From Flavobacteriales bacterium (lineage in GTDB: Bacteria; Bacteroidota; Bacteroidia; Flavobacteriales; Flavobacteriaceae), in NCBI GenBank assembly GCA_011524905.1, contig WTJI01000007.1:1-64000 (forward strand): a stretch of 64,000 bases of DNA, in the 5' to 3' direction. Positions within the stretch are counted from its first letter, which is position 1; each line of letters opens with the position of its first letter. The translations under genes were made by a program, and so were the position numbers. Positions 1 through 64,000 of the stretch are shown in pieces. The notes beneath the pieces were generated by a model. That model searched no databases, was not told where the DNA came from, and was given only the letters and a program-made list of their open reading frames with translations.

Positions 1-130
1 GTCATAAGGAAAGAATATGCTCCTGCAAACAGATTCCATTGATCAGTTATTTTAATATTGGGGTATACAATTTTTAATACTTTTTGTGACTTTAGAAATA
101 TTATGCTTGACGCCAAATTTTTATTAAAAT

Positions 131-1084
131 TTATTTCTCCAATGGGTTATCAGTTGATTCTTTAATATACCCATAGGATACAAAAGCAAATTTTTCTCCA
201 TCAGGTGACCAAGAGGGAACGTTTATAGTTCCCTGACCGCCAGTTAGAAAGCAAAGCGTACGGACCGTATTGTCATTTAAATTTAAGAATCTGAGCGCCA
301 CCTTTTCCATGGCTGGGTGGGCGTTACCTTGGTCTTCTAAATAAGCCAGATATACTATTGAGTCACCATTCGGCGACGGATGAGGGAACCAATTAGAGTA
401 GGAGTCATTTGTCACTTGAATTTTATTACTGCCATCTGCATTCATCCGCCAGATCTCCATTTTACCTGATTTCATTGAATTGTAATAGATAAAATTACCA
501 TCAGCTGAAAAATCAGCGCCATCATCCAATCCTTTATTTTCTGTTAATCGTATTTCCTTGCCACCATCTACATTGATAGCGTAAATATCAAGATTGTCAT
601 TTCGAAGTGCGGTATAAATTAATGTTTGGCCATCAGGAGACCATCCGTGCCAAAATGAGGGAGTTTTTTCTGTCACAATTGAAGGGATACCACCTTCAAT
701 AGGTAGTGTATAAATTCTTGAGGATTTAAAATCTCTGTCTTTATAGTCTACATTAGGCTGGTCATAATGACTGATCACAATTTTTTTTCCATCCGGAGAG
801 ATTCCATGGTCATTGTTTAATTTATCAGCGAAATCCGTATTGATATAGGTTTTCTTTTTCGTTGTTAAGTCAAAACGAAAAATTTTCCCCTTTCCATTTA
901 AAATGATAAAGCTTCCGTCTTTACTCCAATTGGGCGCTTCAAAGTGATCAAATTCTTTGTAGATCGTTTCTCGTATGCCATTTTGGATATTGAAAATCTC
1001 CAATTTGGACCATACATTTTCCAATTGACTGAGTCCAAAAAATGGGATAAATATTATGAATAGTGCTAATGAATTCTTATTCAT
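131..1084 (-). CDS. Secreted TolB-like beta-propeller (PD40 repeat) protein
   Basis: The 317-residue product opens with a typical signal peptide (NKNS, then about 14 hydrophobic residues, ending GLSQ near residue 20), so it is probably exported to the periplasm or cell surface. The mature part carries repeated SPDG/SxDG turns near residues 54, 95, 149, 193, 237 and 294, each followed by a short beta-rich stretch. This is the pattern of WD40-like PD40 repeats in TolB and in the N-domain of DPP-IV-like peptidases, so a roughly six-bladed propeller is expected. No peptidase domain or catalytic motif follows, so it is not a DPP-IV enzyme; a binding or scaffolding role is inferred. It stands alone, with terminator-like hairpins upstream that may control it. 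The family assignment is good but the function is unknown. Confidence 0.8.
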   Translation of the reverse strand: MNKNSLALFIIFIPFFGLSQLENVWSKLEIFNIQNGIRETIYKEFDHFEAPNWSKDGSFIILNGKGKIFRFDLTTKKKTYINTDFADKLNNDHGISPDGKKIVISHYDQPNVDYKDRDFKSSRIYTLPIEGGIPSIVTEKTPSFWHGWSPDGQTLIYTALRNDNLDIYAINVDGGKEIRLTENKGLDDGADFSADGNFIYYNSMKSGKMEIWRMNADGSNKIQVTNDSYSNWFPHPSPNGDSIVYLAYLEDQGNAHPAMEKVALRFLNLNDNTVRTLCFLTGGQGTINVPSWSPDGEKFAFVSYGYIKESTDNPLEK

Positions 1085-1123
1085 TTTTTGATGTAATAAT
1101 GTGGATTCTGTATTATCTAGGCC

Positions 1124-1174
1124 AAAAAGAAACCACAGCCTCTTCGTTAACCGTTTGGTTTCAGCTGTGGTTTC
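1124..1174 (-). terminator. Terminator/attenuator-like hairpin 1 upstream of the TolB-like gene
   Basis: An 11-bp perfect inverted repeat (1129-1139 with 1164-1174) is followed on the minus strand by five T. The 24-nt loop contains a small AACC-GTTT-GGTT hairpin and a second GAAACC that could compete for the GGTTTC arm, as in attenuators. It lies 40 bp upstream of the start codon at 1084, so it would act in the leader of that gene. Confidence 0.5.
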
Positions 1175-1186
1175 AAATACTAATCT

Positions 1187-1213
1187 TCAAACAAGAATGT
1201 TTATGATTTTCAT
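1187..1213 (-). other. Candidate 8-codon leader peptide
   Basis: A minus-strand ATG opens an 8-residue frame, MKIINILV, which stops 13 nt before the hairpin at 1174-1129. The ATCATAAAC core of this frame recurs, as ATCATAAAC or ACCATAAAC, at the same place before the hairpins at 1231-1255 and 1412-1438. Those copies have no equivalent ATG-started frame. A leader peptide is only a possibility; the shared bases may instead be an RNA or protein signal. Confidence 0.2.
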
Positions 1214-1224
1214 TAATAAGGTAC

Positions 1225-1255
1225 AAAAAAACCGCTAGATGTATAGTCTAGCGGT
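1225..1255 (-). terminator. Terminator-like hairpin 2
   Basis: A 9-bp perfect stem (1231-1239 with 1247-1255, 7-nt loop) is followed on the minus strand by six T. It shares the CGCTAGA/TCTAGCG arm core with hairpin 3. The strand with the T tract is that of the TolB-like gene, and no minus-strand gene is evident directly upstream for it to terminate. Confidence 0.5.
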
Positions 1256-1405
1256 AAAAATTCAATAAGTGAGAAGTTGGTTTATGATTAAACCATATTT
1301 AAATCTACAAACTTATTTTTTATGCCGATGTGACTTAAGTCACGGAGTTCTAATCTTTAATATGAGCATATGATAAAGTTGAAATGGGCCAGATGGCCGG
1401 GCAAT

Positions 1406-1438
1406 AAAAAAAGTCGCTAGTAGATTAATCTAGCGACT
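1406..1438 (-). terminator. Terminator-like hairpin 3
   Basis: A 9-bp perfect stem (1412-1420 with 1430-1438, 9-nt loop) is followed on the minus strand by six T (1411-1406). The arm sequence is related to hairpin 2. The bases upstream on the minus strand resemble those upstream of hairpins 1 and 2 around an [A/G]TAACCATAAAC or TTAATCATAAAC core, which suggests a duplicated unit. Confidence 0.5.
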
Positions 1439-2027
1439 AATCTTAATGTATAAAAATGGGTTTATGGTTACACCACACAAATTTAGACATATGTTATGTA
1501 GGTCTTAGTTATGGTAATAACAATAAATGGTAAATAAAAACGTATTAGATTTTTTTAATGGATTTCTTTACAAATCAATTTTGTGTAAATAAAGAATTAG
1601 GGAGATAAAGTCATGCAAAACAATAAGACTCGTAGCGGTAGTTACAAAATATAAACTGCGAAGTTTGGAATCCCTCGCAGTTTAAATTCAAACATAAAGT
1701 AATTGGCTTTTGGTTATGTACCATTATAAATTTAAAAAAAAAGACGGATATATCCTTGAAAATGAGTGCTATTTTAAATGAACGCGTCAAAACCCCTATT
1801 GTTTGGAGTAGATTGCAGGTATTAAAATGAAGATGATTGGTCAATGAAAAAGTGTTGATGAAAGAAAATAAAGCGTCTTAAGTGAAGTTTTTAGGTGAGT
1901 GAAAACTTAAGGAGTTCACTGTTCCGTATCCTACTCTAATACATCGGAATGAAGGAAGCCATATGAAAAATATAGATTTACATTCAAGTTTTTTATTTAT
2001 ATTAAGGGTATTCATAAACCAATATTC
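1439..2027. other. AT-rich stretch without a supported gene
   Basis: Apart from the inverted repeat at 1653-1683, I see no convincing gene here. A 77-codon minus-strand frame (1611-1844) has a composition typical of chance and crosses the inverted repeat. A 22-codon plus-strand frame from 1762 is too short to judge. The stretch may hold the promoter for the small genes starting at 2028. Confidence 0.5.
1653..1683. repeat. Inverted repeat 4, weaker member of the hairpin series
   Basis: A 9-bp perfect inverted repeat (1653-1661 with 1675-1683, 13-nt loop). There is no clean T tract on either side (minus strand continues ATATTTTGT). The minus-strand bases just upstream again contain a GGTACATAACCA-like stretch similar to the ones before hairpins 2 and 3, so it may be a decayed fourth unit. 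Confidence 0.35.
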
Positions 2028-2219
2028 ATGCGATTTTTTCTAAATATATGCTCCTGCATATCCTATTTGTTATCATTTTATTTTTTGTTCATATCCGATT
2101 GGGAGCATGCCTCCACAGCTGCAATAGTAATTGCCCTTTGGGGTATTGGATTTATTCTTCAGGCACACGCTTTTCCTTCCAGAATTTTTAATCCTGAAAA
2201 TTGGTTTAATGGGTCATAA
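2028..2219 (+). CDS. Small two-helix membrane protein, unknown function
   Basis: A 63-residue frame with two hydrophobic segments, about residues 7-22 and 31-49, joined by a short polar turn (SDWEHAS), and a polar tail ending NPENWFNGS. This reads as a helical hairpin in the inner membrane. I do not recognise the family. Its last codons overlap the start of the next secreted frame by 11 bp, which suggests translational coupling. The start ATG at 2028 follows an A/T-rich leader without a Shine-Dalgarno sequence, normal for this phylum. It could still be a chance frame, but the composition is protein-like. Confidence 0.5.
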   Translation: MRFFLNICSCISYLLSFYFLFISDWEHASTAAIVIALWGIGFILQAHAFPSRIFNPENWFNGS

Positions 2220-2457
2220 ACTAAAGAGATTAATAGGCTCAAGTTTACTGCTTTTCCATTTCGTGTCCTTTTCTACACCTGAGTGTATTACTATTACCCA
2301 TAAAGAAGTCACTTCAGATGGTAAATATTATTTTCATTGGGGCAATTTTGATCAAAATAGAGGTGATCCAGACAATCGACTAGATGTTAGATCAGGTTCA
2401 GTCACTCAGGAGGAGTTTCAAGAATACGAAGTCGGTGATCGGTATTGTTTGGAATAA
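2209..2457 (+). CDS. Small secreted protein, unknown function
   Basis: From the ATG at 2209 the frame gives 82 residues with a basic start (MGHKLKR) and a hydrophobic core (about residues 8-22) ending near SFSTP, a plausible signal peptide. The frame is open 26 codons further upstream, but that extension would bury the signal peptide, so 2209 is preferred. The mature part is short, polar and acidic, with two cysteines (one just after the predicted cleavage site and one near the C-terminus) that could form a disulfide. No family is recognised. It overlaps the stop of the preceding membrane-protein gene and was probably translated with it. Confidence 0.5.
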   Translation: MGHKLKRLIGSSLLLFHFVSFSTPECITITHKEVTSDGKYYFHWGNFDQNRGDPDNRLDVRSGSVTQEEFQEYEVGDRYCLE

Positions 2458-2461
2458 AAAA

Positions 2462-2536
2462 GGGAAGTAAGGTTTTTCTCAGAATTTTTCTTTTTCATAT
2501 CAAACAAACCAAATGAAGTAAGGAACCCTACTTCCC
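2462..2536 (+). repeat. Long-loop imperfect inverted repeat, possible terminator
   Basis: Bases 2462-2474 and 2524-2536 form a 13-bp stem with one mismatch around a 49-nt T-rich loop. It starts 5 bp after the stop of the small secreted protein, where a terminator would be expected, but no T tract follows the distal arm. Its role is uncertain. Confidence 0.35.
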
Positions 2537-2868
2537 AGGAAATACAATACAAATACGTTTCGTGTGGGAAATGTGTTATATTGTTTAACAAATATAATAA
2601 AAAAGTTAAACAAAATACGTTTTAACAAAAATATTAGGTCTAGAAATCAGCCTAACGTGAAGATTGATAGCTACTTTCTATTCTAACCCCAAGGTTCATC
2701 CAATAAGCACTTAGTAGGTTTGTTGATGTTAGGGATAGATTATCCAAATTGTGGCACAGTAAATACAATTAAAGTAGTTTGGGTCGTATGTATTATTTGC
2801 CAAAAGCTTAATAGTTTACAAGTGTGTAATTCTAAATATTTGTTGTTAGTAGGTGTATTGAGGGCGGG
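2537..2868. other. Non-coding AT-rich stretch
   Basis: No frame of convincing length or composition, no hairpin with a T tract and no tRNA-like fold were seen here. It may be decayed sequence. Confidence 0.4.
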
Positions 2869-2958
2869 TTAATAGTATATCGACAAATAAATCCGATAGG
2901 CGATATAAACACCTGTTATACTCCATATCCACCATCTATTTTTCATATACCATTCCAT
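2869..2958 (-). CDS. Candidate 29-residue basic membrane peptide
   Basis: A short minus-strand frame starting MEWYMKNRWWIW and continuing as a hydrophobic tyrosine/isoleucine-rich segment, with a stop at 2869. It begins 6 bp after the stop of another tiny membrane frame (2965-3057) in a different reading frame. The pair could be two small peptides or the remains of one gene split by a frameshift. No family is recognised and it may be chance. Confidence 0.25.
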   Translation of the reverse strand: MEWYMKNRWWIWSITGVYIAYRIYLSIYY

Positions 2959-2964
2959 CAGCTT

Positions 2965-3057
2965 TTAAGTATAAAAAATCATGTTAATGGAAATACAAAA
3001 TATCATAAAGGCATACATAGTGATTGTAAGCCAGCCTAGGATCCCAATTTTTTTCAT
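2965..3057 (-). CDS. Candidate 30-residue single-helix membrane peptide
   Basis: A minus-strand frame with a basic start (MKKIG) and one hydrophobic segment running to the end (about residues 6-28), typical of small membrane peptides. Bases just upstream on the minus strand contain a TAATCATG start context. It sits directly ahead of the 29-residue frame at 2869-2958. The signal-anchor composition supports a real product more than chance does, but length makes this weak. Confidence 0.3.
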   Translation of the reverse strand: MKKIGILGWLTITMYAFMIFCISINMIFYT

Positions 3058-3491
3058 GATTATTGATTAAATGTTTTACAAAAGATACAAAGAAATCCTG
3101 TAAAATCCCTTGATTTTGCGCTGTCTGGCAAGCGGCGATAACTTTAAAATGAATGAAAAACCTTACAAATGTTGGTACTCAACTCCCTTAATCTAATCCA
3201 AAAAGTTTTCAATAGTGCCGACTATGGTTTTAATTGAGCATTGATAATCATATTTTTATGGCGGTCAGATATTCAAGGTTCTTTGGAAAAATCTTGCTTA
3301 GAGGTAGTTGAATTTAGAAATAGGAAAGCAAACTATAGATAGGGACAATTTTGTCCAATATACACTATCATATGGTTGCCCAGCATAGCCCCAACCGTGA
3401 CAAACAGGAGCACCTCTTATTTTAATAAGTTGCTTTTACAGGGGTACAAGCCTAAAATCCTTATCTTGTAGCCTATATATTTAATTTTTTC
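3058..3491. other. Non-coding stretch before the 3492 gene
   Basis: No supported gene or clear hairpin. The last part must include the promoter for the plus-strand gene at 3492. I could not find a convincing TAnnTTTG box close to that start. Confidence 0.4.
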
Positions 3492-3902
3492 ATGATAAAA
3501 AATATTTTTCTACTACTGGTTTGCTTTGGTATTCAATACAGCCAAGCACAATTTGTTGGCGACCAAGATATACGAGAAATAACATCACCCTACATAGAAG
3601 TATCTGTTACCGACCGTTTGCTGTCAGATAAAGTTAATGTAGATATTGATTTTGGACAAGACACAAAATTTTTCACATTCAAAAATGAAGTTAGTATCAA
3701 GGATGGTAACAAGCGTGTTAAATTCAATTCAAAAATATCTGTGCTCAATTTTTTCTTAAAATTTGGATATGAACTGCATACAGTGGCAACGATGCCCATG
3801 CAACAAGGCGGCACCAATTTGAGAATAGATAAAAACAGCAACGGCGGATTTATCACAAAATACTTCTTGATGAATAAAAATTTAAATCCGAATAGACCCT
3901 AA
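3492..3902 (+). CDS. Exported protein of unknown function
   Basis: 136 residues with a clear signal peptide (MIKN, a hydrophobic core, then a QYSQAQ cleavage region near residue 20). The mature part is rich in beta-strand formers, with alternating polar and hydrophobic stretches such as KVNVDIDFGQ and RVKFNSKISV, and ends in a basic, asparagine-rich tail. I do not recognise a named domain. Similar short exported proteins are frequent in Flavobacteriaceae (general knowledge). It is followed after 4 bp by a lipoprotein gene, so the two are probably co-transcribed and may act together at the envelope. Confidence 0.65.
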   Translation: MIKNIFLLLVCFGIQYSQAQFVGDQDIREITSPYIEVSVTDRLLSDKVNVDIDFGQDTKFFTFKNEVSIKDGNKRVKFNSKISVLNFFLKFGYELHTVATMPMQQGGTNLRIDKNSNGGFITKYFLMNKNLNPNRP

Positions 3903-3906
3903 CCCG

Positions 3907-4341
3907 ATGAGACATCTACTTTTTATAGCTACTTTATTTATACTGGGTTGTAGTAACACAGAAGATGAAGTTGATAGCGACTTTTTTTTATGTACTGTTG
4001 ACTATGTAGAATTTATAGATGCGACCCATGCTATTGTAAAATTTGAAACAACTTTGGGCGATGTTACCAATCCATTCTACGGCAGGTACACTTACACCAA
4101 GGAAGGCAATAATTATTTCATTGGTGACGATTTGGTAAACATCACAAACTTTACCCAAAAGGGCAACGAGGCGACCTTTGTATTTGAGTATGGAGAAAAT
4201 TTAGGTTTCTTTTGTGCTTCTATTTTTGAAACCCTCCCTGAACATATCCACTATACCTTCGATGCTGAAGCGGAAATTGAAGTCACATCAAAAGTAGTTG
4301 GACGATGGAAAATCAAAAGACGAAACAACCTAAGACCTTAG
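3907..4341 (+). CDS. Lipoprotein of unknown function
   Basis: 144 residues with a lipoprotein signal: basic start, hydrophobic core and lipobox ILGC (Cys15), followed by an acidic spacer (SNTEDEVDSD). The acidic residues after the cysteine resemble Flavobacteriia surface-export signals for lipoproteins (known for Bacteroidota SLEs), so exposure at the surface is possible. The remainder is a beta-rich domain with a second and third cysteine (FLCTV, FFCAS) and a basic C-terminus. No family is recognised. It sits 4 bp behind the exported protein at 3492 and 18 bp ahead of a small membrane protein. Confidence 0.65.
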   Translation: MRHLLFIATLFILGCSNTEDEVDSDFFLCTVDYVEFIDATHAIVKFETTLGDVTNPFYGRYTYTKEGNNYFIGDDLVNITNFTQKGNEATFVFEYGENLGFFCASIFETLPEHIHYTFDAEAEIEVTSKVVGRWKIKRRNNLRP

Positions 4342-4359
4342 TTTGCCTTATTCATTGAT

Positions 4360-4554
4360 ATGAATCGAAAATCCTTACTGTATATTTCGATTATTTGTTG
4401 GGTAAACATTGGACTATTCTATTTGTTTTATCAGCTACATTTTGAGCCAATTCTCGTTGGCGTTCTCCGTGAATTGACATTACTACCGTCATTCGTTGTT
4501 GGTTTCATTTGTTCACTATTGTGGGTTTTTTCCTACCTAAAAAACAACAAGTGA
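4360..4554 (+). CDS. Small two-helix membrane protein, unknown function
   Basis: 64 residues with two hydrophobic segments (about 7-25 and 40-58), a polar glutamate-containing turn (LHFEPILVGVLRE) and a positively charged C-terminus (LKNNK). This fits an inner-membrane hairpin with both ends in the cytoplasm. It starts 18 bp after the lipoprotein gene, in the same direction, so it likely belongs to the same transcript. The family is not recognised. Confidence 0.5.
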   Translation: MNRKSLLYISIICWVNIGLFYLFYQLHFEPILVGVLRELTLLPSFVVGFICSLLWVFSYLKNNK

Positions 4555-4647
4555 TTATGAAATAGTATCATCAAACTCAATTGATAATTCATAGCCGTGG
4601 AACACTTTGGCTGTTTCGGCTTAATTTACGTTAACACAAAAATAAAT

Positions 4648-4851
4648 ATGAAAGGATTACTTTTTTTGGGTGCGCTTTGTCTCGTGACTTCCTGTGTATC
4701 AATTCGATTTCCTGAAACTATGAAGGTTGATATTCGAATTCCTGAAAATTTTGATGCAGAAAAAATTCAAGTTCTAATTGATACTTTAAAAAGTCAAAAA
4801 GTAGATGCTAAATTAGAATTCAACATCATACCCAATGATAAAAACGATTAA
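4648..4851 (+). CDS. Small lipoprotein, unknown function
   Basis: 67 residues from the ATG at 4648. The N-terminus MKGLLFLGALCLVTSC is a classical lipoprotein signal with lipobox LVTSC (Cys16); upstream in-frame codons would spoil it, so this start is chosen. The mature part is about 50 residues of mixed charged and hydrophobic residues (KVDIRIPENFDAEK, VLIDTLKSQKVDAK) that would fit one strand-helix-strand unit. No family is recognised. It lies in the row of small envelope genes from 3492 to 5759. Confidence 0.55.
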   Translation: MKGLLFLGALCLVTSCVSIRFPETMKVDIRIPENFDAEKIQVLIDTLKSQKVDAKLEFNIIPNDKND

Positions 4852-4976
4852 AAGTTTATTGTCTTTCAAATTGAGCTACTGATACTTTCCCTACATGTAC
4901 TAAAACCACTTAATCATAGTGCTAGAGTGAAAATAATACTTTAACGGTTAGTGTTTTAAATTTAAAGAAACATCCC

Positions 4977-5147
4977 ATGGAGAAAATAACCAAACAAATA
5001 GGACGCTTAGCTGCATGCTGTTTTTTATTGAGCGTGATTTTTAAAGCTTTTCATTTGATGGGTGCTCCGTCCCTTTTCTTATTGAGCATTATTTTTGGAG
5101 GCGGTTTTTTTATTGCACTAGTTTTCAATCGATTTAAAAAAAAGTAA
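4977..5147 (+). CDS. 56-residue two-helix membrane protein with a GldL-like motif
   Basis: The frame starts MEKITKQIGRLAAC and has two hydrophobic segments (about residues 11-24 and 32-50), ending in NRFKKK. The turn between them reads IFKAFHLMGAPS, which resembles the FKxxHxxGA signature in the first membrane helices of GldL and of short GldL-related proteins in Bacteroidota. I infer only a distant relationship: no periplasmic domain is present, so it is not the gliding motor protein itself. The basic C-terminus would lie in the cytoplasm. It sits between a small lipoprotein and a larger membrane protein. Confidence 0.55.
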   Translation: MEKITKQIGRLAACCFLLSVIFKAFHLMGAPSLFLLSIIFGGGFFIALVFNRFKKK

Positions 5148-5249
5148 ACATCCAAAAAGGTGTTCAATTTTATATTTTAGATTTGACACTCCATGATGCG
5201 ATTCGGGTATTTATTTTTTGTTATGTTTGAGAATTACATATTCGAAAAC

Positions 5250-5759
5250 ATGGAAACAACCAAACTAGCGATAGAATGGGCCAAAGATGAAATATATTCT
5301 TCAATGTTCTTCATTTATTTTGCCTTTGTTTTTTTTGCATCAGCCTTTGGTTTTTGGCAAATAGGAAAAACTGAAATGGCCAAAGCTTTCGTCTATCCTT
5401 TATTGGTTTGCGGCGTGTTACTTCTCATCATTGGTTCGGGACTTGTGTATTCTAATATTTCACGAATCAAGTCATTTGGTGCTGTATCACAAGATCAAAT
5501 TTCAGGTTTAGTGCAAACTGAAATATCAAGAGCTGACAAGACAATTGCAGACTATGAAATTGCTATTTTTAAAGTGATACCTTGCATCATTCTGGTAGCG
5601 GCATTAATGCTTATATTTTTACACAAGCCTTTTTGGCAAGGCATTGCCATAGTAACGATTGCAATGATGGTGGTCATCCTTGTGATTGATAGTAATGCCA
5701 GTGCCAGAATGAAAAATTATAAAGGTAATCTTGCGGCAACTTCCAGTTCTGTAAATTGA
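5250..5759 (+). CDS. Four-helix membrane protein, conserved hypothetical
   Basis: 169 residues from the ATG at 5250 (METTKLAIEWAKDEIYS), preferred over in-frame upstream starts because an amphipathic cytoplasmic helix then leads directly into the first membrane segment. Hydrophobic segments lie at about residues 19-36, 46-66, 107-124 and 129-146. The loop between the second and third carries a charged helical stretch (about 68-103). The C-terminus is soluble. I recall proteins with this AIEWAKxE...GFWQxGKT start as uncharacterised in Bacteroidota; no function is known to me. It is the last gene of the envelope-protein row. Confidence 0.6.
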   Translation: METTKLAIEWAKDEIYSSMFFIYFAFVFFASAFGFWQIGKTEMAKAFVYPLLVCGVLLLIIGSGLVYSNISRIKSFGAVSQDQISGLVQTEISRADKTIADYEIAIFKVIPCIILVAALMLIFLHKPFWQGIAIVTIAMMVVILVIDSNASARMKNYKGNLAATSSSVN

Positions 5760-5871
5760 ATATATTTCTCCAGCTAAAGAAGTTGGACTTAGCAAAGTAA
5801 CAAACCCTCGCTTCCTTAGTTTAACAAGATGTTTGCTAGGAAAAATAAAATCTATTATTTGCTTTATAAAA

Positions 5872-6432
5872 ATGACTATGAACAATCCAGCCTTATTGAT
5901 AATTGATCTCCAAAAAGGATTTGACCAAGAGGCACATTGGGGTGGCCAAAGAAATAATAGAAATGCGGAACCCAATATTGTAAAAATAGTAGCACATTGG
6001 CGTCAGTTAAATTACCCTGTTTTTCACATTCTACACAGCTCTCAAGAACCTGATAGCCCCCTTCATAAAAGCAAACCAGGTTTCGAAATGAAAGATGAAG
6101 TACAGCCACTTACAAACGAGCCCGTTATTGTGAAAAATGTAAACAGCGCATTTATAGGGACAGATTTAAAAGAAAGGCTTAATAATTCTCATATTAGTGA
6201 TATAGTTATTGTTGGCTTGACTACAAATCACTGCGTTTCTACAACCACAAGAATGGCAGGTAACTATGGTTTTCAAGTAAAGCTAATTTCTGATGCTACA
6301 GCCGCATTCGATAGAAAAGGGGTTAATGGCGCTTTTTTTACTGCAGAGACCATCCATCAAACTGCATTAGCCAGCTTAGATCGCGAATTTGCTCAAGTCA
6401 TTGACACCAAAACACTTTTACTGAATGTATAA
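5872..6432 (+). CDS. Isochorismatase-family cysteine hydrolase
   Basis: 186 residues from the ATG at 5872 (an alternative ATG lies two codons later). The fold signature is clear: LLIIDLQKGF with catalytic Asp12, a lysine in VIVKNVNSAF (Lys88), and the nucleophile in GLTTNHCVSTT (Cys121), which together form the Asp-Lys-Cys triad of the isochorismatase, nicotinamidase and N-carbamoylsarcosine amidase superfamily. It lacks the metal-binding histidine pattern of nicotinamidase, so pyrazinamidase activity is not expected. The true substrate cannot be read from the sequence. It is transcribed in the same direction as the flanking small genes, with 112 bp to the preceding one, and is cytoplasmic. 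Confidence 0.85.
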   Translation: MTMNNPALLIIDLQKGFDQEAHWGGQRNNRNAEPNIVKIVAHWRQLNYPVFHILHSSQEPDSPLHKSKPGFEMKDEVQPLTNEPVIVKNVNSAFIGTDLKERLNNSHISDIVIVGLTTNHCVSTTTRMAGNYGFQVKLISDATAAFDRKGVNGAFFTAETIHQTALASLDREFAQVIDTKTLLLNV

Positions 6433-6549
6433 TCAATTATAGTGGGGGATACTGTATGTAATTAGCGTTGATTGTTTCCGTTTTTTTTCCATTGCATATT
6501 GCATAATTCATGAACTTAAAATAATTTTATTACAACTAAATATTTAAAC

Positions 6550-6678
6550 ATGAACAAGTTTTACAACAACACACGTACAATCGAAGATAAAAGAACCCAA
6601 AGAGAAATTCTTGATGCCCTGGCGCAACAAAATAAATTGCTAACTGAAATATTGGGCGAACTTAAAAAGGATAAGTAA
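6550..6678 (+). CDS. 42-residue charged helical peptide, unknown function
   Basis: The frame starts MNKFYNNTRTIEDKRTQ and continues as an amphipathic helix (EILDALAQQNKLLTEILGE) ending in KKDK. The heptad-like spacing of leucines and isoleucines suggests a small coiled coil or helix that pairs with a partner. The start follows an AT-rich leader, and the stop overlaps the ATG of the next frame by one base (TAATG), which argues that both were translated. It is not recognised as a known family. Confidence 0.45.
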   Translation: MNKFYNNTRTIEDKRTQREILDALAQQNKLLTEILGELKKDK

Positions 6679-6814
6679 TGGTAAAGAAGGTTTTTTTTCA
6701 TTGGTAATTGTCATGTTGATGATTGAATGTGGAACAGCAAAAAAGCCATCAGGTTCAAATAAGCCCTTGCCACCAGATACTGCCTCCAATAAATATGCTA
6801 AAAGTAGAAATTGA
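6678..6814 (+). pseudogene. Frameshifted small lipoprotein with an 8-T homopolymer
   Basis: Read directly, the ATG at 6678 gives only nine codons (MVKKVFFHW). With one extra T in the run of eight T at 6691-6698, the frame becomes a complete 45-residue lipoprotein: MVKKVFF, then SLVIVMLM, lipobox MIEC, and a proline/lysine-rich tail GTAKKPSGSNKPLPPD, stopping at 6812-6814. The reconstructed signal peptide is too good to be accidental. It may be a pseudogene, a phase-variable gene switched by slippage in the T run, or a sequencing error. The preceding 42-residue frame overlaps its start codon. Confidence 0.5.
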
Positions 6815-6928
6815 AGCAGCAAGACTTTAATTTCAGTATCGCTACATGGAGGATTGTGATTGAGCAACCACAACGGATTCTTACTTTAGGACATCAAAAT
6901 TGCTAATACAGTACTAAATTACCTTGTT

Positions 6929-7255
6929 ATGCGAGAAGAAGAAATAAAAAAACTTCGCCATGTTGTGCTTTTTAAATTCAAAGACAGTTCTGAGCCGGCA
7001 ATCATTGAATCACTTCATCAGCAATTTATTCATTTAGCAGCGGTCATTCCAGAAATCGAAGCCTTTGAATGGGGTTTGAACGATAGTCCAGAGGATCTCC
7101 ATCAAGGACTTACCCATTGCTACATGCTTACCTTTTTGTCGGAAGATGATCGTGACAATAAGTATACACCCCACCCGCAACATCAAAATTTTGTCAAGCA
7201 ATTAAAGCCCCATTTAGACAAAGTCTTGGTTGTGGATTATTGGGCGCATAGTTAA
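6929..7255 (+). CDS. Dabb-domain (stress-responsive alpha/beta barrel) protein
   Basis: 108 residues matching the Dabb family throughout: the starting strand LRHVVLFKFKD, the central strand FEWGLNDSPEDLHQGLTHCYMLTF and the closing YTPHPQHQNFVKQLKPHLDKVLVVDYW. This is a dimeric ferredoxin-like fold; some members are enzymes in polyketide or aromatic chemistry and many are uncharacterised. The conserved histidines in LRHVV and PHPQH are present. The ATG at 6929 gives a charged leader (MREEEIKK) before the first strand. The flanking genes do not reveal a pathway. Confidence 0.85.
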   Translation: MREEEIKKLRHVVLFKFKDSSEPAIIESLHQQFIHLAAVIPEIEAFEWGLNDSPEDLHQGLTHCYMLTFLSEDDRDNKYTPHPQHQNFVKQLKPHLDKVLVVDYWAHS

Positions 7256-7431
7256 TTGTGCTATGCAATGAACAAGCTAAAAATGACCAATCTCTCATAA
7301 AAAAGAACCGTTTATCCCATACTGTGGAGCGTGCTTTTTCATTATTGAAGATGCGATAGCTGATTTTTATATATGTGTTAAAGTCTTGTATAGTGATTGA
7401 AAGGAAGGTGAATAATGCTTGTTTATTTCAG

Positions 7432-7526
7432 TAGCATTTAAAAAAAAATTAGCTTTTAACAATTAATTAAACTAAATTTTAGTGACTAATTATTTAAAAG
7501 CTATTAACTTAGCTCAATAAATGCTA
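7432..7526. repeat. Nested AT-rich inverted repeat
   Basis: Two pairs of perfect arms lie one inside the other: 9 bp at 7432-7440 with 7518-7526, and 10 bp at 7450-7459 with 7494-7503. The centre holds further partial symmetry (ACTAAATTTTAGT). The whole could fold as a long interrupted hairpin of about 95 nt. It sits between convergent genes, where a terminator or a recombination relic is plausible. Confidence 0.6.
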
Positions 7527-7533
7527 TGAAAAG

Positions 7534-7611
7534 GACCCCTGGTTCATTGAGTTACTTTTTGTTCAGGATTGATTGATTTGTTTTTGTCGCAGGATTTTTA
7601 GGGGTCTTTTT
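7534..7611. terminator. Possible bidirectional terminator between convergent genes
   Basis: The 7-bp perfect arms GACCCCT (7534-7540) and AGGGGTC (7600-7606) are followed by a T run on the plus strand (7607-7611) and preceded by AAAA, which gives TTTT on the minus strand. The 59-nt loop is long for a terminator, so this is tentative. Confidence 0.4.
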
Positions 7612-7635
7612 CTTTATTTAGGTGTTAGCCATAGT

Positions 7636-9060
7636 CTATTCATTGGTATATAATCCTTTCTTTTTATTTGTAGCAATTAGCCTAAGTTTCGATCTGTTAT
7701 TATTCTTAAACACGGCTGCCGAGTCCTTATGTCGGATTAAAATGTAAGCATTTGGGTGTTTTATCTGCCAATCCGAAAAATTGCTTTTTTCAATTTTTTG
7801 TATGACACCTCGGGTATAAAATTGACTCGAGTAACTTTTATGATCAAGGCTGAAGCAGGATGAATTTTGGGTCAAACTGATTAAGTTTTTGTCAGAGTTA
7901 TTTTTAAAAATAGGATCTGCCCAACCTGTTAGGTAAATCAATATCATTAGGATAGGTAATGCCATTCCAAAGTTTAAATAACGATTTGAGTATCGTATTT
8001 CGGTCCAAGCGTGTGTTACTAGTAAGGCAAAAGGAACTATTGAGGGAAGTATATAAGGGTGTATCAAGCTTTTTGAAGTCGTAAAAAAGAGGAGGGGCCA
8101 TAGCATCCATAGGAATAAAAAAATCACCCAAGTATTTGATTTTAAAGTCGACCATTTTTTTCGTAACCAACTGAAAAAAGCAATGCACCAGGGTAAAGTA
8201 AATGCCAAAAAAAACACCCATATAATACCCAATGGTTGTTGCTTGGGGAAACCATATTTATCTCCTTTCCATTCGGAATTGAAATAGCGATTAAAATGTT
8301 CTCCTATCACAAAATAATCGATAAAACCTGGAGCACATTTTTCTGTCAAATAATACCAAGGTAGGGCAATGCCTATAAAAATTAAGGTTCCTAAAATCCA
8401 TGGAGCTTTCCGAAATGCTTTTGACAATTGATTACTTTGCCAGCACCAAAGAAAAATGGGGGGAAGTGTCAGTATGCCGACTATGGGACCTTTGGCCAAC
8501 ATGCCAAGTCCCATCCCCAAAAAGAATATATAGCCCCAGTAAGGCGCTGCTGATTCTTGCATACTTTCCCAAAATGAAAGCATAACAATAACAATACTTA
8601 GAAGCAAAAAGACGTCAGTGGATACAACTCCCGCGTGTAAATAAAATTCTGGAATTGTCATTAAGATACAGCCCGGTATCAAAAACGGTACAGACGAATT
8701 ACTCCTGTAGCGTCCAATCCATAGTGCAATACCTAAGCAAGCCATAAAGTAGGGTAGCCTAACAGCAAATTCAGAAACGCCAAAAATCAACATGCTGGCA
8801 GCTGCAGCCCAGGTTGAAAGAGGAGGTTTCGCCCAAAATGGCACGCCATAGTCTATTTGTAAAACCACCCAGTCTCCTGTCTCTACCATTAACCGCGCAA
8901 TTTCAGCATACCGTGCTTCTGTTTGATCCATCAAGGGCAAGAACGTATTAAAAAAAAGGCGTATTAGTAAAAGACCAATAAATACAACTGGGTAATAATA
9001 AGCAGACTGTCTATTCAGTATCAACGGTAACGGAAATATATTTTTAACAAATCTAACCAT
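7636..9060 (-). CDS. GT39-family (ArnT/PMT-like) membrane glycosyltransferase
   Basis: 474 residues with about ten to eleven hydrophobic segments. After the first segment comes PLMDQTEARYAEIARLM (about residues 42-58), which matches the acidic catalytic loop (D/E-x-x-E-x-R-Y) of the GT39/GT83 lipid-phosphate-sugar-dependent glycosyltransferases, followed by the PFWAKPPLSTWAAA motif. Such enzymes move a sugar from an isoprenyl-phosphate donor to a lipid A, protein or lipid acceptor on the outer face of the inner membrane. The start overlaps the end of the upstream GT2 gene by 40 bp, and the pairing fits: GT2 makes the lipid-linked donor and this enzyme uses it. The acceptor and sugar are unknown. 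Confidence 0.85.
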   Translation of the reverse strand: MVRFVKNIFPLPLILNRQSAYYYPVVFIGLLLIRLFFNTFLPLMDQTEARYAEIARLMVETGDWVVLQIDYGVPFWAKPPLSTWAAAASMLIFGVSEFAVRLPYFMACLGIALWIGRYRSNSSVPFLIPGCILMTIPEFYLHAGVVSTDVFLLLSIVIVMLSFWESMQESAAPYWGYIFFLGMGLGMLAKGPIVGILTLPPIFLWCWQSNQLSKAFRKAPWILGTLIFIGIALPWYYLTEKCAPGFIDYFVIGEHFNRYFNSEWKGDKYGFPKQQPLGIIWVFFLAFTLPWCIAFFSWLRKKWSTLKSNTWVIFLFLWMLWPLLFFTTSKSLIHPYILPSIVPFALLVTHAWTEIRYSNRYLNFGMALPILMILIYLTGWADPIFKNNSDKNLISLTQNSSCFSLDHKSYSSQFYTRGVIQKIEKSNFSDWQIKHPNAYILIRHKDSAAVFKNNNRSKLRLIATNKKKGLYTNE

Positions 9061-9749
9061 AATACAAATCCATAGCTCAGGGAGACTCTTGAATCATCTG
9101 TATCGATCCACTGTTGCAGCGGCATTTCTTTGACACAGACCTTCATATTGGCTTTCCCCACTTTTTTTATCATTCGAAAAAATATTTCGACATCAAACAT
9201 CCATTTGGAAATAAATTCGGTTTCAAATAAAACTTTTGCCGTCTCTTTTTCAAAAATTTTACAGCCACATTGGGTATCATATACCTTGATGCCCAACATT
9301 TTTGATATAACAGTTGCAACGATACGACCGATGAGAAAACGATACCACTTTCTTTGTATATTATTATCAATTTTCAAAATTCGGGAACCAAAAACAAAAG
9401 GTAGGTTGCTATTAACCTGTTGGGCAAGGGAAATACATTCTTCCAAGGAAGTTGATAAATCAGCATCCAAATAAGCATATTTCTGATAGTTGTCTGTTAT
9501 CAAATGCTGGATTCCTTTTCTAACCGCTTCCGCCTTCCCATGATTGGTGCCTAAGTCAAGGCATAATACACTTTCGGGATGACTGGTTCTTAAATCGTGA
9601 AGTAGTGATAGAGTATTGTCTGTTGAACCATCATTGACAAACAGCAATGTAATTGGACGTTTGCGATCCAAGAAACTTTGGTATGTATTCAATGGTAAAC
9701 GAAGTGCTTCGTTGTAACAAGGAATCACTATGGCTAAGTCTTTTTTCAA
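9021..9749 (-). CDS. GT2 glycosyltransferase, polyprenyl-phosphate sugar synthase-like
   Basis: 242 residues of a GT-A fold: LAIVIPCYNEALRLP at the N-terminus, nucleotide-binding LLFVNDGSTDNTL (about 35-47), NHGKAEAVRKGI, the metal-binding DAD in YLDADLSTS (about 94-96), then the acceptor region TQCGCKIFEKE. The closest relatives are the DPG/DPM-type synthases that load a nucleotide sugar onto undecaprenyl or dolichyl phosphate (ALG5-like). There is no C-terminal membrane domain. It is transcribed with, and overlaps, the GT39 gene downstream, so it is inferred to supply that enzyme's donor. The terminator at 9774-9802 separates it from aconitase. Confidence 0.85.
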   Translation of the reverse strand: MKKDLAIVIPCYNEALRLPLNTYQSFLDRKRPITLLFVNDGSTDNTLSLLHDLRTSHPESVLCLDLGTNHGKAEAVRKGIQHLITDNYQKYAYLDADLSTSLEECISLAQQVNSNLPFVFGSRILKIDNNIQRKWYRFLIGRIVATVISKMLGIKVYDTQCGCKIFEKETAKVLFETEFISKWMFDVEIFFRMIKKVGKANMKVCVKEMPLQQWIDTDDSRVSLSYGFVLWLDLLKIYFRYR

Positions 9750-9773
9750 GGGATCAACAAAGCATTTATATAA

Positions 9774-9802
9774 AAAAAGGCGGCTTCATGAGCCGCCTTT
9801 TT
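9774..9802 (-). terminator. Strong terminator after aconitase
   Basis: The symmetric hairpin AAAAAGGCGGCT / AGCCGCCTTTTT (9774-9785 with 9791-9802, 5-nt loop) has A and T tracts on both sides, so it can stop transcription in either direction. It begins 2 bp after the aconitase stop and lies before the GT2 start at 9749. Confidence 0.9.
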
Positions 9803-9804
9803 AT

Positions 9805-12072
9805 TTAGGCTGCGTTTTGTTTTTTGATGAGGTTTAGGGCAGACCCTTCTTTAAACCATTCAATTTGCTGCAGATTGTAAGTATGATTGGCATGAATAAC
9901 ATCTTGACTTCCATCATCGTGTATCACTTCAATAGTCAGCTGTTTTCCAGGTGCAAAATCTTTTAAATCTATGAAATTGAACGTGTCATCTTCTCTGATT
10001 TTGTCATAATCGGCTTCCTCAGCAAAGGTTATTCCAAGCATCCCCTGCTTCTTTAAATTGGTTTCATGAATTCGAGCAAAAGACTTTACTAGGACAACCT
10101 TTACACCAAGATGACGGGGTTCCATGGCTGCGTGTTCCCTGGATGAGCCTTCACCATAGTTATGATCACCGACAACTACAGTTTCTATCCCAGCAGCTTT
10201 ATAGGCACGTTGCACATCAGGTACCCCCCCATATTCCCCTGTCAATTGATTTTTGACAAAGTTGGTTTTTTGGTTAAATGCATTGACCGCTCCAATCAAA
10301 CAGTTGTTGGAAATATTATCTAGATGACCACGGAATCGCAACCAAGGACCAGCCATTGAGATATGGTCTGTTGTACATTTCCCGTGGGCTTTGATTAGTA
10401 ATTTGGCTCCCATAAGGTTTTCCCCATTCCAAGGCGAGAAAGGAGTCAGAAGCTGAAGTCGTTCGGAATCCTCTTTAACAATCACCGATACACTTGATCC
10501 ATCTTCTTGCGGTGCCAAGTAACCATTGTCTTCTACATCAAATCCTTTCGGTGGAAGTTCCACACCAGTTGGTGGATCTAGCTTAACTTGTTCGCCTGCT
10601 TGGTTCATCAAACTATCGGTCATTGGATTAAAATCCAACCTACCCGATATGGCAATTGCAGCTACCATTTCGGGTGATGCAACAAAGGCATGGGTGTTCG
10701 GATTCCCATCGGCTCTTTTAGAAAAATTTCTATTAAAAGAATGTATGATTGCATTTTTCTCTTGTTTGTCTGCACCCGTTCGATCCCACTGACCAATACA
10801 TGGTCCACAAGCATTCGTAAAAATTTTGGCATTGAGATCTTCAAAAATTTGCAATAGCCCATCTCTTTCGGCTGTGAAGCGAACTTGTTCAGACCCTGGA
10901 TTGATACCAAACTCAGCTTTTGTAACCAGTTTTTTGTCAACTGCCTGTTGAGCGATGGAGGCTGCTCTTGACAAGTCCTCATAAGAAGAGTTTGTACAAG
11001 AACCGATTAAGCCCCACTCAACATCTAGCGGCCAGTCTTTATTCTTGGCTACCTCTGCCATTTCATTGATCGGTGTAGCTAGGTCGGGTGTAAAAGGGCC
11101 ATTCAAATGTGGCATAAGTTCTGATAAGTTGATTTCAATAACTTCATCAAAATATTGTTCGGGTTGTGCATAGACTTCTGGGTCTGCAGTTAAATGTTCT
11201 TTTACCGCATTAGCTGCCTCTGCTACATCATCTCGCCCTGTTGCGCGTAAATAGCGCTCCATAGCAGCATCATAACCAAAAGTAGAAGTGGTTGCCCCGA
11301 CTTCTGCACCCATGTTACAAATGGTTCCCTTCCCTGTACAAGACATAGATGTAGCCCCAGGGCCAAAATATTCAATAATAGCTCCAGTGCCTCCCTTTAC
11401 AGTAAGAATACCAGCTACTTTGAGGATTACATCCTTGGGAGCCGTCCAGCCATTGAGCGTTCCAGTAAGTTTGACTCCAATGAGCTTAGGAAATTTTAAT
11501 TCCCAAGGCATACCTGCCATGACATCTACAGCATCGGCTCCGCCAACACCAATAGCCAACATCCCTAGACCACCAGCATTTACCGTATGAGAGTCTGTTC
11601 CAATCATCATACCACCAGGAAAAGCGTAGTTTTCTAAAACCACTTGATGGATAATTCCTGCACCAGGTTTCCAAAATCCAATGCCATACTTATTTGAAAC
11701 GGATTCTAAAAAGTTAAATACTTCCGCTGAACTTGCGTTCGCCGCTTTTAAATCTTTTTGAGCGCCCTCTTTAGCTTGTATCAAATGATCGCAGTGAACG
11801 GTTGTTGGAACGGCAGCCTTTTTTTTGCCCGCTTGCATAAATTGGAGCAATGCCATTTGAGCTGTAGCATCCTGGCAAGCAATCCGATCAGGTGCAAAGT
11901 CAACATAATCCTTTCCTCTGCCGAAGGGCTGTTGCGGATGTTGATGCCATAAGTGATTGTATAGAATTTTCTCTGATGCCGTAAGGGGTTTGCCCAACAG
12001 ATCTCTTGCTCGTTGTACATTAGCTCCAAGTCGATCATAAACTGCTTGGATCATTTTAATATCAAAAGCCAT
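9805..12072 (-). CDS. acn: Aconitate hydratase, mitochondrial type
   Basis: This is the TCA-cycle enzyme that isomerises citrate to isocitrate with a [4Fe-4S] cluster. From the ATG at 12072 ([12 protein letters not shown]) the protein is 755 residues, close to the mitochondrial aconitase length; upstream in-frame codons are not part of the family. The signatures are [21 protein letters not shown], the cluster ligands in GSCTNSS and [10 protein letters not shown], and the substrate-binding [10 protein letters not shown] near the C-terminus. The C-terminal swivel domain is complete. It forms its own transcription unit ending at the terminator 9774-9802; the only neighbour upstream is the divergent tuf. 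Confidence 0.97.
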
Positions 12073-12320
12073 ATGATTTAAATTTTGATTTCGATACAAA
12101 TGTAGCGATAAGTTAAGCAAGAAATAATCGTAACCAATTTTAAAATTCAGTTGAGGTTATTTTTTCAAAAATTTGTAGAACCAGATCGTGAATTTTATCA
12201 GATTATTGAACAAATCGTGAGAAGGGTGCAATGAGTTGTTTGAAACGGCAGTTAGGCAGTCAAAAATTCACCTACAAATTCTTTGGGATTTTTTCGCTAA
12301 AAAATTGAAATAAAAAACAT

Positions 12321-12346
12321 TTGATATAAAATTATTTATAAATTTG
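12321..12346 (+). promoter_or_regulatory. Bacteroidota-type promoter of tuf
   Basis: A TTG at 12321-12323 is followed 15 bp later by TAAATTTG (12339-12346), a match to the TAnnTTTG -7 box used by the phylum's primary sigma factor. The spacing is a little short of the usual 17-23. It leaves a leader of about 27 nt before the ATG at 12380. Confidence 0.6.
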
Positions 12347-12379
12347 CACCTCTTAAAACAACAATAGAAAACATCAAAT

Positions 12380-13567
12380 ATGGCTAAAGAAACTTTTGAT
12401 CGGTCGAAACCCCACTTAAACATTGGTACGATAGGCCACGTAGATCACGGTAAAACAACACTCACTGCTGCGATAACAAAAGTATTGGCAGACGCGGGTA
12501 TGTCAGAAGCGAGAAGCTTTGACCAAATTGATAACGCTCCTGAAGAAAAAGAGCGTGGTATTACCATTAACACTTCACACGTTGAATATCAGACTTCAAA
12601 CCGTCACTACGCCCACGTTGACTGTCCAGGTCACGCCGACTATGTAAAAAACATGGTTACTGGTGCAGCACAAATGGATGGTGCTATTTTAGTGGTAGCG
12701 GCTACGGATGGTCCAATGCCACAAACACGTGAACACATTCTTCTTGGTCGTCAGGTTGGTGTGCCACGTATCGTTGTCTTCTTGAACAAAGCTGACATGG
12801 TAGATGATGAGGAGCTGCTTGAGCTTGTTGAGATGGAAGTTCGTGAATTACTTTCTTTCTACGATTACGATGGTGACAACACGCCTGTTGTTCTTGGATC
12901 TGCGCTTGGTGCATTGAATGGAGAACAAAAATGGGTTGATACTGTTTTGAAATTAATGGAAGAGGTTGATGGATGGATCGAATTGCCACAGCGTGATGTT
13001 GATAAGGATTTCCTAATGCCTGTTGAAGATGTATTCTCTATTACGGGTCGTGGGACTGTTGCTACAGGTCGTATTGAAACTGGTGTAGCCAATACAGGTG
13101 ATGCAGTTGACATTATCGGTATGGGCGCTGAAAAGCTGGATTCAACTATCACTGGTGTAGAAATGTTCCGTAAAATTCTTGATAGAGGAGAAGCTGGAGA
13201 TAACGTAGGTATCTTATTAAGAGGTATTGAAAAAACTGATATCAAAAGAGGTATGGTTATCTGTAAGCCTGGTTCCGTAACACCACACGCCAAATTCAAG
13301 GCAGAAGTTTATATTTTGAAAAAAGAGGAAGGTGGTCGTCATACACCATTTCACAATAATTACCGACCACAGTTCTACGTTCGTACAACTGACGTAACAG
13401 GAAATATTGTACTTCCTGATGGTGTAGAAATGGTAATGCCTGGGGATAACCTGACGATTACTGTTGATTTGATCCAACCTATTGCCCTTAATGTTGGGCT
13501 CCGTTTCGCTATCCGTGAAGGGGGTAGAACAGTAGGCGCTGGACAGGTAACAGAGATCCTAGACTAA
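12380..13567 (+). CDS. tuf: Elongation factor Tu
   Basis: 395 residues, the full bacterial EF-Tu length. It is the GTPase that brings aminoacyl-tRNA to the ribosome. The G motifs are GHVDHGKTT (P-loop, about residues 19-27), [12 protein letters not shown] (DxxG), NKADM and the SAL-type GSALG. Domains 2 and 3 follow, with [11 protein letters not shown] and the C-terminal [13 protein letters not shown]. It is preceded by a promoter of the TAnnTTTG type and followed by a hairpin terminator and tRNA-Trp, the usual Bacteroidota order tuf-tRNA-Trp-secE-nusG. Confidence 0.99.
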
Positions 13568-13593
13568 TAAATAGTTTTTTTATGACACGACAA

Positions 13594-13620
13594 GGTGTCC
13601 GCCCAAGGCGGACGCCTTTT
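13594..13620 (+). terminator. Terminator after tuf
   Basis: A 10-bp stem (13594-13603 with 13607-13616, one G:U pair, 3-nt loop) is followed by TTTT. It separates tuf from the tRNA-Trp gene 14 bp later, although read-through into the secE-nusG transcript is possible. Confidence 0.85.
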
Positions 13621-13633
13621 GTGTCAAATAAAA

Positions 13634-13706
13634 ACGGGTTTAGCTCAGTTGGTAGAGCACTGGTCTCCAAAACCAGGTGTCGGGAGTTCGAGCCTCTCAA
13701 CCCGTG
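13634..13706 (+). tRNA. tRNA-Trp (anticodon CCA)
   Basis: 73 nt that fold as a cloverleaf: acceptor stem ACGGGTT with AACCCGT and discriminator G at 13706, D-arm GCTC...GAGC, anticodon stem CTGGT/ACCAG with loop CTCCAAA (anticodon CCA at 13667-13669), and T-arm GGGAG-TTCGAGC-CTC. The CCA tail is not encoded (the next bases are CAA). Position directly before secE is conserved in the phylum. Confidence 0.97.
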
Positions 13707-13721
13707 CAACAAAAGACAGCT

Positions 13722-13916
13722 ATGGCAGCATTTATAACTTACATTAAAGACTCATTCGAAGAGTTAAAGACCAACGTGTCATGGACACCTCGTGCCGAAC
13801 TACAACAATTGGTCGTTATTGTTTTTGTTTTTTCAGTTCTGTTTTCCCTCGCCATATGGGGCGCCGATACAGTACTGTCATCCGTTGTATCTGGCTATTT
13901 TAAATTTATCAATTGA
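13722..13916 (+). CDS. secE: Preprotein translocase subunit SecE
   Basis: 64 residues of the short one-helix SecE type: an amphipathic N-terminal helix (ITYIKDSFEELKTNVSWTPRAEL), including the conserved W-P turn before the membrane helix (about residues 28-52). SecE clamps the two halves of SecY. The ATG at 13722 follows the tRNA by 15 bp; the frame is open upstream through the tRNA, but that part cannot be coding. nusG follows with only 5 bp between. Confidence 0.95.
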   Translation: MAAFITYIKDSFEELKTNVSWTPRAELQQLVVIVFVFSVLFSLAIWGADTVLSSVVSGYFKFIN

Positions 13917-13921
13917 TACAA

Positions 13922-14473
13922 ATGGCAGAAGTCACCGAAAAAAAGTGGTATGTCATTCGTGCCGTAAGCGGGCAGGAGGCTAAAATCAAAGACTACATTG
14001 ATTCAGAAATCAATAGAATGGGATATGGTGAGGCTGTAGAAGAACTTTTGGTTCCAACAGAAAAAGTGATCCAAATTCGCAATGGAAAGAAGATAAACAA
14101 AGAGCGCACCTATTTTCCTGGCTACATTATGATAAAAGCCAACCTAGCAGGCGAGGTTCCCCATATTATCAAATCAGTAACCAATGTAATTGGCTTTTTA
14201 GGTGAGACTAAAGGGGGTGAACCTGTCCCATTGCGACAGTCTGAAGTCAATAGAATGCTAGGTAAGGTAGATGAGTTAGCCCTTTCGGCAGAGCATGTAG
14301 CCATACCATTTACTGTTGGGGAGAGCGTCAAAGTAATCGATGGACCCTTTAATGGTTTTACAGGTTCGATTGAAAACGTAAACGAAGAGAAAAGAAAGCT
14401 TGAAGTGATGGTTAAAATTTTCGGTAGAAAGACGCCACTAGAGCTGAGCTATATGCAAGTAGAAAAATTATAA
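13922..14473 (+). CDS. nusG: Transcription termination/antitermination factor NusG
   Basis: 183 residues from the ATG at 13922. The NGN domain opens with KKWYVIRAVSGQEAKIKDYI and has the FPGYIMIKANL strand. The C-terminal KOW domain carries VGESVKVIDGPFNGFTGSIENVNEEK. NusG binds the RNA polymerase clamp and links it to Rho or the ribosome. A TTG three codons upstream (13913) overlaps the secE stop but is a less likely start. It is followed by the ribosomal protein genes after a 68-bp gap containing a hairpin. Confidence 0.98.
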   Translation: MAEVTEKKWYVIRAVSGQEAKIKDYIDSEINRMGYGEAVEELLVPTEKVIQIRNGKKINKERTYFPGYIMIKANLAGEVPHIIKSVTNVIGFLGETKGGEPVPLRQSEVNRMLGKVDELALSAEHVAIPFTVGESVKVIDGPFNGFTGSIENVNEEKRKLEVMVKIFGRKTPLELSYMQVEKL

Positions 14474-14491
14474 ATGTTACAGTGATAAATC

Positions 14492-14523
14492 GATTCGCTT
14501 TATGCTTCCACTAAAAGCGAATC
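14492..14523 (+). promoter_or_regulatory. Hairpin in the rplK-rplA leader, possible L1 regulatory site
   Basis: A 10-bp perfect stem (14492-14501 with 14514-14523, 12-nt loop) lies 18 bp before rplK with no T tract. Ribosomal protein L1 represses the rplKA mRNA in several bacteria by binding a leader structure that mimics its 23S rRNA site. The position fits, and a GTGAT stretch precedes the stem, but I could not match the full L1 motif. Confidence 0.4.
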
Positions 14524-14541
14524 AACAACTCAATTAAAACA

Positions 14542-14985
14542 ATGGCAAAAGAAATAGACAAAGTTTTAAAACTTCAAGTTCGGGGAGGTGCTGCGAATCC
14601 GTCGCCACCGGTTGGACCCGCGCTGGGTGCCGCAGGAGTTAACATAATGGAGTTCTGTAAGCAGTTTAATGCCAGAACCCAAGACAAGCAAGGCAAAGTC
14701 TTGCCTGTTGTTATTTCTGTGTACAAAGACAAGTCATTTGAATTTGTAATCAAGACACCACCAGCGGCCGTTCAATTGATGGAAGCAGCCAAAGCCAAAA
14801 AAGGATCTGGCGAGCCCAACAGAAACAAAGTGGCTACCGTCACCTGGGATCAAGTCAAAACGATTGCAGAGGACAAAATGCCCGATTTGAATGCCTTTAC
14901 TGTAGAGTCTGCTATGAAAATGGTAGCTGGTACAGCGCGTTCAATGGGATTCAAAATTTCTGGGGAAGCGCCCTTTAACTCTTAA
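14542..14985 (+). CDS. rplK: 50S ribosomal protein L11
   Basis: 147 residues. The proline-rich N-terminal helix ([21 protein letters not shown]) and the C-terminal rRNA-binding domain ([30 protein letters not shown]) are complete. L11 forms the GTPase-associated stalk base, where EF-Tu and EF-G act and thiopeptides bind. It is the first gene of the rplKA pair; rplA starts 9 bp after its stop. Confidence 0.99.
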
Positions 14986-14994
14986 TTTTTAGTG

Positions 14995-15684
14995 ATGGCA
15001 AGACTTACAAAAAAACAGAAAGAAGCCAGAGCTAAAGTGGATTTCAAAAAACTTTACAGTTTGAAAGAAGCTTCGGCATTGGTCAAAGAAATATCGACCG
15101 CCAAATTTGATGCCTCAGTGGATCTCGCAATCCGCCTTGGTGTTGATCCAAGAAAAGCCAACCAAATGGTTCGTGGTGTAGTCACATTACCCCACGGAAC
15201 AGGGAAAACTGTTCGTGTTTTGGCTCTCGTTACGCCTGATAAGGAGGACGAAGCCAAAGAAGCAGGAGCTGATTTTGTTGGTTTGGATGAATATCTACAA
15301 AAAATCAAAGACGGATGGACCGATGTGGATGTGATTGTCACCATGCCCAGTGTTATGGGAAAACTTGGTCCTTTGGGACGAGTACTCGGACCACGTGGGT
15401 TGATGCCCAACCCCAAAACGGGTACCGTAACGATGGATATTAAAAAAGCCGTCTCAGATGTTAAAGGTGGAAAAATTGACTTTAAAGTTGACAAAACGGG
15501 TATTGTCCATGCGTCGATTGGTAAAGCCTCTTTTTCAGCCGAAAAAATATTTGAAAATGCTGACGAGCTGTTGAAAACAATCCAAAAACTAAAGCCTTCT
15601 TCTACCAAAGGGGTTTACATGAAAAGTGTATTCCTTTCCAGTACGATGAGTCCTGGTATTCCGGTAGAAACAAAAATGGCCTAG
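14995..15684 (+). CDS. rplA: 50S ribosomal protein L1
   Basis: 229 residues from the ATG at 14995 ([16 protein letters not shown]); the GTG one codon earlier is the less likely start. The signature region [25 protein letters not shown] (given in part: [13 protein letters not shown]) and the second rRNA-binding segment [18 protein letters not shown] are intact. L1 builds the mobile stalk at the E site and is the known translational repressor of its own operon in other bacteria. rplJ follows after 20 bp. Confidence 0.99.
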
Positions 15685-15704
15685 GTTAGTAAAAACTAAG
15701 TTTT

Positions 15705-16220
15705 ATGACAAAACAGGAAAAAGCACAAGTAATCGAAGATCTGACGACAACTTTGTCTGAAGTAAAAAATCTTTATTTGGCTGATATTGCTGGGCTCAAT
15801 GCAGCGCAAACCTCTGATTTGCGTCGCGCTTGTTTCAAAGCCAATATCAAGTTAGCAGTGGTAAAAAACACTTTGCTAGCCAAAGCAATGGAAGCCTCCG
15901 ATAAAGAATTTGGTGAATTGCAAGACGTATTGAAAGGCAATACATCTATGATGATTTCAGAAGCTGGAAATGCGCCAGCCAAAGTGATCAAAGATTTTCG
16001 TAAAAAGTCCGAGAAACCTATTCTGAAAGGCGCTTTTATTGAAGAAGCAGTTTACATTGGCGATGATATGATTGATGCTTTGGTATCAATCAAATCTAAA
16101 GAGGAATTGATTGGCGATATTATTATGTTGCTTCAGTCTCCTGCCAAAAATGTGGTTTCTTCCCTACAATCTAGTGGAGGAAAACTATCAGGTATACTCA
16201 AGACATTGTCAGAGCGTTAG
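15705..16220 (+). CDS. rplJ: 50S ribosomal protein L10
   Basis: 171 residues. The N-terminal rRNA-binding domain contains LYLADIAGLNAAQTSDLRR and IKLAVVKNTLLAKAM. The C-terminal helix (KNVVSSLQSSGGKLSGILKTLSE) is the part that binds L7/L12 dimers. L10 and L7/L12 form the stalk that recruits translational GTPases. A small TTAGT-AAAA-ACTAA hairpin (15686-15699) lies right before the start and could tune translation. Confidence 0.98.
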   Translation: MTKQEKAQVIEDLTTTLSEVKNLYLADIAGLNAAQTSDLRRACFKANIKLAVVKNTLLAKAMEASDKEFGELQDVLKGNTSMMISEAGNAPAKVIKDFRKKSEKPILKGAFIEEAVYIGDDMIDALVSIKSKEELIGDIIMLLQSPAKNVVSSLQSSGGKLSGILKTLSER

Positions 16221-16285
16221 ACTGACATTAACAAAGTACGCACTCAACCCTTAATAAAGAAAATTAAATTTTAAAAAGTAACAAA

Positions 16286-16663
16286 ATGGCAGATTTGAAA
16301 GAATTCGCAGAACAACTAGTCAACTTGACGGTAAAAGAAGTCAACGAATTGGCTGATATTTTAAAAGAAGAATATGGTATTGAGCCTGCTGCTGCTGCAG
16401 TAGCAGTTGCTGGACCCGCTGCAGGTGGTGGTGGAGATGCCGCTGAGGAAAAATCAGAATTCGATGTAATTCTTAAGTCCGCAGGTGGTTCTAAACTTGC
16501 CGTAGTTAAGCTGGTCAAAGAATTAACTGGCCTTGGCTTGAAAGAAGCTAAAGAATTAGTTGATAGTGCACCTAGCCCATTGAAGGAAGGTGTAGCTAAA
16601 GATGAAGCCGAAGGATTGAAGAGTTCTTTGGAAGAAGCAGGAGCAGAAGTAGAGCTCAAGTAG
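16286..16663 (+). CDS. rplL: 50S ribosomal protein L7/L12
   Basis: 125 residues: N-terminal dimerisation helices ([28 protein letters not shown] in part), an alanine/glycine-rich hinge (about residues 35-52) and the C-terminal domain ([18 protein letters not shown]..., [21 protein letters not shown]) that contacts elongation factors. Four or more copies bind L10. It ends the ribosomal part of the cluster; a strong hairpin with a T tract follows before rpoB. Confidence 0.99.
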
Positions 16664-16684
16664 ACTTCTAATTTTCACTGAAAA

Positions 16685-16722
16685 GCTTTGGGTTTCTTTA
16701 TACAGAAACCCAAAGCCTTTTT
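16685..16722 (+). terminator. Terminator-like hairpin between rplL and rpoB
   Basis: A 13-bp perfect stem (16685-16697 with 16704-16716, 6-nt loop) is followed by C and five T (16718-16722). It lies 22 bp after rplL and 60 bp before rpoB. Partial terminators at this place are known in E. coli, where they lower RNA polymerase expression relative to ribosomal proteins; the same role is inferred here. Confidence 0.85.
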
Positions 16723-16781
16723 CAGTTTTTATTGTCCCCTTTTCTAAAAACATTTTTTTGGTAATATAAACAAGAGTATCG

Positions 16782-19700
16782 ATGCCGAGATCCGTTCACA
16801 ACCGAGTTAACTTTACAACAGCAAAGCACACCCCAGAATACCCCGATTTCCTCGATATACAGATCAAATCCTTCCAGGATTTTTTCCAGTTGGAAACCAA
16901 GTCAGACGAACGTGCTGAGGAAGGTTTATTCAACACTTTCAAAGAAAACTTCCCAATTACGGACACCCGCAATCAGTTTGTCCTCGAATTTTTAGATTAT
17001 TTTGTTGATCCACCACGGTATTCTATCCAAGAGTGTATCGAAAGAGGATTGTCTTATTCCGTTCCCCTTAAAGCACGCCTCAAACTCTACTGTACTGACC
17101 CAGAACATGAGGACTTTGAGACAATTGTTCAAGACGTATTTCTAGGAATTATTCCTTATATGACTCCAAGTGGTACTTTTATCATCAACGGAGCAGAGCG
17201 TATTGTTGTTTCGCAATTACACCGTTCGCCAGGTGTTTTCTTTGGTCAATCATTTCATGCCAATGGGACCAAGCTCTATTCGGCTCGTGTCATTCCTTTC
17301 AAAGGATCATGGATTGAATTTGCTACGGATATTAACAGTGTGATGTATGCTTACATCGATAGAAAGAAAAAATTACCTGTTACTACACTTTTCCGGGCTA
17401 TAGGTTATGAGCGAGATAAAGATATTCTTGAAATATTTGACTTGGCTGAAGAAGTCAAGGTTTCCAAAACAGGACTCAAAAAAGTACTAGGGCGAAAGCT
17501 AGCTGCGCGTGTCCTAAAAACATGGCACGAAGACTTTGTTGATGAAGATACGGGCGAAGTTATATCCATCGAAAGAAATGAAATCATTATCGATCGTGAT
17601 ACTGTTCTGGAAAAAGAGCATATCGATGACATTATAGAAGCAGAGGTTAAAACCATTTTGTTACACAAAGAAGATGCGCATATGTCTGATTATGCCATTA
17701 TTCACAATACCCTGCAGAAAGACCCAACCAACTCAGAAAAAGAAGCTGTTGAACATATTTACCGTCAATTACGTAACGCTGAACCACCAGATGAGGATAC
17801 GGCTCGGGGGATCATTGACAAGCTCTTCTTTTCCGATCAACGCTACAATTTGGGAGAAGTCGGTCGATACAGAATGAATAAAAAACTCAACTTGGATGTT
17901 GAAATGGACAAGCAAGTCTTAACCAAGTTGGATATCATCACCATCATTAAGTATTTAATCGAGTTAATCAACTCCAAAGCAGAGATCGATGATATCGATC
18001 ACCTGTCAAACAGACGTGTTCGGACTGTTGGGGAGCAACTTTCTTCTCAATTCGGTGTTGGATTAGCACGTATGGCTAGAACCATTCGTGAACGAATGAA
18101 TGTTCGTGACAATGAGGTGTTTACACCTATTGATTTGATCAATGCCAAGACGCTTTCTTCTGTGATCAATACCTTTTTTGGTACCAATCAATTGTCACAA
18201 TTCATGGATCAAACCAATCCATTGGCAGAGATCACCCACAAACGACGCTTATCTGCACTTGGCCCAGGCGGTCTTTCAAGAGAGCGAGCAGGATTTGAAG
18301 TTCGAGATGTTCACTATACTCACTATGGGCGCTTGTGTCCGATTGAAACACCCGAAGGACCAAATATTGGGCTTATTTCTTCACTAGGGGTATATGCCAA
18401 GGTTAACAACCTCGGGTTTATCGAGACGCCTTACCGCAAAGTAGAAGATGGTGTCGTTGATTTGGAGAATACAATCTACCTCAGTGCAGAGGAAGAAGAA
18501 AACAAGCTGATTGCTCAGTCAACTGTTGCGGTTGATGGAAAAGGCAAAATCACTGATGATAGAGTCATTGCACGTGACCAGGCTGATTTTCCTGTTGTGA
18601 CACCAGATCAAATTAATTACACGGATGTGGCACCCAATCAAATTGCTTCGATATCAGCCTCATTGATTCCTTTCTTGGAACACGATGATGCCAACCGAGC
18701 TCTGATGGGCTCCAATATGATGCGACAGGCAGTTCCTTTGCTAAGACCAGATTCACCTATTGTTGGAACAGGTTTGGAACGCCAAGTGGCTTCTGATTCG
18801 CGTGTTTTGATCAATGCTGAGGGAGACGGTGTTGTAGAATATGTAGACGCTAACAAAATTACAATCAAGTATGACTTGACAGATCAAGAACGTCTTGTTC
18901 GTTTTGATGGTGATACAAAATCATATGACCTAATCAAGTTCCGTAAAACCAACCAAGGAACCTGTATTAACCTTAAACCGATTGTCAAAAAAGGGGATCG
19001 AGTTCAAAAAGGACAGGTACTTTCACAGGGCTATGCTACTGAAAAAGGAGAATTGGCACTGGGTCGAAACATGAAAGTCGCCTTTATGCCATGGAAAGGT
19101 TACAACTTTGAGGACGCAATTGTTATTTCAGAAAAAGTAGTCCGAGAAGATATTTTCACTTCCATTCATATTGATGAATATTCTCTAGATGTACGCGACA
19201 CCAAGCTTGGTTCAGAGGAATTAACAGACGATATTCCCAATGTCAGTGAAGAAGCAACAAAAGACTTGGATGAAAACGGAATGATCCGCATTGGTGCAGA
19301 AGTAAATCCTGGGGACATTCTCATCGGGAAAATCACCCCTAAAGGTGAATCTGACCCCACTCCAGAGGAAAAACTGCTTCGTGCAATTTTTGGTGATAAA
19401 GCAGGTGATGTAAAAGACGCTTCCTTTAAAGCCCCACCATCACTTCATGGAGTAGTCATTGACAAAAAGCTATTTACCCGCTCTATCAAAGACAAGCGAA
19501 AGCGCAACCAAGACAAACAAGAATTGGAGGCTTTGGATGCCGCTTATGATGTGAAGTTCCAAGAACTTAAAAACGTTTTAGTCGAAAAACTATTTTCTAT
19601 CCTAAATGGTAAAACTTGCCAAGGTGTTCAAAACGACCTAGGAGAAGAAGTTCTTCCAAAAGGGAAAAAATATACCCTAAAAATGTTGAATGGTGTGGAA

Positions 19701-20591
19701 GACTACACGCATTTAACGCAAGGGACTTGGACAACAACTGCAGAAACGAACAGCCTGATTAATGACTTGATTCACAACTATAAGATCAAAGAAAATGATC
19801 TTCAGGGTGCATTGCGCCGGGAAAACTTTACGATAAGCGTGGGAGATGAACTGCCTGCAGGAATCAAGAAGTTGGCCAAAGTTTACATCGCTAAAAAACG
19901 CAAGTTAAAAGTAGGTGATAAGATGGCTGGGCGTCACGGAAATAAGGGGATTGTTGCCCGAATTGTCCGTGAAGAAGAGATGCCATTCCTAGACGATGGA
20001 ACGCCAGTAGACATCGTATTGAACCCACTCGGGGTACCATCTCGAATGAACATCGGTCAAATTTATGAAACCGTATTGGGTTGGGCAGGACAGAAACTAG
20101 GCAAAAAATTTGCGACACCAATCTTTGATGGCGCCAGCTTAGATGAAATCAATGCCTTCACTGATGAGGCTGGTATTCCAAGATTTGGTCATACTTATTT
20201 GTACGACGGTGGTACAGGGGAGCGTTTCGATCAACCCGCTACGGTTGGGGTGATCTACATGCTTAAACTCGGTCACATGGTCGATGATAAAATGCACTCT
20301 CGATCCATCGGGCCTTATTCATTGATTACCCAGCAACCACTTGGTGGTAAGGCTCAATTTGGTGGACAACGATTTGGTGAAATGGAAGTGTGGGCACTTG
20401 AAGCTTATGGTGCTTCAAGTACACTTCAAGAGATTTTAACGGTCAAATCCGATGATGTTATTGGTCGTGCTAAAACTTATGAATCAATAGTGAAGGGAGA
20501 CACCCTCCCCGAACCAGGATTGCCCGAGTCGTTTAACGTCTTGATGCATGAATTGAATGGACTTGGATTAGACATTCGATTGGAAGAGTAA
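16782..20591 (+). CDS. rpoB: DNA-directed RNA polymerase subunit beta
   Basis: 1269 residues, the length expected for Bacteroidota. It forms half of the catalytic cleft. Visible motifs are [21 protein letters not shown] in the protrusion, the rifampicin-region [24 protein letters not shown] with [32 protein letters not shown], the lysines of the active-site region ([12 protein letters not shown]), and the C-terminal [21 protein letters not shown]. It is followed by rpoC after 30 bp. The rif-region Asp, His and Ser residues are the wild-type kind, so rifampicin sensitivity is expected. Confidence 0.99.
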
Positions 20592-20621
20592 AAAAATTGT
20601 TTAAAAGCGTATCTGTATAAA

Positions 20622-23600
20622 ATGGCTAGAACAAACGAACCCATCACCCAAAAAAAATTCAATAAAATATCCATTGGATTGGCCTCACCCGAGGTTATCC
20701 TTAATAAATCTCGTGGCGAGGTATTAAAACCTGAAACGATCAACTATCGAACGCATAAGCCTGAGCGTGATGGCTTGTTTTGCGAGCGCATTTTCGGTCC
20801 TGTCAAGGATTTTGAATGTGCCTGTGGTAAGTACAAGCGCATCCGTTACAAGGGCATTGTATGTGACCGTTGTGGTGTTGAGGTAACCGAAAAAAAAGTA
20901 CGTCGTGACCGTGTAGGTCATATCAACCTAGTTGTGCCAGTGGCTCATATTTGGTATTTCCGGTCTTTGCCTAATAAGATCGGTTACCTTCTTGGATTGC
21001 CGTCCAAAAAGCTGGATATGATCATTTACTACGAACGCTACGTTGTCATTCAGCCAGGTATTGCCAAAAATGAAGAGGGCGAAGCTGTTCAAAAAATGGA
21101 TTTCTTAACTGAGGAAGAATATCTGAATATAATGGATGGCCTTCCCACAGAAAATCAATATTTGGATGACAGCGACCCCGATAAGTTTATTGCCAAAATG
21201 GGGGCTGACTGTTTGATCGAGTTGTTGAATCGTATTGACTTGAATGAACTTTCTTATGAATTGCGTCATAAAGCCAATAACGAAACCTCTAAACAAAGAA
21301 AAACAGAAGCGCTGAAAAGACTTCAGGTGGTTGAAGCTTTCCGCGATGCCAACGAACGCAAAGAAAATTTACCTGAGTGGATGATTATGAAGGTCATTCC
21401 TGTCATACCACCCGAGCTACGACCATTGGTACCACTAGATGGGGGGCGTTTTGCTACCTCAGATTTAAATGATTTATACCGCCGTGTAATCATTAGAAAC
21501 AACCGATTGAAGCGCCTAGTTGAAATCAAAGCGCCAGAGGTTATCCTCCGAAATGAGAAGCGCATGCTGCAAGAGTCAGTAGATTCCCTTTTCGATAATA
21601 CTAGAAAGTCTTCAGCGGTTAAAACAGAATCAAACCGACCTTTAAAATCACTTTCAGATTCCTTAAAAGGAAAACAAGGACGTTTTCGTCAAAACCTTCT
21701 TGGAAAACGGGTAGATTATTCCGCACGTTCAGTAATCGTAGTTGGTCCTGAAATGAAACTGTATGAATGTGGATTACCCAAAGGGATGGCTGCTGAATTA
21801 TATAAGCCATTTATCATTCGTAAGCTTATCGAGCGTGGTATTGTTAAGACAGTAAAGTCTGCCAAGAAAATTATTGACAGAAAAGAACCCGTTGTTTGGG
21901 ATATCCTTGAAAACGTATTGAAAGGACACCCTGTACTATTAAACCGGGCCCCCACACTACACCGTCTGGGTATTCAGGCTTTTCAGCCCAAGCTTATTGA
22001 AGGGAAAGCTATTCAGCTTCACCCGCTTGTTTGTACTGCCTTTAATGCCGATTTCGATGGTGACCAAATGGCTGTGCACCTTCCATTGGGTCCTGAGGCC
22101 ATTCTAGAAGCCCAATTACTTATGTTGGCTTCGAACAACATATTAAACCCTGCGAACGGTTCACCAATTACCGTTCCCTCACAAGACATGGTTTTGGGCT
22201 TGTATTACATGACTAAAGGAAGAAAATCTACCAAAGCACACCCTGTCAAAGGAGAAGGATTGGTATTTTATTCAGCCGAAGAAGTGCACATTGCATTGAA
22301 TGACGGGCGTGTTGATTTAAATGCAATGATCAAAATTAGAGCCAAAGATTTTAATGAAAACGGAGAGTTGGTCTATCAGATCATAGATTCAACTGTAGGC
22401 CGTGTCCTTTTCAATGAAGTTGTGCCAGAAGAAGCGGGCTATATTAATGAAGTACTCACCAAGAAAAACTTACGTGAAATAATTGGCCGAATCCTTAAGG
22501 TAACTAGTGTCCCAGAAACAGCAGAATTTTTGGATAAAATCAAGGACATGGGTTATGGATTTGCCTTTAAAGGTGGCTTATCCTTTAGCTTAGGTGATAT
22601 TATCATCCCCCCGAAAAAAGAACAAATGATTGACGATGCCAACAAGCAAGTTGAGGGTATCATGTCGAACTACAATATGGGATTGATCACTAATAATGAG
22701 CGCTACAACCAAGTTATTGATGTTTGGACTTCGACCAATGCTACTTTGACAGAGCTGGCAATGAAAAACATTAGTGAGGACCAGCAAGGTTTCAACTCTG
22801 TATATATGATGTTGGACTCAGGTGCTCGAGGATCGAAAGAGCAAATCCGACAGTTAACCGGAATGCGCGGTCTGATGGCAAAGCCTAAGAAGTCCAATGT
22901 TGGTGGTGGTGAGATTATTGAAAACCCTATCCTATCTAACTTTAAGGAAGGACTATCTATTCTTGAATACTTTATTTCAACCCACGGTGCGAGAAAAGGT
23001 CTTGCAGATACCGCCTTGAAAACAGCCGATGCTGGGTATCTTACACGTCGTTTGGTTGATGTGTCACAAGACGCCATTATCAATATAGAAGACTGTAACA
23101 CCTTGCGTGGAATAAACGTAAGTGCCTTGAAAAAGAACGAGGAAATCGTTGAGTCACTTGGCGAACGTATCCTAGGTCGAGTCGCCTTACACGATGTTGT
23201 AAACCCGAGTACAAACGAAGTTATTGTTTTAGCAGGAGAAGAAATTACTGATGTCAAAGTAGATGCGATTTCGGCTTCACCAATCGATGCTGTTGAAGTT
23301 CGTTCACCGTTAACTTGTGAAGCTCGAGAAGGTATTTGTGTAAAATGTTATGGTCGTAATTTAGCGACACGTAAAATGGTTCAAAAAGGGGAAGCTGTTG
23401 GTGTGGTTGCCGCACAGTCTATCGGTGAACCTGGAACACAGCTGACACTTCGTACTTTCCACGTAGGTGGTGTAGCAGGAAACATATCTGAAGAAAACTC
23501 ACTAATCGCCAAGTTTAAAGGGGTCGCAGAAATTGATGATCTTAAAACAGTCAAAGGGGAAGATGCGGAAGGTAATCCAGCTGAAATCGTAATTTCTCGA

Positions 23601-24932
23601 ACGGCTGAGGTCAAAGTTTTAGATGCAAAAACAAAAAATGTTTTAAGTACAAATAACATCCCTTATGGCTCTACCATCAAAATTAAAAATGGAGCCAAGG
23701 TCAACAAAGGTGATTTGATTTGTCAATGGGATCCATTCAATGGAGTTATTGTATCAGAGTTTGCTGGGAAAATTGTTTTTGAAAACATTGAACAAGGGGT
23801 TACTTACCAGGTTGAAATAGATGAACAAACTGGTTTCCAAGAAAAAGTAATTTCTGAATCCCGAAATAAAAAACTCATACCAACCTTATTGATTGTCGAT
23901 AGCAAAGGGACTACACTTCGTTCTTATAACCTACCGCTTGGCGCTCACCTGATTGTAGATGATGGAGAGAAAATTAAAGAAGGAAAAGTATTGGTGAAAA
24001 TCCCTAGAAAATCAGCTAAATCAGGTGATATCACAGGAGGTTTACCAAGGGTTACAGAATTATTTGAAGCCCGTAATCCTTCTAATCCTGCGGTTGTTTC
24101 TGAAATTGATGGTGTTGTTTCCTTTGGAAAAATTAAGCGAGGAAACCGTGAAATCATAGTGGAATCAAAATTCGGAGACATAAAAAAGTATTTGGTCAAA
24201 TTGTCTAATCAAATCTTAGTTCAAGAAAATGATTTTGTCAAAGCAGGAATGCCTTTATCTGATGGTTCTATAACACCAACAGATATTTTAAATATTAAAG
24301 GGCCCTCTGCTGTACAACAATATTTGGTCAATGAAGTGCAAGAGGTATATCGTCTTCAAGGTGTGAAAATCAATGACAAACACTTTGAGGTAGTGGTGCG
24401 CCAAATGATGCGTAAAGTCAAAATACAAGACCCAGGGGATTCTATTTTCCTTGAAGGGCAATTGGTCTATAAGAGCGACTTTATCCAAGAAAATGACGAC
24501 TTGTACGGTAAGAAAATCGTAGAAGAGGCTGGTGATAGCGAAAACCTAAAAGCTGGGCAAATGATTACGGCTCGTGAGTTGCGTGATGAAAACTCTCTAT
24601 TAAAGCGAGAAGATAAAGTGCTTGTTATGGCCCGTGACGCAGAGCCAGCTACAGCTACCCCTGAATTGCAAGGGATCACTCGTGCATCGCTACAAACTAA
24701 ATCTTTCATTTCTGCCGCCTCTTTCCAAGAGACAACCAAAGTACTCAACGAAGCTGCGGTTAACGGAAAAGAAGATCACTTAAACGGTCTGAAGGAAAAT
24801 GTTATTGTAGGTCACAAAATTCCAGCTGGTACAGGTCTTCGCGAATACAACAATACTATTGTTGGTTCTAAGGACGAGTATAAGAGTTTGCTGATCGACC
24901 AAAACGAGGCAGTAACTTCTGCTGCTGAATAG
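20622..24932 (+). CDS. rpoC: DNA-directed RNA polymerase subunit beta'
   Basis: 1436 residues. The N-terminal zinc site reads [20 protein letters not shown], the catalytic metal site is [12 protein letters not shown], and the second zinc-binding cysteines are in [17 protein letters not shown]. The trigger loop region [25 protein letters not shown] is complete. The C-terminal part includes the lineage's inserted sandwich-barrel region (about residues 950-1150). It makes core enzyme with RpoB. It is followed within 4 bp by the DUF3467 gene. Confidence 0.99.
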
Positions 24933-24935
24933 GTT

Positions 24936-25238
24936 ATGGAAAAAAAAGAACAGAAAGTAGAGATAGAAATGGATGCCGCCACTGCTGGCGGCACCTACTC
25001 TAACTTGGCTATCATCAATCATTCTACTTCCGAGTTCGTGGTTGACTTTATCAGTTTGATGCCTGGCTCACCCAAGGCCATGGTACAGTCAAGAATTATT
25101 TTGACTCCAGAACACGCTAAGCGCTTAAATAAGGCCCTGAAGGATAATATTCAGAAGTATGAAGCCAGCAATGGCGAAATCAAAGTTGACGAAAATCCAT
25201 CTGTCCCAATGAATTTTGGTCCTGCTGGTGAAGCTTAA
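24936..25238 (+). CDS. DUF3467 protein co-located with rpoC
   Basis: 100 residues: an acidic/lysine-rich start (EKKEQKVEIEMDAA), a core YSNLAIINHSTSEFVVDFISLMPGSPK, the basic segment MVQSRIILTPEHAKRLNKALKDNI and an acidic tail. This matches DUF3467, a family found right behind rpoC in Bacteroidota and elsewhere. Function is not known to me; the 3-bp gap to rpoC suggests co-translation and a tie to transcription or translation. The predicted fold is a small beta-sheet with a helix. Confidence 0.9.
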   Translation: MEKKEQKVEIEMDAATAGGTYSNLAIINHSTSEFVVDFISLMPGSPKAMVQSRIILTPEHAKRLNKALKDNIQKYEASNGEIKVDENPSVPMNFGPAGEA

Positions 25239-25335
25239 AACCCCGATTTCATTTTTTTTAAGAACCCTTTCTATTTGGTTTATTTGACTAAATATTGTTG
25301 TAATTTATATACAACTATTACAAAAAGTCTCGTTT

Positions 25336-26925
25336 CTATTTTAGTTCAGATGTAAAATAAAACTGTACAGCAGGGTATTTTTGTTGTGACATTTGAAGGG
25401 AAAAGGCAGAGTCGGCAAGAAATACAAGTTGTCCCTGTTTATCATTTGCTAGGAATTTTTGCTTTACTCTTTTAAAATCCAAAAATTCAGAATGTTCAGG
25501 ATCATCGCAAGTCACCCAACAGGCTTTATGAACATTTAAGTTTTCATAGGAACATTGGGCACCGTATTCGTGTAGCAATCGATACTGAATGACTTCAAAC
25601 TGTAGTGCACCAACAGTACCAATCACTTTTCGGTTGTTGAGGTGTAATGTAAATAACTGTGCGACGCCCTCATCCATTAATTGGTCAATTCCCTTATTCA
25701 ACTGTTTGGCTTTCATTGGATCTGCATTATTGATATAACGGAAATGCTCAGGTGAAAAACTAGGGATTCCTTGAAAATTCAATTGTTCTTGTTGTGTAAG
25801 TGTATCTCCAATCTTAAAATTTCCTGTATCGTGCAAGCCCACAATATCCCCTGGATAAGAAACATCAACAATTTCTTTTTTTTCGGCAAAGAAAGCGTTG
25901 GGACTTGAAAATTTGAGCTTTTTGCCGTGACGAACATGCAAGTAAGGTTTGTTTCTTTCAAAGGTTCCTGAAACAATTTTTACAAAAGCTAGTCGATCAC
26001 GGTGCTTGGGATCCATATTCGCATGAATTTTAAAGACAAAACCACTAAAATCCTTTTCTTCTGGAGCCACCATACGGCTGTCAGCTTCTTTGGGGAGTGG
26101 ATTGGGCGCAATGGTTACGAAACAGTCCAGTAGTTCTTGTACGCCAAAATTATTTAGTGCAGAACCAAAAAAAACAGGTTGTTGTTCACCAGCTAAATAG
26201 GCCTTTCGATCAAATGGATTGTAAACACCTGAAACCAACTCTAATTCTTCTTTTAACTGATTTAAAGCAGATTCTCCAATGCGACTGGCTAATTTAGGTG
26301 AGTCTAAGGTGTCATAGATTTCTTTATCAGCGACAGTCTGTTTGTGTTCGCCTGAAAATAATTGGGCATTGCTTTCCCAAATATTATAAATTCCTTTAAA
26401 GTCATAGCCCATACCTATGGGAAAGGAGAGTGGTGTGACCGAAAGATTAAGCTTGGATTCTACTTCATCCAATAAATCGAAAGCGTCTTTTCCTTCTCTG
26501 TCTAATTTATTGATGAATACAATCATGGGGATGTTACGCATCCGACATACTTCGACCAACTTTTCGGTTTGTTCCTCAACACCTTTGGCAACGTCAATGA
26601 CCACAATGACGCTATCAACAGCTGTCAGGGTTCGATAAGTATCTTCGGCAAAGTCTTTGTGACCAGGGGTGTCAAGGATATTTATTTTTTTCCCTTGATA
26701 ATTAAACGCTAGTACTGATGTTGCTACAGAAATACCACGTTGTCTTTCTATTTCCATGAAGTCACTCGTGGCCGATTTTTTGATCTTATTGGATTTTACT
26801 GCTCCAGCTTCTTGAATAGCACCACCAAAAAGTAATAGTTTTTCTGTTAGGGTTGTTTTTCCTGCATCTGGGTGGGAAATTATCCCAAAGGTGCGTCTGC
26901 GTTGCAATTCTTCTATAAATCCCAT
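25336..26925 (-). CDS. prfC: Peptide chain release factor 3
   Basis: 529 residues from the ATG at 26925 (MGFIEELQRRRTFGIISHPD), which matches the family's usual start; an ATG six codons upstream is possible. RF3 is a translational GTPase that recycles RF1/RF2. The G motifs are SHPDAGKTTLTEKLL, the switch-II DTPGHKDFAEDTYRT, and FINKLDREGKD. The C-terminal domains II and III follow with GTVGALQFEVIQYRL. The family is RF3, not EF-G, because the R-R-T-F-x-I-I-S-H motif and the QRGISVATSVL segment are present. It is divergent from idi. Confidence 0.98.
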   Translation of the reverse strand: MGFIEELQRRRTFGIISHPDAGKTTLTEKLLLFGGAIQEAGAVKSNKIKKSATSDFMEIERQRGISVATSVLAFNYQGKKINILDTPGHKDFAEDTYRTLTAVDSVIVVIDVAKGVEEQTEKLVEVCRMRNIPMIVFINKLDREGKDAFDLLDEVESKLNLSVTPLSFPIGMGYDFKGIYNIWESNAQLFSGEHKQTVADKEIYDTLDSPKLASRIGESALNQLKEELELVSGVYNPFDRKAYLAGEQQPVFFGSALNNFGVQELLDCFVTIAPNPLPKEADSRMVAPEEKDFSGFVFKIHANMDPKHRDRLAFVKIVSGTFERNKPYLHVRHGKKLKFSSPNAFFAEKKEIVDVSYPGDIVGLHDTGNFKIGDTLTQQEQLNFQGIPSFSPEHFRYINNADPMKAKQLNKGIDQLMDEGVAQLFTLHLNNRKVIGTVGALQFEVIQYRLLHEYGAQCSYENLNVHKACWVTCDDPEHSEFLDFKRVKQKFLANDKQGQLVFLADSAFSLQMSQQKYPAVQFYFTSELK

Positions 26926-26940
26926 ACCAAAAAGTTTGGG

Positions 26941-26948
26941 CAAAAGTA
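26941..26948 (-). promoter_or_regulatory. -7 box of the prfC promoter
   Basis: TACTTTTG on the minus strand matches TAnnTTTG and ends 15 bp before the ATG at 26925. No clear TTG element was found at the expected distance. Confidence 0.5.
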
Positions 26949-26982
26949 TTCAAATTTCGGCATTCTAGCCCCTCTAGGGCTA

Positions 26983-27014
26983 TTGGGATTTTGTTTAACT
27001 TTTCGATACCTTTG
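26983..27014 (+). promoter_or_regulatory. Promoter of the idi operon
   Basis: TTG (26983-26985), 21-bp spacer and TACCTTTG (27007-27014), a good match to the Bacteroidota -33/-7 pattern. Transcription would begin within a few bases of the ATG at 27024. Confidence 0.6.
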
Positions 27015-27023
27015 ATCCATTGC

Positions 27024-27557
27024 ATGAAAGAAGAAGAAGTTATACTCGTTGATACCAACGACAAAGTTTTGGGAACGATGCCCAAAATGGAAGCGCACGA
27101 AAAAGCCGTTCTACACCGTGCCTTTTCTGTTTTTATTCTAAATAAAGAAGGCGAATTGCTTTTGCAACAGCGGGCATGGAAAAAATACCATTCCCCAGGT
27201 TTGTGGACCAATAGCTGCTGTAGTCATCAACGAATAGGCGAAAGTACATTGGAAGCCGGTTCTCGCCGGCTACGAGAAGAAATGGGAATGGAAACCCCAT
27301 TAGAGGAATTGTTTAGCTTTATTTACAAAGCCCCTTTTGATAATGGCCTCACTGAGCACGAGCTTGATCACGTTTTATTGGGCTTTGCTGACTCAGATCC
27401 TCAAATTAATTTAGAGGAAGTTGCAGACTTCAAATGGTTGTCTTTAGTAGAAATTGCCAGCGATATCCAAACCCAACCCGAACAGTATACAGCTTGGTTT
27501 AAAATCATCTTTGACCGATTTCAGCGTTATATTGAATCTTTAAAACCATCTGCCTAA
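27024..27557 (+). CDS. idi: Isopentenyl-diphosphate delta-isomerase, type 1
   Basis: 177 residues from the ATG at 27024. The enzyme converts IPP into DMAPP for isoprenoids (menaquinone, carotenoids, undecaprenyl phosphate). It has the Nudix box AGSRRLREEMG, the catalytic cysteine in TNSCCSH (Cys65 or Cys66) and glutamate in LTEHELDHV (Glu111/113), plus the FxxRAxxK-like LLQQRAWKKYHSPG. It overlaps the next gene by one base (TAATG), so the downstream two genes are translated with it. Confidence 0.95.
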   Translation: MKEEEVILVDTNDKVLGTMPKMEAHEKAVLHRAFSVFILNKEGELLLQQRAWKKYHSPGLWTNSCCSHQRIGESTLEAGSRRLREEMGMETPLEELFSFIYKAPFDNGLTEHELDHVLLGFADSDPQINLEEVADFKWLSLVEIASDIQTQPEQYTAWFKIIFDRFQRYIESLKPSA

Positions 27558-27967
27558 TGCGTGTTACTGTTTCTCGTAAAGCCCATTTCAACGCTGCTCA
27601 TCGCTTATATCGAGCCGACTGGGACGATGCCAAAAATGAATCAACCTTTGGCAAATGCTCCAACGAATACTTTCATGGACACAATTACGAACTAATTGTT
27701 CATGTTACAGGCGAAATTAATCCTGAGACGGGTTATGTCATGGATATGAAAGTACTTAGAGACCTTATCAAATCCGAAGTTGAAGATGCCTTTGACCACA
27801 AAAATTTGAATGTACAAGTGCCCGAGTTCAAAAATCTTATACCTACTGCTGAAAACATTGTTGTGGTTATTTATAACAAGCTCAGACCTCATCTTGAAAC
27901 CCAACAAGACCTTGAAGTGGTTTTGTATGAAACCCCCAGAAACTTTGTTAAATACAACGGAAAGTAA
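27557..27967 (+). CDS. 6-pyruvoyl-tetrahydropterin synthase/QueD-family enzyme
   Basis: 136 residues of the T-fold. The zinc ligands are His15 (HFNAAHRL) and His40/His42 (EYFHGHNYEL), with the candidate catalytic Cys34 in GKCSNEYFH. The acidic residue that anchors the pterin is in VVLYETPRNF. Members are either 6-carboxy-tetrahydropterin synthase (QueD, queuosine pathway) or PTPS-like enzymes. No other queuosine genes lie nearby, so the substrate is not settled. It overlaps idi (TAATG) and the following peroxiredoxin (TAATG). Confidence 0.9.
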   Translation: MRVTVSRKAHFNAAHRLYRADWDDAKNESTFGKCSNEYFHGHNYELIVHVTGEINPETGYVMDMKVLRDLIKSEVEDAFDHKNLNVQVPEFKNLIPTAENIVVVIYNKLRPHLETQQDLEVVLYETPRNFVKYNGK

Positions 27968-28425
27968 TGCTAAAAGTAGGAGAACAACTTCCCGAATTTG
28001 AGGGGATAGATCAACAAGGGAACAGTATAAATAGTAAACAATTTATTGGCAAACAGCCTGTGGTTTTATTTTTTTACCCCAAAAACTTCACTCCGGGTTG
28101 TACTGCTGAAGCCTGTTCCTTCCGTGACAAATATGAAGATTTCTTAACCTATGGAGCACAGGTAATTGGTATCAGTTCCGACTCTGAAAAAAGCCATGAA
28201 AAATTCAGTGCCAATTATCGTTTGCCCTATCCCTTACTTTCTGATCAAGACAGAACACTTCAAAAGGCATTTAAGATTACTCCTCAATTTTTTGGAATTT
28301 TAAGTCGTCGTGTCACTTTTGTATTTAATCAATCAGGGACATTGATTTTAGCCCATAGCGGCATAAACCCCACACAGCACATTTACCGCGCATTGAAAAC
28401 TTTGAAGGCCCAGTCTGTTGGTTAA
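27967..28425 (+). CDS. Peroxiredoxin, BCP/PrxQ type
   Basis: 152 residues of the AhpC/TSA fold. The peroxidatic site FTPGCTAEACSFRDKY gives Cys45 and a resolving Cys50 five residues on, the atypical two-cysteine arrangement of bacterioferritin comigratory protein. The GISSDSEKSHEKFSANYRLPYPLLSDQD stretch (read in parts) matches the family. It reduces hydroperoxides in the cytoplasm using thioredoxin. Translation is coupled to the QueD-family gene by overlap. Confidence 0.92.
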   Translation: MLKVGEQLPEFEGIDQQGNSINSKQFIGKQPVVLFFYPKNFTPGCTAEACSFRDKYEDFLTYGAQVIGISSDSEKSHEKFSANYRLPYPLLSDQDRTLQKAFKITPQFFGILSRRVTFVFNQSGTLILAHSGINPTQHIYRALKTLKAQSVG

Positions 28426-28464
28426 GCCCTATAAAGTTAGTACCTTTCCCTAAAATACGATTCT

Positions 28465-28731
28465 ATGTCTAGTGTAAAGCAACTTAAAAAAGACATCAAT
28501 GATGCTATTGGTGCCCTGATTGAAGATATTTATGTGATAGAATTGGATCACCCCAATGTTGATGCCAAAAAAACGGATCCACTTATCGATGCAGCGATTC
28601 AACTATTTGATGATTTAATTCGGGAGGTTAATAGCGCTAAAAATCAAGGAAAAAAAGCTTTTGTTCCCATCCGCGAAAAACTACACAGCAGTCTGGCTAA
28701 GCTAGAAGCTGATGTTGAAAAACTTACTTAG
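28465..28731 (+). CDS. Small helical protein, conserved hypothetical
   Basis: 88 residues, mostly helical with a charged pattern: VKQLKKDINDAIGAL, then a short linker with LDHPNVDAKKTDPL, and FDDLIREVNSAKNQGKK followed by REKLHSSLAKLEADVEKL. No signal peptide or metal-binding motif. I remember it as a conserved hypothetical of Flavobacteriia. It follows the peroxiredoxin by 39 bp and its last codons overlap the end of the convergent DUF4369 gene by 8 bp. Confidence 0.7.
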   Translation: MSSVKQLKKDINDAIGALIEDIYVIELDHPNVDAKKTDPLIDAAIQLFDDLIREVNSAKNQGKKAFVPIREKLHSSLAKLEADVEKLT

Positions 28732-29473
28732 CTTGTGCTAAGCTGTCTTTGTCAGCTTTTCTTTTTGCCAAGTATACTTGTAATTTTTCACCGTATTTCG
28801 AAGCCGCTACCTCGGGTGTCATTCGAGAGGCAAGTGTATCTAATAGACTCAAATTGGCATCATACACCTCCGCAAGCGCAATGAAAGGTGCTATTTCTTT
28901 GTCAGCATGATTGGAAGCAAAATTGATAGCATAAAGATACTTGCGACGAATAAGGTAATCCATAGCTTTTTGAACTGAATCGGCTTGTTCGAGCGATCTT
29001 GATTGCTGAAAGTCGAGATAATCTTGTAACATATCAAGTTGTTGATCGTTAAACTTGCGCATGTAAGACTGGTACTCTCGATATAAGTTTTGGTTTTCTG
29101 ATCCATTAATTTGAGCACTTGTCTCAAATGTTTTCAGTCGGGTATTGATACTAATCTTTCCGGTTTCTCCGAAAAATGGAATCCTATCTTTTAGTGAATC
29201 ACCATCGTCCTTGGTCAAAGACAAATAGTACAATTCAGGACTGTCTATTCTAGTGATGAATGAAAAATCTGGACTTCCTTTGATGGTTACAGAGTCAATA
29301 CTTGTCAAAAGGGTATCAACAAATTTTTGAAGATATAGTGTGCCTTTACGAAGCCCTTCCACTTTTCCACTGACAAGCATTTCACCTTTGCCAACTTTAG
29401 GTTGTTGATTGCATTGGGTAAGAAGGCTACCAACAATCATTAAGGCAAATAACCATATGTTCCATTTTTTCAT
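28724..29473 (-). CDS. DUF4369-domain lipoprotein
   Basis: 249 residues from the ATG at 29473. The signal (KKWNIWLFALMIVG, lipobox LLTQC, Cys21) marks a lipoprotein. The N-terminal third matches DUF4369 (VSGKVEGLRKGTLYLQKFVD, IKGSPDFSF), a beta domain that in Bacteroidota is often fused to thioredoxin-like TlpA proteins. Here a helical region with many charged residues follows (about 120-245) and no CXXC thioredoxin motif is present. It lies just after the DUF5916 gene on the minus strand, with 49 bp between, so both may be one transcript. Confidence 0.85.
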   Translation of the reverse strand: MKKWNIWLFALMIVGSLLTQCNQQPKVGKGEMLVSGKVEGLRKGTLYLQKFVDTLLTSIDSVTIKGSPDFSFITRIDSPELYYLSLTKDDGDSLKDRIPFFGETGKISINTRLKTFETSAQINGSENQNLYREYQSYMRKFNDQQLDMLQDYLDFQQSRSLEQADSVQKAMDYLIRRKYLYAINFASNHADKEIAPFIALAEVYDANLSLLDTLASRMTPEVAASKYGEKLQVYLAKRKADKDSLAQAK

Positions 29474-29522
29474 CTTATTCAATTTTAAGGTTTGGTTCCC
29501 CATCACATGATCCGATACTGAT

Positions 29523-31736
29523 TTATATGTTTAACCAGTAGGTGAGTTTGAGGTTAAAAGTACGCAATCTCGGCAAAAAAGAGTCTGTCGTTATATAATT
29601 GTCATTGTAGACTATAAATAAATCAGAGAGCGGAGCAAAACGCCATTGTAATCGTGAATTGATTCCTAAATTTTCTGATTGAGAACTGAATTGAACGAAT
29701 GTTGTCCAAAAAATAGACTTGGTAAAGGTCAAATCTACCTTAGGACTAATTAATAATAAGTTGGCATTTGGAAAACCATTACCCAACTCAATATAATCAT
29801 AATTGAACTTAAGACTCGCTTGAAAATAAGGTTGTATACGGTAATTTAAATCACTCCGAATTGAGTATTTCATACCATTATAGAATTGCCCTATGTTTGG
29901 ACCAAAGCGGTAGTTAAATCGCTTGCGTTGGTCTGAATTATAATTGACATCCAACGAATTATAGCGATAATCTGTCTCTGCGGGTAAGGGGTAGTCTGCA
30001 TTGAGTCCTGTAGGGTCAAAATCATCATACAAATAAACATAACGATTACTGGCTTCGATTTGAAGTCGACTTTGGTTGCGAAATTGAATTTCAGATTCAA
30101 TGTTGAAACTGCCATCCGTTTTTCTAAAATCATCACTGGGTTTCCATAAGGTATAACTCTGTAAAGCCAAGCTCCAGGTGTTTATGGGTCCTGTTTTGGG
30201 GTAAAAATTTCGAGTATATTTTGAGAAATTTTGAAAATTCCCTTTGCGACGGACAAAGCCTAAATCTGCATTGTAGTTTTCTCCAATCCCCCCAATCGAC
30301 TCGGTAAACTCATAGTTTCTTGTGTTTCTATTGATGCGAACCCCAAAACTGTTGTTGTCCTTACTGATGTTTTTGTCAAAAGATTGATGGAGCCAAAAGC
30401 GGCCAGTCCAACTATTGTCTTTTGAGGCCAATTGATAGTCTAGACCAGCAACGCGATTGTATCGCTCCTCATCTGATACAAAATCATACTCGCCAGTAGT
30501 CTCCCGATTTACAAAAATAAAACTGACATTAGAGCGAGAAAAGACCTTTTGCTGTATAGAAAAAACGGTGTTATTGTTTGCTGGAATTTCATTTTCTAAG
30601 TCAGCATCGGTTTGCATGTTGAGAAAACCTATGCGAAGATTTGGGTTAAGTTTACCGCTCAATCTGGCTCCTGCAATGATTCGGTTTTGGATGGTATTAC
30701 CATCTTTATCTTCTGCCACACCAATTCTTCTGGAAAAGAAAGGTTGGGCATTGAAACTACTCCCAAAGTTGGCAAATAAGTCTGCGTTTTGAATGAAAAA
30801 TTGTCTTTTTTCAGGCAAACGTACTTCAAACCGGGTCAGATTGATGACTTGATCATCTACTTCTACTTGTGAAAAATCAGGATTAAATGTTAAGTCTAAA
30901 TTCAATCCATTATTGATAGGAACCTTGATATCCCCACCAAAACTAAGACTTGAAAATTTATTTGCATTATCAAAATCGTTAGCCGTAATACCTGCCACAA
31001 AAGGGATAAATGCCCAGGGAATTTTTGATTTAGGTAATGGTTTTTCAAAAATTAGATCACCCATAAATGCCAAATTGACTGGATTTTGATTTTGGGGAAC
31101 AGGACTCCAAACGCTTCGTTCGTTGGTTTGGGTGTCTAGTCTAGTCATATTAAACCCCCACTTTGTTCCTCCATCAGGATAATTTAAAAAGGCCAATGGG
31201 ATTTTGGCTTCTGTTATGGTATAACCGTCATAAATTTTTGTCTCCGTTTCCCATTTGATGTCCCAGCTTGAATTACTATTGCGTTGAAAATTATTTCCTC
31301 CTCCAGATATAAGTACTTCCCGCTGAACCCCAAGTGGATTAGTTCCAAAGAAAAAAGAGTTGGTGCGATCGTTAAATGGATCAAAATGAAAAGCGATATT
31401 ATCATTGCCGCGGCCCGAAAAGTCACGACGCAATGATGGAATCACAAAATCATCACCTGTATAGTCCGCTTTGATATAGAGATAAATGTTTTTGTCGTCA
31501 TTAACAACTTTAAAAGAAGTTGGCATTTGGGCTCGAATACTATCCGTAGGGAAATATTGCCAAAAGTCGGTTGCCGTTTCTGCAGTTAGCCATACCTTTT
31601 CATTAGCTTCACCGTCTATTTTTATGGATTCATCTATGTATTTTACTTGTAAGCTTGGGAAAACTTTTTTTTGTGCAGTTAAAGATAATACACTCAAAAA
31701 GGATAGCCCCAACGAAAAATATAGGCGTATGATCAC
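29523..31736 (-). CDS. DUF5916-domain outer-membrane protein with CBM9-like N-terminus
   Basis: 737 residues with a signal peptide (IIRLYFSLGLSFLSVLSLTAQ). The N-terminal domain (about 35-220: IDESIKIDGEANEKVWLTAE..., FHFDPFNDRTNSFFFGTNPLG) is a CBM9-like sugar-binding beta-sandwich. The rest is dominated by amphipathic beta strands with aromatic ends (for example NYRFGPNIGQFYNG, FKLTYWLNI at the C-terminus), typical of an outer-membrane beta-barrel. The family DUF5916 is Bacteroidota-wide. A role in carbohydrate binding or uptake is suggested, but nothing here proves it. Confidence 0.88.
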   Translation of the reverse strand: MIIRLYFSLGLSFLSVLSLTAQKKVFPSLQVKYIDESIKIDGEANEKVWLTAETATDFWQYFPTDSIRAQMPTSFKVVNDDKNIYLYIKADYTGDDFVIPSLRRDFSGRGNDNIAFHFDPFNDRTNSFFFGTNPLGVQREVLISGGGNNFQRNSNSSWDIKWETETKIYDGYTITEAKIPLAFLNYPDGGTKWGFNMTRLDTQTNERSVWSPVPQNQNPVNLAFMGDLIFEKPLPKSKIPWAFIPFVAGITANDFDNANKFSSLSFGGDIKVPINNGLNLDLTFNPDFSQVEVDDQVINLTRFEVRLPEKRQFFIQNADLFANFGSSFNAQPFFSRRIGVAEDKDGNTIQNRIIAGARLSGKLNPNLRIGFLNMQTDADLENEIPANNNTVFSIQQKVFSRSNVSFIFVNRETTGEYDFVSDEERYNRVAGLDYQLASKDNSWTGRFWLHQSFDKNISKDNNSFGVRINRNTRNYEFTESIGGIGENYNADLGFVRRKGNFQNFSKYTRNFYPKTGPINTWSLALQSYTLWKPSDDFRKTDGSFNIESEIQFRNQSRLQIEASNRYVYLYDDFDPTGLNADYPLPAETDYRYNSLDVNYNSDQRKRFNYRFGPNIGQFYNGMKYSIRSDLNYRIQPYFQASLKFNYDYIELGNGFPNANLLLISPKVDLTFTKSIFWTTFVQFSSQSENLGINSRLQWRFAPLSDLFIVYNDNYITTDSFLPRLRTFNLKLTYWLNI

Positions 31737-31804
31737 TGAATTTTTTAAGGCGCAATTTACTTAATGTCACAGAAATAAACCTACATTGCCGTAAAAAACT
31801 AACA

Positions 31805-32581
31805 ATGCTTTTTCAATACTTGTTCACATTAATTTTATTTACTGTTTGGCCAACACCCTATCACGCAGACTGGGGACAAACAGGTCATAGGGTTGTAGGT
31901 GCTATTGCCGATACCCATCTGACCAAAAAAGCCCAAAGACAAATTGATTTTTTGCTGGACGGCCAGTCTCTCGCATTTGTTGCCACCTATGGCGACGATA
32001 TAAAATCTGATAGTTTGTATGATCGTTACAAACCTTGGCACTACATCAATTTTCCATTTGATGCAACATATGATGGTCAACAGACTAGCCCTGATGGAGA
32101 TCTGGCTCAAGGCATTGCATATTGTTTGAATCAACTAAAGAGCAAAAATAGTTCAAAGAAAGAAAAAGCATTTAGCTTAAAATTATTGGTCCATTTAGTA
32201 GGCGATCTCCATCAGCCACTACATATAGGTAAATCAGAAGATCGTGGAGGCAACCGATTTCAAGTGAATTGGTTTGGTAGAAAGACCAACTTACATCGCG
32301 TGTGGGACAGTCAAATGATTGATAGCTATCAGATGAGTTATTCAGAATTGGTCGAAAATAGAAAAAATCTAACGCCGCAACAGATCGCCCAAATCCAGCA
32401 GGGTACCGTTACCGAATGGATCAATGAAGTCCGCTTGTTAACTTTAGCGATTTATGAACAAACAAAGCAAGACGAAAACTTAAGCTACGCTTATCGTTAT
32501 CGATTTATGGACCAACTTAGAGAGCAATTACACAGAGGCGGGCTTCGTTTGGCCGTATTACTCAATGATGCTTTTAAATAA
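31805..32581 (+). CDS. S1/P1-family zinc nuclease, secreted
   Basis: 258 residues with a signal peptide that ends before DWGQTGHRVVGAIADTHLT. In this family the mature N-terminal tryptophan is a zinc ligand, and here the first mature residues Asp-Trp fit only if cleavage is next to Trp24. Further zinc ligands are in HYINFPFD, LVHLVGDLHQPLHIGKSEDRGGN and NLHRVWDSQMID. The enzyme degrades single-stranded DNA and RNA in the periplasm or medium, usually for phosphate scavenging. Its end overlaps that of the convergent AlkB-like gene by 8 bp. Confidence 0.93.
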   Translation: MLFQYLFTLILFTVWPTPYHADWGQTGHRVVGAIADTHLTKKAQRQIDFLLDGQSLAFVATYGDDIKSDSLYDRYKPWHYINFPFDATYDGQQTSPDGDLAQGIAYCLNQLKSKNSSKKEKAFSLKLLVHLVGDLHQPLHIGKSEDRGGNRFQVNWFGRKTNLHRVWDSQMIDSYQMSYSELVENRKNLTPQQIAQIQQGTVTEWINEVRLLTLAIYEQTKQDENLSYAYRYRFMDQLREQLHRGGLRLAVLLNDAFK

Positions 32582-33182
32582 GCTTACGAAAAGTTAGGTT
32601 AATTCTTGCTTTTTTTGGGCGGGCTGTTTTCGCAATTTGATGCACCCAGTATTCTTGCATAGCGCCCCCCATAATCAATAGACTTCCATGTTCCAACAGG
32701 ATTTTATAACGTTGGGTTTTCTTCGTACGGTGCTTAAAATGAAAATACCTAGATTCTCCTAGGCTGACAGATGCAATTCGTGGATGTGGCCCTAATTCTT
32801 TTTCATTGTCAGCATGCCAACCATTGCTGTCTTTGCCGTCTCGATACATGTTCAGTAAGACTGTATTATACGGGTGCGCATCAACAGTTTTTATTTGTTC
32901 TAAAATTTTGTGTAAAGTAGTAGTCATTGGATGTGGGTGCATCTCAATACCTGAATAGGTGTAGGCTTGGGTACTTTTTCCATAAAGGGCGGTCAATCGT
33001 GGTTGCATGTAGGTTTTACCAAAGACCGTGATAGGGTCGTGTTGCCAAGGGGTTTGTTCTTCGAGTATGCTAAATAAAGTTTCGGCATTAGCTGGTGTCC
33101 AAAAATTGGGATAATACAACAATTCCGCATCGGGTAAATCAGGTTTCCATGGGGTGTTTTCGGTAGCAAAAAGTTCAAGCAT
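32574..33182 (-). CDS. AlkB-like 2-oxoglutarate/Fe(II) dioxygenase
   Basis: 202 residues of the AlkB/ALKBH2-3 type. Iron ligands are His123 and Asp125 (GWHADNEKELGP) and His181 (EYWVHQIAK); the 2-oxoglutarate-binding segment RINLTFR lies at 193-199. The family removes alkyl adducts from DNA or RNA by oxidation, including 1-methyladenine and 3-methylcytosine. The start at 33182 gives the standard N-terminus, and the size is typical. It is followed, on the same strand, by a methyltransferase gene upstream (15 bp gap). Confidence 0.92.
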   Translation of the reverse strand: MLELFATENTPWKPDLPDAELLYYPNFWTPANAETLFSILEEQTPWQHDPITVFGKTYMQPRLTALYGKSTQAYTYSGIEMHPHPMTTTLHKILEQIKTVDAHPYNTVLLNMYRDGKDSNGWHADNEKELGPHPRIASVSLGESRYFHFKHRTKKTQRYKILLEHGSLLIMGGAMQEYWVHQIAKTARPKKARINLTFRKLI

Positions 33183-33197
33183 CTGTAGTACTCTAAA

Positions 33198-33815
33198 TTA
33201 TTTTTTTTTAAACGTACAAAAGCAAAAAGCTTGTTGGGTTTCAAAAGGCGTAATGTGCCATTGCAGTTGCTGCTCGATCAATTCAAATGACTTTTCAAAA
33301 CAGCGGGTCATGCTTTCAGCGGTATATTGTTGTACTTCGATGCCACTGCAACGCGAGGGGCCTTGGTCGGAAAAAGCTCCTATAATCGCATAGCCTCCAG
33401 GTTGAATACTTGCTGTTGCACGATCCACATAGGTATTTATATCATTTGTATGTGTCAAAAAGTGAAAAGCTGCTCGGTCGTGCCACAGATCATATTTTTT
33501 TGAATCATCAAAATCAGTTACATCAGCATGAATCCACCTGATTTTATTCGCCTGATCCCCAAAATTAGCTTGCGCCTTTTCAATCGCTTTTGAAGAGATG
33601 TCTAACACGGATAGGTCCTTGTAGCCCAGCGAAAAAAGATGAGATGTCAATCGGCTTTCTCCAGCCCCGATATCAATAATTGCGGATTGCTGGTCGGTCC
33701 ATTTTTGGACTTCTTTCAAAGAAAAAGAGGGTGTTTTTTGGTACCAACTGCAAGCCTCAAATGCTTTGTCATTATAAATCTGTTCCCAATGTTGTTTTCT
33801 TTCTTGTTTTGTCAT
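33198..33815 (-). CDS. Class I SAM-dependent methyltransferase
   Basis: 205 residues with the SAM-binding motif IIDIGAGESRLTSHLF (about residues 46-61), an acidic residue in LSVLDISSKAIEKAQANF that holds the ribose, and the DVTDF motif. The AIIGAFSDQGPSRCSG stretch resembles TPMT/UbiE-like small-molecule methyltransferases (FSxxGPxxCSG-like). The substrate is unknown; TPMT-like enzymes act on thiols, selenite or tellurite. It is followed by the AlkB-like gene and preceded by a small membrane protein gene (9 bp gap). Confidence 0.85.
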   Translation of the reverse strand: MTKQERKQHWEQIYNDKAFEACSWYQKTPSFSLKEVQKWTDQQSAIIDIGAGESRLTSHLFSLGYKDLSVLDISSKAIEKAQANFGDQANKIRWIHADVTDFDDSKKYDLWHDRAAFHFLTHTNDINTYVDRATASIQPGGYAIIGAFSDQGPSRCSGIEVQQYTAESMTRCFEKSFELIEQQLQWHITPFETQQAFCFCTFKKK

Positions 33816-33824
33816 GATGTAAAG

Positions 33825-34109
33825 TTAGCTTCCGGCCAATGGACTCCCAAAAAGCCCCACCGCTAATTCAGCCCATATGAGTAAGAAGAAAATTAAAAAA
33901 AGAACAATCAGTACACTTTTTGATTTTTTTGAAAGTTGAATGTGATCAATCCAACTAGAAACCGCAGCTGCTCCACCCAATAATAGAGCAGCAACGATAT
34001 AATCAATTTGGTTCCATTGGATTTCCTCAGTAAAAAAATGACCTACAAAGGGCACTAAAAGTACACACCAAAAAGATAATAATCGTGTTAGGAATCGTTT
34101 GTAGACCAT
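33825..34109 (-). CDS. Small membrane protein, conserved hypothetical
   Basis: 94 residues with three hydrophobic segments at about 8-24, 36-51 and 66-88. Its end reads WAELAVGLFGSPLAGS, which I have seen as a conserved C-terminal motif in uncharacterised bacterial membrane proteins of this size. No enzymatic residues are visible. It sits at the head of the minus-strand run with the methyltransferase and AlkB-like genes and may be co-transcribed with them, with its promoter in the 140-bp gap shared with the 5'-nucleotidase gene. Confidence 0.7.
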   Translation of the reverse strand: MVYKRFLTRLLSFWCVLLVPFVGHFFTEEIQWNQIDYIVAALLLGGAAAVSSWIDHIQLSKKSKSVLIVLFLIFFLLIWAELAVGLFGSPLAGS

Positions 34110-34249
34110 GGTTGTGTTTGGTTTGAATTTTGTCTCAATAATAATACGGAATTAATTGATAAGCTGCCATGAATTTATCAATGAAACAACAGTCATCCAG
34201 AGGCTGTTTTTTCGGTTTCAAATACGTATTTTAGAAAAAAATTAAGCGG

Positions 34250-35662
34250 ATGCGTTTACCAGTAAATATGCCAGTTTTGTTGTTTTTATTGCTAGTCGTT
34301 TTGGGTTGCTCACCATCAATTTCAGAGCAAAATGAAATAGGGGTACAACAAGTCGCAATTTACTCAATTAATGATCCACACGGACGTTTAGCGAATTTCT
34401 CAAAAATTGAGCCGATTTTAAATACAGCTCGGGATACATATGAAGCTGTTTTTTTTGTCAGTGCAGGTGATTTGTTTTCAGGGAATCCGATTGTTGATTT
34501 TTATACCGAAAAAGGTTACCCAATTATTGATTTACTAAATGATTTGGATATGGATGTTAGTGTTTTGGGTAATCACGAATTTGATTACGGGCAGGCAACT
34601 TTATCTGATCGTATTGCTCAAGCGCAATTCCCATTTCTTTGCGCCAATGTAAGTGGGGGGACTGGGGCTTTGGCTGCTGTGCCAGGAGCGATTACCCTTG
34701 AAAAAAATGGTTTTCGTATTGCTTTTGTAGGAATTGTAGAGACCAGTAGTCCCCAAAAAAAGCCTTTAACCCATCCCAAAAAAATTAAAGGACTTGATTT
34801 TCAAGATGGAATTGATGTATTCGCTTCCTACACTGGCTACAAAGAAGGTCAAAAAGCAGATGCTTTAATTGCCTTGACCCATCAGGGGGAAGTTAAAGAT
34901 GCAGAATTATTAAAAACCTATCCTGAAATAGATGTAATTATTGGTGGACATACAAATCAGATTTATGGTCAGCAAAAACAGAACGGTTTGATGGTCATGT
35001 CGGGAAAGTATCTTGAGACTTTAGGTAAAACAATATTGACATTCAGAAATGGTAAGTTTCAATCTGCCTCTTTTTCTAGTATAGATTTAACAAGTGCAAA
35101 GGAGGAAAACAGTACTATTAAAGACAAAGTTGCTATTTATAATCAAGCACCAGAATTTTTTGAAGTACTTGGGCAATCAGCCCATGATCACAACCGAACT
35201 GAAACGGCTTGTTTTTACGTAAAGGCTTTGCGTGAACAAACCCAGGCCGACTTGGTTATCCAAAATTCTGGTGGGGTACGAAACGACTTACCGCAAGGGG
35301 ATATCACTCCGTACACGATTTACAGCATAGACCCTTTTGGCAATGGTATTGATACCTACGATATGACGGTAGCTGAGATTGAAGCCTTTTTTTCTCACTA
35401 TCGTGCTTCTTTTTCTTATGATTCAAATTATACCTTAGAAAAGCAAGGCGAAAGCTATCGCTTAGTGGATGCTGAGGGACAAGCACTACCCGCTGGCATG
35501 TCCCTCAGTATTGCTTTGAACGATTACATAACGTATGTCAATTCAGACTATTTTGCTGAACCAACCTATAGTTTTCCATTGACCACAGCAGACTACTTGA
35601 TGAAGTATGTCAGCACCCAAACCACTCCTGTAGATTTTTCGGGCTGTGATCAAAAAGAGTGA
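34250..35662 (+). CDS. 5'-nucleotidase/cyclic phosphodiesterase-family lipoprotein
   Basis: 470 residues. The lipobox VVLGC (Cys20) marks a lipoprotein. The metallophosphatase domain has SINDPHGRL (Asp42, His44), SAGDLFSGNP (Asp74), VLGNHEFDYG (Asn108, His109) and the later IGGHTNQIYG. The C-terminal 5'-nucleotidase domain contains NSGGVRNDLPQGDIT. Relatives (UshA, YfkN, CpdB) hydrolyse nucleotides, UDP-sugars or cyclic nucleotides in the envelope. The substrate cannot be read. It is next to convergent htpG, whose stop lies 3 bp from its own. Confidence 0.93.
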   Translation: MRLPVNMPVLLFLLLVVLGCSPSISEQNEIGVQQVAIYSINDPHGRLANFSKIEPILNTARDTYEAVFFVSAGDLFSGNPIVDFYTEKGYPIIDLLNDLDMDVSVLGNHEFDYGQATLSDRIAQAQFPFLCANVSGGTGALAAVPGAITLEKNGFRIAFVGIVETSSPQKKPLTHPKKIKGLDFQDGIDVFASYTGYKEGQKADALIALTHQGEVKDAELLKTYPEIDVIIGGHTNQIYGQQKQNGLMVMSGKYLETLGKTILTFRNGKFQSASFSSIDLTSAKEENSTIKDKVAIYNQAPEFFEVLGQSAHDHNRTETACFYVKALREQTQADLVIQNSGGVRNDLPQGDITPYTIYSIDPFGNGIDTYDMTVAEIEAFFSHYRASFSYDSNYTLEKQGESYRLVDAEGQALPAGMSLSIALNDYITYVNSDYFAEPTYSFPLTTADYLMKYVSTQTTPVDFSGCDQKE

Positions 35663-35664
35663 TG

Positions 35665-37542
35665 CTATTTGATTAGTTGCAAGCTTCTTTGTATGAAGGC
35701 AGTCAAGTCTTCTCCTTTCAGTAAGTTTTGAGACAGGCGCGCTAAATCTAGTGCTTGTTGGATCAAACGTTCCCTTTTTTTTGCAGTTCGAGTTTGCAAA
35801 ATCTGCCCAACCAAATCGTGATTTGTATTAACCAATAAAGTGTACATTTCAGGGAAACTACCCATCATGCCCCCACCCGTTTGCTGCATTTCTTTCATTC
35901 GACGCATAAATTCGGGCTGGGTCAATACAAAAGGTAGACTATTACTATCCATAGCGGTTAATTGAACAGTATATTGACTGTCAGAGACAACGTCTTCAAT
36001 CATGGGTTTGAGCTTGTCTTTTTCTTCATCTGAAAGTTTGGAAACCGTAGCTTCTTCTTTTTTAATCAGGTTTTCGATGGCATCTCCATCGACCCGAGCA
36101 AAGCTGATATTTTCTTTAGAAGTTTCCAGTTTTTGTATCAGGTGACTGATAATGGGTGAGTCGAGTAGAAGTACCGTGTAGTCTTTATCCTTTGCGGATT
36201 GAATATAGCTGTGCTGCGCATCTGTATCAGAAGCATATAACAAAATTAATTTGTCATCCTTATCCGTTTGCGCATCTTTAAGTTTTTCTTGGAGTTCTTC
36301 GAAAGTAAAATAATCTCCATCTGTAGTCGGGTATAAGGCAAATTTTTCTGCTTTTTCAAAAAACTTGTCTTCACTCAACATACCATATTCGATCACCACT
36401 TTGATATCGTTCCACTTTTCTTCAAAAGCTTTTCGATCTTTTTTGAATAAACTGCTAAGCTTGTCTGCAACTTTACGGGTGATATAATTACTAATTTTTT
36501 TAACCGCCCCATCCGCTTGTAAATAACTCCGAGACACATTGAGAGGGATATCGGGTGAATCAATTACCCCACGGAGAAGTGTTAAAAATTCTGGTACAAT
36601 GCCTTCAACATTATCAGTGACAAAAACTTGATTTTGATACAGTTGAATACGATCTTTTTGGATATTTAGATCATTATTCAATTTAGGGAAGTATAATATA
36701 CCAGTCAGATTAAAAGGATAATCAACATTAAGATGAATATGAAATAAGGGTTCTTCAAATTGCATGGGATACAATTCTCGATAAAAACCTTTGTAGTCCT
36801 CCTCATTTAGATCGGCAGGGGTCTTAGTCCAAGCTGGATCGGGGTTGTTGATGATATTATCAACAGTTTTGGTTTCAGGTTTGGCATCTTCTGCGGCATC
36901 GTTAGGCTGGGGAAGCGTTTCCTCTCGGGTTCCAAATTTAATTGGAACAGGCATAAACTTATTGTACTTTGTTAAAAGCTCACTAATCCGAGCTTCCTCT
37001 AAGAATTCTTTCGAATCTTTATCAATGTGTAAGATGATTTCTGTACCGCGTTCTTTTTTATCTGATTTTTTGAGTTCGTACTCTGGGGAACCGTCGCAAA
37101 CCCAGTGGGCAGCTGGCTCATCTTTATATGATTTTGTTATTATTTCTACTTCTTTAGCAACCATAAAAGCAGAGTAAAACCCTAGGCCAAAATGTCCAAT
37201 GATTCCCGAATCTTTGGCACTTTCTTTATATTTCTCTAAAAATTCTTCAGCACCAGAAAAGGCCACCTCATTAATGTACTTGTTGACTTCATCGGCCGTC
37301 ATTCCAACCCCTTTGTCAATAATGTGTAGTTTTTTTCCTTTTTTGTCAATCTTAACTTCCAAGGTCAAATCGCCTAGATCTCCTTTGACCTCTCCTAAAC
37401 TACTCAGGTGCTTTAGTTTATTTGTAGCATCAGTCGCATTGGAAATCAATTCACGAAGGAAGATTTCATGGTCACTGTACAAAAACTTTTTGATTAGCGG
37501 GAATATATTCTCTACCGCTACATTGATTTTACCTTTTGACAT
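35665..37542 (-). CDS. htpG: Chaperone protein HtpG (Hsp90)
   Basis: 625 residues from the ATG at 37542 (MSKGKINVAVENIFPLIKKF). In-frame codons upstream are not part of the family. The GHKL ATPase motifs are LRELISNATDATNKL, DKGVGM, and GHFGLGFYSAFMVAKEV; the middle domain has SLYLQA-like SRSYLQADGAVKKIS, and the C-terminal dimerisation domain is complete (about 500-625). It is a stress chaperone that folds client proteins with ATP. A CIRCE-like inverted repeat lies at 37588-37612 upstream. The frame is intact with no truncation. Confidence 0.98.
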   Translation of the reverse strand: MSKGKINVAVENIFPLIKKFLYSDHEIFLRELISNATDATNKLKHLSSLGEVKGDLGDLTLEVKIDKKGKKLHIIDKGVGMTADEVNKYINEVAFSGAEEFLEKYKESAKDSGIIGHFGLGFYSAFMVAKEVEIITKSYKDEPAAHWVCDGSPEYELKKSDKKERGTEIILHIDKDSKEFLEEARISELLTKYNKFMPVPIKFGTREETLPQPNDAAEDAKPETKTVDNIINNPDPAWTKTPADLNEEDYKGFYRELYPMQFEEPLFHIHLNVDYPFNLTGILYFPKLNNDLNIQKDRIQLYQNQVFVTDNVEGIVPEFLTLLRGVIDSPDIPLNVSRSYLQADGAVKKISNYITRKVADKLSSLFKKDRKAFEEKWNDIKVVIEYGMLSEDKFFEKAEKFALYPTTDGDYFTFEELQEKLKDAQTDKDDKLILLYASDTDAQHSYIQSAKDKDYTVLLLDSPIISHLIQKLETSKENISFARVDGDAIENLIKKEEATVSKLSDEEKDKLKPMIEDVVSDSQYTVQLTAMDSNSLPFVLTQPEFMRRMKEMQQTGGGMMGSFPEMYTLLVNTNHDLVGQILQTRTAKKRERLIQQALDLARLSQNLLKGEDLTAFIQRSLQLIK

Positions 37543-37587
37543 TTTATTAAATTTTGATTGTACTGGACAAAAAAAATACCAAACCCG

Positions 37588-37612
37588 CAAGCGTGACAGA
37601 TTGACACGCTTG
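37588..37612. promoter_or_regulatory. CIRCE-like inverted repeat in the htpG control region
   Basis: CAAGCGTG (37588-37595) and CACGCTTG (37605-37612) form an 8-bp perfect inverted repeat with a 9-nt spacer, the same arm-N9-arm design as CIRCE (TTAGCACTC-N9-GAGTGCTAA) although the bases differ. It lies 46 bp before the htpG start, just upstream of a minus-strand TATTTTTTTTG stretch that may be the -7 region. It may control htpG, the divergent 37692 gene, or both. Confidence 0.5.
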
Positions 37613-37666
37613 AATTTTAACAGAAATTTATTGTTTAAATAAAACAATAAATAGTTAAACGTTTGT

Positions 37667-37674
37667 TACTTTTG
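37667..37674 (+). promoter_or_regulatory. -7 box ahead of the TetR-like gene
   Basis: TACTTTTG matches TAnnTTTG and ends 17 bp before the ATG at 37692. No clear TTG at the usual spacing was seen. Confidence 0.5.
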
Positions 37675-37691
37675 CACTAAATAAAAAACCA

Positions 37692-38342
37692 ATGGATAAG
37701 AACGAATTACGCGCTACTATTCTGAGTCAATACACTAATCATGTATTGGAACACGAAAGCTATCCCAAATCAGTTTTTAAGTTTTGCAAAGTAGCAAAGA
37801 TGGAAGAAAAAGATTTCTACTCCGTTTTTGCCTCTTTGGACGCCGTTCGCGAGTTTATTTGGGAAGCTTTTTTTACAAATACAATGACGGTTTTGGACAA
37901 GGACAAAGCCTATAAAAAAGCAAATCGTAAGGATAAACTATTGAGTTTTTACTTCACTTTTTTTGAAGTTATGTTACTCAATAGGTCCTATGTATTGTTT
38001 GCTTTAAACCACGAAAAGAAAAGTTTACAAGATTTGGTTTACCTCAAAGCACTTCGGAAACATTTTAAAGCATTTGCTACTGATTTGATTGAAGAAGGGA
38101 ATGCCGATAAAGAAAGCCGCTGGCGACAGCACCCCCCTCAGTTATTTTCCGAAGCCGCTTGGGTGCAACTCATGTTCTTAATGCGATTTTGGATTGACGA
38201 TCGATCAGAGAACTTCGAAAAAACAGATGCTGCTATTGAAAAATCAGTCAACACCGCATTTGATGTTTTTGATAATACGCCACTAGATTCTATTTTGGAT
38301 TTAGGGAAATTCCTATGGAAAGAAAAAATAGCGAGTGCTTAA
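37692..38342 (+). CDS. TetR-like protein of the Bacteroidota ABC1-kinase pair
   Basis: 216 residues. The N-terminal part (RATILSQYTNHVLEHESYPKSVFKFCKVAKMEEKDFYSVFASLDAVREFIW, read in parts) has the length and helix order of a TetR helix-turn-helix domain, in particular the VFKFCKVAKMEEKDFYSVF segment. The C-terminal ligand domain is helical. The glycines usual in the TetR turn are replaced, so DNA binding is less certain. It ends directly against the TTG start of the ABC1-kinase gene, and the tight pairing suggests they act in one process. Ligand is unknown. Confidence 0.7.
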   Translation: MDKNELRATILSQYTNHVLEHESYPKSVFKFCKVAKMEEKDFYSVFASLDAVREFIWEAFFTNTMTVLDKDKAYKKANRKDKLLSFYFTFFEVMLLNRSYVLFALNHEKKSLQDLVYLKALRKHFKAFATDLIEEGNADKESRWRQHPPQLFSEAAWVQLMFLMRFWIDDRSENFEKTDAAIEKSVNTAFDVFDNTPLDSILDLGKFLWKEKIASA

Positions 38343-39653
38343 TTGAAAACACTAGACCACATACCAACCAATAAAATTGAACGAGCAACCAAGCTGGTAG
38401 CTACCGGTGTTAAAGTTGGTGGAAATTACCTCAAATACTACGGTGGTAAGGCTTTGAATAGAGAGGTTTCCAAAGAACAGTTAGACGAAGAAAACGCGAA
38501 GGATATTTATGATGGGCTGAAAAGCCTCAAAGGAAGCGCTCTGAAAATGGCTCAAATGCTGAGCATGGAAAAAAATATGTTGCCCCGTGCTTATGTTGAG
38601 CAATTTAGTCTTGCACAGTTTTCGGTGCCGCCTCTCTCTGCTCCACTTGTCAAACAACTGATTCGGAAAAATTTAGGAGCTGACCCAGAGGTCATTTTTG
38701 ATACGTTTGCTACCCAATCTGTAAACGCTGCCAGTATCGGACAGGTACATCAGGCAACGAAGAATGGGAAAAAACTTGCTGTGAAAATTCAATATCCTGG
38801 GGTAGCAAACAGTATCGGCTCTGATTTGAGTATTGTTAAGCCAGTAGCCATAAGAATGTTCAACTTACAGGGGCAAGATGTAGATAAGTTTTTTAAAGAA
38901 GTTGAAAACAAGCTATTAGAAGAAACCGACTACGAACTCGAACTGAAACAAAGCCAGCAAATTACCCAAGAGTGTTCGGTGGTGCCCAATATGTTATTTC
39001 CGAATTATTATCCGGAATGGTCTCGAAAAAGGATTTTGACGATGGATTGGATGGAGGGTATTCATTTGTCTGAATATACAGAACAAGAGAATACAAACCC
39101 AGAGACCAATCAGAAGCTGGGCCAAACACTTTGGGATTTTTATATGTTTCAGATGCATGGCTTAAAAAAAGTCCATGCAGATCCGCATCCAGGCAATTTT
39201 TTGGTATCACCTAACAATGAACTAATCGCTTTGGATTTTGGTTGCATCAAGGAAATACCAGAAAATTTTTACAAGCCTTATTTTGAACTTTCAAGGCCAG
39301 AAAATTTAGAAAATGAGCAAGCCTTCCAAAACATTCTCACCGAACTAGAAATTTTATTACCCAATGACGGTGACAAGGAAATTAAATTCTTTACGGCACT
39401 TTTTCATCGGATGCTTACCCTGTTTACCCAACCCTTCCACAGTGATAGTTTTGATTTTTCTGATCCTGTCTTTTGGAACCAGATTGCTTCCTTAAGCGAA
39501 GAATTTACCCAGGACAAAGAGTGGCGTAAAATGAATGGTAATCGTGGATCAGAGCATTTCATATATATCAACCGGACATTTTTTGGTTTGTACAGTTTAC
39601 TGTTTGATCTCAAAGCCAAAGTCAACATATATAATTACATGAATTTTGTTTAA
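38343..39653 (+). CDS. ABC1/AarF (UbiB-family) atypical kinase
   Basis: 436 residues beginning at TTG 38343, directly after the stop of the TetR-like gene; the N-terminal helix KTLDHIPTNKIERATKLVATGVK matches family members and leaves no later good ATG. The signature KGSALKMAQMLSME corresponds to the KxGQ motif (with the alanine-for-glycine start region usual in the UbiB family), then AASIGQVHQAT, AVKIQYPGV, ETDYELEL, and the metal site VHADPHPGNF and ALDFGCIKE. UbiB proteins are atypical kinases/ATPases tied to quinone or lipid metabolism. A menaquinone-related role is inferred only. Confidence 0.88.
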   Translation: MKTLDHIPTNKIERATKLVATGVKVGGNYLKYYGGKALNREVSKEQLDEENAKDIYDGLKSLKGSALKMAQMLSMEKNMLPRAYVEQFSLAQFSVPPLSAPLVKQLIRKNLGADPEVIFDTFATQSVNAASIGQVHQATKNGKKLAVKIQYPGVANSIGSDLSIVKPVAIRMFNLQGQDVDKFFKEVENKLLEETDYELELKQSQQITQECSVVPNMLFPNYYPEWSRKRILTMDWMEGIHLSEYTEQENTNPETNQKLGQTLWDFYMFQMHGLKKVHADPHPGNFLVSPNNELIALDFGCIKEIPENFYKPYFELSRPENLENEQAFQNILTELEILLPNDGDKEIKFFTALFHRMLTLFTQPFHSDSFDFSDPVFWNQIASLSEEFTQDKEWRKMNGNRGSEHFIYINRTFFGLYSLLFDLKAKVNIYNYMNFV

Positions 39654-39681
39654 TTGGTTTATTTATTGTGTAATTATCCAG

Positions 39682-39709
39682 CACCCTGCTTTTCGCAGGG
39701 TGTTTTTTT
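39682..39709 (+). terminator. Terminator after the ABC1-kinase gene
   Basis: Perfect 8-bp stem CACCCTGC/GCAGGGTG (39682-39689 with 39695-39702, 5-nt loop) followed by seven T, 28 bp after the stop. This is a standard intrinsic terminator. Confidence 0.92.
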
Positions 39710-39744
39710 CTTTTATATTGCAGTATCATATATACTAAAATTAC

Positions 39745-40752
39745 ATGTATAATTCAAGAATTGTAGGACTGGGAAAATACCTCCCAGATAACATTGTCAC
39801 AAACAATGATCTAGCGGAAAAGATGGACACTTCTGATGCCTGGATACAAGAGCGAACTGGCATCAAAGAACGTCGCCATATTGTAAAAGGTCAAGGAGAT
39901 ACTACCGCTTCCATGGGGGTGGCTGCTGCGCGTATCGCAATTAAACGCGCTGGGTTGCAACCACAAGATATTGATATGATTTTATTTGCAACCCTTAGCC
40001 CAGACTATTATTTTCCAGGGTCGGGTGTCATAGTACAAGAGTTGTTAGATATCCCAACCTGTCCTGCAATGGATATTAGGAATCAATGTTCTGGCTTTGT
40101 GTACGGATTGGCAACTGCGGATCAGTTTATCAAATCGGGCATGTATAAAAACGTACTAGTTATTGGTTCTGAAAACCATTCTGGTGGATTGGACTTTACC
40201 ACAAGGGGTAGAGGGGTATCGGTTATTTTTGGTGATGGGGCTGGTGCTGCTGTTCTTACTCGTGAAGAAGATAACAAAAAAGGCGTATTGTCCTCACACC
40301 TTCACTCCGAAGGAAAGTTTGCCGAAGAATTATCTCTCATTGGCCCGAGCACCAATCGCTGGGTACCTGAAATTCTGGAAGCCAATGATCCCGAAGATGT
40401 TTCTTACTATCCCTACATGAACGGGCAATTGGTATTTAAAAATGCGGTAGTTCGTTTTTCAGAAGTTATCATGGAAGGCTTAACTCAAAACAACTTGGGT
40501 CCTGATGCTATTGATATGCTGGTACCACACCAAGCAAACCTTCGTATATCCCAATTTGTCCAAAAGAAATTTGGATTGACAGACGATCAGGTATACAACA
40601 ACATACAACGTTATGGAAACACAACTGCTGGTTCCATTCCAATTGCACTGACAGAAGCCTGGGAAGAAGGAAAAATTAAATCGGGAGATTTGGTGGTTTT
40701 GGCAGCTTTTGGAAGTGGTTTTACCTGGGGCAGTTCTATCATTCGGTGGTAG
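39745..40752 (+). CDS. 3-oxoacyl-ACP synthase III (FabH)-like enzyme
   Basis: 335 residues of the thiolase-like fold. The catalytic triad is Cys115 (IRNQCSGFVYG), His262 (LVPHQANLRI) and Asn292 (RYGNTTAGS). The family condenses acetyl-CoA or another acyl-CoA with malonyl-ACP. It is slightly longer than typical FabH, with an extra loop around residues 200-230, so it may be a specialised paralogue for another acyl group; a separate housekeeping fabH is expected elsewhere. It is followed 1 bp later by a CoA-binding protein gene. Confidence 0.9.
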   Translation: MYNSRIVGLGKYLPDNIVTNNDLAEKMDTSDAWIQERTGIKERRHIVKGQGDTTASMGVAAARIAIKRAGLQPQDIDMILFATLSPDYYFPGSGVIVQELLDIPTCPAMDIRNQCSGFVYGLATADQFIKSGMYKNVLVIGSENHSGGLDFTTRGRGVSVIFGDGAGAAVLTREEDNKKGVLSSHLHSEGKFAEELSLIGPSTNRWVPEILEANDPEDVSYYPYMNGQLVFKNAVVRFSEVIMEGLTQNNLGPDAIDMLVPHQANLRISQFVQKKFGLTDDQVYNNIQRYGNTTAGSIPIALTEAWEEGKIKSGDLVVLAAFGSGFTWGSSIIRW

Positions 40753-40753
40753 T

Positions 40754-41122
40754 ATGACACTCAAAAAGACTCTCGTTCTTGGTGCTTCCCTCAAACCAGA
40801 ACGCTACGCCCACCAAGCCATTATCAAGTTACGTCACGCTGGTCACCCTGTGATTGCTGTTGGACGTTCAGCAGGATATGTCGCAGATGTCCCAGTTCAT
40901 ACCCAAGCTGACCCCAGCTGGGAAGGTATCGATACTGTGAGTATGTATCTAAATCCTGCATTGCAAGAACAATATCTCGACAGCATACTTCAATGGCAAC
41001 CCAAGCGGGTGCTCTTTAATCCAGGATCTGAAAATTTGATCTTGTCAGCGCAACTCCGCGACAAAGGAATTGCAATAGAAAATGCTTGTAATTTGGTACT
41101 ACTTTCTACGAATCAGTATTAA
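40754..41122 (+). CDS. CoA-binding (Rossmann-fold) protein
   Basis: 122 residues from the ATG at 40754. The N-terminal KKTLVLGASLKPERYAHQAI gives the Rossmann motif, and PVIAVGRSAG, VSMYLNPALQEQYLDSIL and FNPGSENLIL match small stand-alone CoA_binding proteins (YccU-like). They bind CoA or nucleotides and their role is generally unknown. It begins 1 bp after the FabH-like stop. Its last 24 bp overlap the end of the convergent symporter gene. Confidence 0.87.
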   Translation: MTLKKTLVLGASLKPERYAHQAIIKLRHAGHPVIAVGRSAGYVADVPVHTQADPSWEGIDTVSMYLNPALQEQYLDSILQWQPKRVLFNPGSENLILSAQLRDKGIAIENACNLVLLSTNQY

Positions 41123-42559
41123 ACCCAAGAAAGTGATGAGTCCATTGAGGGGAAGGAGCTCGTAGCCAATCTGATACCCACCCAAAACACTGCTGGGGAT
41201 TTGCCCTAAACCAAAAACAATACCAACGGCCGCCAGGGCTACCCAAATCACCCTACTGTCTTGAATATTATAAGAGGTAAACATTCCAAAAGCGAAAAGT
41301 CCCAATAAGGGCCCATAGGTATAAGAAGCGACAGTAAGTAAACCATCTATTACGTTTCGGTCTAATACATGTTTGAATAGTATTACGACCATAACTAAAA
41401 CCAAACTCATCAGAACATGGACTATTTTACGAGTTCGAATCTGTTCTGCTTGTGGCTTCTGATCTAATTTCAGAAAGTCCACACAAAAAGAGGTGGTTAG
41501 GGATGTTAACGCACTATCAGCACTACTATAAGCCGCTGCTATAAGTCCGAGAATAAAAGTGATGGCAACACCTACCCCCAAACCACCTTGCAAAGCAATC
41601 GCTGGGAATAACAAATCGGTATTGGCTTTGCCGTCAACCACTGGAACTGCAAGCCCTTTTTGTTGGGCATAGCTGTAAAGTAATATCCCAAGTATTAGAA
41701 ATAAAAAAGTTACCCCAACCAAGACAAAACTAAAGCTGATCATATTTTTTTGTGCTTCGTGTACATTACGGCATGTCAGATTTTTTTGCATCATGTCTTG
41801 ATCTAAACCAGTCATGCAGATGGTGATAAAAGCACCTCCGATCAGAGATTTAAGGAAGTAATTTCGAGCTAAAGGCTTATCTAATACCCATATTTTACTG
41901 TATTCATCAAAGGCTGTTGATTCAAAAAAAGAAGCCATGGTCCAATTCATTGCATCCAATAAATAAATGACCGATAAGACCACTGCAACAATCATCAGTA
42001 CCGTTTGAAGGGTATCCGTCCAAATGATGGTTTGGATCCCCCCTTTAAAGGTGTAAAGCCATATTAAGGCAATGGATAAAACCACCGTGAGTTCAAACGG
42101 AACCCCCCAAGGTTCAAAAATAAATTGTTGAAGCACTAAAGCAACCAAGAATAACCTAAAGGCAGCCCCAAGTACCCGTGACAAAAAGAAAAAGGCAGCC
42201 CCAGTTAAGTGACTATTGGGTCCCAATCGTTGTCCCAAATACTCATAAATGGAGGTAATGTTATACCGATAATATAAGGGTATTAAGAAATAAGCCACTA
42301 CAAAATATCCAATTCCATACCCCAGTACTACTTGAAAATAGGTTAGTTGCGTGTCTGCCACCCAGCCTGGAACAGAAATAAAAGTTACACCAGACAAAGA
42401 AGCACCAACCATACCAAATGCTACCAAAAACCAAGGTGCATTTTTATTGGCTTGAAAAAATATTGCATTTGACTCCTGACGACCTGTCCAAAAGGAAATA
42501 CCAATTAATAGGGCAAAGTATCCTAGAATTAAAGTCAAAATAGCGGTTGGAGTGAGCAT
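41099..42559 (-). CDS. Sodium:solute symporter (SSS family)
   Basis: 486 residues with about 13 hydrophobic segments in the LeuT-like arrangement of the SSS family. Recognisable stretches are FGMVGASLSGVTFISVPGW, the GSLSGVTF-like Na-binding loop, GGIQTIIWTDTLQT and AAAYSSADSALTSL. The substrate cannot be told (family members carry sugars, amino acids, nucleosides or pantothenate). It stands alone on the minus strand between the CoA-binding gene and recR. Confidence 0.92.
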   Translation of the reverse strand: MLTPTAILTLILGYFALLIGISFWTGRQESNAIFFQANKNAPWFLVAFGMVGASLSGVTFISVPGWVADTQLTYFQVVLGYGIGYFVVAYFLIPLYYRYNITSIYEYLGQRLGPNSHLTGAAFFFLSRVLGAAFRLFLVALVLQQFIFEPWGVPFELTVVLSIALIWLYTFKGGIQTIIWTDTLQTVLMIVAVVLSVIYLLDAMNWTMASFFESTAFDEYSKIWVLDKPLARNYFLKSLIGGAFITICMTGLDQDMMQKNLTCRNVHEAQKNMISFSFVLVGVTFLFLILGILLYSYAQQKGLAVPVVDGKANTDLLFPAIALQGGLGVGVAITFILGLIAAAYSSADSALTSLTTSFCVDFLKLDQKPQAEQIRTRKIVHVLMSLVLVMVVILFKHVLDRNVIDGLLTVASYTYGPLLGLFAFGMFTSYNIQDSRVIWVALAAVGIVFGLGQIPSSVLGGYQIGYELLPLNGLITFLGLILIRRK

Positions 42560-42590
42560 ACAATTTGGTTTAGGCTTTAAAGATAGAAAA

Positions 42591-42620
42591 TTGTCTGAAG
42601 CATTATTTTCGTATTTTTAC
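42591..42620 (+). promoter_or_regulatory. Promoter of recR, nearly leaderless
   Basis: TTG (42591-42593), 18-bp spacer and TATTTTTAC (42612-42620). The box ends 2 bp before the ATG at 42623, so transcription would begin at or within a few bases of the start codon, an unusually short leader. Confidence 0.5.
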
Positions 42621-42622
42621 AT

Positions 42623-43240
42623 ATGGAATTTTCCTCCCAGCTTTTAGAAAATGCAGTAGCAGAAATTGCACAGCTACCGGGTATCGGAAAGCGATCTGCC
42701 TTGCGTTTGGCTTTGCATTTACTCAAGCAGCCTGAGGCACACACCCAACGTTTGGCTACTGCTTTGACAGCATTCCGCAAGGAAATAAAGTTTTGTGAAC
42801 AGTGTCACAATTTATCGGATGCGCCCCGATGTGAGATATGTTCCAACCCCGCCCGAGATAAAAGTTTGTTATGTGTGGTCGAAGATATTCGCGATGTGAT
42901 GGCCATTGAATCCACCAGTCAATTCAAGGGCTATTATCACGTTTTGGGGGGGTTGATTTCCCCTATGGATGGTATAGGCCCCCAAGACTTGACTTTAGAT
43001 TCCCTAATTCGCAAAATCGATTCAGGTGATGTTCAAGAAGTAATTTTTGCACTTAGCGCCACCATGGAAGCTGACACAACAAACTTTTATATGTACAAAC
43101 TATTGGGTAAATTCCCTGTTAAGCTAAGTACTATAGCTAGAGGTATTGCTGTTGGGGAAGAGTTGGAATACACCGATGAGGTTACCCTGGCTAGAAGTAT
43201 CAATACCCGCTTGCCCTATGAAAAATCAATTCAGCAATAA
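42623..43240 (+). CDS. recR: Recombination protein RecR
   Basis: 205 residues. The helix-hairpin-helix [14 protein letters not shown] is at about 18-31, the zinc finger has Cys58, Cys61, Cys70 and Cys73 ([17 protein letters not shown]), and the Toprim domain has [12 protein letters not shown] and the [15 protein letters not shown] segment. It works with RecO (and RecF) in gap repair. It is complete and of standard size. The next gene starts 60 bp later in the same direction. Confidence 0.98.
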
Positions 43241-43277
43241 TGCTAAAAACAGCCGCCAAACACTGGCTTACTTTTTG

Positions 43278-43285
43278 TATTTTTG
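43278..43285 (+). promoter_or_regulatory. -7 box ahead of the E2 gene
   Basis: TATTTTTG matches TAnnTTTG, 15 bp before the ATG at 43301. Confidence 0.5.
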
Positions 43286-43300
43286 ACGACAAAATCTGCT

Positions 43301-44704
43301 ATGGCAAAATATGAACTAAAACTCCCTAAAATGGGAGAGAGTGTCGCCGAAGCCACCATAACCGCCTGGTTAAAGGAGGAGGGTGATACAATTGCTGTTG
43401 ACGATGCCGTGGTAGAAATTGCTACAGACAAAGTTGATTCTGACGTGCCCTCTGAGGTGGCCGGAGTACTTATAGAAAAGCGTTATGCTCCAGACCAAGT
43501 TGCCCAAGTTGGTGAAGTTTTAGCCATTATAGAAACTGATAGTCCCTTAGCAACGTCAGAAGAAAGCCAACAGACACCCGCTGTTGCTGAGCCAGCTCAA
43601 AACCTTGCACCAAAACCGACAGCTCCCGTATCCCAAGTGGATGAATTCGAAGCTGATAGAGCAGCTCAACAAGTAGCAAAAGAAGTGCAACAAGTAAAAG
43701 AACAGTTGCAACCCATTGTCAGTTCTACAGAACGTTTTTATTCGCCTTTGGTGAAAAATATGGCCGCCAAAGAAAATATTTCTCAGGAAGAATTAGATCG
43801 CATTCCAGGTACTGGTCAAAACCAACGGGTTACCAAAAAGGACATGCTGGCTTATTTGGAAAACCGAAAACCAAGTCAACCTGTAAGCCCAGTTGCTGCG
43901 CCATCACCTGAAAGCACACTCAAGCCTGTTGTTGAAAAAGCCGAAGCACCACCAAACATTCAATCTTCCAAACCAGCAGTCAAAATTATAAGTGGTCAAG
44001 ATCAGATTATTGAAATGTCTCGAATGGGTAAATTGATTGCTAATCACATGATTGAGAGCAAAATTACTTCTGCCCACGTCCAATCTTTTGTCGAGGCCGA
44101 TGTCACTGAACTTTGGGAATGGCGTGAAAAAATAAAAAATACTTTTTTGGAACGGACGGGAGAAAAACTCACTTTTACCCCCCTGTTTATCACTGCTGTC
44201 CTTAAGGCGCTACGAGATTTTCCGTTGCTAAACAGTTCTGTTGATGGGGAACGCATCATTCAAAAAGGCGCAATCAACATGGGAATGGCCACCGCGCTAG
44301 CCGATGGAAATTTGATCGTCCCCGTCATTAAAAATGCTGACCATCTTAATTTGTTTGGCTTGACCAAAGCTGTCAATGACCTGGCTCGAAGGGCACGGGA
44401 AAATAAATTATTGCCTGACGAGATACAAGATGGCACCTACACTGTTACCAATGTTGGAAACTTTGGATCTATCATGGGTACGCCTATCATCAATCAACCC
44501 CAGGTTGGCATTATGGCCATAGGTGTGATTCGAAAGATGCCTGCAGTAATCGAAACCCCCGATGGCGATTTTATTGGGATTCGACGGAAATTAATACTGT
44601 CTCATAGCTATGACCACCGCATAATAAACGGAGCCACCGGCGGTCAGTTTGTAAAAAATGTTGCCAATTATCTTGAAAATTGGGACGAACCAGCTCCCGT
44701 TTAA
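43301..44704 (+). CDS. 2-oxoacid dehydrogenase E2 (lipoyl acyltransferase)
   Basis: 467 residues from the ATG at 43301. Domains: lipoyl domain with the modified lysine in EIATDKVDSD (Lys near 44), a proline/alanine/glutamine-rich linker, the E1/E3-binding domain (RFYSPLVKNMAAKENISQEEL), a second linker and the catalytic domain (about 235-467). It forms the core of a pyruvate or branched-chain dehydrogenase complex; the E1 and E3 genes are not adjacent. The catalytic motif reads SHSYDHRIINGATGG, so the Asp of HxxxDG is Asn, as often seen in the Bacteroidota E2 group. Substrate is unresolved. Confidence 0.9.
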   Translation: MAKYELKLPKMGESVAEATITAWLKEEGDTIAVDDAVVEIATDKVDSDVPSEVAGVLIEKRYAPDQVAQVGEVLAIIETDSPLATSEESQQTPAVAEPAQNLAPKPTAPVSQVDEFEADRAAQQVAKEVQQVKEQLQPIVSSTERFYSPLVKNMAAKENISQEELDRIPGTGQNQRVTKKDMLAYLENRKPSQPVSPVAAPSPESTLKPVVEKAEAPPNIQSSKPAVKIISGQDQIIEMSRMGKLIANHMIESKITSAHVQSFVEADVTELWEWREKIKNTFLERTGEKLTFTPLFITAVLKALRDFPLLNSSVDGERIIQKGAINMGMATALADGNLIVPVIKNADHLNLFGLTKAVNDLARRARENKLLPDEIQDGTYTVTNVGNFGSIMGTPIINQPQVGIMAIGVIRKMPAVIETPDGDFIGIRRKLILSHSYDHRIINGATGGQFVKNVANYLENWDEPAPV

Positions 44705-44707
44705 GTC

Positions 44708-45481
44708 ATGGCATTACAACTCACCCGACCACTATGTTTTTTTGATTTAGAAACAACAGGAGTCAATATCACAAATGATCGAATCGTAGAGATGGCAGTA
44801 CTCAAACTGCTTCCTGATGGGAGCGAGCAGGAAAAACTGTGGCTTGTAAATCCAGAGATGCCCATCCCTGCAGAGGCGGCTGCTGTCCATGGAATTACGG
44901 ATCAAAAAGTGGCCGATGCTCCTACGTTCAAGGAATTAGCCCCCGAAATTAGTGCTTTTATCTCCCAGTCCGATTTGGCAGGTTTCAATTCCGATCGCTT
45001 TGATATACCGCTTTTGGCCGAAGAAATGCTACGGGCTGATTGTGATTTTGACATGAAAAAACTCAAAACAGTTGATGTGCAAACTGTTTTTCATAAAATG
45101 GAGCAACGCACTCTGACAGCAGCACTCAAGTTCTATTGCCAAGAAGAATTAACTGATGCCCATTCGGCCATGGCTGATACCCGTGCTACATTCAAGGTGT
45201 TGCAAGCTCAAATTGAGCGCTACGAGGAACTGGAACCTTCAGTAGATTTTCTCAATACTTTTACCGCTAGAAGAAAATCCGCTGATCTAGCCGGATTTAT
45301 TGTCTTTGATAAAGAGGGGAAGGAGTGTTTTTCTTTTGGCAAGCACAAAGGCAAAACTGTAGAACAGGTTTTGGAAGAAGAACAAGGTTATTTCGGTTGG
45401 TTGATGAAAGCCGATTTTCCACGCTATACCAAAAAAGTATTAACCCAAATTCGCTTGCGAAAATTTAACAAAGGCGCTTGA
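44708..45481 (+). CDS. DnaQ-like 3'-5' exonuclease
   Basis: 257 residues. The DEDDh exonuclease motifs are FDLETTG (about 13-19), GFNSDRFDIPLLAEE (motif II region) and DAHSAMADTRATF (motif III, His and Asp). The C-terminal 50 residues (CFSFGKHKGKTVEQVLEEEQGYFGWLM, read in parts) match a DUF3820-like module. The protein is a stand-alone proofreading-type nuclease, annotated as DNA polymerase III epsilon in this group. It is 3 bp after E2 and 2 bp before the next ATG, so these are one operon. Confidence 0.92.
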   Translation: MALQLTRPLCFFDLETTGVNITNDRIVEMAVLKLLPDGSEQEKLWLVNPEMPIPAEAAAVHGITDQKVADAPTFKELAPEISAFISQSDLAGFNSDRFDIPLLAEEMLRADCDFDMKKLKTVDVQTVFHKMEQRTLTAALKFYCQEELTDAHSAMADTRATFKVLQAQIERYEELEPSVDFLNTFTARRKSADLAGFIVFDKEGKECFSFGKHKGKTVEQVLEEEQGYFGWLMKADFPRYTKKVLTQIRLRKFNKGA

Positions 45482-45483
45482 GC

Positions 45484-46095
45484 ATGAAAATCCTCTGTAT
45501 TGGCCGTAATTATGCTGATCACATTGCCGAATTAGAAAACGAACGACCTAAAGCACCTGTTGTTTTTATCAAGCCCGATACGACCATAGGTCAGCGCAAT
45601 ACCCCTTTTTACCTTCCTACTTTTTCTAACGATGTGCATCACGAAATTGAATTGATTGTACGTATTAATCGGATTGGAAAACACATACAAGAAAAGTTCG
45701 CCCATAAGTATTACGATCAGATAAGTGTGGGCATAGATTTTACCGCCCGCGACTTACAAGCCCAACTCAAAGCCAAAGGACTTCCTTGGGAAAAATCCAA
45801 ATCTTTTGATGGTGCCACTGTTTTGGGGGATTGGGTCAACAAAAAAAATTTTACCAATTTACAAGACCTACATTTTCATTTAACCAAAAATGGTGAAACA
45901 GTACAAAAGGGGTGCACTCATTTGATGCTCTACACCATTGACCAACTCATTGCTCATGTGTCGCAATACTTTACGTTAAAAATTGGTGACATACTTTTTA
46001 CGGGAACACCTGCTGGGGTAGGGCCCGTTAAAGAGGGCGATGTATTGGAAGGCTTTTTGGAAGACCAAAAGCTACTCCAAGCCAAAATCAAATAA
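45484..46095 (+). CDS. Fumarylacetoacetate hydrolase-family protein
   Basis: 203 residues from the ATG at 45484 (KILCIGRNYADHIAELENE). The metal-binding acidic residues are in HHEIELIVRI and GIDFTARDLQ, and the catalytic GRNYADH and TGTPAGVGPVKEGD segments are standard. Members of the FAH family cleave or decarboxylate 2-oxo acids (for example oxaloacetate decarboxylase or acylpyruvase). The exact substrate is unknown. An upstream TTG is less likely as start. It ends immediately before cinA, whose ATG follows the stop directly. Confidence 0.9.
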   Translation: MKILCIGRNYADHIAELENERPKAPVVFIKPDTTIGQRNTPFYLPTFSNDVHHEIELIVRINRIGKHIQEKFAHKYYDQISVGIDFTARDLQAQLKAKGLPWEKSKSFDGATVLGDWVNKKNFTNLQDLHFHLTKNGETVQKGCTHLMLYTIDQLIAHVSQYFTLKIGDILFTGTPAGVGPVKEGDVLEGFLEDQKLLQAKIK

Positions 46096-47340
46096 ATGAC
46101 AGCAGAACTCATTACTATTGGCGATGAAATTCTCATTGGTCAGATTGTCAACACCAATGCCGTTTTTCTATCTAAATCACTCAATCGCATAGGGATTGAA
46201 GTCATTCAAATCACGTCCGTATCCGATCAACCCGATACGATCAAAAAAGCCTTGGACGAAGCCCGACAACGTGCCGACGTATTGTTATTGACTGGTGGCT
46301 TGGGGCCCACCAATGACGATGTAACCAAGCACACTTTGACGGAATATTTTTCAGATACATTGGTTTGGTATCCCGATATTTTGGAACATATCGAAACGAT
46401 GTTTGCCAAATATGTTCCAACCCCCATTAGTGATTCTAATCGCGAGCAGGCCCTACTTCCCAAACATGCACGTATTTTTAAAAACAGCATTGGTACCGCA
46501 TCAGGCATGTGGTTCGAAGCGGAAGATGTGGTTGTCATATCCATGCCAGGGGTGCCTTATGAAATGAAAGCTTTGATGGAAGAATCCGTACTTCCCGCTC
46601 TACAAGAAAAATTTGAAACCCCACACATCTATCACAAAACGATCATGACCTATGGTTTGGGGGAAAGCGTGATTGCCGAACGGATTGCTGATTGGGAAGC
46701 CCAATTACCAGCACATATCAAATTGGCTTATTTGCCTAGTTTGGGACGGGTCCGTTTGCGGTTATCTACTAAAGGTCCAGACGCAACGGTTTTAGAAGCA
46801 CAGGTTAATGAAGTGGTGGCTCAGTTACGCCCTTTAATTGAAGATATCTATTATGGAGAGGAAGAAGACCAGCCGATAGAAGTACTCATTGGAAAACGCT
46901 TGGTAGAAAAGAACCAAACCCTTGCCATTGCTGAAAGTTGCACGGGTGGGGCCCTGTCAAGCCGCATCACAGCCAAAGCAGGTGCCTCGGCCTTTTTCTT
47001 GGGTAGCAGTATTACCTATGCTACCGTTTCCAAAACGCAATTATTGGGTGTAGATGCAGCGCTGATAGCCGAAAAGGGAGTTGTCAGTGGCCCCGTAGCC
47101 GAGGCCATGGCACTTGGTGTACAGCAAGCCCTTGGAGCCGATTATGCGCTAGCCACAACAGGAAACGCTGGCCCAACCGCTTTAGAAGGTAAGGCCCCTG
47201 TGGGTACGGTATTTATTGGATTGGCAACGCCTACTGGTGTAGAAAGCTTTGAATTTACAATGGGTAAAAACCGGGAAAGGGTCATTCAAAAGTCGGTCAA
47301 TAAAGCCTTTGAGTTGTTGTTTAAAGTCTTACATAGATAG
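46096..47340 (+). CDS. cinA: CinA-family protein (MoaB-like plus NMN amidase domains)
   Basis: 414 residues: an N-terminal MoCF domain (ELITIGDEILIGQIVNTN, LLTGGLGPTNDDVTKHTL, MPGVPYEMKAL) and a C-terminal CinA domain (LAIAESCTGGALSSRI, FFLGSSITYATVSK, TGNAGPTALEGKAPVG). The C-domain hydrolyses nicotinamide mononucleotide (PncC activity); the N-domain acts on ADP-ribose in related proteins. The protein therefore belongs to pyridine nucleotide salvage. It closes the operon started by the E2 gene. Confidence 0.95.
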   Translation: MTAELITIGDEILIGQIVNTNAVFLSKSLNRIGIEVIQITSVSDQPDTIKKALDEARQRADVLLLTGGLGPTNDDVTKHTLTEYFSDTLVWYPDILEHIETMFAKYVPTPISDSNREQALLPKHARIFKNSIGTASGMWFEAEDVVVISMPGVPYEMKALMEESVLPALQEKFETPHIYHKTIMTYGLGESVIAERIADWEAQLPAHIKLAYLPSLGRVRLRLSTKGPDATVLEAQVNEVVAQLRPLIEDIYYGEEEDQPIEVLIGKRLVEKNQTLAIAESCTGGALSSRITAKAGASAFFLGSSITYATVSKTQLLGVDAALIAEKGVVSGPVAEAMALGVQQALGADYALATTGNAGPTALEGKAPVGTVFIGLATPTGVESFEFTMGKNRERVIQKSVNKAFELLFKVLHR

Positions 47341-47375
47341 TAAAAAGAACATAAAATTTATTTCCCAATAAGTTT

Positions 47376-47405
47376 TTGATACTCGCATAAATAAATGTAA
47401 ATTTG
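47376..47405 (+). promoter_or_regulatory. Promoter of the rpmB operon
   Basis: TTG (47376-47378), 19-bp spacer and TAAATTTG (47398-47405) are a near-ideal Bacteroidota promoter, 30 bp before the ATG of rpmB. Confidence 0.75.
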
Positions 47406-47435
47406 CGTCCGATTTAATGCAAACACCTTTAGTAT

Positions 47436-47672
47436 ATGGCCAAAGTTTGTGAGATAACTGGTAAGAAAGTGATGTTTGGGAACAATGTTTCCCACGCGAT
47501 GAACAAAACGCGTCGTCGTTTTGACATCAATTTGATAAAAAAACGTTTTTACATCCCAGAGGAAGACAAGTGGATTACGCTCAAGTTAAAAGCCTCTGCT
47601 CTTAAAACGATTAATAAAAAAGGCCTTAGCGCAGTCTTAAAAGAAGCACGCGCCCAAGGTGTATTAAAATAA
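47436..47672 (+). CDS. rpmB: 50S ribosomal protein L28
   Basis: 78 residues: [28 protein letters not shown] and [19 protein letters not shown], the normal L28. It lies near the E site and is basic throughout. It is first of the conserved rpmB-rpmG-DUF4295-ftsY order and is separated from rpmG by 8 bp. Confidence 0.98.
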
Positions 47673-47680
47673 GCTAGGAC

Positions 47681-47863
47681 ATGGCAAAAAAAGGCAATCG
47701 CGTTCAGGTCATTTTAGAATGTACAGAGCACAAAGCATCTGGACAACCTGGAACGTCTCGTTATATTACGACTAAAAACAAAAAGAATACTCCCGATCGT
47801 TTGGAGATTAAAAAATTCAACCCCATTTTGAAAAAAATGACGGTTCACAAAGAAATTAAATAG
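47681..47863 (+). CDS. rpmG: 50S ribosomal protein L33
   Basis: 60 residues with [30 protein letters not shown]. Only one cysteine is present, so it is a zinc-free (C-minus) L33. The DUF4295 gene begins 2 bp after its stop. Confidence 0.97.
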
Positions 47864-47865
47864 TC

Positions 47866-48018
47866 ATGGCAAAGAAATCAGTAGCAACCTTACAAACCGG
47901 CTCTAAGCGATTGACAAAGGCAATCAAAATGGTCAAGAAAGAAGGCTCAACCGGTTATTCTTTCGTAGAAACGATTCTTCCACCCGATTTGGTAAATGAT
48001 TGGTTGGATAAAAAGTAA
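47866..48018 (+). CDS. DUF4295 small basic ribosome-associated protein
   Basis: 50 residues, MAKKSVATLQTGSKRLTKAI and then MVKKEGSTGYSFVETILPP ending DLVNDWLDKK. The family is restricted to Bacteroidota and always found behind rpmG. From memory, cryo-EM work on a Flavobacterium ribosome assigned an extra 50S protein (named bL38) that I believe is this family; I cannot confirm that here. The basic N-terminal half fits rRNA contact. It is separated from ftsY by a terminator. Confidence 0.9.
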   Translation: MAKKSVATLQTGSKRLTKAIKMVKKEGSTGYSFVETILPPDLVNDWLDKK

Positions 48019-48039
48019 ATCCCATCCCTATGGGTATAG

Positions 48040-48066
48040 AAAAGCTACTTTACAGTAGCTTTTTTT
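48040..48066 (+). terminator. Terminator between DUF4295 and ftsY
   Basis: Stem AGCTACT/AGTAGCT (48043-48049 with 48054-48060, 4-nt loop) is followed by six T (48061-48066). A small CCCAT/ATGGG hairpin precedes it (48021-48035). ftsY begins 10 bp downstream, so the terminator may be leaky. Confidence 0.85.
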
Positions 48067-48076
48067 GTATCTGATT

Positions 48077-49036
48077 ATGAGTAAACTCAACAAGCTTTTC
48101 ACCGCAGAAAAAAAACGCCGCCTAGCAGAAGGACTGCAGTCGAGTCAACGCTCATTCTTTTCTAAATTAGGTACAGCAGTAGCTGGTCGGACTTCTATAG
48201 ACGAAGATCTACTTGATGAACTCGAAGGCGTTTTGATACAATCTGATGTGGGGGTCACAACTACTGTCAAGATAATTGAATCCATCGAAGCCCGTGTGGC
48301 TCAAGATAAGTATTTAGGTTCCGATGTATTGGGTCAATTGCTGACAGAAGAGATTACCCGAATATTGGTTCCCCCTGATGCGGTTGCAACACCCCAAGAT
48401 TTCTCAGCATCATTGAAACACCAACCCGAGGTAATCATGGTCGTTGGTGTTAATGGCGTTGGTAAAACGACTACGATTGGGAAGTTAGCCCATCAATACA
48501 ACCAAGCGGGTAAAAAAGTTATTCTGGGCGCAGCCGACACCTTTCGAGCTGGGGCCATTGATCAACTTCAGATATGGGCCGATAGAGTAGGGGTGCCTTT
48601 GGTTAAGCAAGCCATGGGTAGTGATCCTGCCTCCGTGGCCTTCGATACTTTGCAATCCGCTGTTGCTCAAAAAGCCGATGTCGTCTTGATTGATACTGCT
48701 GGAAGATTGCACAATAAAGTCAACTTGATGAACGAATTGTCCAAAGTTAAACGAGTGATGGACAAAATTGTCCCAAAAGCTCCACACGAAGTTTTATTAG
48801 TATTAGATGGTTCGACAGGGCAAAATGCCTTTGAACAGGCCAAGCAGTTTACTGCTGCTACAGAGGTTACGGCATTAGCCATCACCAAATTGGATGGAAC
48901 GGCCAAAGGGGGTGTTGTAATGGGTATTTCAGATCAGTTTCAAATTCCTGTAAAATATATTGGCGTCGGTGAAGGCATTGAGGACTTACAACCCTTTGAT
49001 CCCGCTGCCTTTGTATTCTCATTTTTTAATGCTTAA
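48077..49036 (+). CDS. ftsY: Signal recognition particle receptor FtsY
   Basis: 319 residues from the ATG at 48077. An N-domain (about 1-100) precedes the G-domain with GVNGVGKTTTIGKLA (P-loop), ADTFRAGA, DTAGR, and TKLDGTAKGG. It lacks the long acidic A-domain of E. coli FtsY, as usual in this phylum. It receives the SRP-ribosome complex at the membrane. The downstream alpha/beta hydrolase gene begins 4 bp after the stop. Confidence 0.97.
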   Translation: MSKLNKLFTAEKKRRLAEGLQSSQRSFFSKLGTAVAGRTSIDEDLLDELEGVLIQSDVGVTTTVKIIESIEARVAQDKYLGSDVLGQLLTEEITRILVPPDAVATPQDFSASLKHQPEVIMVVGVNGVGKTTTIGKLAHQYNQAGKKVILGAADTFRAGAIDQLQIWADRVGVPLVKQAMGSDPASVAFDTLQSAVAQKADVVLIDTAGRLHNKVNLMNELSKVKRVMDKIVPKAPHEVLLVLDGSTGQNAFEQAKQFTAATEVTALAITKLDGTAKGGVVMGISDQFQIPVKYIGVGEGIEDLQPFDPAAFVFSFFNA

Positions 49037-49040
49037 ACAT

Positions 49041-50057
49041 ATGTCAATCGCTAAAAAAATAGGTCTCGGATTTCTAGTAATCATATTGCTTTATGTGGTG
49101 GGCCCCACGCCAGCAATGCCGATCTTGGAAAAACCCCTCCCGCAAGTTCCAGTTGATCTGGTAGTGCTTGAAACATTTGTTCAAAATAAAGAAGCTGCTG
49201 TTGGAGATATTCGGCCAGGGAATGCATCTCGTATTATTTTTGCCGATAGTATTCCACAAAAAACACCCTACAGTGTGGTGTATTTTCATGGTTTTCCTGC
49301 CTCCGCAGAAGAAGGTGCTCCTTTTCACACTATGGTAGCCAAATCCCTTGGTGCCAATCTCTACCTGCCGCGTTTATATGGGCACGGACGCCAGGAAAAA
49401 GAGCCGCTTTTAGATTACACGGCCGATGCCTTTTTGGATAGTGGTCGAGAAGCACTAGCCATCGCCAAATCTCTTGGAGAGAAAGTTATTGTCCTTGCTA
49501 CTTCTAATGGAGCTACGCTAGCACTTACCCTGGGCGACGATCCAGAAATTGCCGCCATGGGTCTTTATTCTCCAAACATTAAAATCAAAGATGAGCGCGC
49601 CTTTTTACTGACTTGGCCCTGGGGGCTGCAGTTAGCAAGATTGATCAAGGGCGGGAAGTACAATTACATGTCTGATATAACCCCTGAAAAAGAAAAGTTC
49701 AATACGACATTTTACAGATTGGAAGCCCTTTTACACGTCCAAAAGCTGGTTGAAACTGCCATGACCCCAGCAACCTTTGCAAAAATAAAAGCACCCGTAT
49801 TTATGGGCTATTATTATAAAAATGATAGTCTGCAAGACGATACCGTTCGAGTGGAGGATATGTTGGTGATGTTTGATCAATTGGGTACGCCCGATACACT
49901 AAAACGGAAACAGGCTTTTCCCGAAGCCAAAAGCCATGTAATTACGTCCTATTTGAATACCGATATATATAGCGAAGTTGCGCAAGAAACAACAGCTTTT
50001 CTTCGGGCCCAACTTCATTTACCAAATCAAACTATTGATAGCTTGTCTCAACCCTAG
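49041..50057 (+). CDS. Alpha/beta-hydrolase-fold protein with N-terminal membrane anchor
   Basis: 338 residues from the ATG at 49041. A hydrophobic segment at about 6-19 (IGLGFLVIILLYVVG) is an uncleaved anchor or signal. The alpha/beta-hydrolase core has the oxyanion HGFPASAEEGAP, the nucleophile elbow LATSNGATLAL (Ser in ATSNGA), and a C-terminal histidine in EAKSHVITSY. The substrate is unknown. An ATG four codons earlier (49029) overlaps ftsY and is a possible start. It is followed by rimO after 8 bp. Confidence 0.82.
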   Translation: MSIAKKIGLGFLVIILLYVVGPTPAMPILEKPLPQVPVDLVVLETFVQNKEAAVGDIRPGNASRIIFADSIPQKTPYSVVYFHGFPASAEEGAPFHTMVAKSLGANLYLPRLYGHGRQEKEPLLDYTADAFLDSGREALAIAKSLGEKVIVLATSNGATLALTLGDDPEIAAMGLYSPNIKIKDERAFLLTWPWGLQLARLIKGGKYNYMSDITPEKEKFNTTFYRLEALLHVQKLVETAMTPATFAKIKAPVFMGYYYKNDSLQDDTVRVEDMLVMFDQLGTPDTLKRKQAFPEAKSHVITSYLNTDIYSEVAQETTAFLRAQLHLPNQTIDSLSQP

Positions 50058-50065
50058 ATATTTTT

Positions 50066-51373
50066 ATGCGTACTAAAAGCCGCCAGCAGAACACCATTAA
50101 TGTTATTACCTTAGGGTGTTCTAAGAACTTATACGATTCAGAAGTATTGATGGGTCAGCTGCAAGCTGCTGGAAAGTCGGTTGTTCACGAAAAAGAAGGC
50201 AATATTGTGGTGGTCAATACTTGTGGTTTCATAGGCGATGCCAAAGAAGAATCTGTAAACACTATATTAGAACAAATCCAAAAAAAAGAACGGGGCGAGG
50301 TAGATCGAGTCTATGTAACAGGCTGTTTAAGCGAACGCTACAAGCCTGATTTAGAAACGGAAATCCCACAAGTGGATCAGTATTTTGGCACGACAGATTT
50401 ACCCCAACTACTAAAAGTACTAGGGGCCGACTATAAACATGAACTTCTTGGGGAACGATTGACAACCACGCCTAAAAACTACGCCTATCTCAAAATAGCT
50501 GAAGGCTGTGATCGACCTTGTTCTTTTTGTGCTATTCCGTTGATGCGTGGAAAACACAAGTCTAAAACGATTGAAACTTTAGTAAAGGAAGCAGCTTACT
50601 TAGCTGCTGAGGGTGTCAAAGAATTAATTCTAATTGCCCAAGACCTGACCTACTATGGCTTGGATTTATATAAAGAACGTCGGTTGGCGGATTTGCTTCG
50701 CGCCTTGGTTGCAGTAGAAGGAATAGAGTGGATACGATTGCATTATGCCTTTCCTACTGGTTTTCCTATGGAGGTATTAGAAGTCATGCGGCAAGAGCCA
50801 AAAATTTGTAATTACATTGATATTCCCTTGCAGCATATTTCAGACCCCATACTCAAATCAATGCGTCGAGGGACAACACAAGCTAAAACGACCAAGTTAT
50901 TAAAAGCGTTTAGAGCAGCGGTACCCGAAATGGCAATACGTACTTCTTTAATTGTTGGTTATCCAGGAGAAACAGAAGCCGATTTTGACACCTTAAAGCA
51001 ATGGGTACGGGCAATGCGCTTTGACCGTTTGGGGTGTTTTACCTACAGTCATGAAGAGAACACCCATGCCTTTGGCTTGGAAGATGATATTCCAGAAACT
51101 GTCAAGCAAGCCCGAGCGGATGAGATTATGGCCATACAAACGGAAATTTCTCGTGAAAAAAACCAACAGTGGATCGGAAAAACTCTTCGTTGTATGATTG
51201 ATCGCAAAGAAGGGAACTATTTTGTGGGACGCACCGAATATGACTCCCCAGATGTGGATAACGAAGTTTTGGTTTCAGCCCAGGAACACTATTTAAAAAT
51301 TGGGGATTTTGCAACCATCCATATCACGGAGGCTACTGAATTTGATCTCTATGGGGTGCCTAAAGAAAATTAA
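50066..51373 (+). CDS. rimO: Ribosomal protein S12 methylthiotransferase RimO
   Basis: 435 residues. Cys18, Cys53 and Cys87 (N-terminal UPF0004 domain) bind one cluster; the radical-SAM CDRPCSFC (Cys148, Cys152, Cys155) binds the other. A C-terminal TRAM domain (about 370-435) is present. RimO methylthiolates Asp88/89 of ribosomal protein S12. The start reads RTKSRQQNTINVITLGCSKN, typical. bshC follows 24 bp later, probably in one transcript. Confidence 0.97.
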   Translation: MRTKSRQQNTINVITLGCSKNLYDSEVLMGQLQAAGKSVVHEKEGNIVVVNTCGFIGDAKEESVNTILEQIQKKERGEVDRVYVTGCLSERYKPDLETEIPQVDQYFGTTDLPQLLKVLGADYKHELLGERLTTTPKNYAYLKIAEGCDRPCSFCAIPLMRGKHKSKTIETLVKEAAYLAAEGVKELILIAQDLTYYGLDLYKERRLADLLRALVAVEGIEWIRLHYAFPTGFPMEVLEVMRQEPKICNYIDIPLQHISDPILKSMRRGTTQAKTTKLLKAFRAAVPEMAIRTSLIVGYPGETEADFDTLKQWVRAMRFDRLGCFTYSHEENTHAFGLEDDIPETVKQARADEIMAIQTEISREKNQQWIGKTLRCMIDRKEGNYFVGRTEYDSPDVDNEVLVSAQEHYLKIGDFATIHITEATEFDLYGVPKEN

Positions 51374-51397
51374 AATATCTTTACGTAAAGACTGACT

Positions 51398-53005
51398 ATG
51401 AATGTGCATAACATTCCCTACGAAAAGACAGGGTATTTTTCGCCACTCATCCTAGATTATTTAAAGCAGCATCCTGCCTTGTCGTCTTTTTATACGGCCT
51501 TTCCAACGGTGCAAGCTTTACAAGCCCAAGCCCTAGAAAAAACATCTTCATTTTCGGCTTCAAAAAGGAAGGTTTTACAGACTACTTTGAGACAGCAGTA
51601 CGATCAACTGTCTATTTCAGATGCAACCTATACCAATATCAACCGACTTCAGGAGGATAAAACTGTAACCATTACTACTGGGCATCAACTTTGCTTGATG
51701 ACTGGCCCTTTGTTTTTCATCTACAAGATTGTTCAAACCGTCAAGCTTTGTGACCAACTGAATGCTGCAGACACATCACATCATTATGTGCCTGTTTATT
51801 GGATGGCTTCCGAGGACCATGATTTTGAGGAAATCAGTAGTTTTTTGTTTGCTGGCAAAAAGTTTAAGTGGACGCATCCTGAACAAGGGGGCGCAGTAGG
51901 TTCCTTGGATTTGAATTCCTTACAAGCTGTTTTGTCGCTTTTCGAAGCACAATTGCCAACCAGTCATGCTGCGGAGCAACTCAAGAAATTAATTGAAATC
52001 TCCTACAGGGAGAGTGAAAACCTAGCTATGGCGACCCGTAAACTGGTCAATGCCTTGTTTGGGGAATATGGATTGGTTATTGTAGATGGCCATGCACCAG
52101 AATTAAAACAGCAGTTTGTGCCTATAATGGAAGATGAATTAAGGCAATCAAGCTGTCAAACCGCTGTCCAGCAACAAATTGAAACCTTACAGAAAAACTA
52201 TTCCGACTCATATCGTCCACAAGTCAGCCCAAGAGACATTAATTTATTTTATTTATCGACCACTACCCGAAAAAGAATTATTCGCCACCCACAGGGGTAT
52301 CAATTAGATGGAGCATCTGATGTTATAACGAGCCAGCAGTTGATAGATGAACTGCATACCCATCCAGAGCGATTCTCCCCTAACGTCTTGTTGCGGCCAT
52401 TATACCAAGAAGTGATCTTACCAAATGTAGCCTACATAGGGGGTGGGGGTGAGTTGGCTTATTGGTTGGAACTGAGAGCCTATTTCAAATCCCAACAAAC
52501 TACTTTTCCCCTATTAATTCTTCGAAATTCAGCCGTACTAAGCACGGCCAAAACCATTAAAAAAATCTCCAACTTTGGCTTGCATCCTGAGGATTTCTTT
52601 TTGCGACGTACGCCATTGATAAACAAAAAGATCCGGCAAATAAGTAATGTAGATTTAGACCTACAGTTTCTGAAAAAGACGCTGTCTGAGAATTTTACAT
52701 ATTTAGAAAAACTTACCCAGCAGACAGATGCTTCCTTTTTGGGGGCAGTTGCCGCACAGCGTCAAAAACAATTTAATGGGATTGATCATTTAGAAAAACG
52801 CTTGCTCCAAGCCCAAAAGAAAAAACTCAAAGATCAAGTTGAGCGACTGACTCAACTTTATGAAAGCCTTTTTCCCGAAGAAAAGCTGCAAGAGCGTCAG
52901 CTAAATTTCACTACTTTTTACCTCGAATACGGTATCCATTTTATTCCCAATTTAATGCAAGCATTTGATCCTTTAGGTCAAAATTTGGTATGGATTGATG
53001 GCTGA
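51398..53005 (+). CDS. bshC: Bacillithiol biosynthesis cysteine-adding enzyme BshC
   Basis: 535 residues, the usual BshC length. Motifs: VTITTGHQLCLMTGPLFFIYKI (read in part), PVYWMASEDHDFEE and PNVAYIGGGGELAYWLELR. BshC ligates cysteine to GlcN-malate, the last step of bacillithiol synthesis. It implies bacillithiol is a thiol buffer in this organism; bshA and bshB are not in the window. No truncation is seen. Confidence 0.96.
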   Translation: MNVHNIPYEKTGYFSPLILDYLKQHPALSSFYTAFPTVQALQAQALEKTSSFSASKRKVLQTTLRQQYDQLSISDATYTNINRLQEDKTVTITTGHQLCLMTGPLFFIYKIVQTVKLCDQLNAADTSHHYVPVYWMASEDHDFEEISSFLFAGKKFKWTHPEQGGAVGSLDLNSLQAVLSLFEAQLPTSHAAEQLKKLIEISYRESENLAMATRKLVNALFGEYGLVIVDGHAPELKQQFVPIMEDELRQSSCQTAVQQQIETLQKNYSDSYRPQVSPRDINLFYLSTTTRKRIIRHPQGYQLDGASDVITSQQLIDELHTHPERFSPNVLLRPLYQEVILPNVAYIGGGGELAYWLELRAYFKSQQTTFPLLILRNSAVLSTAKTIKKISNFGLHPEDFFLRRTPLINKKIRQISNVDLDLQFLKKTLSENFTYLEKLTQQTDASFLGAVAAQRQKQFNGIDHLEKRLLQAQKKKLKDQVERLTQLYESLFPEEKLQERQLNFTTFYLEYGIHFIPNLMQAFDPLGQNLVWIDG

Positions 53006-53070
53006 CAAATTAATATTGTTACGGGTATAAAAACCTAAAATTAAGTCGCTATTCCCCGATGAAATAATTG

Positions 53071-53079
53071 TATTTTTAC
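53071..53079 (+). promoter_or_regulatory. -7-like box right before guaA
   Basis: TATTTTTAC ends 2 bp before the guaA ATG at 53082. The same spacing occurs before recR. A leaderless transcript would be expected. Confidence 0.4.
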
Positions 53080-53081
53080 CC

Positions 53082-54611
53082 ATGCAAGAAAAAGTTCTAA
53101 TCCTTGATTTTGGGTCACAATACACCCAATTGATTGCGCGAAGAGTGCGAGAATTAAACACCTATTGCGAAATCTTTCCATACAACAAAATCCCCAAAGA
53201 TCTTTCTGATTACAAGGCAGTTATTCTTTCGGGTTCCCCATTTTCGGTTCGTTCAGACGATGCCTTACATCCAGATTTGTCAGCCATAAGAGGGAGAAAA
53301 CCTTTATTAGCGGTATGCTATGGCGCACAATACCTGGCCCATTTTTCTGGAGGTCAAGTCAGCCCTTCCAATACACGTGAATACGGGCGGGCCAATCTGT
53401 CCTTTCATGATCCGAATAGTCTTTTATTTGCTGATGTGCCAGCGCATAGTCAAGTATGGATGAGTCATAGTGACACGATTGAAAAATTACCCCAGGGCGG
53501 TGTTTTACTGGCTAGCACAGTTGATGTCAAACACGCTGCTTATCGTATCGAAGGAGAAGAAACCTATGGCTTGCAATTTCATCCAGAAGTATACCACAGT
53601 CAGGATGGAAAACAAATTTTGTCAAATTTCTTGACGCGAATCGCAAAGGTAGCAGCTGATTGGACACCCGATTCTTTTGTTGATATGACTGTTGCTGAAT
53701 TAAAAACCAAAATCGGAGCTGAAAAAGTGATTTTGGGTCTTTCGGGTGGAGTCGATTCTACCGTAGCTGCTGTTTTATTACACCGCGCTATTGGTGATCA
53801 GCTCACTTGTATCTTTGTCAACAATGGCTTATTACGAAAAGACGAATACGACCAAGTTTTGCAACAATACGAAGGTATGGGGCTTCATGTCAAGGGTGTT
53901 GATGCTAGTGCAATATTCTTAACCGCTTTGGCTAATGTGAGTGATCCCGAAGGGAAAAGAAAAATAATCGGAAAAACCTTTATCGATGTTTTCGATGCGG
54001 AAGCCAAAAAGGTTGATGGCGCAGCTTGGTTGGGTCAGGGTACTATTTACCCAGACGTGATTGAATCAGTCTCAGTAAATGGGCCTTCGGTTACAATTAA
54101 ATCCCATCACAACGTGGGTGGGCTACCAGATTATATGCAGCTGAAAATCGTAGAACCCCTTCGGATGTTGTTTAAAGACGAGGTGCGCAGAGTGGGTAAG
54201 AGTTTGGAGATTGATTCTGATATCTTAGGTCGTCACCCTTTTCCGGGGCCTGGTCTTGCAATTCGAATATTAGGTGATATAACAGCCGAAAAAGTCAAGA
54301 TGCTTCAAGAAGTAGATGCGCTATTTATTCAAGGATTAAAGCGCGCAGGCCTCTATGATCAGATATGGCAAGCTGGGGCCATTTTACTGCCCGTTCAATC
54401 AGTTGGTGTTATGGGAGACGAACGCACCTATGAAAAATGTGTTGCTCTGCGGGCAGTTGAATCTACTGATGGGATGACAGCCGATTGGGTCGATTTACCT
54501 TACGCTTTCTTGCAAGATATTTCGAATCAAATCATCAATAAAGTACCTGGTATAAATAGGGTTGTCTATGATATAAGCTCCAAACCGCCAGCTACCATTG
54601 AATGGGAATAG
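53082..54611 (+). CDS. guaA: GMP synthase (glutamine-hydrolysing)
   Basis: 509 residues. The class I amidotransferase domain has the nucleophile in [13 protein letters not shown] (Cys near 79) and HPEVYHS; the ATP-pyrophosphatase domain has [13 protein letters not shown], and the C-terminal dimerisation part contains [14 protein letters not shown]. It converts XMP to GMP. It carries all the key residues. It is followed by the LysM gene after 19 bp. Confidence 0.98.
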
Positions 54612-54630
54612 TTTTTGATATATTTAGCAC

Positions 54631-56364
54631 ATGAAAAAAATTGGTACTTTTCTCTTGTTTTGTATGTTTTGTTGGGGTACCCTCTCGGCACAGGAGCAAA
54701 TTCCAGAAAGATTTTTGACTCACAAAGTCAAAAAAAAAGAAACGCTTTATGGCCTAGCTCAGCAGTATGGTGTTAGCGTTGAGCAAATCAAAGCCTACAA
54801 CCCGTCTGTGGTGAAACAGGGGCTCAAACGCCGGATGAATTTACGGATTCCTGTCTATCAAAATGTGACCGTTACTGCGCCTGTACCTACAATAGAAACA
54901 GAAACCTATTTAGTGCCACCCAAGGCGACCAAATGGCGGATTGCCTACACCTATGGGGTTACGATTCAAGAATTAGAGGCGCTTAATCCGTCTCTAAAAG
55001 AAGGACTAAAAGCAGGTCAAACTATTCAAGTACCCGTTAGTAGACGAGATTCACTTGTGACCCCTACATCTGTTTATAATTATTACACGGTTCAGCCCAA
55101 AGAGGGCTACTATCGTATTGAGAAAAAATTAGGTGTGACCCAAGCTGTCTTAGATTCTTTAAACCCCGAGTTAAAAGAAAAAGGACTTCAAGTTGGCATG
55201 GTATTAAAAATCCCTTTAGAGTTTTCAGGGGAATTAAAAGTGAAAGATGATCTTTTGGTAGAGAAAATAGACTTATTTGACTCTCTAGTTCCATTAGATC
55301 GTCCCCTCCGAGTAGGTCTTTTGTTACCATTTAAAACACGCGTTTTAGAATTAGACTCCCTAGATAAAACAAAGAAATTACTCAAGAGACGAAACCTACA
55401 CAGTCTTGCTCTTGACTTTTATGCAGGGGTTAGACTGGCATTGGACGATTTGGCTATGCGCGGCATCCAAAGTGTTTTAGCCGTTTTTGACACGCAAAAT
55501 AATGCTTCGGTATTGCGTAGTTTGTCACAGCAAGATCAATTGGCACGACAAGAAGTGTTGATTGGTCCGATGATACCGAAAAACTTTGACTTGATATCCA
55601 ATCAACCTGCATTGAAGAATGTGCCAAAAGTGGCACCATTGTCTTATAAAAAAGTACAAATGCGCCCCAATGTGTACCAAAGCATTGCCCCCAAAGAAGT
55701 GCTTCGGGAAAAAATGCTCGCTCATTTGGATAATGTTTTATCATCCGAGGAACATGTAGTGATTGTAGCTGATTCTATGAATCGAGATATTGAAAAAATA
55801 CTCCATGAACGCTACCCTTTTGCTATTAAATTTCGGCCTGAAGCTGGTGGTTACTTAGATTCTGAATTGATGGATTCCTTACTGTTGGATAGCATACCGA
55901 ATAAGGTGATTCTAGAGTCTGAAAATTTTTCATTGATATCTAGCATTAGTTCACAATTGAGTGGTAAAATCACACCGAGTCGCCCCATCCAATTATTTAC
56001 TACCTATCGCGGTCCAGCCTATGAAAAACCCGATATTCCCAAAGCCACTTTTTCTTCTCTGGGTTTTACATTTAGTTCTGGTTATCACCCGCAACAGTTT
56101 GACGAAGGCAATATGGCTGAGCATTTTTTGAAACGCTTCGGGATGTATCCCTCTAAAGAAGCCAAAAGAGGTTATGATTTGACTTTAGATTTGATGTTGC
56201 GTATAACCAGAAATGGAAGTTTGGAAACCGGAATCACATTAGGTGAAACTGAATACACTGAAAACAGATTCGATTACGAACGTTTGCCTAATGGTGCCGT
56301 GGTTAATAAAGGTGTTTTTTTGTTACAATACCGAGATAATTCGATAGTAGTCCTCAAGAAATAA
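54631..56364 (+). CDS. LysM-domain protein with periplasmic ligand-binding-like domain
   Basis: 577 residues with a signal peptide (KKIGTFLLFCMFCWGTLSAQ). Three LysM modules follow: about 29-76 (THKVKKKETLYGLAQQYGVS), 90-137 and 146-194, which bind peptidoglycan. The remaining part (about 225-577) resembles a type I periplasmic binding fold (LRVGLLLPFKTR, LDFYAGVRLALDDLAMRG, VAPLSYKKVQ). This architecture is Bacteroidota-specific; a role in cell-wall sensing is inferred. It is co-directional with guaA and pyrG. Confidence 0.88.
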   Translation: MKKIGTFLLFCMFCWGTLSAQEQIPERFLTHKVKKKETLYGLAQQYGVSVEQIKAYNPSVVKQGLKRRMNLRIPVYQNVTVTAPVPTIETETYLVPPKATKWRIAYTYGVTIQELEALNPSLKEGLKAGQTIQVPVSRRDSLVTPTSVYNYYTVQPKEGYYRIEKKLGVTQAVLDSLNPELKEKGLQVGMVLKIPLEFSGELKVKDDLLVEKIDLFDSLVPLDRPLRVGLLLPFKTRVLELDSLDKTKKLLKRRNLHSLALDFYAGVRLALDDLAMRGIQSVLAVFDTQNNASVLRSLSQQDQLARQEVLIGPMIPKNFDLISNQPALKNVPKVAPLSYKKVQMRPNVYQSIAPKEVLREKMLAHLDNVLSSEEHVVIVADSMNRDIEKILHERYPFAIKFRPEAGGYLDSELMDSLLLDSIPNKVILESENFSLISSISSQLSGKITPSRPIQLFTTYRGPAYEKPDIPKATFSSLGFTFSSGYHPQQFDEGNMAEHFLKRFGMYPSKEAKRGYDLTLDLMLRITRNGSLETGITLGETEYTENRFDYERLPNGAVVNKGVFLLQYRDNSIVVLKK

Positions 56365-56383
56365 AGTAAAAATCCCACGGTAG

Positions 56384-58051
<1,668 letters not shown>

Positions 58052-58056
58052 AAATA

Positions 58057-58065
58057 TATCTTTAC
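58057..58065 (+). promoter_or_regulatory. -7-like box right before yidC
   Basis: TATCTTTAC ends 3 bp before the ATG at 58069, like the boxes before recR and guaA. Confidence 0.35.
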
Positions 58066-58068
58066 GCT

Positions 58069-59892
58069 ATGGAAGAAAGAAAATTTGACCCCTATCAATT
58101 TATCGGTTTTGTTCTGATTGCCATGATATTGACATGGATGTTATACCAAAACCAACCCCAAACCGAACCCCAAAAAAATGAAGCTACAACTGAAGTACCA
58201 GCAGTTGATAACCTTCCACAAGATCAAAAAGTTAACGATTCTATCCAGCAATTGGCACTTCAAAATAGTTATGGTGATTTGGCCAACTTGATGACTCCTA
58301 AACAGACTAGAAAACTGAGCTTATCTTCTGAAAAATTATTGCTTGAAGTCAATCAAAAAGGCGGGCAATTGGTAAAAGTGCAGTTAAAGGAGTTTGAAAA
58401 TTATTTGAAAGAACCTTTGATGCTGGTAGATCAAAATAATTCAGATTTTAATATTGCGTTGCCTTTAAAAGATGGTCGGGTGCTAAACAGTCGTGATTTT
58501 TATTTTGATGCCGATTTAAGTCAGCGAGACTCAGCCGATATACTAACACTTACCGCACAAGCAGGGGAGAATGCTACTTTTATAATTGAATATCGCATTC
58601 AACCTGATTCCTATTTGGTAGATTATCGTGTCCGTACTTCAGGTATGGATAGCTATCTTAAACCCTCGGGAGCAGAGTTAGCATGGGAGAATCAAGCTTT
58701 TCGTAATTCAAAAAGCCTAGATTACGAAAGTCGTTACACCGAACTTTCTTATCGTTATAGAGATGATAAAGTAGATGAATTGGGCATAACAGGTTCGGAT
58801 GAAGAGACGGTTGATGCCGTGCAATGGATATCTTACAGACAGCATTTTTTTAGTGCTGTACTGCTGAGTCAAAAGTCTTTGGATGGCGTTTATGTCCAAT
58901 CTCAGGATCTTACACAAGATGAAAAATTAGATGAAAAATTCACCAAAAAATTTAAAGCAATTGTACCCCTAGCTACTGATGGCAATGAATTGGATAGCCG
59001 TTTTCAATGGTATTTTGGTCCTACAGATTTTAAAACCCTTAAAACATATGGCGCTGGACTCGAAGATTCTGTTCCCTTAGGTTGGGGGATATTTGGTTGG
59101 ATCAACCGCTTTATTTTCCTTCCCCTCTTTGGGTTTTTGGGGAGTTTTTTGCCTACAGGTATCGCCATAATTGTAATGACGATATTGGTGCGATTGGCTA
59201 TGTCACCAGTGACCTATAAAGCTTACGTGTCTCAAATTAAAATGAAAGTATTGCGTCCGGAAATTGAACAACTCAACGAAAAGTACAAGGACAATGCGGT
59301 CAAAAAGCAGCAAGAGACAATGAGTTTATACAGCCAAGCTGGGGTCAATCCCATGTCAGGGTGTGTGCCAGCATTACTGCAAATGCCTGTATTTTTCGCT
59401 TTATTTACTTTTTTTCCAGTAGCATTTAGCTTGCGTCAAGAGTCCTTTCTGTGGGCGAACGATTTGTCTTCCTACGATTCTATTTTGGAACTCCCCTTCA
59501 ATATTCCTTTTTATGGCGATCACGTCAGTTTATTTCCCATTCTAGCATCAGCGGCAATATTTGTTTATACCCAAATGACAACTGGACAGCAAGCTATGCC
59601 CCAACAGCCAGGGATGCCCAATATGAAAGTGATCATTTACCTCATGCCACTGATGATGTTGTTTTTCTTTAACAACTACGCTAGCGGTCTGAGTCTCTAT
59701 TATTTTATTTCAAACCTGATTACAATTTTCTTGATGTTGATCATCAAAAATTATATTGTGGATGATGTAAAAATCCATGCTGAAATTGAAGCCAATAAAA
59801 AGAAGCCCAAAAAATCAGGTGGTTTTTCAGCTCGTTTGCAAAAAGCAATGGAGGAAGCGGAGAAACAGCAAAGAGCGCGTGGAAAAAAGTAA
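58069..59892 (+). CDS. yidC: Membrane protein insertase YidC
   Basis: 607 residues. An N-terminal helix (about 10-26) anchors it, a large periplasmic beta domain follows (about 60-330), and five core helices carry the conserved motifs (SPVTYKAYVSQIKMKVL, MSGCVPALLQMPVFFALFTFF). The C-terminal tail is lysine-rich (KKPKKSGGFSARLQKAMEEAEKQQRARGKK in part) and may contact ribosomes. It inserts and folds inner-membrane proteins. mnmA follows after 33 bp. Confidence 0.97.
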   Translation: MEERKFDPYQFIGFVLIAMILTWMLYQNQPQTEPQKNEATTEVPAVDNLPQDQKVNDSIQQLALQNSYGDLANLMTPKQTRKLSLSSEKLLLEVNQKGGQLVKVQLKEFENYLKEPLMLVDQNNSDFNIALPLKDGRVLNSRDFYFDADLSQRDSADILTLTAQAGENATFIIEYRIQPDSYLVDYRVRTSGMDSYLKPSGAELAWENQAFRNSKSLDYESRYTELSYRYRDDKVDELGITGSDEETVDAVQWISYRQHFFSAVLLSQKSLDGVYVQSQDLTQDEKLDEKFTKKFKAIVPLATDGNELDSRFQWYFGPTDFKTLKTYGAGLEDSVPLGWGIFGWINRFIFLPLFGFLGSFLPTGIAIIVMTILVRLAMSPVTYKAYVSQIKMKVLRPEIEQLNEKYKDNAVKKQQETMSLYSQAGVNPMSGCVPALLQMPVFFALFTFFPVAFSLRQESFLWANDLSSYDSILELPFNIPFYGDHVSLFPILASAAIFVYTQMTTGQQAMPQQPGMPNMKVIIYLMPLMMLFFFNNYASGLSLYYFISNLITIFLMLIIKNYIVDDVKIHAEIEANKKKPKKSGGFSARLQKAMEEAEKQQRARGKK

Positions 59893-59913
59893 AAGCGATT
59901 CTAAATAGTTCCC

Positions 59914-59921
59914 TATTTTTG
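59914..59921 (+). promoter_or_regulatory. -7 box right before mnmA
   Basis: TATTTTTG is an exact TAnnTTTG match that ends 4 bp before the ATG at 59926, so the transcript would be leaderless or nearly so. Confidence 0.5.
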
Positions 59922-59925
59922 CCTT

Positions 59926-61122
59926 ATGAAAGGTAAACGTGTAATCGTTGGCTTATCTGGTGGCGTAGATTCTTCAGTTGCTGCCTACCTGCTCCAATCA
60001 CAAGGATACGAAGTCATTGGCTTGTTTATGAAAAACTGGCACGATGAATCAGTTACTTTATCGGCTGAATGCCCTTGGTTAGAAGACAGTAATGATGCAA
60101 TGCTGGTGGCTCAAAAACTTGGGATAGCCTTTCAAACCGTTGACCTAAGCCAGGAATACAAAGCGCGAATTGTGGATTATATGTTTGCTGAGTATGCCGC
60201 AGGGCGTACACCCAATCCAGATGTTCTTTGCAATCGTGAAATCAAATTTGATGTATTCCTTAAAATTGCTCTATCGTTGGGCGCTGATTATGTTGCTACT
60301 GGACACTATTGTCAAAAAAGTGAAAGTCATGATGCCAGTGGCAATACTATATATCACTTACGTAGTGGGGCCGACACCAATAAAGATCAATCCTATTTTT
60401 TGTGTCAATTGAATCAAGAACAGTTATCGAAAACGCTGTTTCCTATTGGACATTTACAAAAAAAAGAGGTTCGTCAAATTGCCAAAGACCAGGACCTGGT
60501 AACGGCTGAAAAAAAAGATTCACAAGGATTGTGTTTTATTGGGAAAGTAAGTCTCCCAGATTTTTTACAGCAACAACTTCAACCGAAAGTAGGTCCTATT
60601 ATAGAAATTCCAGATACTGACAATCGTTTTAAAGCCGATCCCAAGCCTTTTGAAATGGAGGAAGAACAGTGGGTGTATTGGTCAAAGCGTCGCACTTATA
60701 TGCCTGCAGACGGCACGCAAGTAGGGCATCACCAAGGGGCACACTATTTTACAGTAGGACAGAGAAAGGGTCTAGCAGTTGGCGGTACGCCAGAACCTCT
60801 TTTTGTATTGGCTGTTGATACGCAAGAAAATGCCATATATGTTGGTCAAGGCAAAACACATCCAGGTTTGTTTCAGAAAGCTTTATATATTGCAGCTACA
60901 GATGTCCATTGGGTACAACCAGGAAAAAGAATATTAAATGGTGAGTCAGCAGAATATCAGGTGCGCATCCGATACCGTCAGCCCTTACAAAAGGCAGAAC
61001 TTCACCAAACCCAGCACGGTTTATATATTGTTTTTGAATCTCCTCAATCTGCCATCACACCTGGGCAGTTTGCTGCCTGGTACCAGGAAGGTGAACTTAT
61101 TGGGTCGGGTGTAATTGCTTAG
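59926..61122 (+). CDS. mnmA: tRNA-specific 2-thiouridylase MnmA
   Basis: 398 residues. The PP-loop is [13 protein letters not shown], the catalytic cysteines are Cys102 ([12 protein letters not shown]) and Cys203 (SQGLCFIGK). It thiolates U34 of Lys, Glu and Gln tRNAs. An extra stretch around residues 225-262 ([23 protein letters not shown], read in part) sits between the core and the beta-barrel domains and is common in Bacteroidota. It is complete. Confidence 0.96.
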
Positions 61123-61178
61123 CGCAAGGCCAGTTTTATGAAGATTTTGGAAATTCATAAGTTAGATTTAAATGCTTG

Positions 61179-62144
61179 ATGATGGAAAATAACCCTATAT
61201 GTCAGTTGTTTGGAATCTCCTATCCTATAATCCAAGCGGGAATGGTCTGGGCCAGTGGATGGCGTTTGGCCGCAGCGGTAAGTGAAGCTGGAGGATTGGG
61301 GATCATAGGGGCAGGCTCTATGCATCCTGAAACACTTCTTAAGCACATTCGTAAATATAAAGTCAAAACCGCAAAGCCTTTTGCTGTTAATCTGCCTTTG
61401 TTGTATCCCGAAATGCATGCCATGATAGAAATTATAAAAGCAGAAAATGTTCCAATTGTATTCACATCAGCAGGGAATCCTGCCCAATACACGCGTGTTT
61501 TACAGCAGCAAGGATGTCAGGTCGTACATGTAGTGAGTTCTGTGAAATTTGCACAAAAAGCTGTTGATGCTGGCGTTAATGCTATTGTTGCAGAGGGATT
61601 TGAAGCTGGAGGGCACAACGGAAGAGAAGAAACAACAACCCTAGCCTTATTACCACTAGTCAGACAAGCTATTCATATTCCATTAATTGCTGCTGGTGGG
61701 ATTGCTAGTGGAGCGAGTATGTTAGCTGCTTTTGCCATAGGAGCTGATGCGGTTCAGATCGGATCTAGATTTGTAGCCTCGATAGAAGCTTCATGTCACC
61801 AAGCCTTTAAAGAGGCTGTTGTTAGTTCAAAAGAGGGTGATACCAAATTGACTCTTAAGGAGCTTACACCAGTTCGACTGTTAAAAAATCCGTTCTACGA
61901 TCAAATTCAAACCTGTTACAAAGAGCAAGCGCAACCCCAAGAAGCATTAGCCAAGTTGTTGGGAAAAGGGAGAGCAAAAAAAGGGATGTTTGAAGGTGAT
62001 TTGAAAGAAGGAGAGTTGGAAATAGGACAGGTAGCGGCTATGATTGACCAAATTTTACCAGCCAAGGATATTGTCAACGAAATGTTGTCGGGCTACAACA
62101 AAACTTTAGACAAACTAAAGGCTATGGGCGCATTTAAACAGTAG
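61179..62144 (+). CDS. Nitronate monooxygenase/FabK-like flavoprotein
   Basis: 321 residues from the ATG at 61179 (another ATG follows directly). A TIM barrel with FMN motifs: PIIQAGMVWASGWRLAAAVSEAGGLG, AEGFEAGGHNGREE, AAGGIASGASMLAAFAIGADAVQIGSRF (each read in part). The AEGxEAGGHxG signature is shared by FabK enoyl-ACP reductases and nitronate monooxygenases, so the reaction is not fixed. The C-terminal 60 residues are helical. It begins 56 bp after mnmA and is convergent with lysA. Confidence 0.88.
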   Translation: MMENNPICQLFGISYPIIQAGMVWASGWRLAAAVSEAGGLGIIGAGSMHPETLLKHIRKYKVKTAKPFAVNLPLLYPEMHAMIEIIKAENVPIVFTSAGNPAQYTRVLQQQGCQVVHVVSSVKFAQKAVDAGVNAIVAEGFEAGGHNGREETTTLALLPLVRQAIHIPLIAAGGIASGASMLAAFAIGADAVQIGSRFVASIEASCHQAFKEAVVSSKEGDTKLTLKELTPVRLLKNPFYDQIQTCYKEQAQPQEALAKLLGKGRAKKGMFEGDLKEGELEIGQVAAMIDQILPAKDIVNEMLSGYNKTLDKLKAMGAFKQ

Positions 62145-62154
62145 GGATGATAAA

Positions 62155-63387
62155 TCAAACAGGGGCCGTTTCAGGCTTTTTATGAAAAGATATCAGCTTT
62201 TGGTTGTGTAATAAATCGTCAAAGTTTTCTTGTTTGCGAATCAGGTGTGCTTCCCCATTATGCCAAATGATTTCTGCAGGGCGATATCTTGAGTTGTAAT
62301 TGCTTGCCATACTAAAACAGTAGGCACCAGCATTACGGAAAACCAAATAATCTCCTTCGCTTATTTCTGCAATTTGGCGGTTACTGCCAAAAGTATCAGT
62401 TTCACAGATATAGCCAACAACAGAATAAAATCGTTTTTTGCCCTCTGGATTTGATAGGTTTTCTATTTCGTGATAAGATCCATAAAGCATCGGTCGGATC
62501 AAGTGGTTAAAGCCACTATCGACCTGGGCAAATACAGTTGATGTAGTTTGTTTCACCCCATTGACTGGAGAGATAAAGTGCCCTGCTTGACTGACCAAGA
62601 ATTTACCGGGCTCAAAAGCCAAAGCCAACTCACGCCCGTATTCTTCACAAAAGGCATGAAAACGCGTACTCAGTTTTTTGCCTAGTTCTTCTATATCAGT
62701 TTCGATATCTCCTTCTTTGTAAGGTACTTTAAAGCCGCTGCCAAAATCAATAAATTCAAGATTTTTAAAGCTTTTTGCGGTTTCAAAAAGTATTTCTGCA
62801 GCATGAAGAAAAACTTCTATGTCTAGAATATCGGATCCAGTATGCATGTGTACGCCATTGATATTCATTCCTGTATTTTCAACAATACGAAGTAAATGTG
62901 GAATTTGATGAATGGAGATGCCAAATTTAGAATCGATGTGTCCCACCGAAATATTACTATTTCCGCCTGCCATGACATGGGGATTGATGCGAATGCAAAC
63001 TGGGACTTTAGGGTGGCGATTGCCAAATTCTTCAAGGGTTGCGAGGTTGTCAATATTGATTTGAGCCCCCAGATTAACAACGGCCTCGATTTCTGAAATG
63101 GATACGCCATTAGGGGTGAAAATAATTCGGTCGGGGGAAAAGCCAGCGTGAAGTCCTAGCTGAACTTCCTGAAGGGAGACCGTGTCAAGACCACTGCCCA
63201 TACTGGCCATCAAATTTAAGATAGAGATGTTAGACAAAGCCTTCATGGCATAATTGATCTTTAATTGACCAATCTGAGCAAAAGCATCAGTGAGTCGTTT
63301 GTATTGTGACCGAATTTTATCAGCATCATAAACATATATAGGCGTCCCAAATTCCTGGGCAATGGCTAGCAAATCTTTGTTTTCCAT
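62155..63387 (-). CDS. lysA: Diaminopimelate decarboxylase
   Basis: 410 residues from the ATG at 63387 (MENKDLLAIAQEFGTP), the better start; an ATG seven codons earlier exists. The PLP lysine is Lys49 (NYAMKALSN), followed by HMHTGSDILD, the glycine-rich FIDFGSGFKVPY and, near the C-terminus, GYICETDTFGSNRQ with the substrate-binding cysteine. It makes lysine from meso-DAP. It ends 10 bp from the convergent FabK-like gene and is divergent from sucC. Confidence 0.96.
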   Translation of the reverse strand: MENKDLLAIAQEFGTPIYVYDADKIRSQYKRLTDAFAQIGQLKINYAMKALSNISILNLMASMGSGLDTVSLQEVQLGLHAGFSPDRIIFTPNGVSISEIEAVVNLGAQINIDNLATLEEFGNRHPKVPVCIRINPHVMAGGNSNISVGHIDSKFGISIHQIPHLLRIVENTGMNINGVHMHTGSDILDIEVFLHAAEILFETAKSFKNLEFIDFGSGFKVPYKEGDIETDIEELGKKLSTRFHAFCEEYGRELALAFEPGKFLVSQAGHFISPVNGVKQTTSTVFAQVDSGFNHLIRPMLYGSYHEIENLSNPEGKKRFYSVVGYICETDTFGSNRQIAEISEGDYLVFRNAGAYCFSMASNYNSRYRPAEIIWHNGEAHLIRKQENFDDLLHNQKLISFHKKPETAPV

Positions 63388-63405
63388 ATTATGTCGCTTT
63401 GTTGG

Positions 63406-63413
63406 CAAAAATA
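63406..63413 (-). promoter_or_regulatory. -7 box of the lysA promoter
   Basis: TATTTTTG on the minus strand, ending 18 bp before the ATG at 63387. No clear TTG at the proper distance. Confidence 0.5.
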
Positions 63414-63528
63414 CAGAAGTTATTGAGGACTTTTATGAAGTCTTCCACAAATCAATAAAAAACAACAAAATGTTGTATTTGAAACTTATTAAAGCCATCA
63501 TTCATTCGCTATGACTCAATAGAATTCT

Positions 63529-63536
63529 TAATTTTG
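63529..63536 (+). promoter_or_regulatory. -7 box of the sucC promoter
   Basis: TAATTTTG matches TAnnTTTG, 18 bp before the ATG at 63555. No good TTG is seen upstream. Confidence 0.5.
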
Positions 63537-63554
63537 TCGGCGAAATCAACGACT

Positions 63555-64000
63555 ATGAATTTACATGAATATCAAGGTAAAGAAATTTTAGCCAGCTTTG
63601 GCGTTAATGTACAACGAGGAATTGTAGCCGATACGCCTGAAAAAGCTGTCGCCGCCGCAAAAACCTTAACTGAAAGTACAGGTACCTCATGGCATGTGAT
63701 CAAAGCACAAATTCACGCAGGCGGACGCGGAAAAGGTGGTGGCGTCAAATTAGCAAAAAATCTTGACGATGTTCGGTCTATTGCTGATAATATTTTAGGT
63801 ATGCAATTGGTGACACCACAAACGCCTCCCGAAGGAAAAAAGGTACACCAAGTCCTGATTGCAGAGGATGTGTATTATCCAGGACCTTCAGAAACAAGTG
63901 AGATTTACATGTCTGTATTGTTGAATCGAGCGTCTGGAAAAAATATGATTATGTACTCTACCGAAGGCGGGATGGACATAGAAACGGTAGCTGAAGAAAC
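63555..64000 (+). CDS. sucC: Succinyl-CoA ligase beta subunit, 5' part
   Basis: The frame opens [20 protein letters not shown] and reads on without a stop through [20 protein letters not shown] and [22 protein letters not shown] to the end of the window (about 148 codons of roughly 400). The ATP-grasp N-terminal subdomain is visible. The enzyme makes succinate and ATP or GTP from succinyl-CoA in the TCA cycle. It is truncated by the window edge, not by mutation. Control is shared in the 167-bp divergent gap with lysA. Confidence 0.95.

Follow-up and report, generated by a model that had tools for sequence, protein, structure and literature searches.

What reads the inverted repeat that lies between htpG and a divergent TetR-like gene in a Flavobacteriales genome? 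The first-pass annotation of the 64,000-nucleotide stretch that we analysed (the window) had described the repeat as having the arm-N9-arm geometry of CIRCE with different bases, and had offered it as the operator either of a heat-shock repressor or of the divergent TetR-like protein. We argue here, from comparison of related genomes, that the inner 13 bp of the repeat are probably the enhancer of a dedicated sigma-54 heat-shock activator (EBP) encoded in the cluster miaB-EBP-lptE-secG-groES-groEL. The features of the locus are collected in Table 1.

Table 1. Features of the htpG-tetR region, in window coordinates
Feature	Position	Strand	Remark
Inverted repeat CAAGCGTG-N9-CACGCTTG	37588..37612	.	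Repeat described in the first-pass annotation
Conserved core TGACAGATTGACA (TGNCANNNTGNCA)	37594..37606	.	Candidate UAS (enhancer) at which the sigma-54 heat-shock activator would bind
Sigma-54-type -24/-12 element of htpG, TGGTATTTTTTTTGTC	37566..37581	-	12 bp from the core
htpG (Hsp90)	35665..37542	-	Proposed target gene
TetR_C_23 family gene (tetR)	37692..38342	+	Divergent neighbour; unlikely reader of the repeat
Proposed TetR operator, TGTTTAA-N16-TTAAACG	37632..37661	.	Final base differs from consensus A
ABC1 atypical kinase gene	38343..39653	+	Downstream of tetR; context only

The conserved part of the repeat

The repeat is present as described and occurs once in the 1.98-Mb assembly. 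Perfect 8-bp arms around a 9-nt spacer with at least 5 G+C are found four times in the window against a mean of 0.05 in 20 shuffles, and the repeat thus stands above chance, although this comparison is silent on which part of it matters (our shuffles are random walks on dinucleotide transitions rather than exact dinucleotide shuffles). Two of the other three such repeats, at 1231-1255 and 1413-1437, have arms ACCGCTAG and GTCGCTAG with 9-nt spacers and look by eye like terminator-like hairpins.

To see which bases are kept among relatives, we used 60 genomes of the family, 38 of which encode the TetR-like gene. Thirty of these were taken as loci, the window's own included, and in 14 of the 30, again with the window, htpG lies divergently upstream; these form our unbiased htpG set. 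The strict 13-mer TGNCANNNTGNCA occurs in 13 of the 14 (shuffle mean 0.04), the exception, L008, being one letter off, and the conserved block read towards htpG consists of TGNCANNNTGNCA, 12-13 bp and then TGGTAYTTTWTTTG. A search of all 60 genomes with the htpG-type pattern returned 51 sites in 41 genomes versus 9 hits for the reversed pattern. Thirty pattern sites were taken as loci, and a readable htpG lies downstream in 26 of them, the other four (L037, L038, L049 and L061) having no readable htpG upstream region. In the resulting 39 htpG sites (13 + 26, the 26 having been found with the pattern itself), the outer six bases of each arm are fully paired only in the window's own copy, and on this count we rejected the view that the 8-N9-8 arms function as a whole. 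Judged by these comparisons, the conserved unit is the inner 13-mer, smaller and differently bounded than the reported arms. The second and last TGNCANNNTGNCA match in the window is at 32807-32819, within the open reading frame 32574-33182; a count of two in 64 kb does not exceed chance.

These results bear directly on the resemblance to CIRCE. An operator like CIRCE, read by a heat-shock repressor of the HrcA type and functional over its full 8-N9-8 arms, would match the geometry of the window copy. That geometry rests on the outer arms, however, and none of the 38 other htpG sites has them in full. The CIRCE sequence is TTAGCACTC-N9-GAGTGCTAA, and across 90 htpG/tetR, groES and dnaK loci its best match has 5 mismatches of 18 (6 in the window), so that identity with the CIRCE operator fails on sequence. 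We regard an HrcA-type operator as exceedingly improbable. What the locus shares with the CIRCE/HrcA system is an inverted repeat with a 9-nt spacer at chaperone promoters; it differs in sequence, in its 13-bp conserved unit and in its sigma-54-type context.

The TetR-like neighbour

Because the repeat sits in the shared intergenic region, it had also been proposed as an operator of the divergent TetR-like protein (the 37692 product). This gene has a different conserved palindrome of its own: TGTTTAA-N16-TTAAACA, slightly loosened, lies upstream of tetR in 24 of the 30 loci (window included), namely 10 of the 14 with htpG beside tetR and 14 of the 16 in which htpG was not found there. It is likely the autoregulatory operator of the TetR_C_23 gene, as its recurrence in these loci suggests. 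Conservation of the core does not go with tetR whatever gene lies on the other side; the core follows htpG and dnaK, and in 7 of the 12 loci listed it stays beside htpG although a tetR match was not found there. Given the separate palindrome, we rejected the TetR operator proposal for the 37588 repeat, which now appears highly improbable.

In four relatives (L003, L005, L006 and L008, the last less alike) the stretch between htpG and tetR includes an additional conserved leader, TGCTATGAAAAAG ... TTATTGGTTAGGTTGT, with a terminator-like hairpin after it; this may encode a leader peptide or a small transcript located between the operator and tetR. In the window, we discarded an RNA hairpin or leader reading of the repeat, as the core precedes both inferred transcripts and the only Rfam match at the gathering threshold is a tRNA at 13634.

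Promoter context of the core

At htpG, a gap of 12-13 bp separates the core from a sigma-54-type -24/-12 element downstream of it. This element is present in all 14 upstream regions of the unbiased set (shuffle mean 0.33), and sigma-54 spacing would place the htpG transcription start near 37555. The arrangement recurs at dnaK, where the upstream regions of 30 genomes contain the 13-mer in 30, the element in 30 and both at 11-14 bp in 29, against shuffle means of 0.09 of 30 for the 13-mer and 0.65 for the element. As a control, groEL upstream regions contain the 13-mer in 0 of 34. Since the element search demanded TGG(C/T)A-N7-TG, the invariance of these letters carries no weight, and the evidence lies in the presence of the element; a T just ahead of the final TG, which lies outside the search demand, is found in all 44 dnaK and htpG elements. 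RpoN is encoded in the genome (G000; PF04552, 4.6e-53). A sigma-54-type promoter context makes an activator likelier than a repressor, and the earlier suggestion of a heat-shock repressor is thus best kept in part: the core appears to mark heat-shock control by a regulator that we found nowhere described, while repression is the less favoured mode.

Two features of these promoters count against an enhancer. First, the letter after the -12 G departs from the consensus TGGCAC-N5-TTGC, being A in 23 of 30 dnaK and 8 of 14 htpG elements; C stands there in 9 of 18 groES, 3 of 14 htpG and 1 of 30 dnaK elements. Second, sigma-54 enhancers usually lie 80-150 bp upstream, and the 12-13 bp gap between core and -24 block at htpG and dnaK, which puts the core at about -39 to -51 from the inferred start, is far below that norm. 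The core is farther from the promoter for full groES sites and in the reduced genomes described below.

A sigma-70-type factor might instead read the site together with a TGG-N8-TTG element, with the 13-mer inside an extended -33 region. Known RpoD motifs of Bacteroidota are TTTG and TAnnTTTG, and by eye a TTTG does stand 19 nt upstream of TATTTTTT in some htpG promoters; the prevailing A after the -12 G would also fit. Such a factor would nonetheless leave unexplained the sigma-54-spaced element at every dnaK and every unbiased htpG promoter, set against the low shuffle means given above, and the disappearance of the element where RpoN has been lost although the genes remain. We therefore consider a sigma-70-type reader very unlikely.

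Other chaperone genes

The first-pass annotation had suggested looking for the motif at heat-shock genes of related genomes. The core does recur there: it precedes htpG and dnaK, in the majority of the clusters it precedes groES as well, and looser copies stand before some clpB genes. The outer arms of the repeat do not recur in full. At groES, a TGGCA-type element is present in 18 of 30 upstream regions, with a half site 11-14 bp above the element in 16 of 30, and in 17 of 24 clusters the secG-groES interval contains a full 13-mer. We count the presence of the element in only 18 of 30, and the 7 of 24 clusters without a full site, against the enhancer. By eye, in the intergenic regions of L063-L092, the full TGNCANNNTGNCA site of groES often forms part of the stem in a terminator-like hairpin that follows secG (TGCCAGCTT..TGACAAGCTGGCA), where one sequence perhaps serves two functions.

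For clpB, called by eye from the N-terminus, the strict site is absent from 10 of 10 upstream regions, and relaxed sites followed by a TGG-type element occur in 5 of 10. With relaxed sites only, we grade clpB as a weaker target. Neighbouring ClpC-like genes, also called by eye and taken as a control, have the site in 0 of 10. In three of the ten clpB regions (L287, L297 and L301) there are two copies of the site 32 bp apart, about three helical turns; a second copy in L289 is looser still. In the window's own genome, groES has the element, but clpB has no strict site, and this lack weighs against the enhancer.

The candidate activator and its operon

EBP combines a PF00158 AAA+ domain with a C-terminal PF02954 Fis-type HTH (3.3e-14), with about 110 residues of linker separating the lid from the HTH; a receiver domain was not detected. 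The GAFTGA loop and the helix SERTLYRKIKQ are identical in 14 of 14 proteins, and GSFTGA replaces GAFTGA in 7 of 11 aligned members from the reduced family f64. Among the 25 NCBIfam models listed EBP reaches the cut-off of none, and its 266.3 bits against the PspF model TIGR02974 (cut-off 443.55) indicate that it is not PspF. The AlphaFold model (mean pLDDT 51) is too poor for use. Strong PF00158 matches are found in all 30 genomes searched; since all 14 control genomes also have a match to this domain, weak ones in this search say little.

In 24 genomes the gene order is miaB-EBP-lptE-TPR-secG-groES-groEL. These clusters were chosen for the adjacency of EBP and groES, and the two genes are apart in G009 and G023, points that we hold against the enhancer. 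The 13-mer lies close to the start of miaB, which opens the operon, in 22 of 23 covered clusters (miaB starts were extrapolated from the query, and in L179 the miaB upstream region is not covered), and within the cluster loci it was found nowhere besides the miaB start and groES. The one cluster with an imperfect miaB copy is that of the window's own genome, again to the detriment of the enhancer. By eye, the promoter at miaB looks RpoD-type in some genomes, with the site overlapping its -33 region, and EBP may thus repress itself, as PspF represses its own promoter.

A second activator, with receiver and AAA+ domains and 387 amino acids, is encoded at both loci read, L156 (1261-2421) and L177 (1084-2247); in the L156 protein a DNA-binding domain was not detected.

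Retention and loss in reduced genomes

Of 395 genomes of the order, 372 contain an EBP-model match. Genomes of about 600 kb from genus g229 have exactly one each among the matches listed (E about 1e-169 to 1e-190), and among the genomes listed a match is found in some of about 300 kb and in none of six g283 genomes of about 200 kb. These small genomes offer a view of which components are kept together. In the reduced family f64 (25 genomes), RpoN (PF04552) is present in 15 and absent from 10. EBP is found in all 15 RpoN-containing genomes, its gene no more than 1.5 kb upstream of groES in 14 and 1.6 kb in the fifteenth; nine of the RpoN-lacking genomes have no EBP, and the tenth, G552, has a weak match to the EBP model (7.7e-46).

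The sites and elements follow the same division. At dnaK, the site (7 or 8 of 8 letters) is present in 12 of 15 RpoN-containing versus 0 of 10 RpoN-lacking genomes; for the -24/-12 element the counts are 13 of 15 and 0 of 10. At groES, the site is present in 13 of 15 versus 0 of 9 and the element in 10 of 15 versus 0 of 9, the denominator of nine reflecting G668, an RpoN-lacking genome without a groES match. The element search in this family permitted 6-7 nt between the blocks; where both are present, the gap from site to -24 block is 23-88 bp. RpoN, EBP, the sites and the -24/-12 elements are thus for the most part retained or lost jointly. The RpoN-lacking genomes need 3 changes on a DnaK tree (bootstrap 2-3), with a single origin still formally allowed. 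The promoters of RpoN-lacking genomes are very AT-rich, so that motif loss may partly be decay, which we again count against the enhancer.

The main rival to the enhancer is a second protein on the same site: the 13-mer could be read by a different repressor or activator that is co-inherited with sigma-54 chaperone promoters, EBP itself acting in solution or through a site elsewhere. Like the operator of a repressor, the site abuts the promoter, and the second conserved activator, with no DNA-binding domain detected, could act from solution. A different reader accords poorly with the recurrence of the site at EBP's own operon and with the way in which the site follows the presence of EBP in reduced genomes with just one match to the EBP model. 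Moreover, the long and variable gaps in those genomes, together with the paired copies at three clpB genes, suit an enhancer. We therefore judge a different reader of the 13-mer to be unlikely, if still deserving of serious consideration.

A possible mechanism and its relation to known systems

If EBP does read the 13-mer as an enhancer, a simple sequence of events can be proposed. EBP, an AAA+ protein with a Fis-type HTH and no receiver domain, would bind the 13-mer just upstream of the -24/-12 element and would use ATP to open the complex of RNA polymerase with sigma-54. Its targets would be htpG, dnaK, grpE and groESL, with clpB a probable addition and trxA a further one in some genomes. 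At its own operon, where an RpoD-type promoter is seen by eye in some genomes, the site over the -33 region would permit self-repression. Binding of EBP to the 13-mer and the dependence of transcription on it are what we infer from the conserved arrangement; heat would presumably be the signal, and the mode of its sensing is conjectural in the same degree.

EBP resembles PspF of Escherichia coli, an AAA+ protein with a C-terminal Fis-type HTH and no N-terminal receiver. Like PspF, it would activate sigma-54 stress promoters and might repress a sigma-70-type promoter of its own; it differs in its linker of about 110 residues, its chaperone targets and the closeness of its site to the -24 box (12-13 bp for dnaK and htpG). 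The proposed gene set also resembles the RpoH (sigma-32) regulon, which likewise comprises dnaK, grpE, groESL, htpG, clpB and hsp20; here, a -24/-12 element with a neighbouring palindrome takes the place of a sigma-32 promoter.

In the available part of PMC8762339, the Chlamydia trachomatis hrcA-grpE-dnaK operon has tandem sigma-66 and sigma-54 promoters, with AtoC as activator. This is similar to our proposal in that a chaperone operon altered in heat shock is read by sigma-54 with an activator, and differs in that the main control there is HrcA-CIRCE with the housekeeping factor, the activator belongs to a two-component system (AtoS-AtoC) and rpoN goes down on heat shock (PMC8762339, same part).

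For Bacteroidota, the available part of a position-weight study (PMC12316311) reports that GroEL, GroES, GrpE, DnaJ, DnaK and IbpA are enriched for predicted sigma-54 promoters in Planctomycetota and Bacteroidota, most of all in Flavobacteriia, and HSP90 in Bacteroidia; it also cites sigma-54-dependent transcription of GrpE and GroES to a Blattabacterium genome paper (its reference 80). Sigma-54 control of Bacteroidota chaperones has thus already been predicted and is not new. That part of PMC12316311 gives no enhancer sequence and assigns no activator, and in the open-access literature that we searched we found neither this enhancer and its activator nor any other heat-shock regulator for Bacteroidota. 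What we observe here is the set of conserved sites with their promoter element, the genes that carry them, the linkage to EBP and the joint retention and loss.

Insect symbionts provide a further point of contact. According to the accessible part of PMC3971599, Walczuchella, Uzinura and Blattabacterium retain RpoN, which is called unusual there and tentatively tied to nitrogen; one entry of 'Absent' in the RpoN row of its table we take to be Sulcia. Chaperone transcription would be an alternative reason why some reduced insect symbionts keep RpoN.

Distribution among Bacteroidota

How widely might such control extend? We scanned 296 genomes of the phylum with a strict dnaK-type pattern (the 13-mer, 12-13 bp, then TGGCA-N6-TTGA), which gave 25 sites in 22 genomes and none for the reversed pattern. 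The genes downstream are dnaK (9), grpE (5), htpG (4), thioredoxin (4), hsp20 (1) and rhomboid (1), with none found at one site. Within the same family 9 of 30 genomes have a site; the figures are 0 of 6 in the rest of the order, 11 of 37 in the rest of the class and 2 of 223 in other classes. The strict pattern misses most genomes, and its matches are almost all at stress genes. That 274 of the 296, including 21 of the 30 from the same family, have no match counts against the enhancer.

Among the best 80 of 588 named loci, a site lies no more than 300 bp from miaB in 27 of 30 linked loci and from groES in 17 of 23, with 15 sites in the remaining 636 kb. Linked loci in this set include, by record title, what we take to be Flavobacteriia, Chitinophagia, Sphingobacteriia and Cytophagia. 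The 19 loci titled as Bacteroidales or members of that order show linkage to miaB or groES in none and the 13-mer somewhere in 5, which again tells against the enhancer.

On a broader reading, which we consider evenly balanced between holding and failing, heat-shock control in Flavobacteria and many further Bacteroidota would rest on one sigma-54 activator, with a promoter-proximal enhancer and an autorepressed operon, rather than on HrcA or a heat-shock sigma factor; reduced insect symbionts would keep RpoN and their single activator because chaperone transcription needs both, and lineages losing RpoN would have rewired their chaperone promoters. If so, heat-shock control in flavobacteria and many of their relatives would differ from that of the usual model bacteria. 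Many Bacteroidota would then run their chaperones through a dedicated sigma-54 activator, where Chlamydia, the nearest case that we found, uses sigma-54 beside HrcA (PMC8762339, available part). The enhancer reading has the further merit of naming one gene and one 13-bp site as a testable regulator and target.

Two smaller observations came from the loci read. L316, from a record titled Rhizobium sp. Q54 (a metagenome bin), contains a flavobacterial-type EBP cluster; the bin is probably mixed or carries a wrong label. Thioredoxin genes are preceded by the full module in four genomes of the class (L139-L142), which suggests a wider stress regulon.
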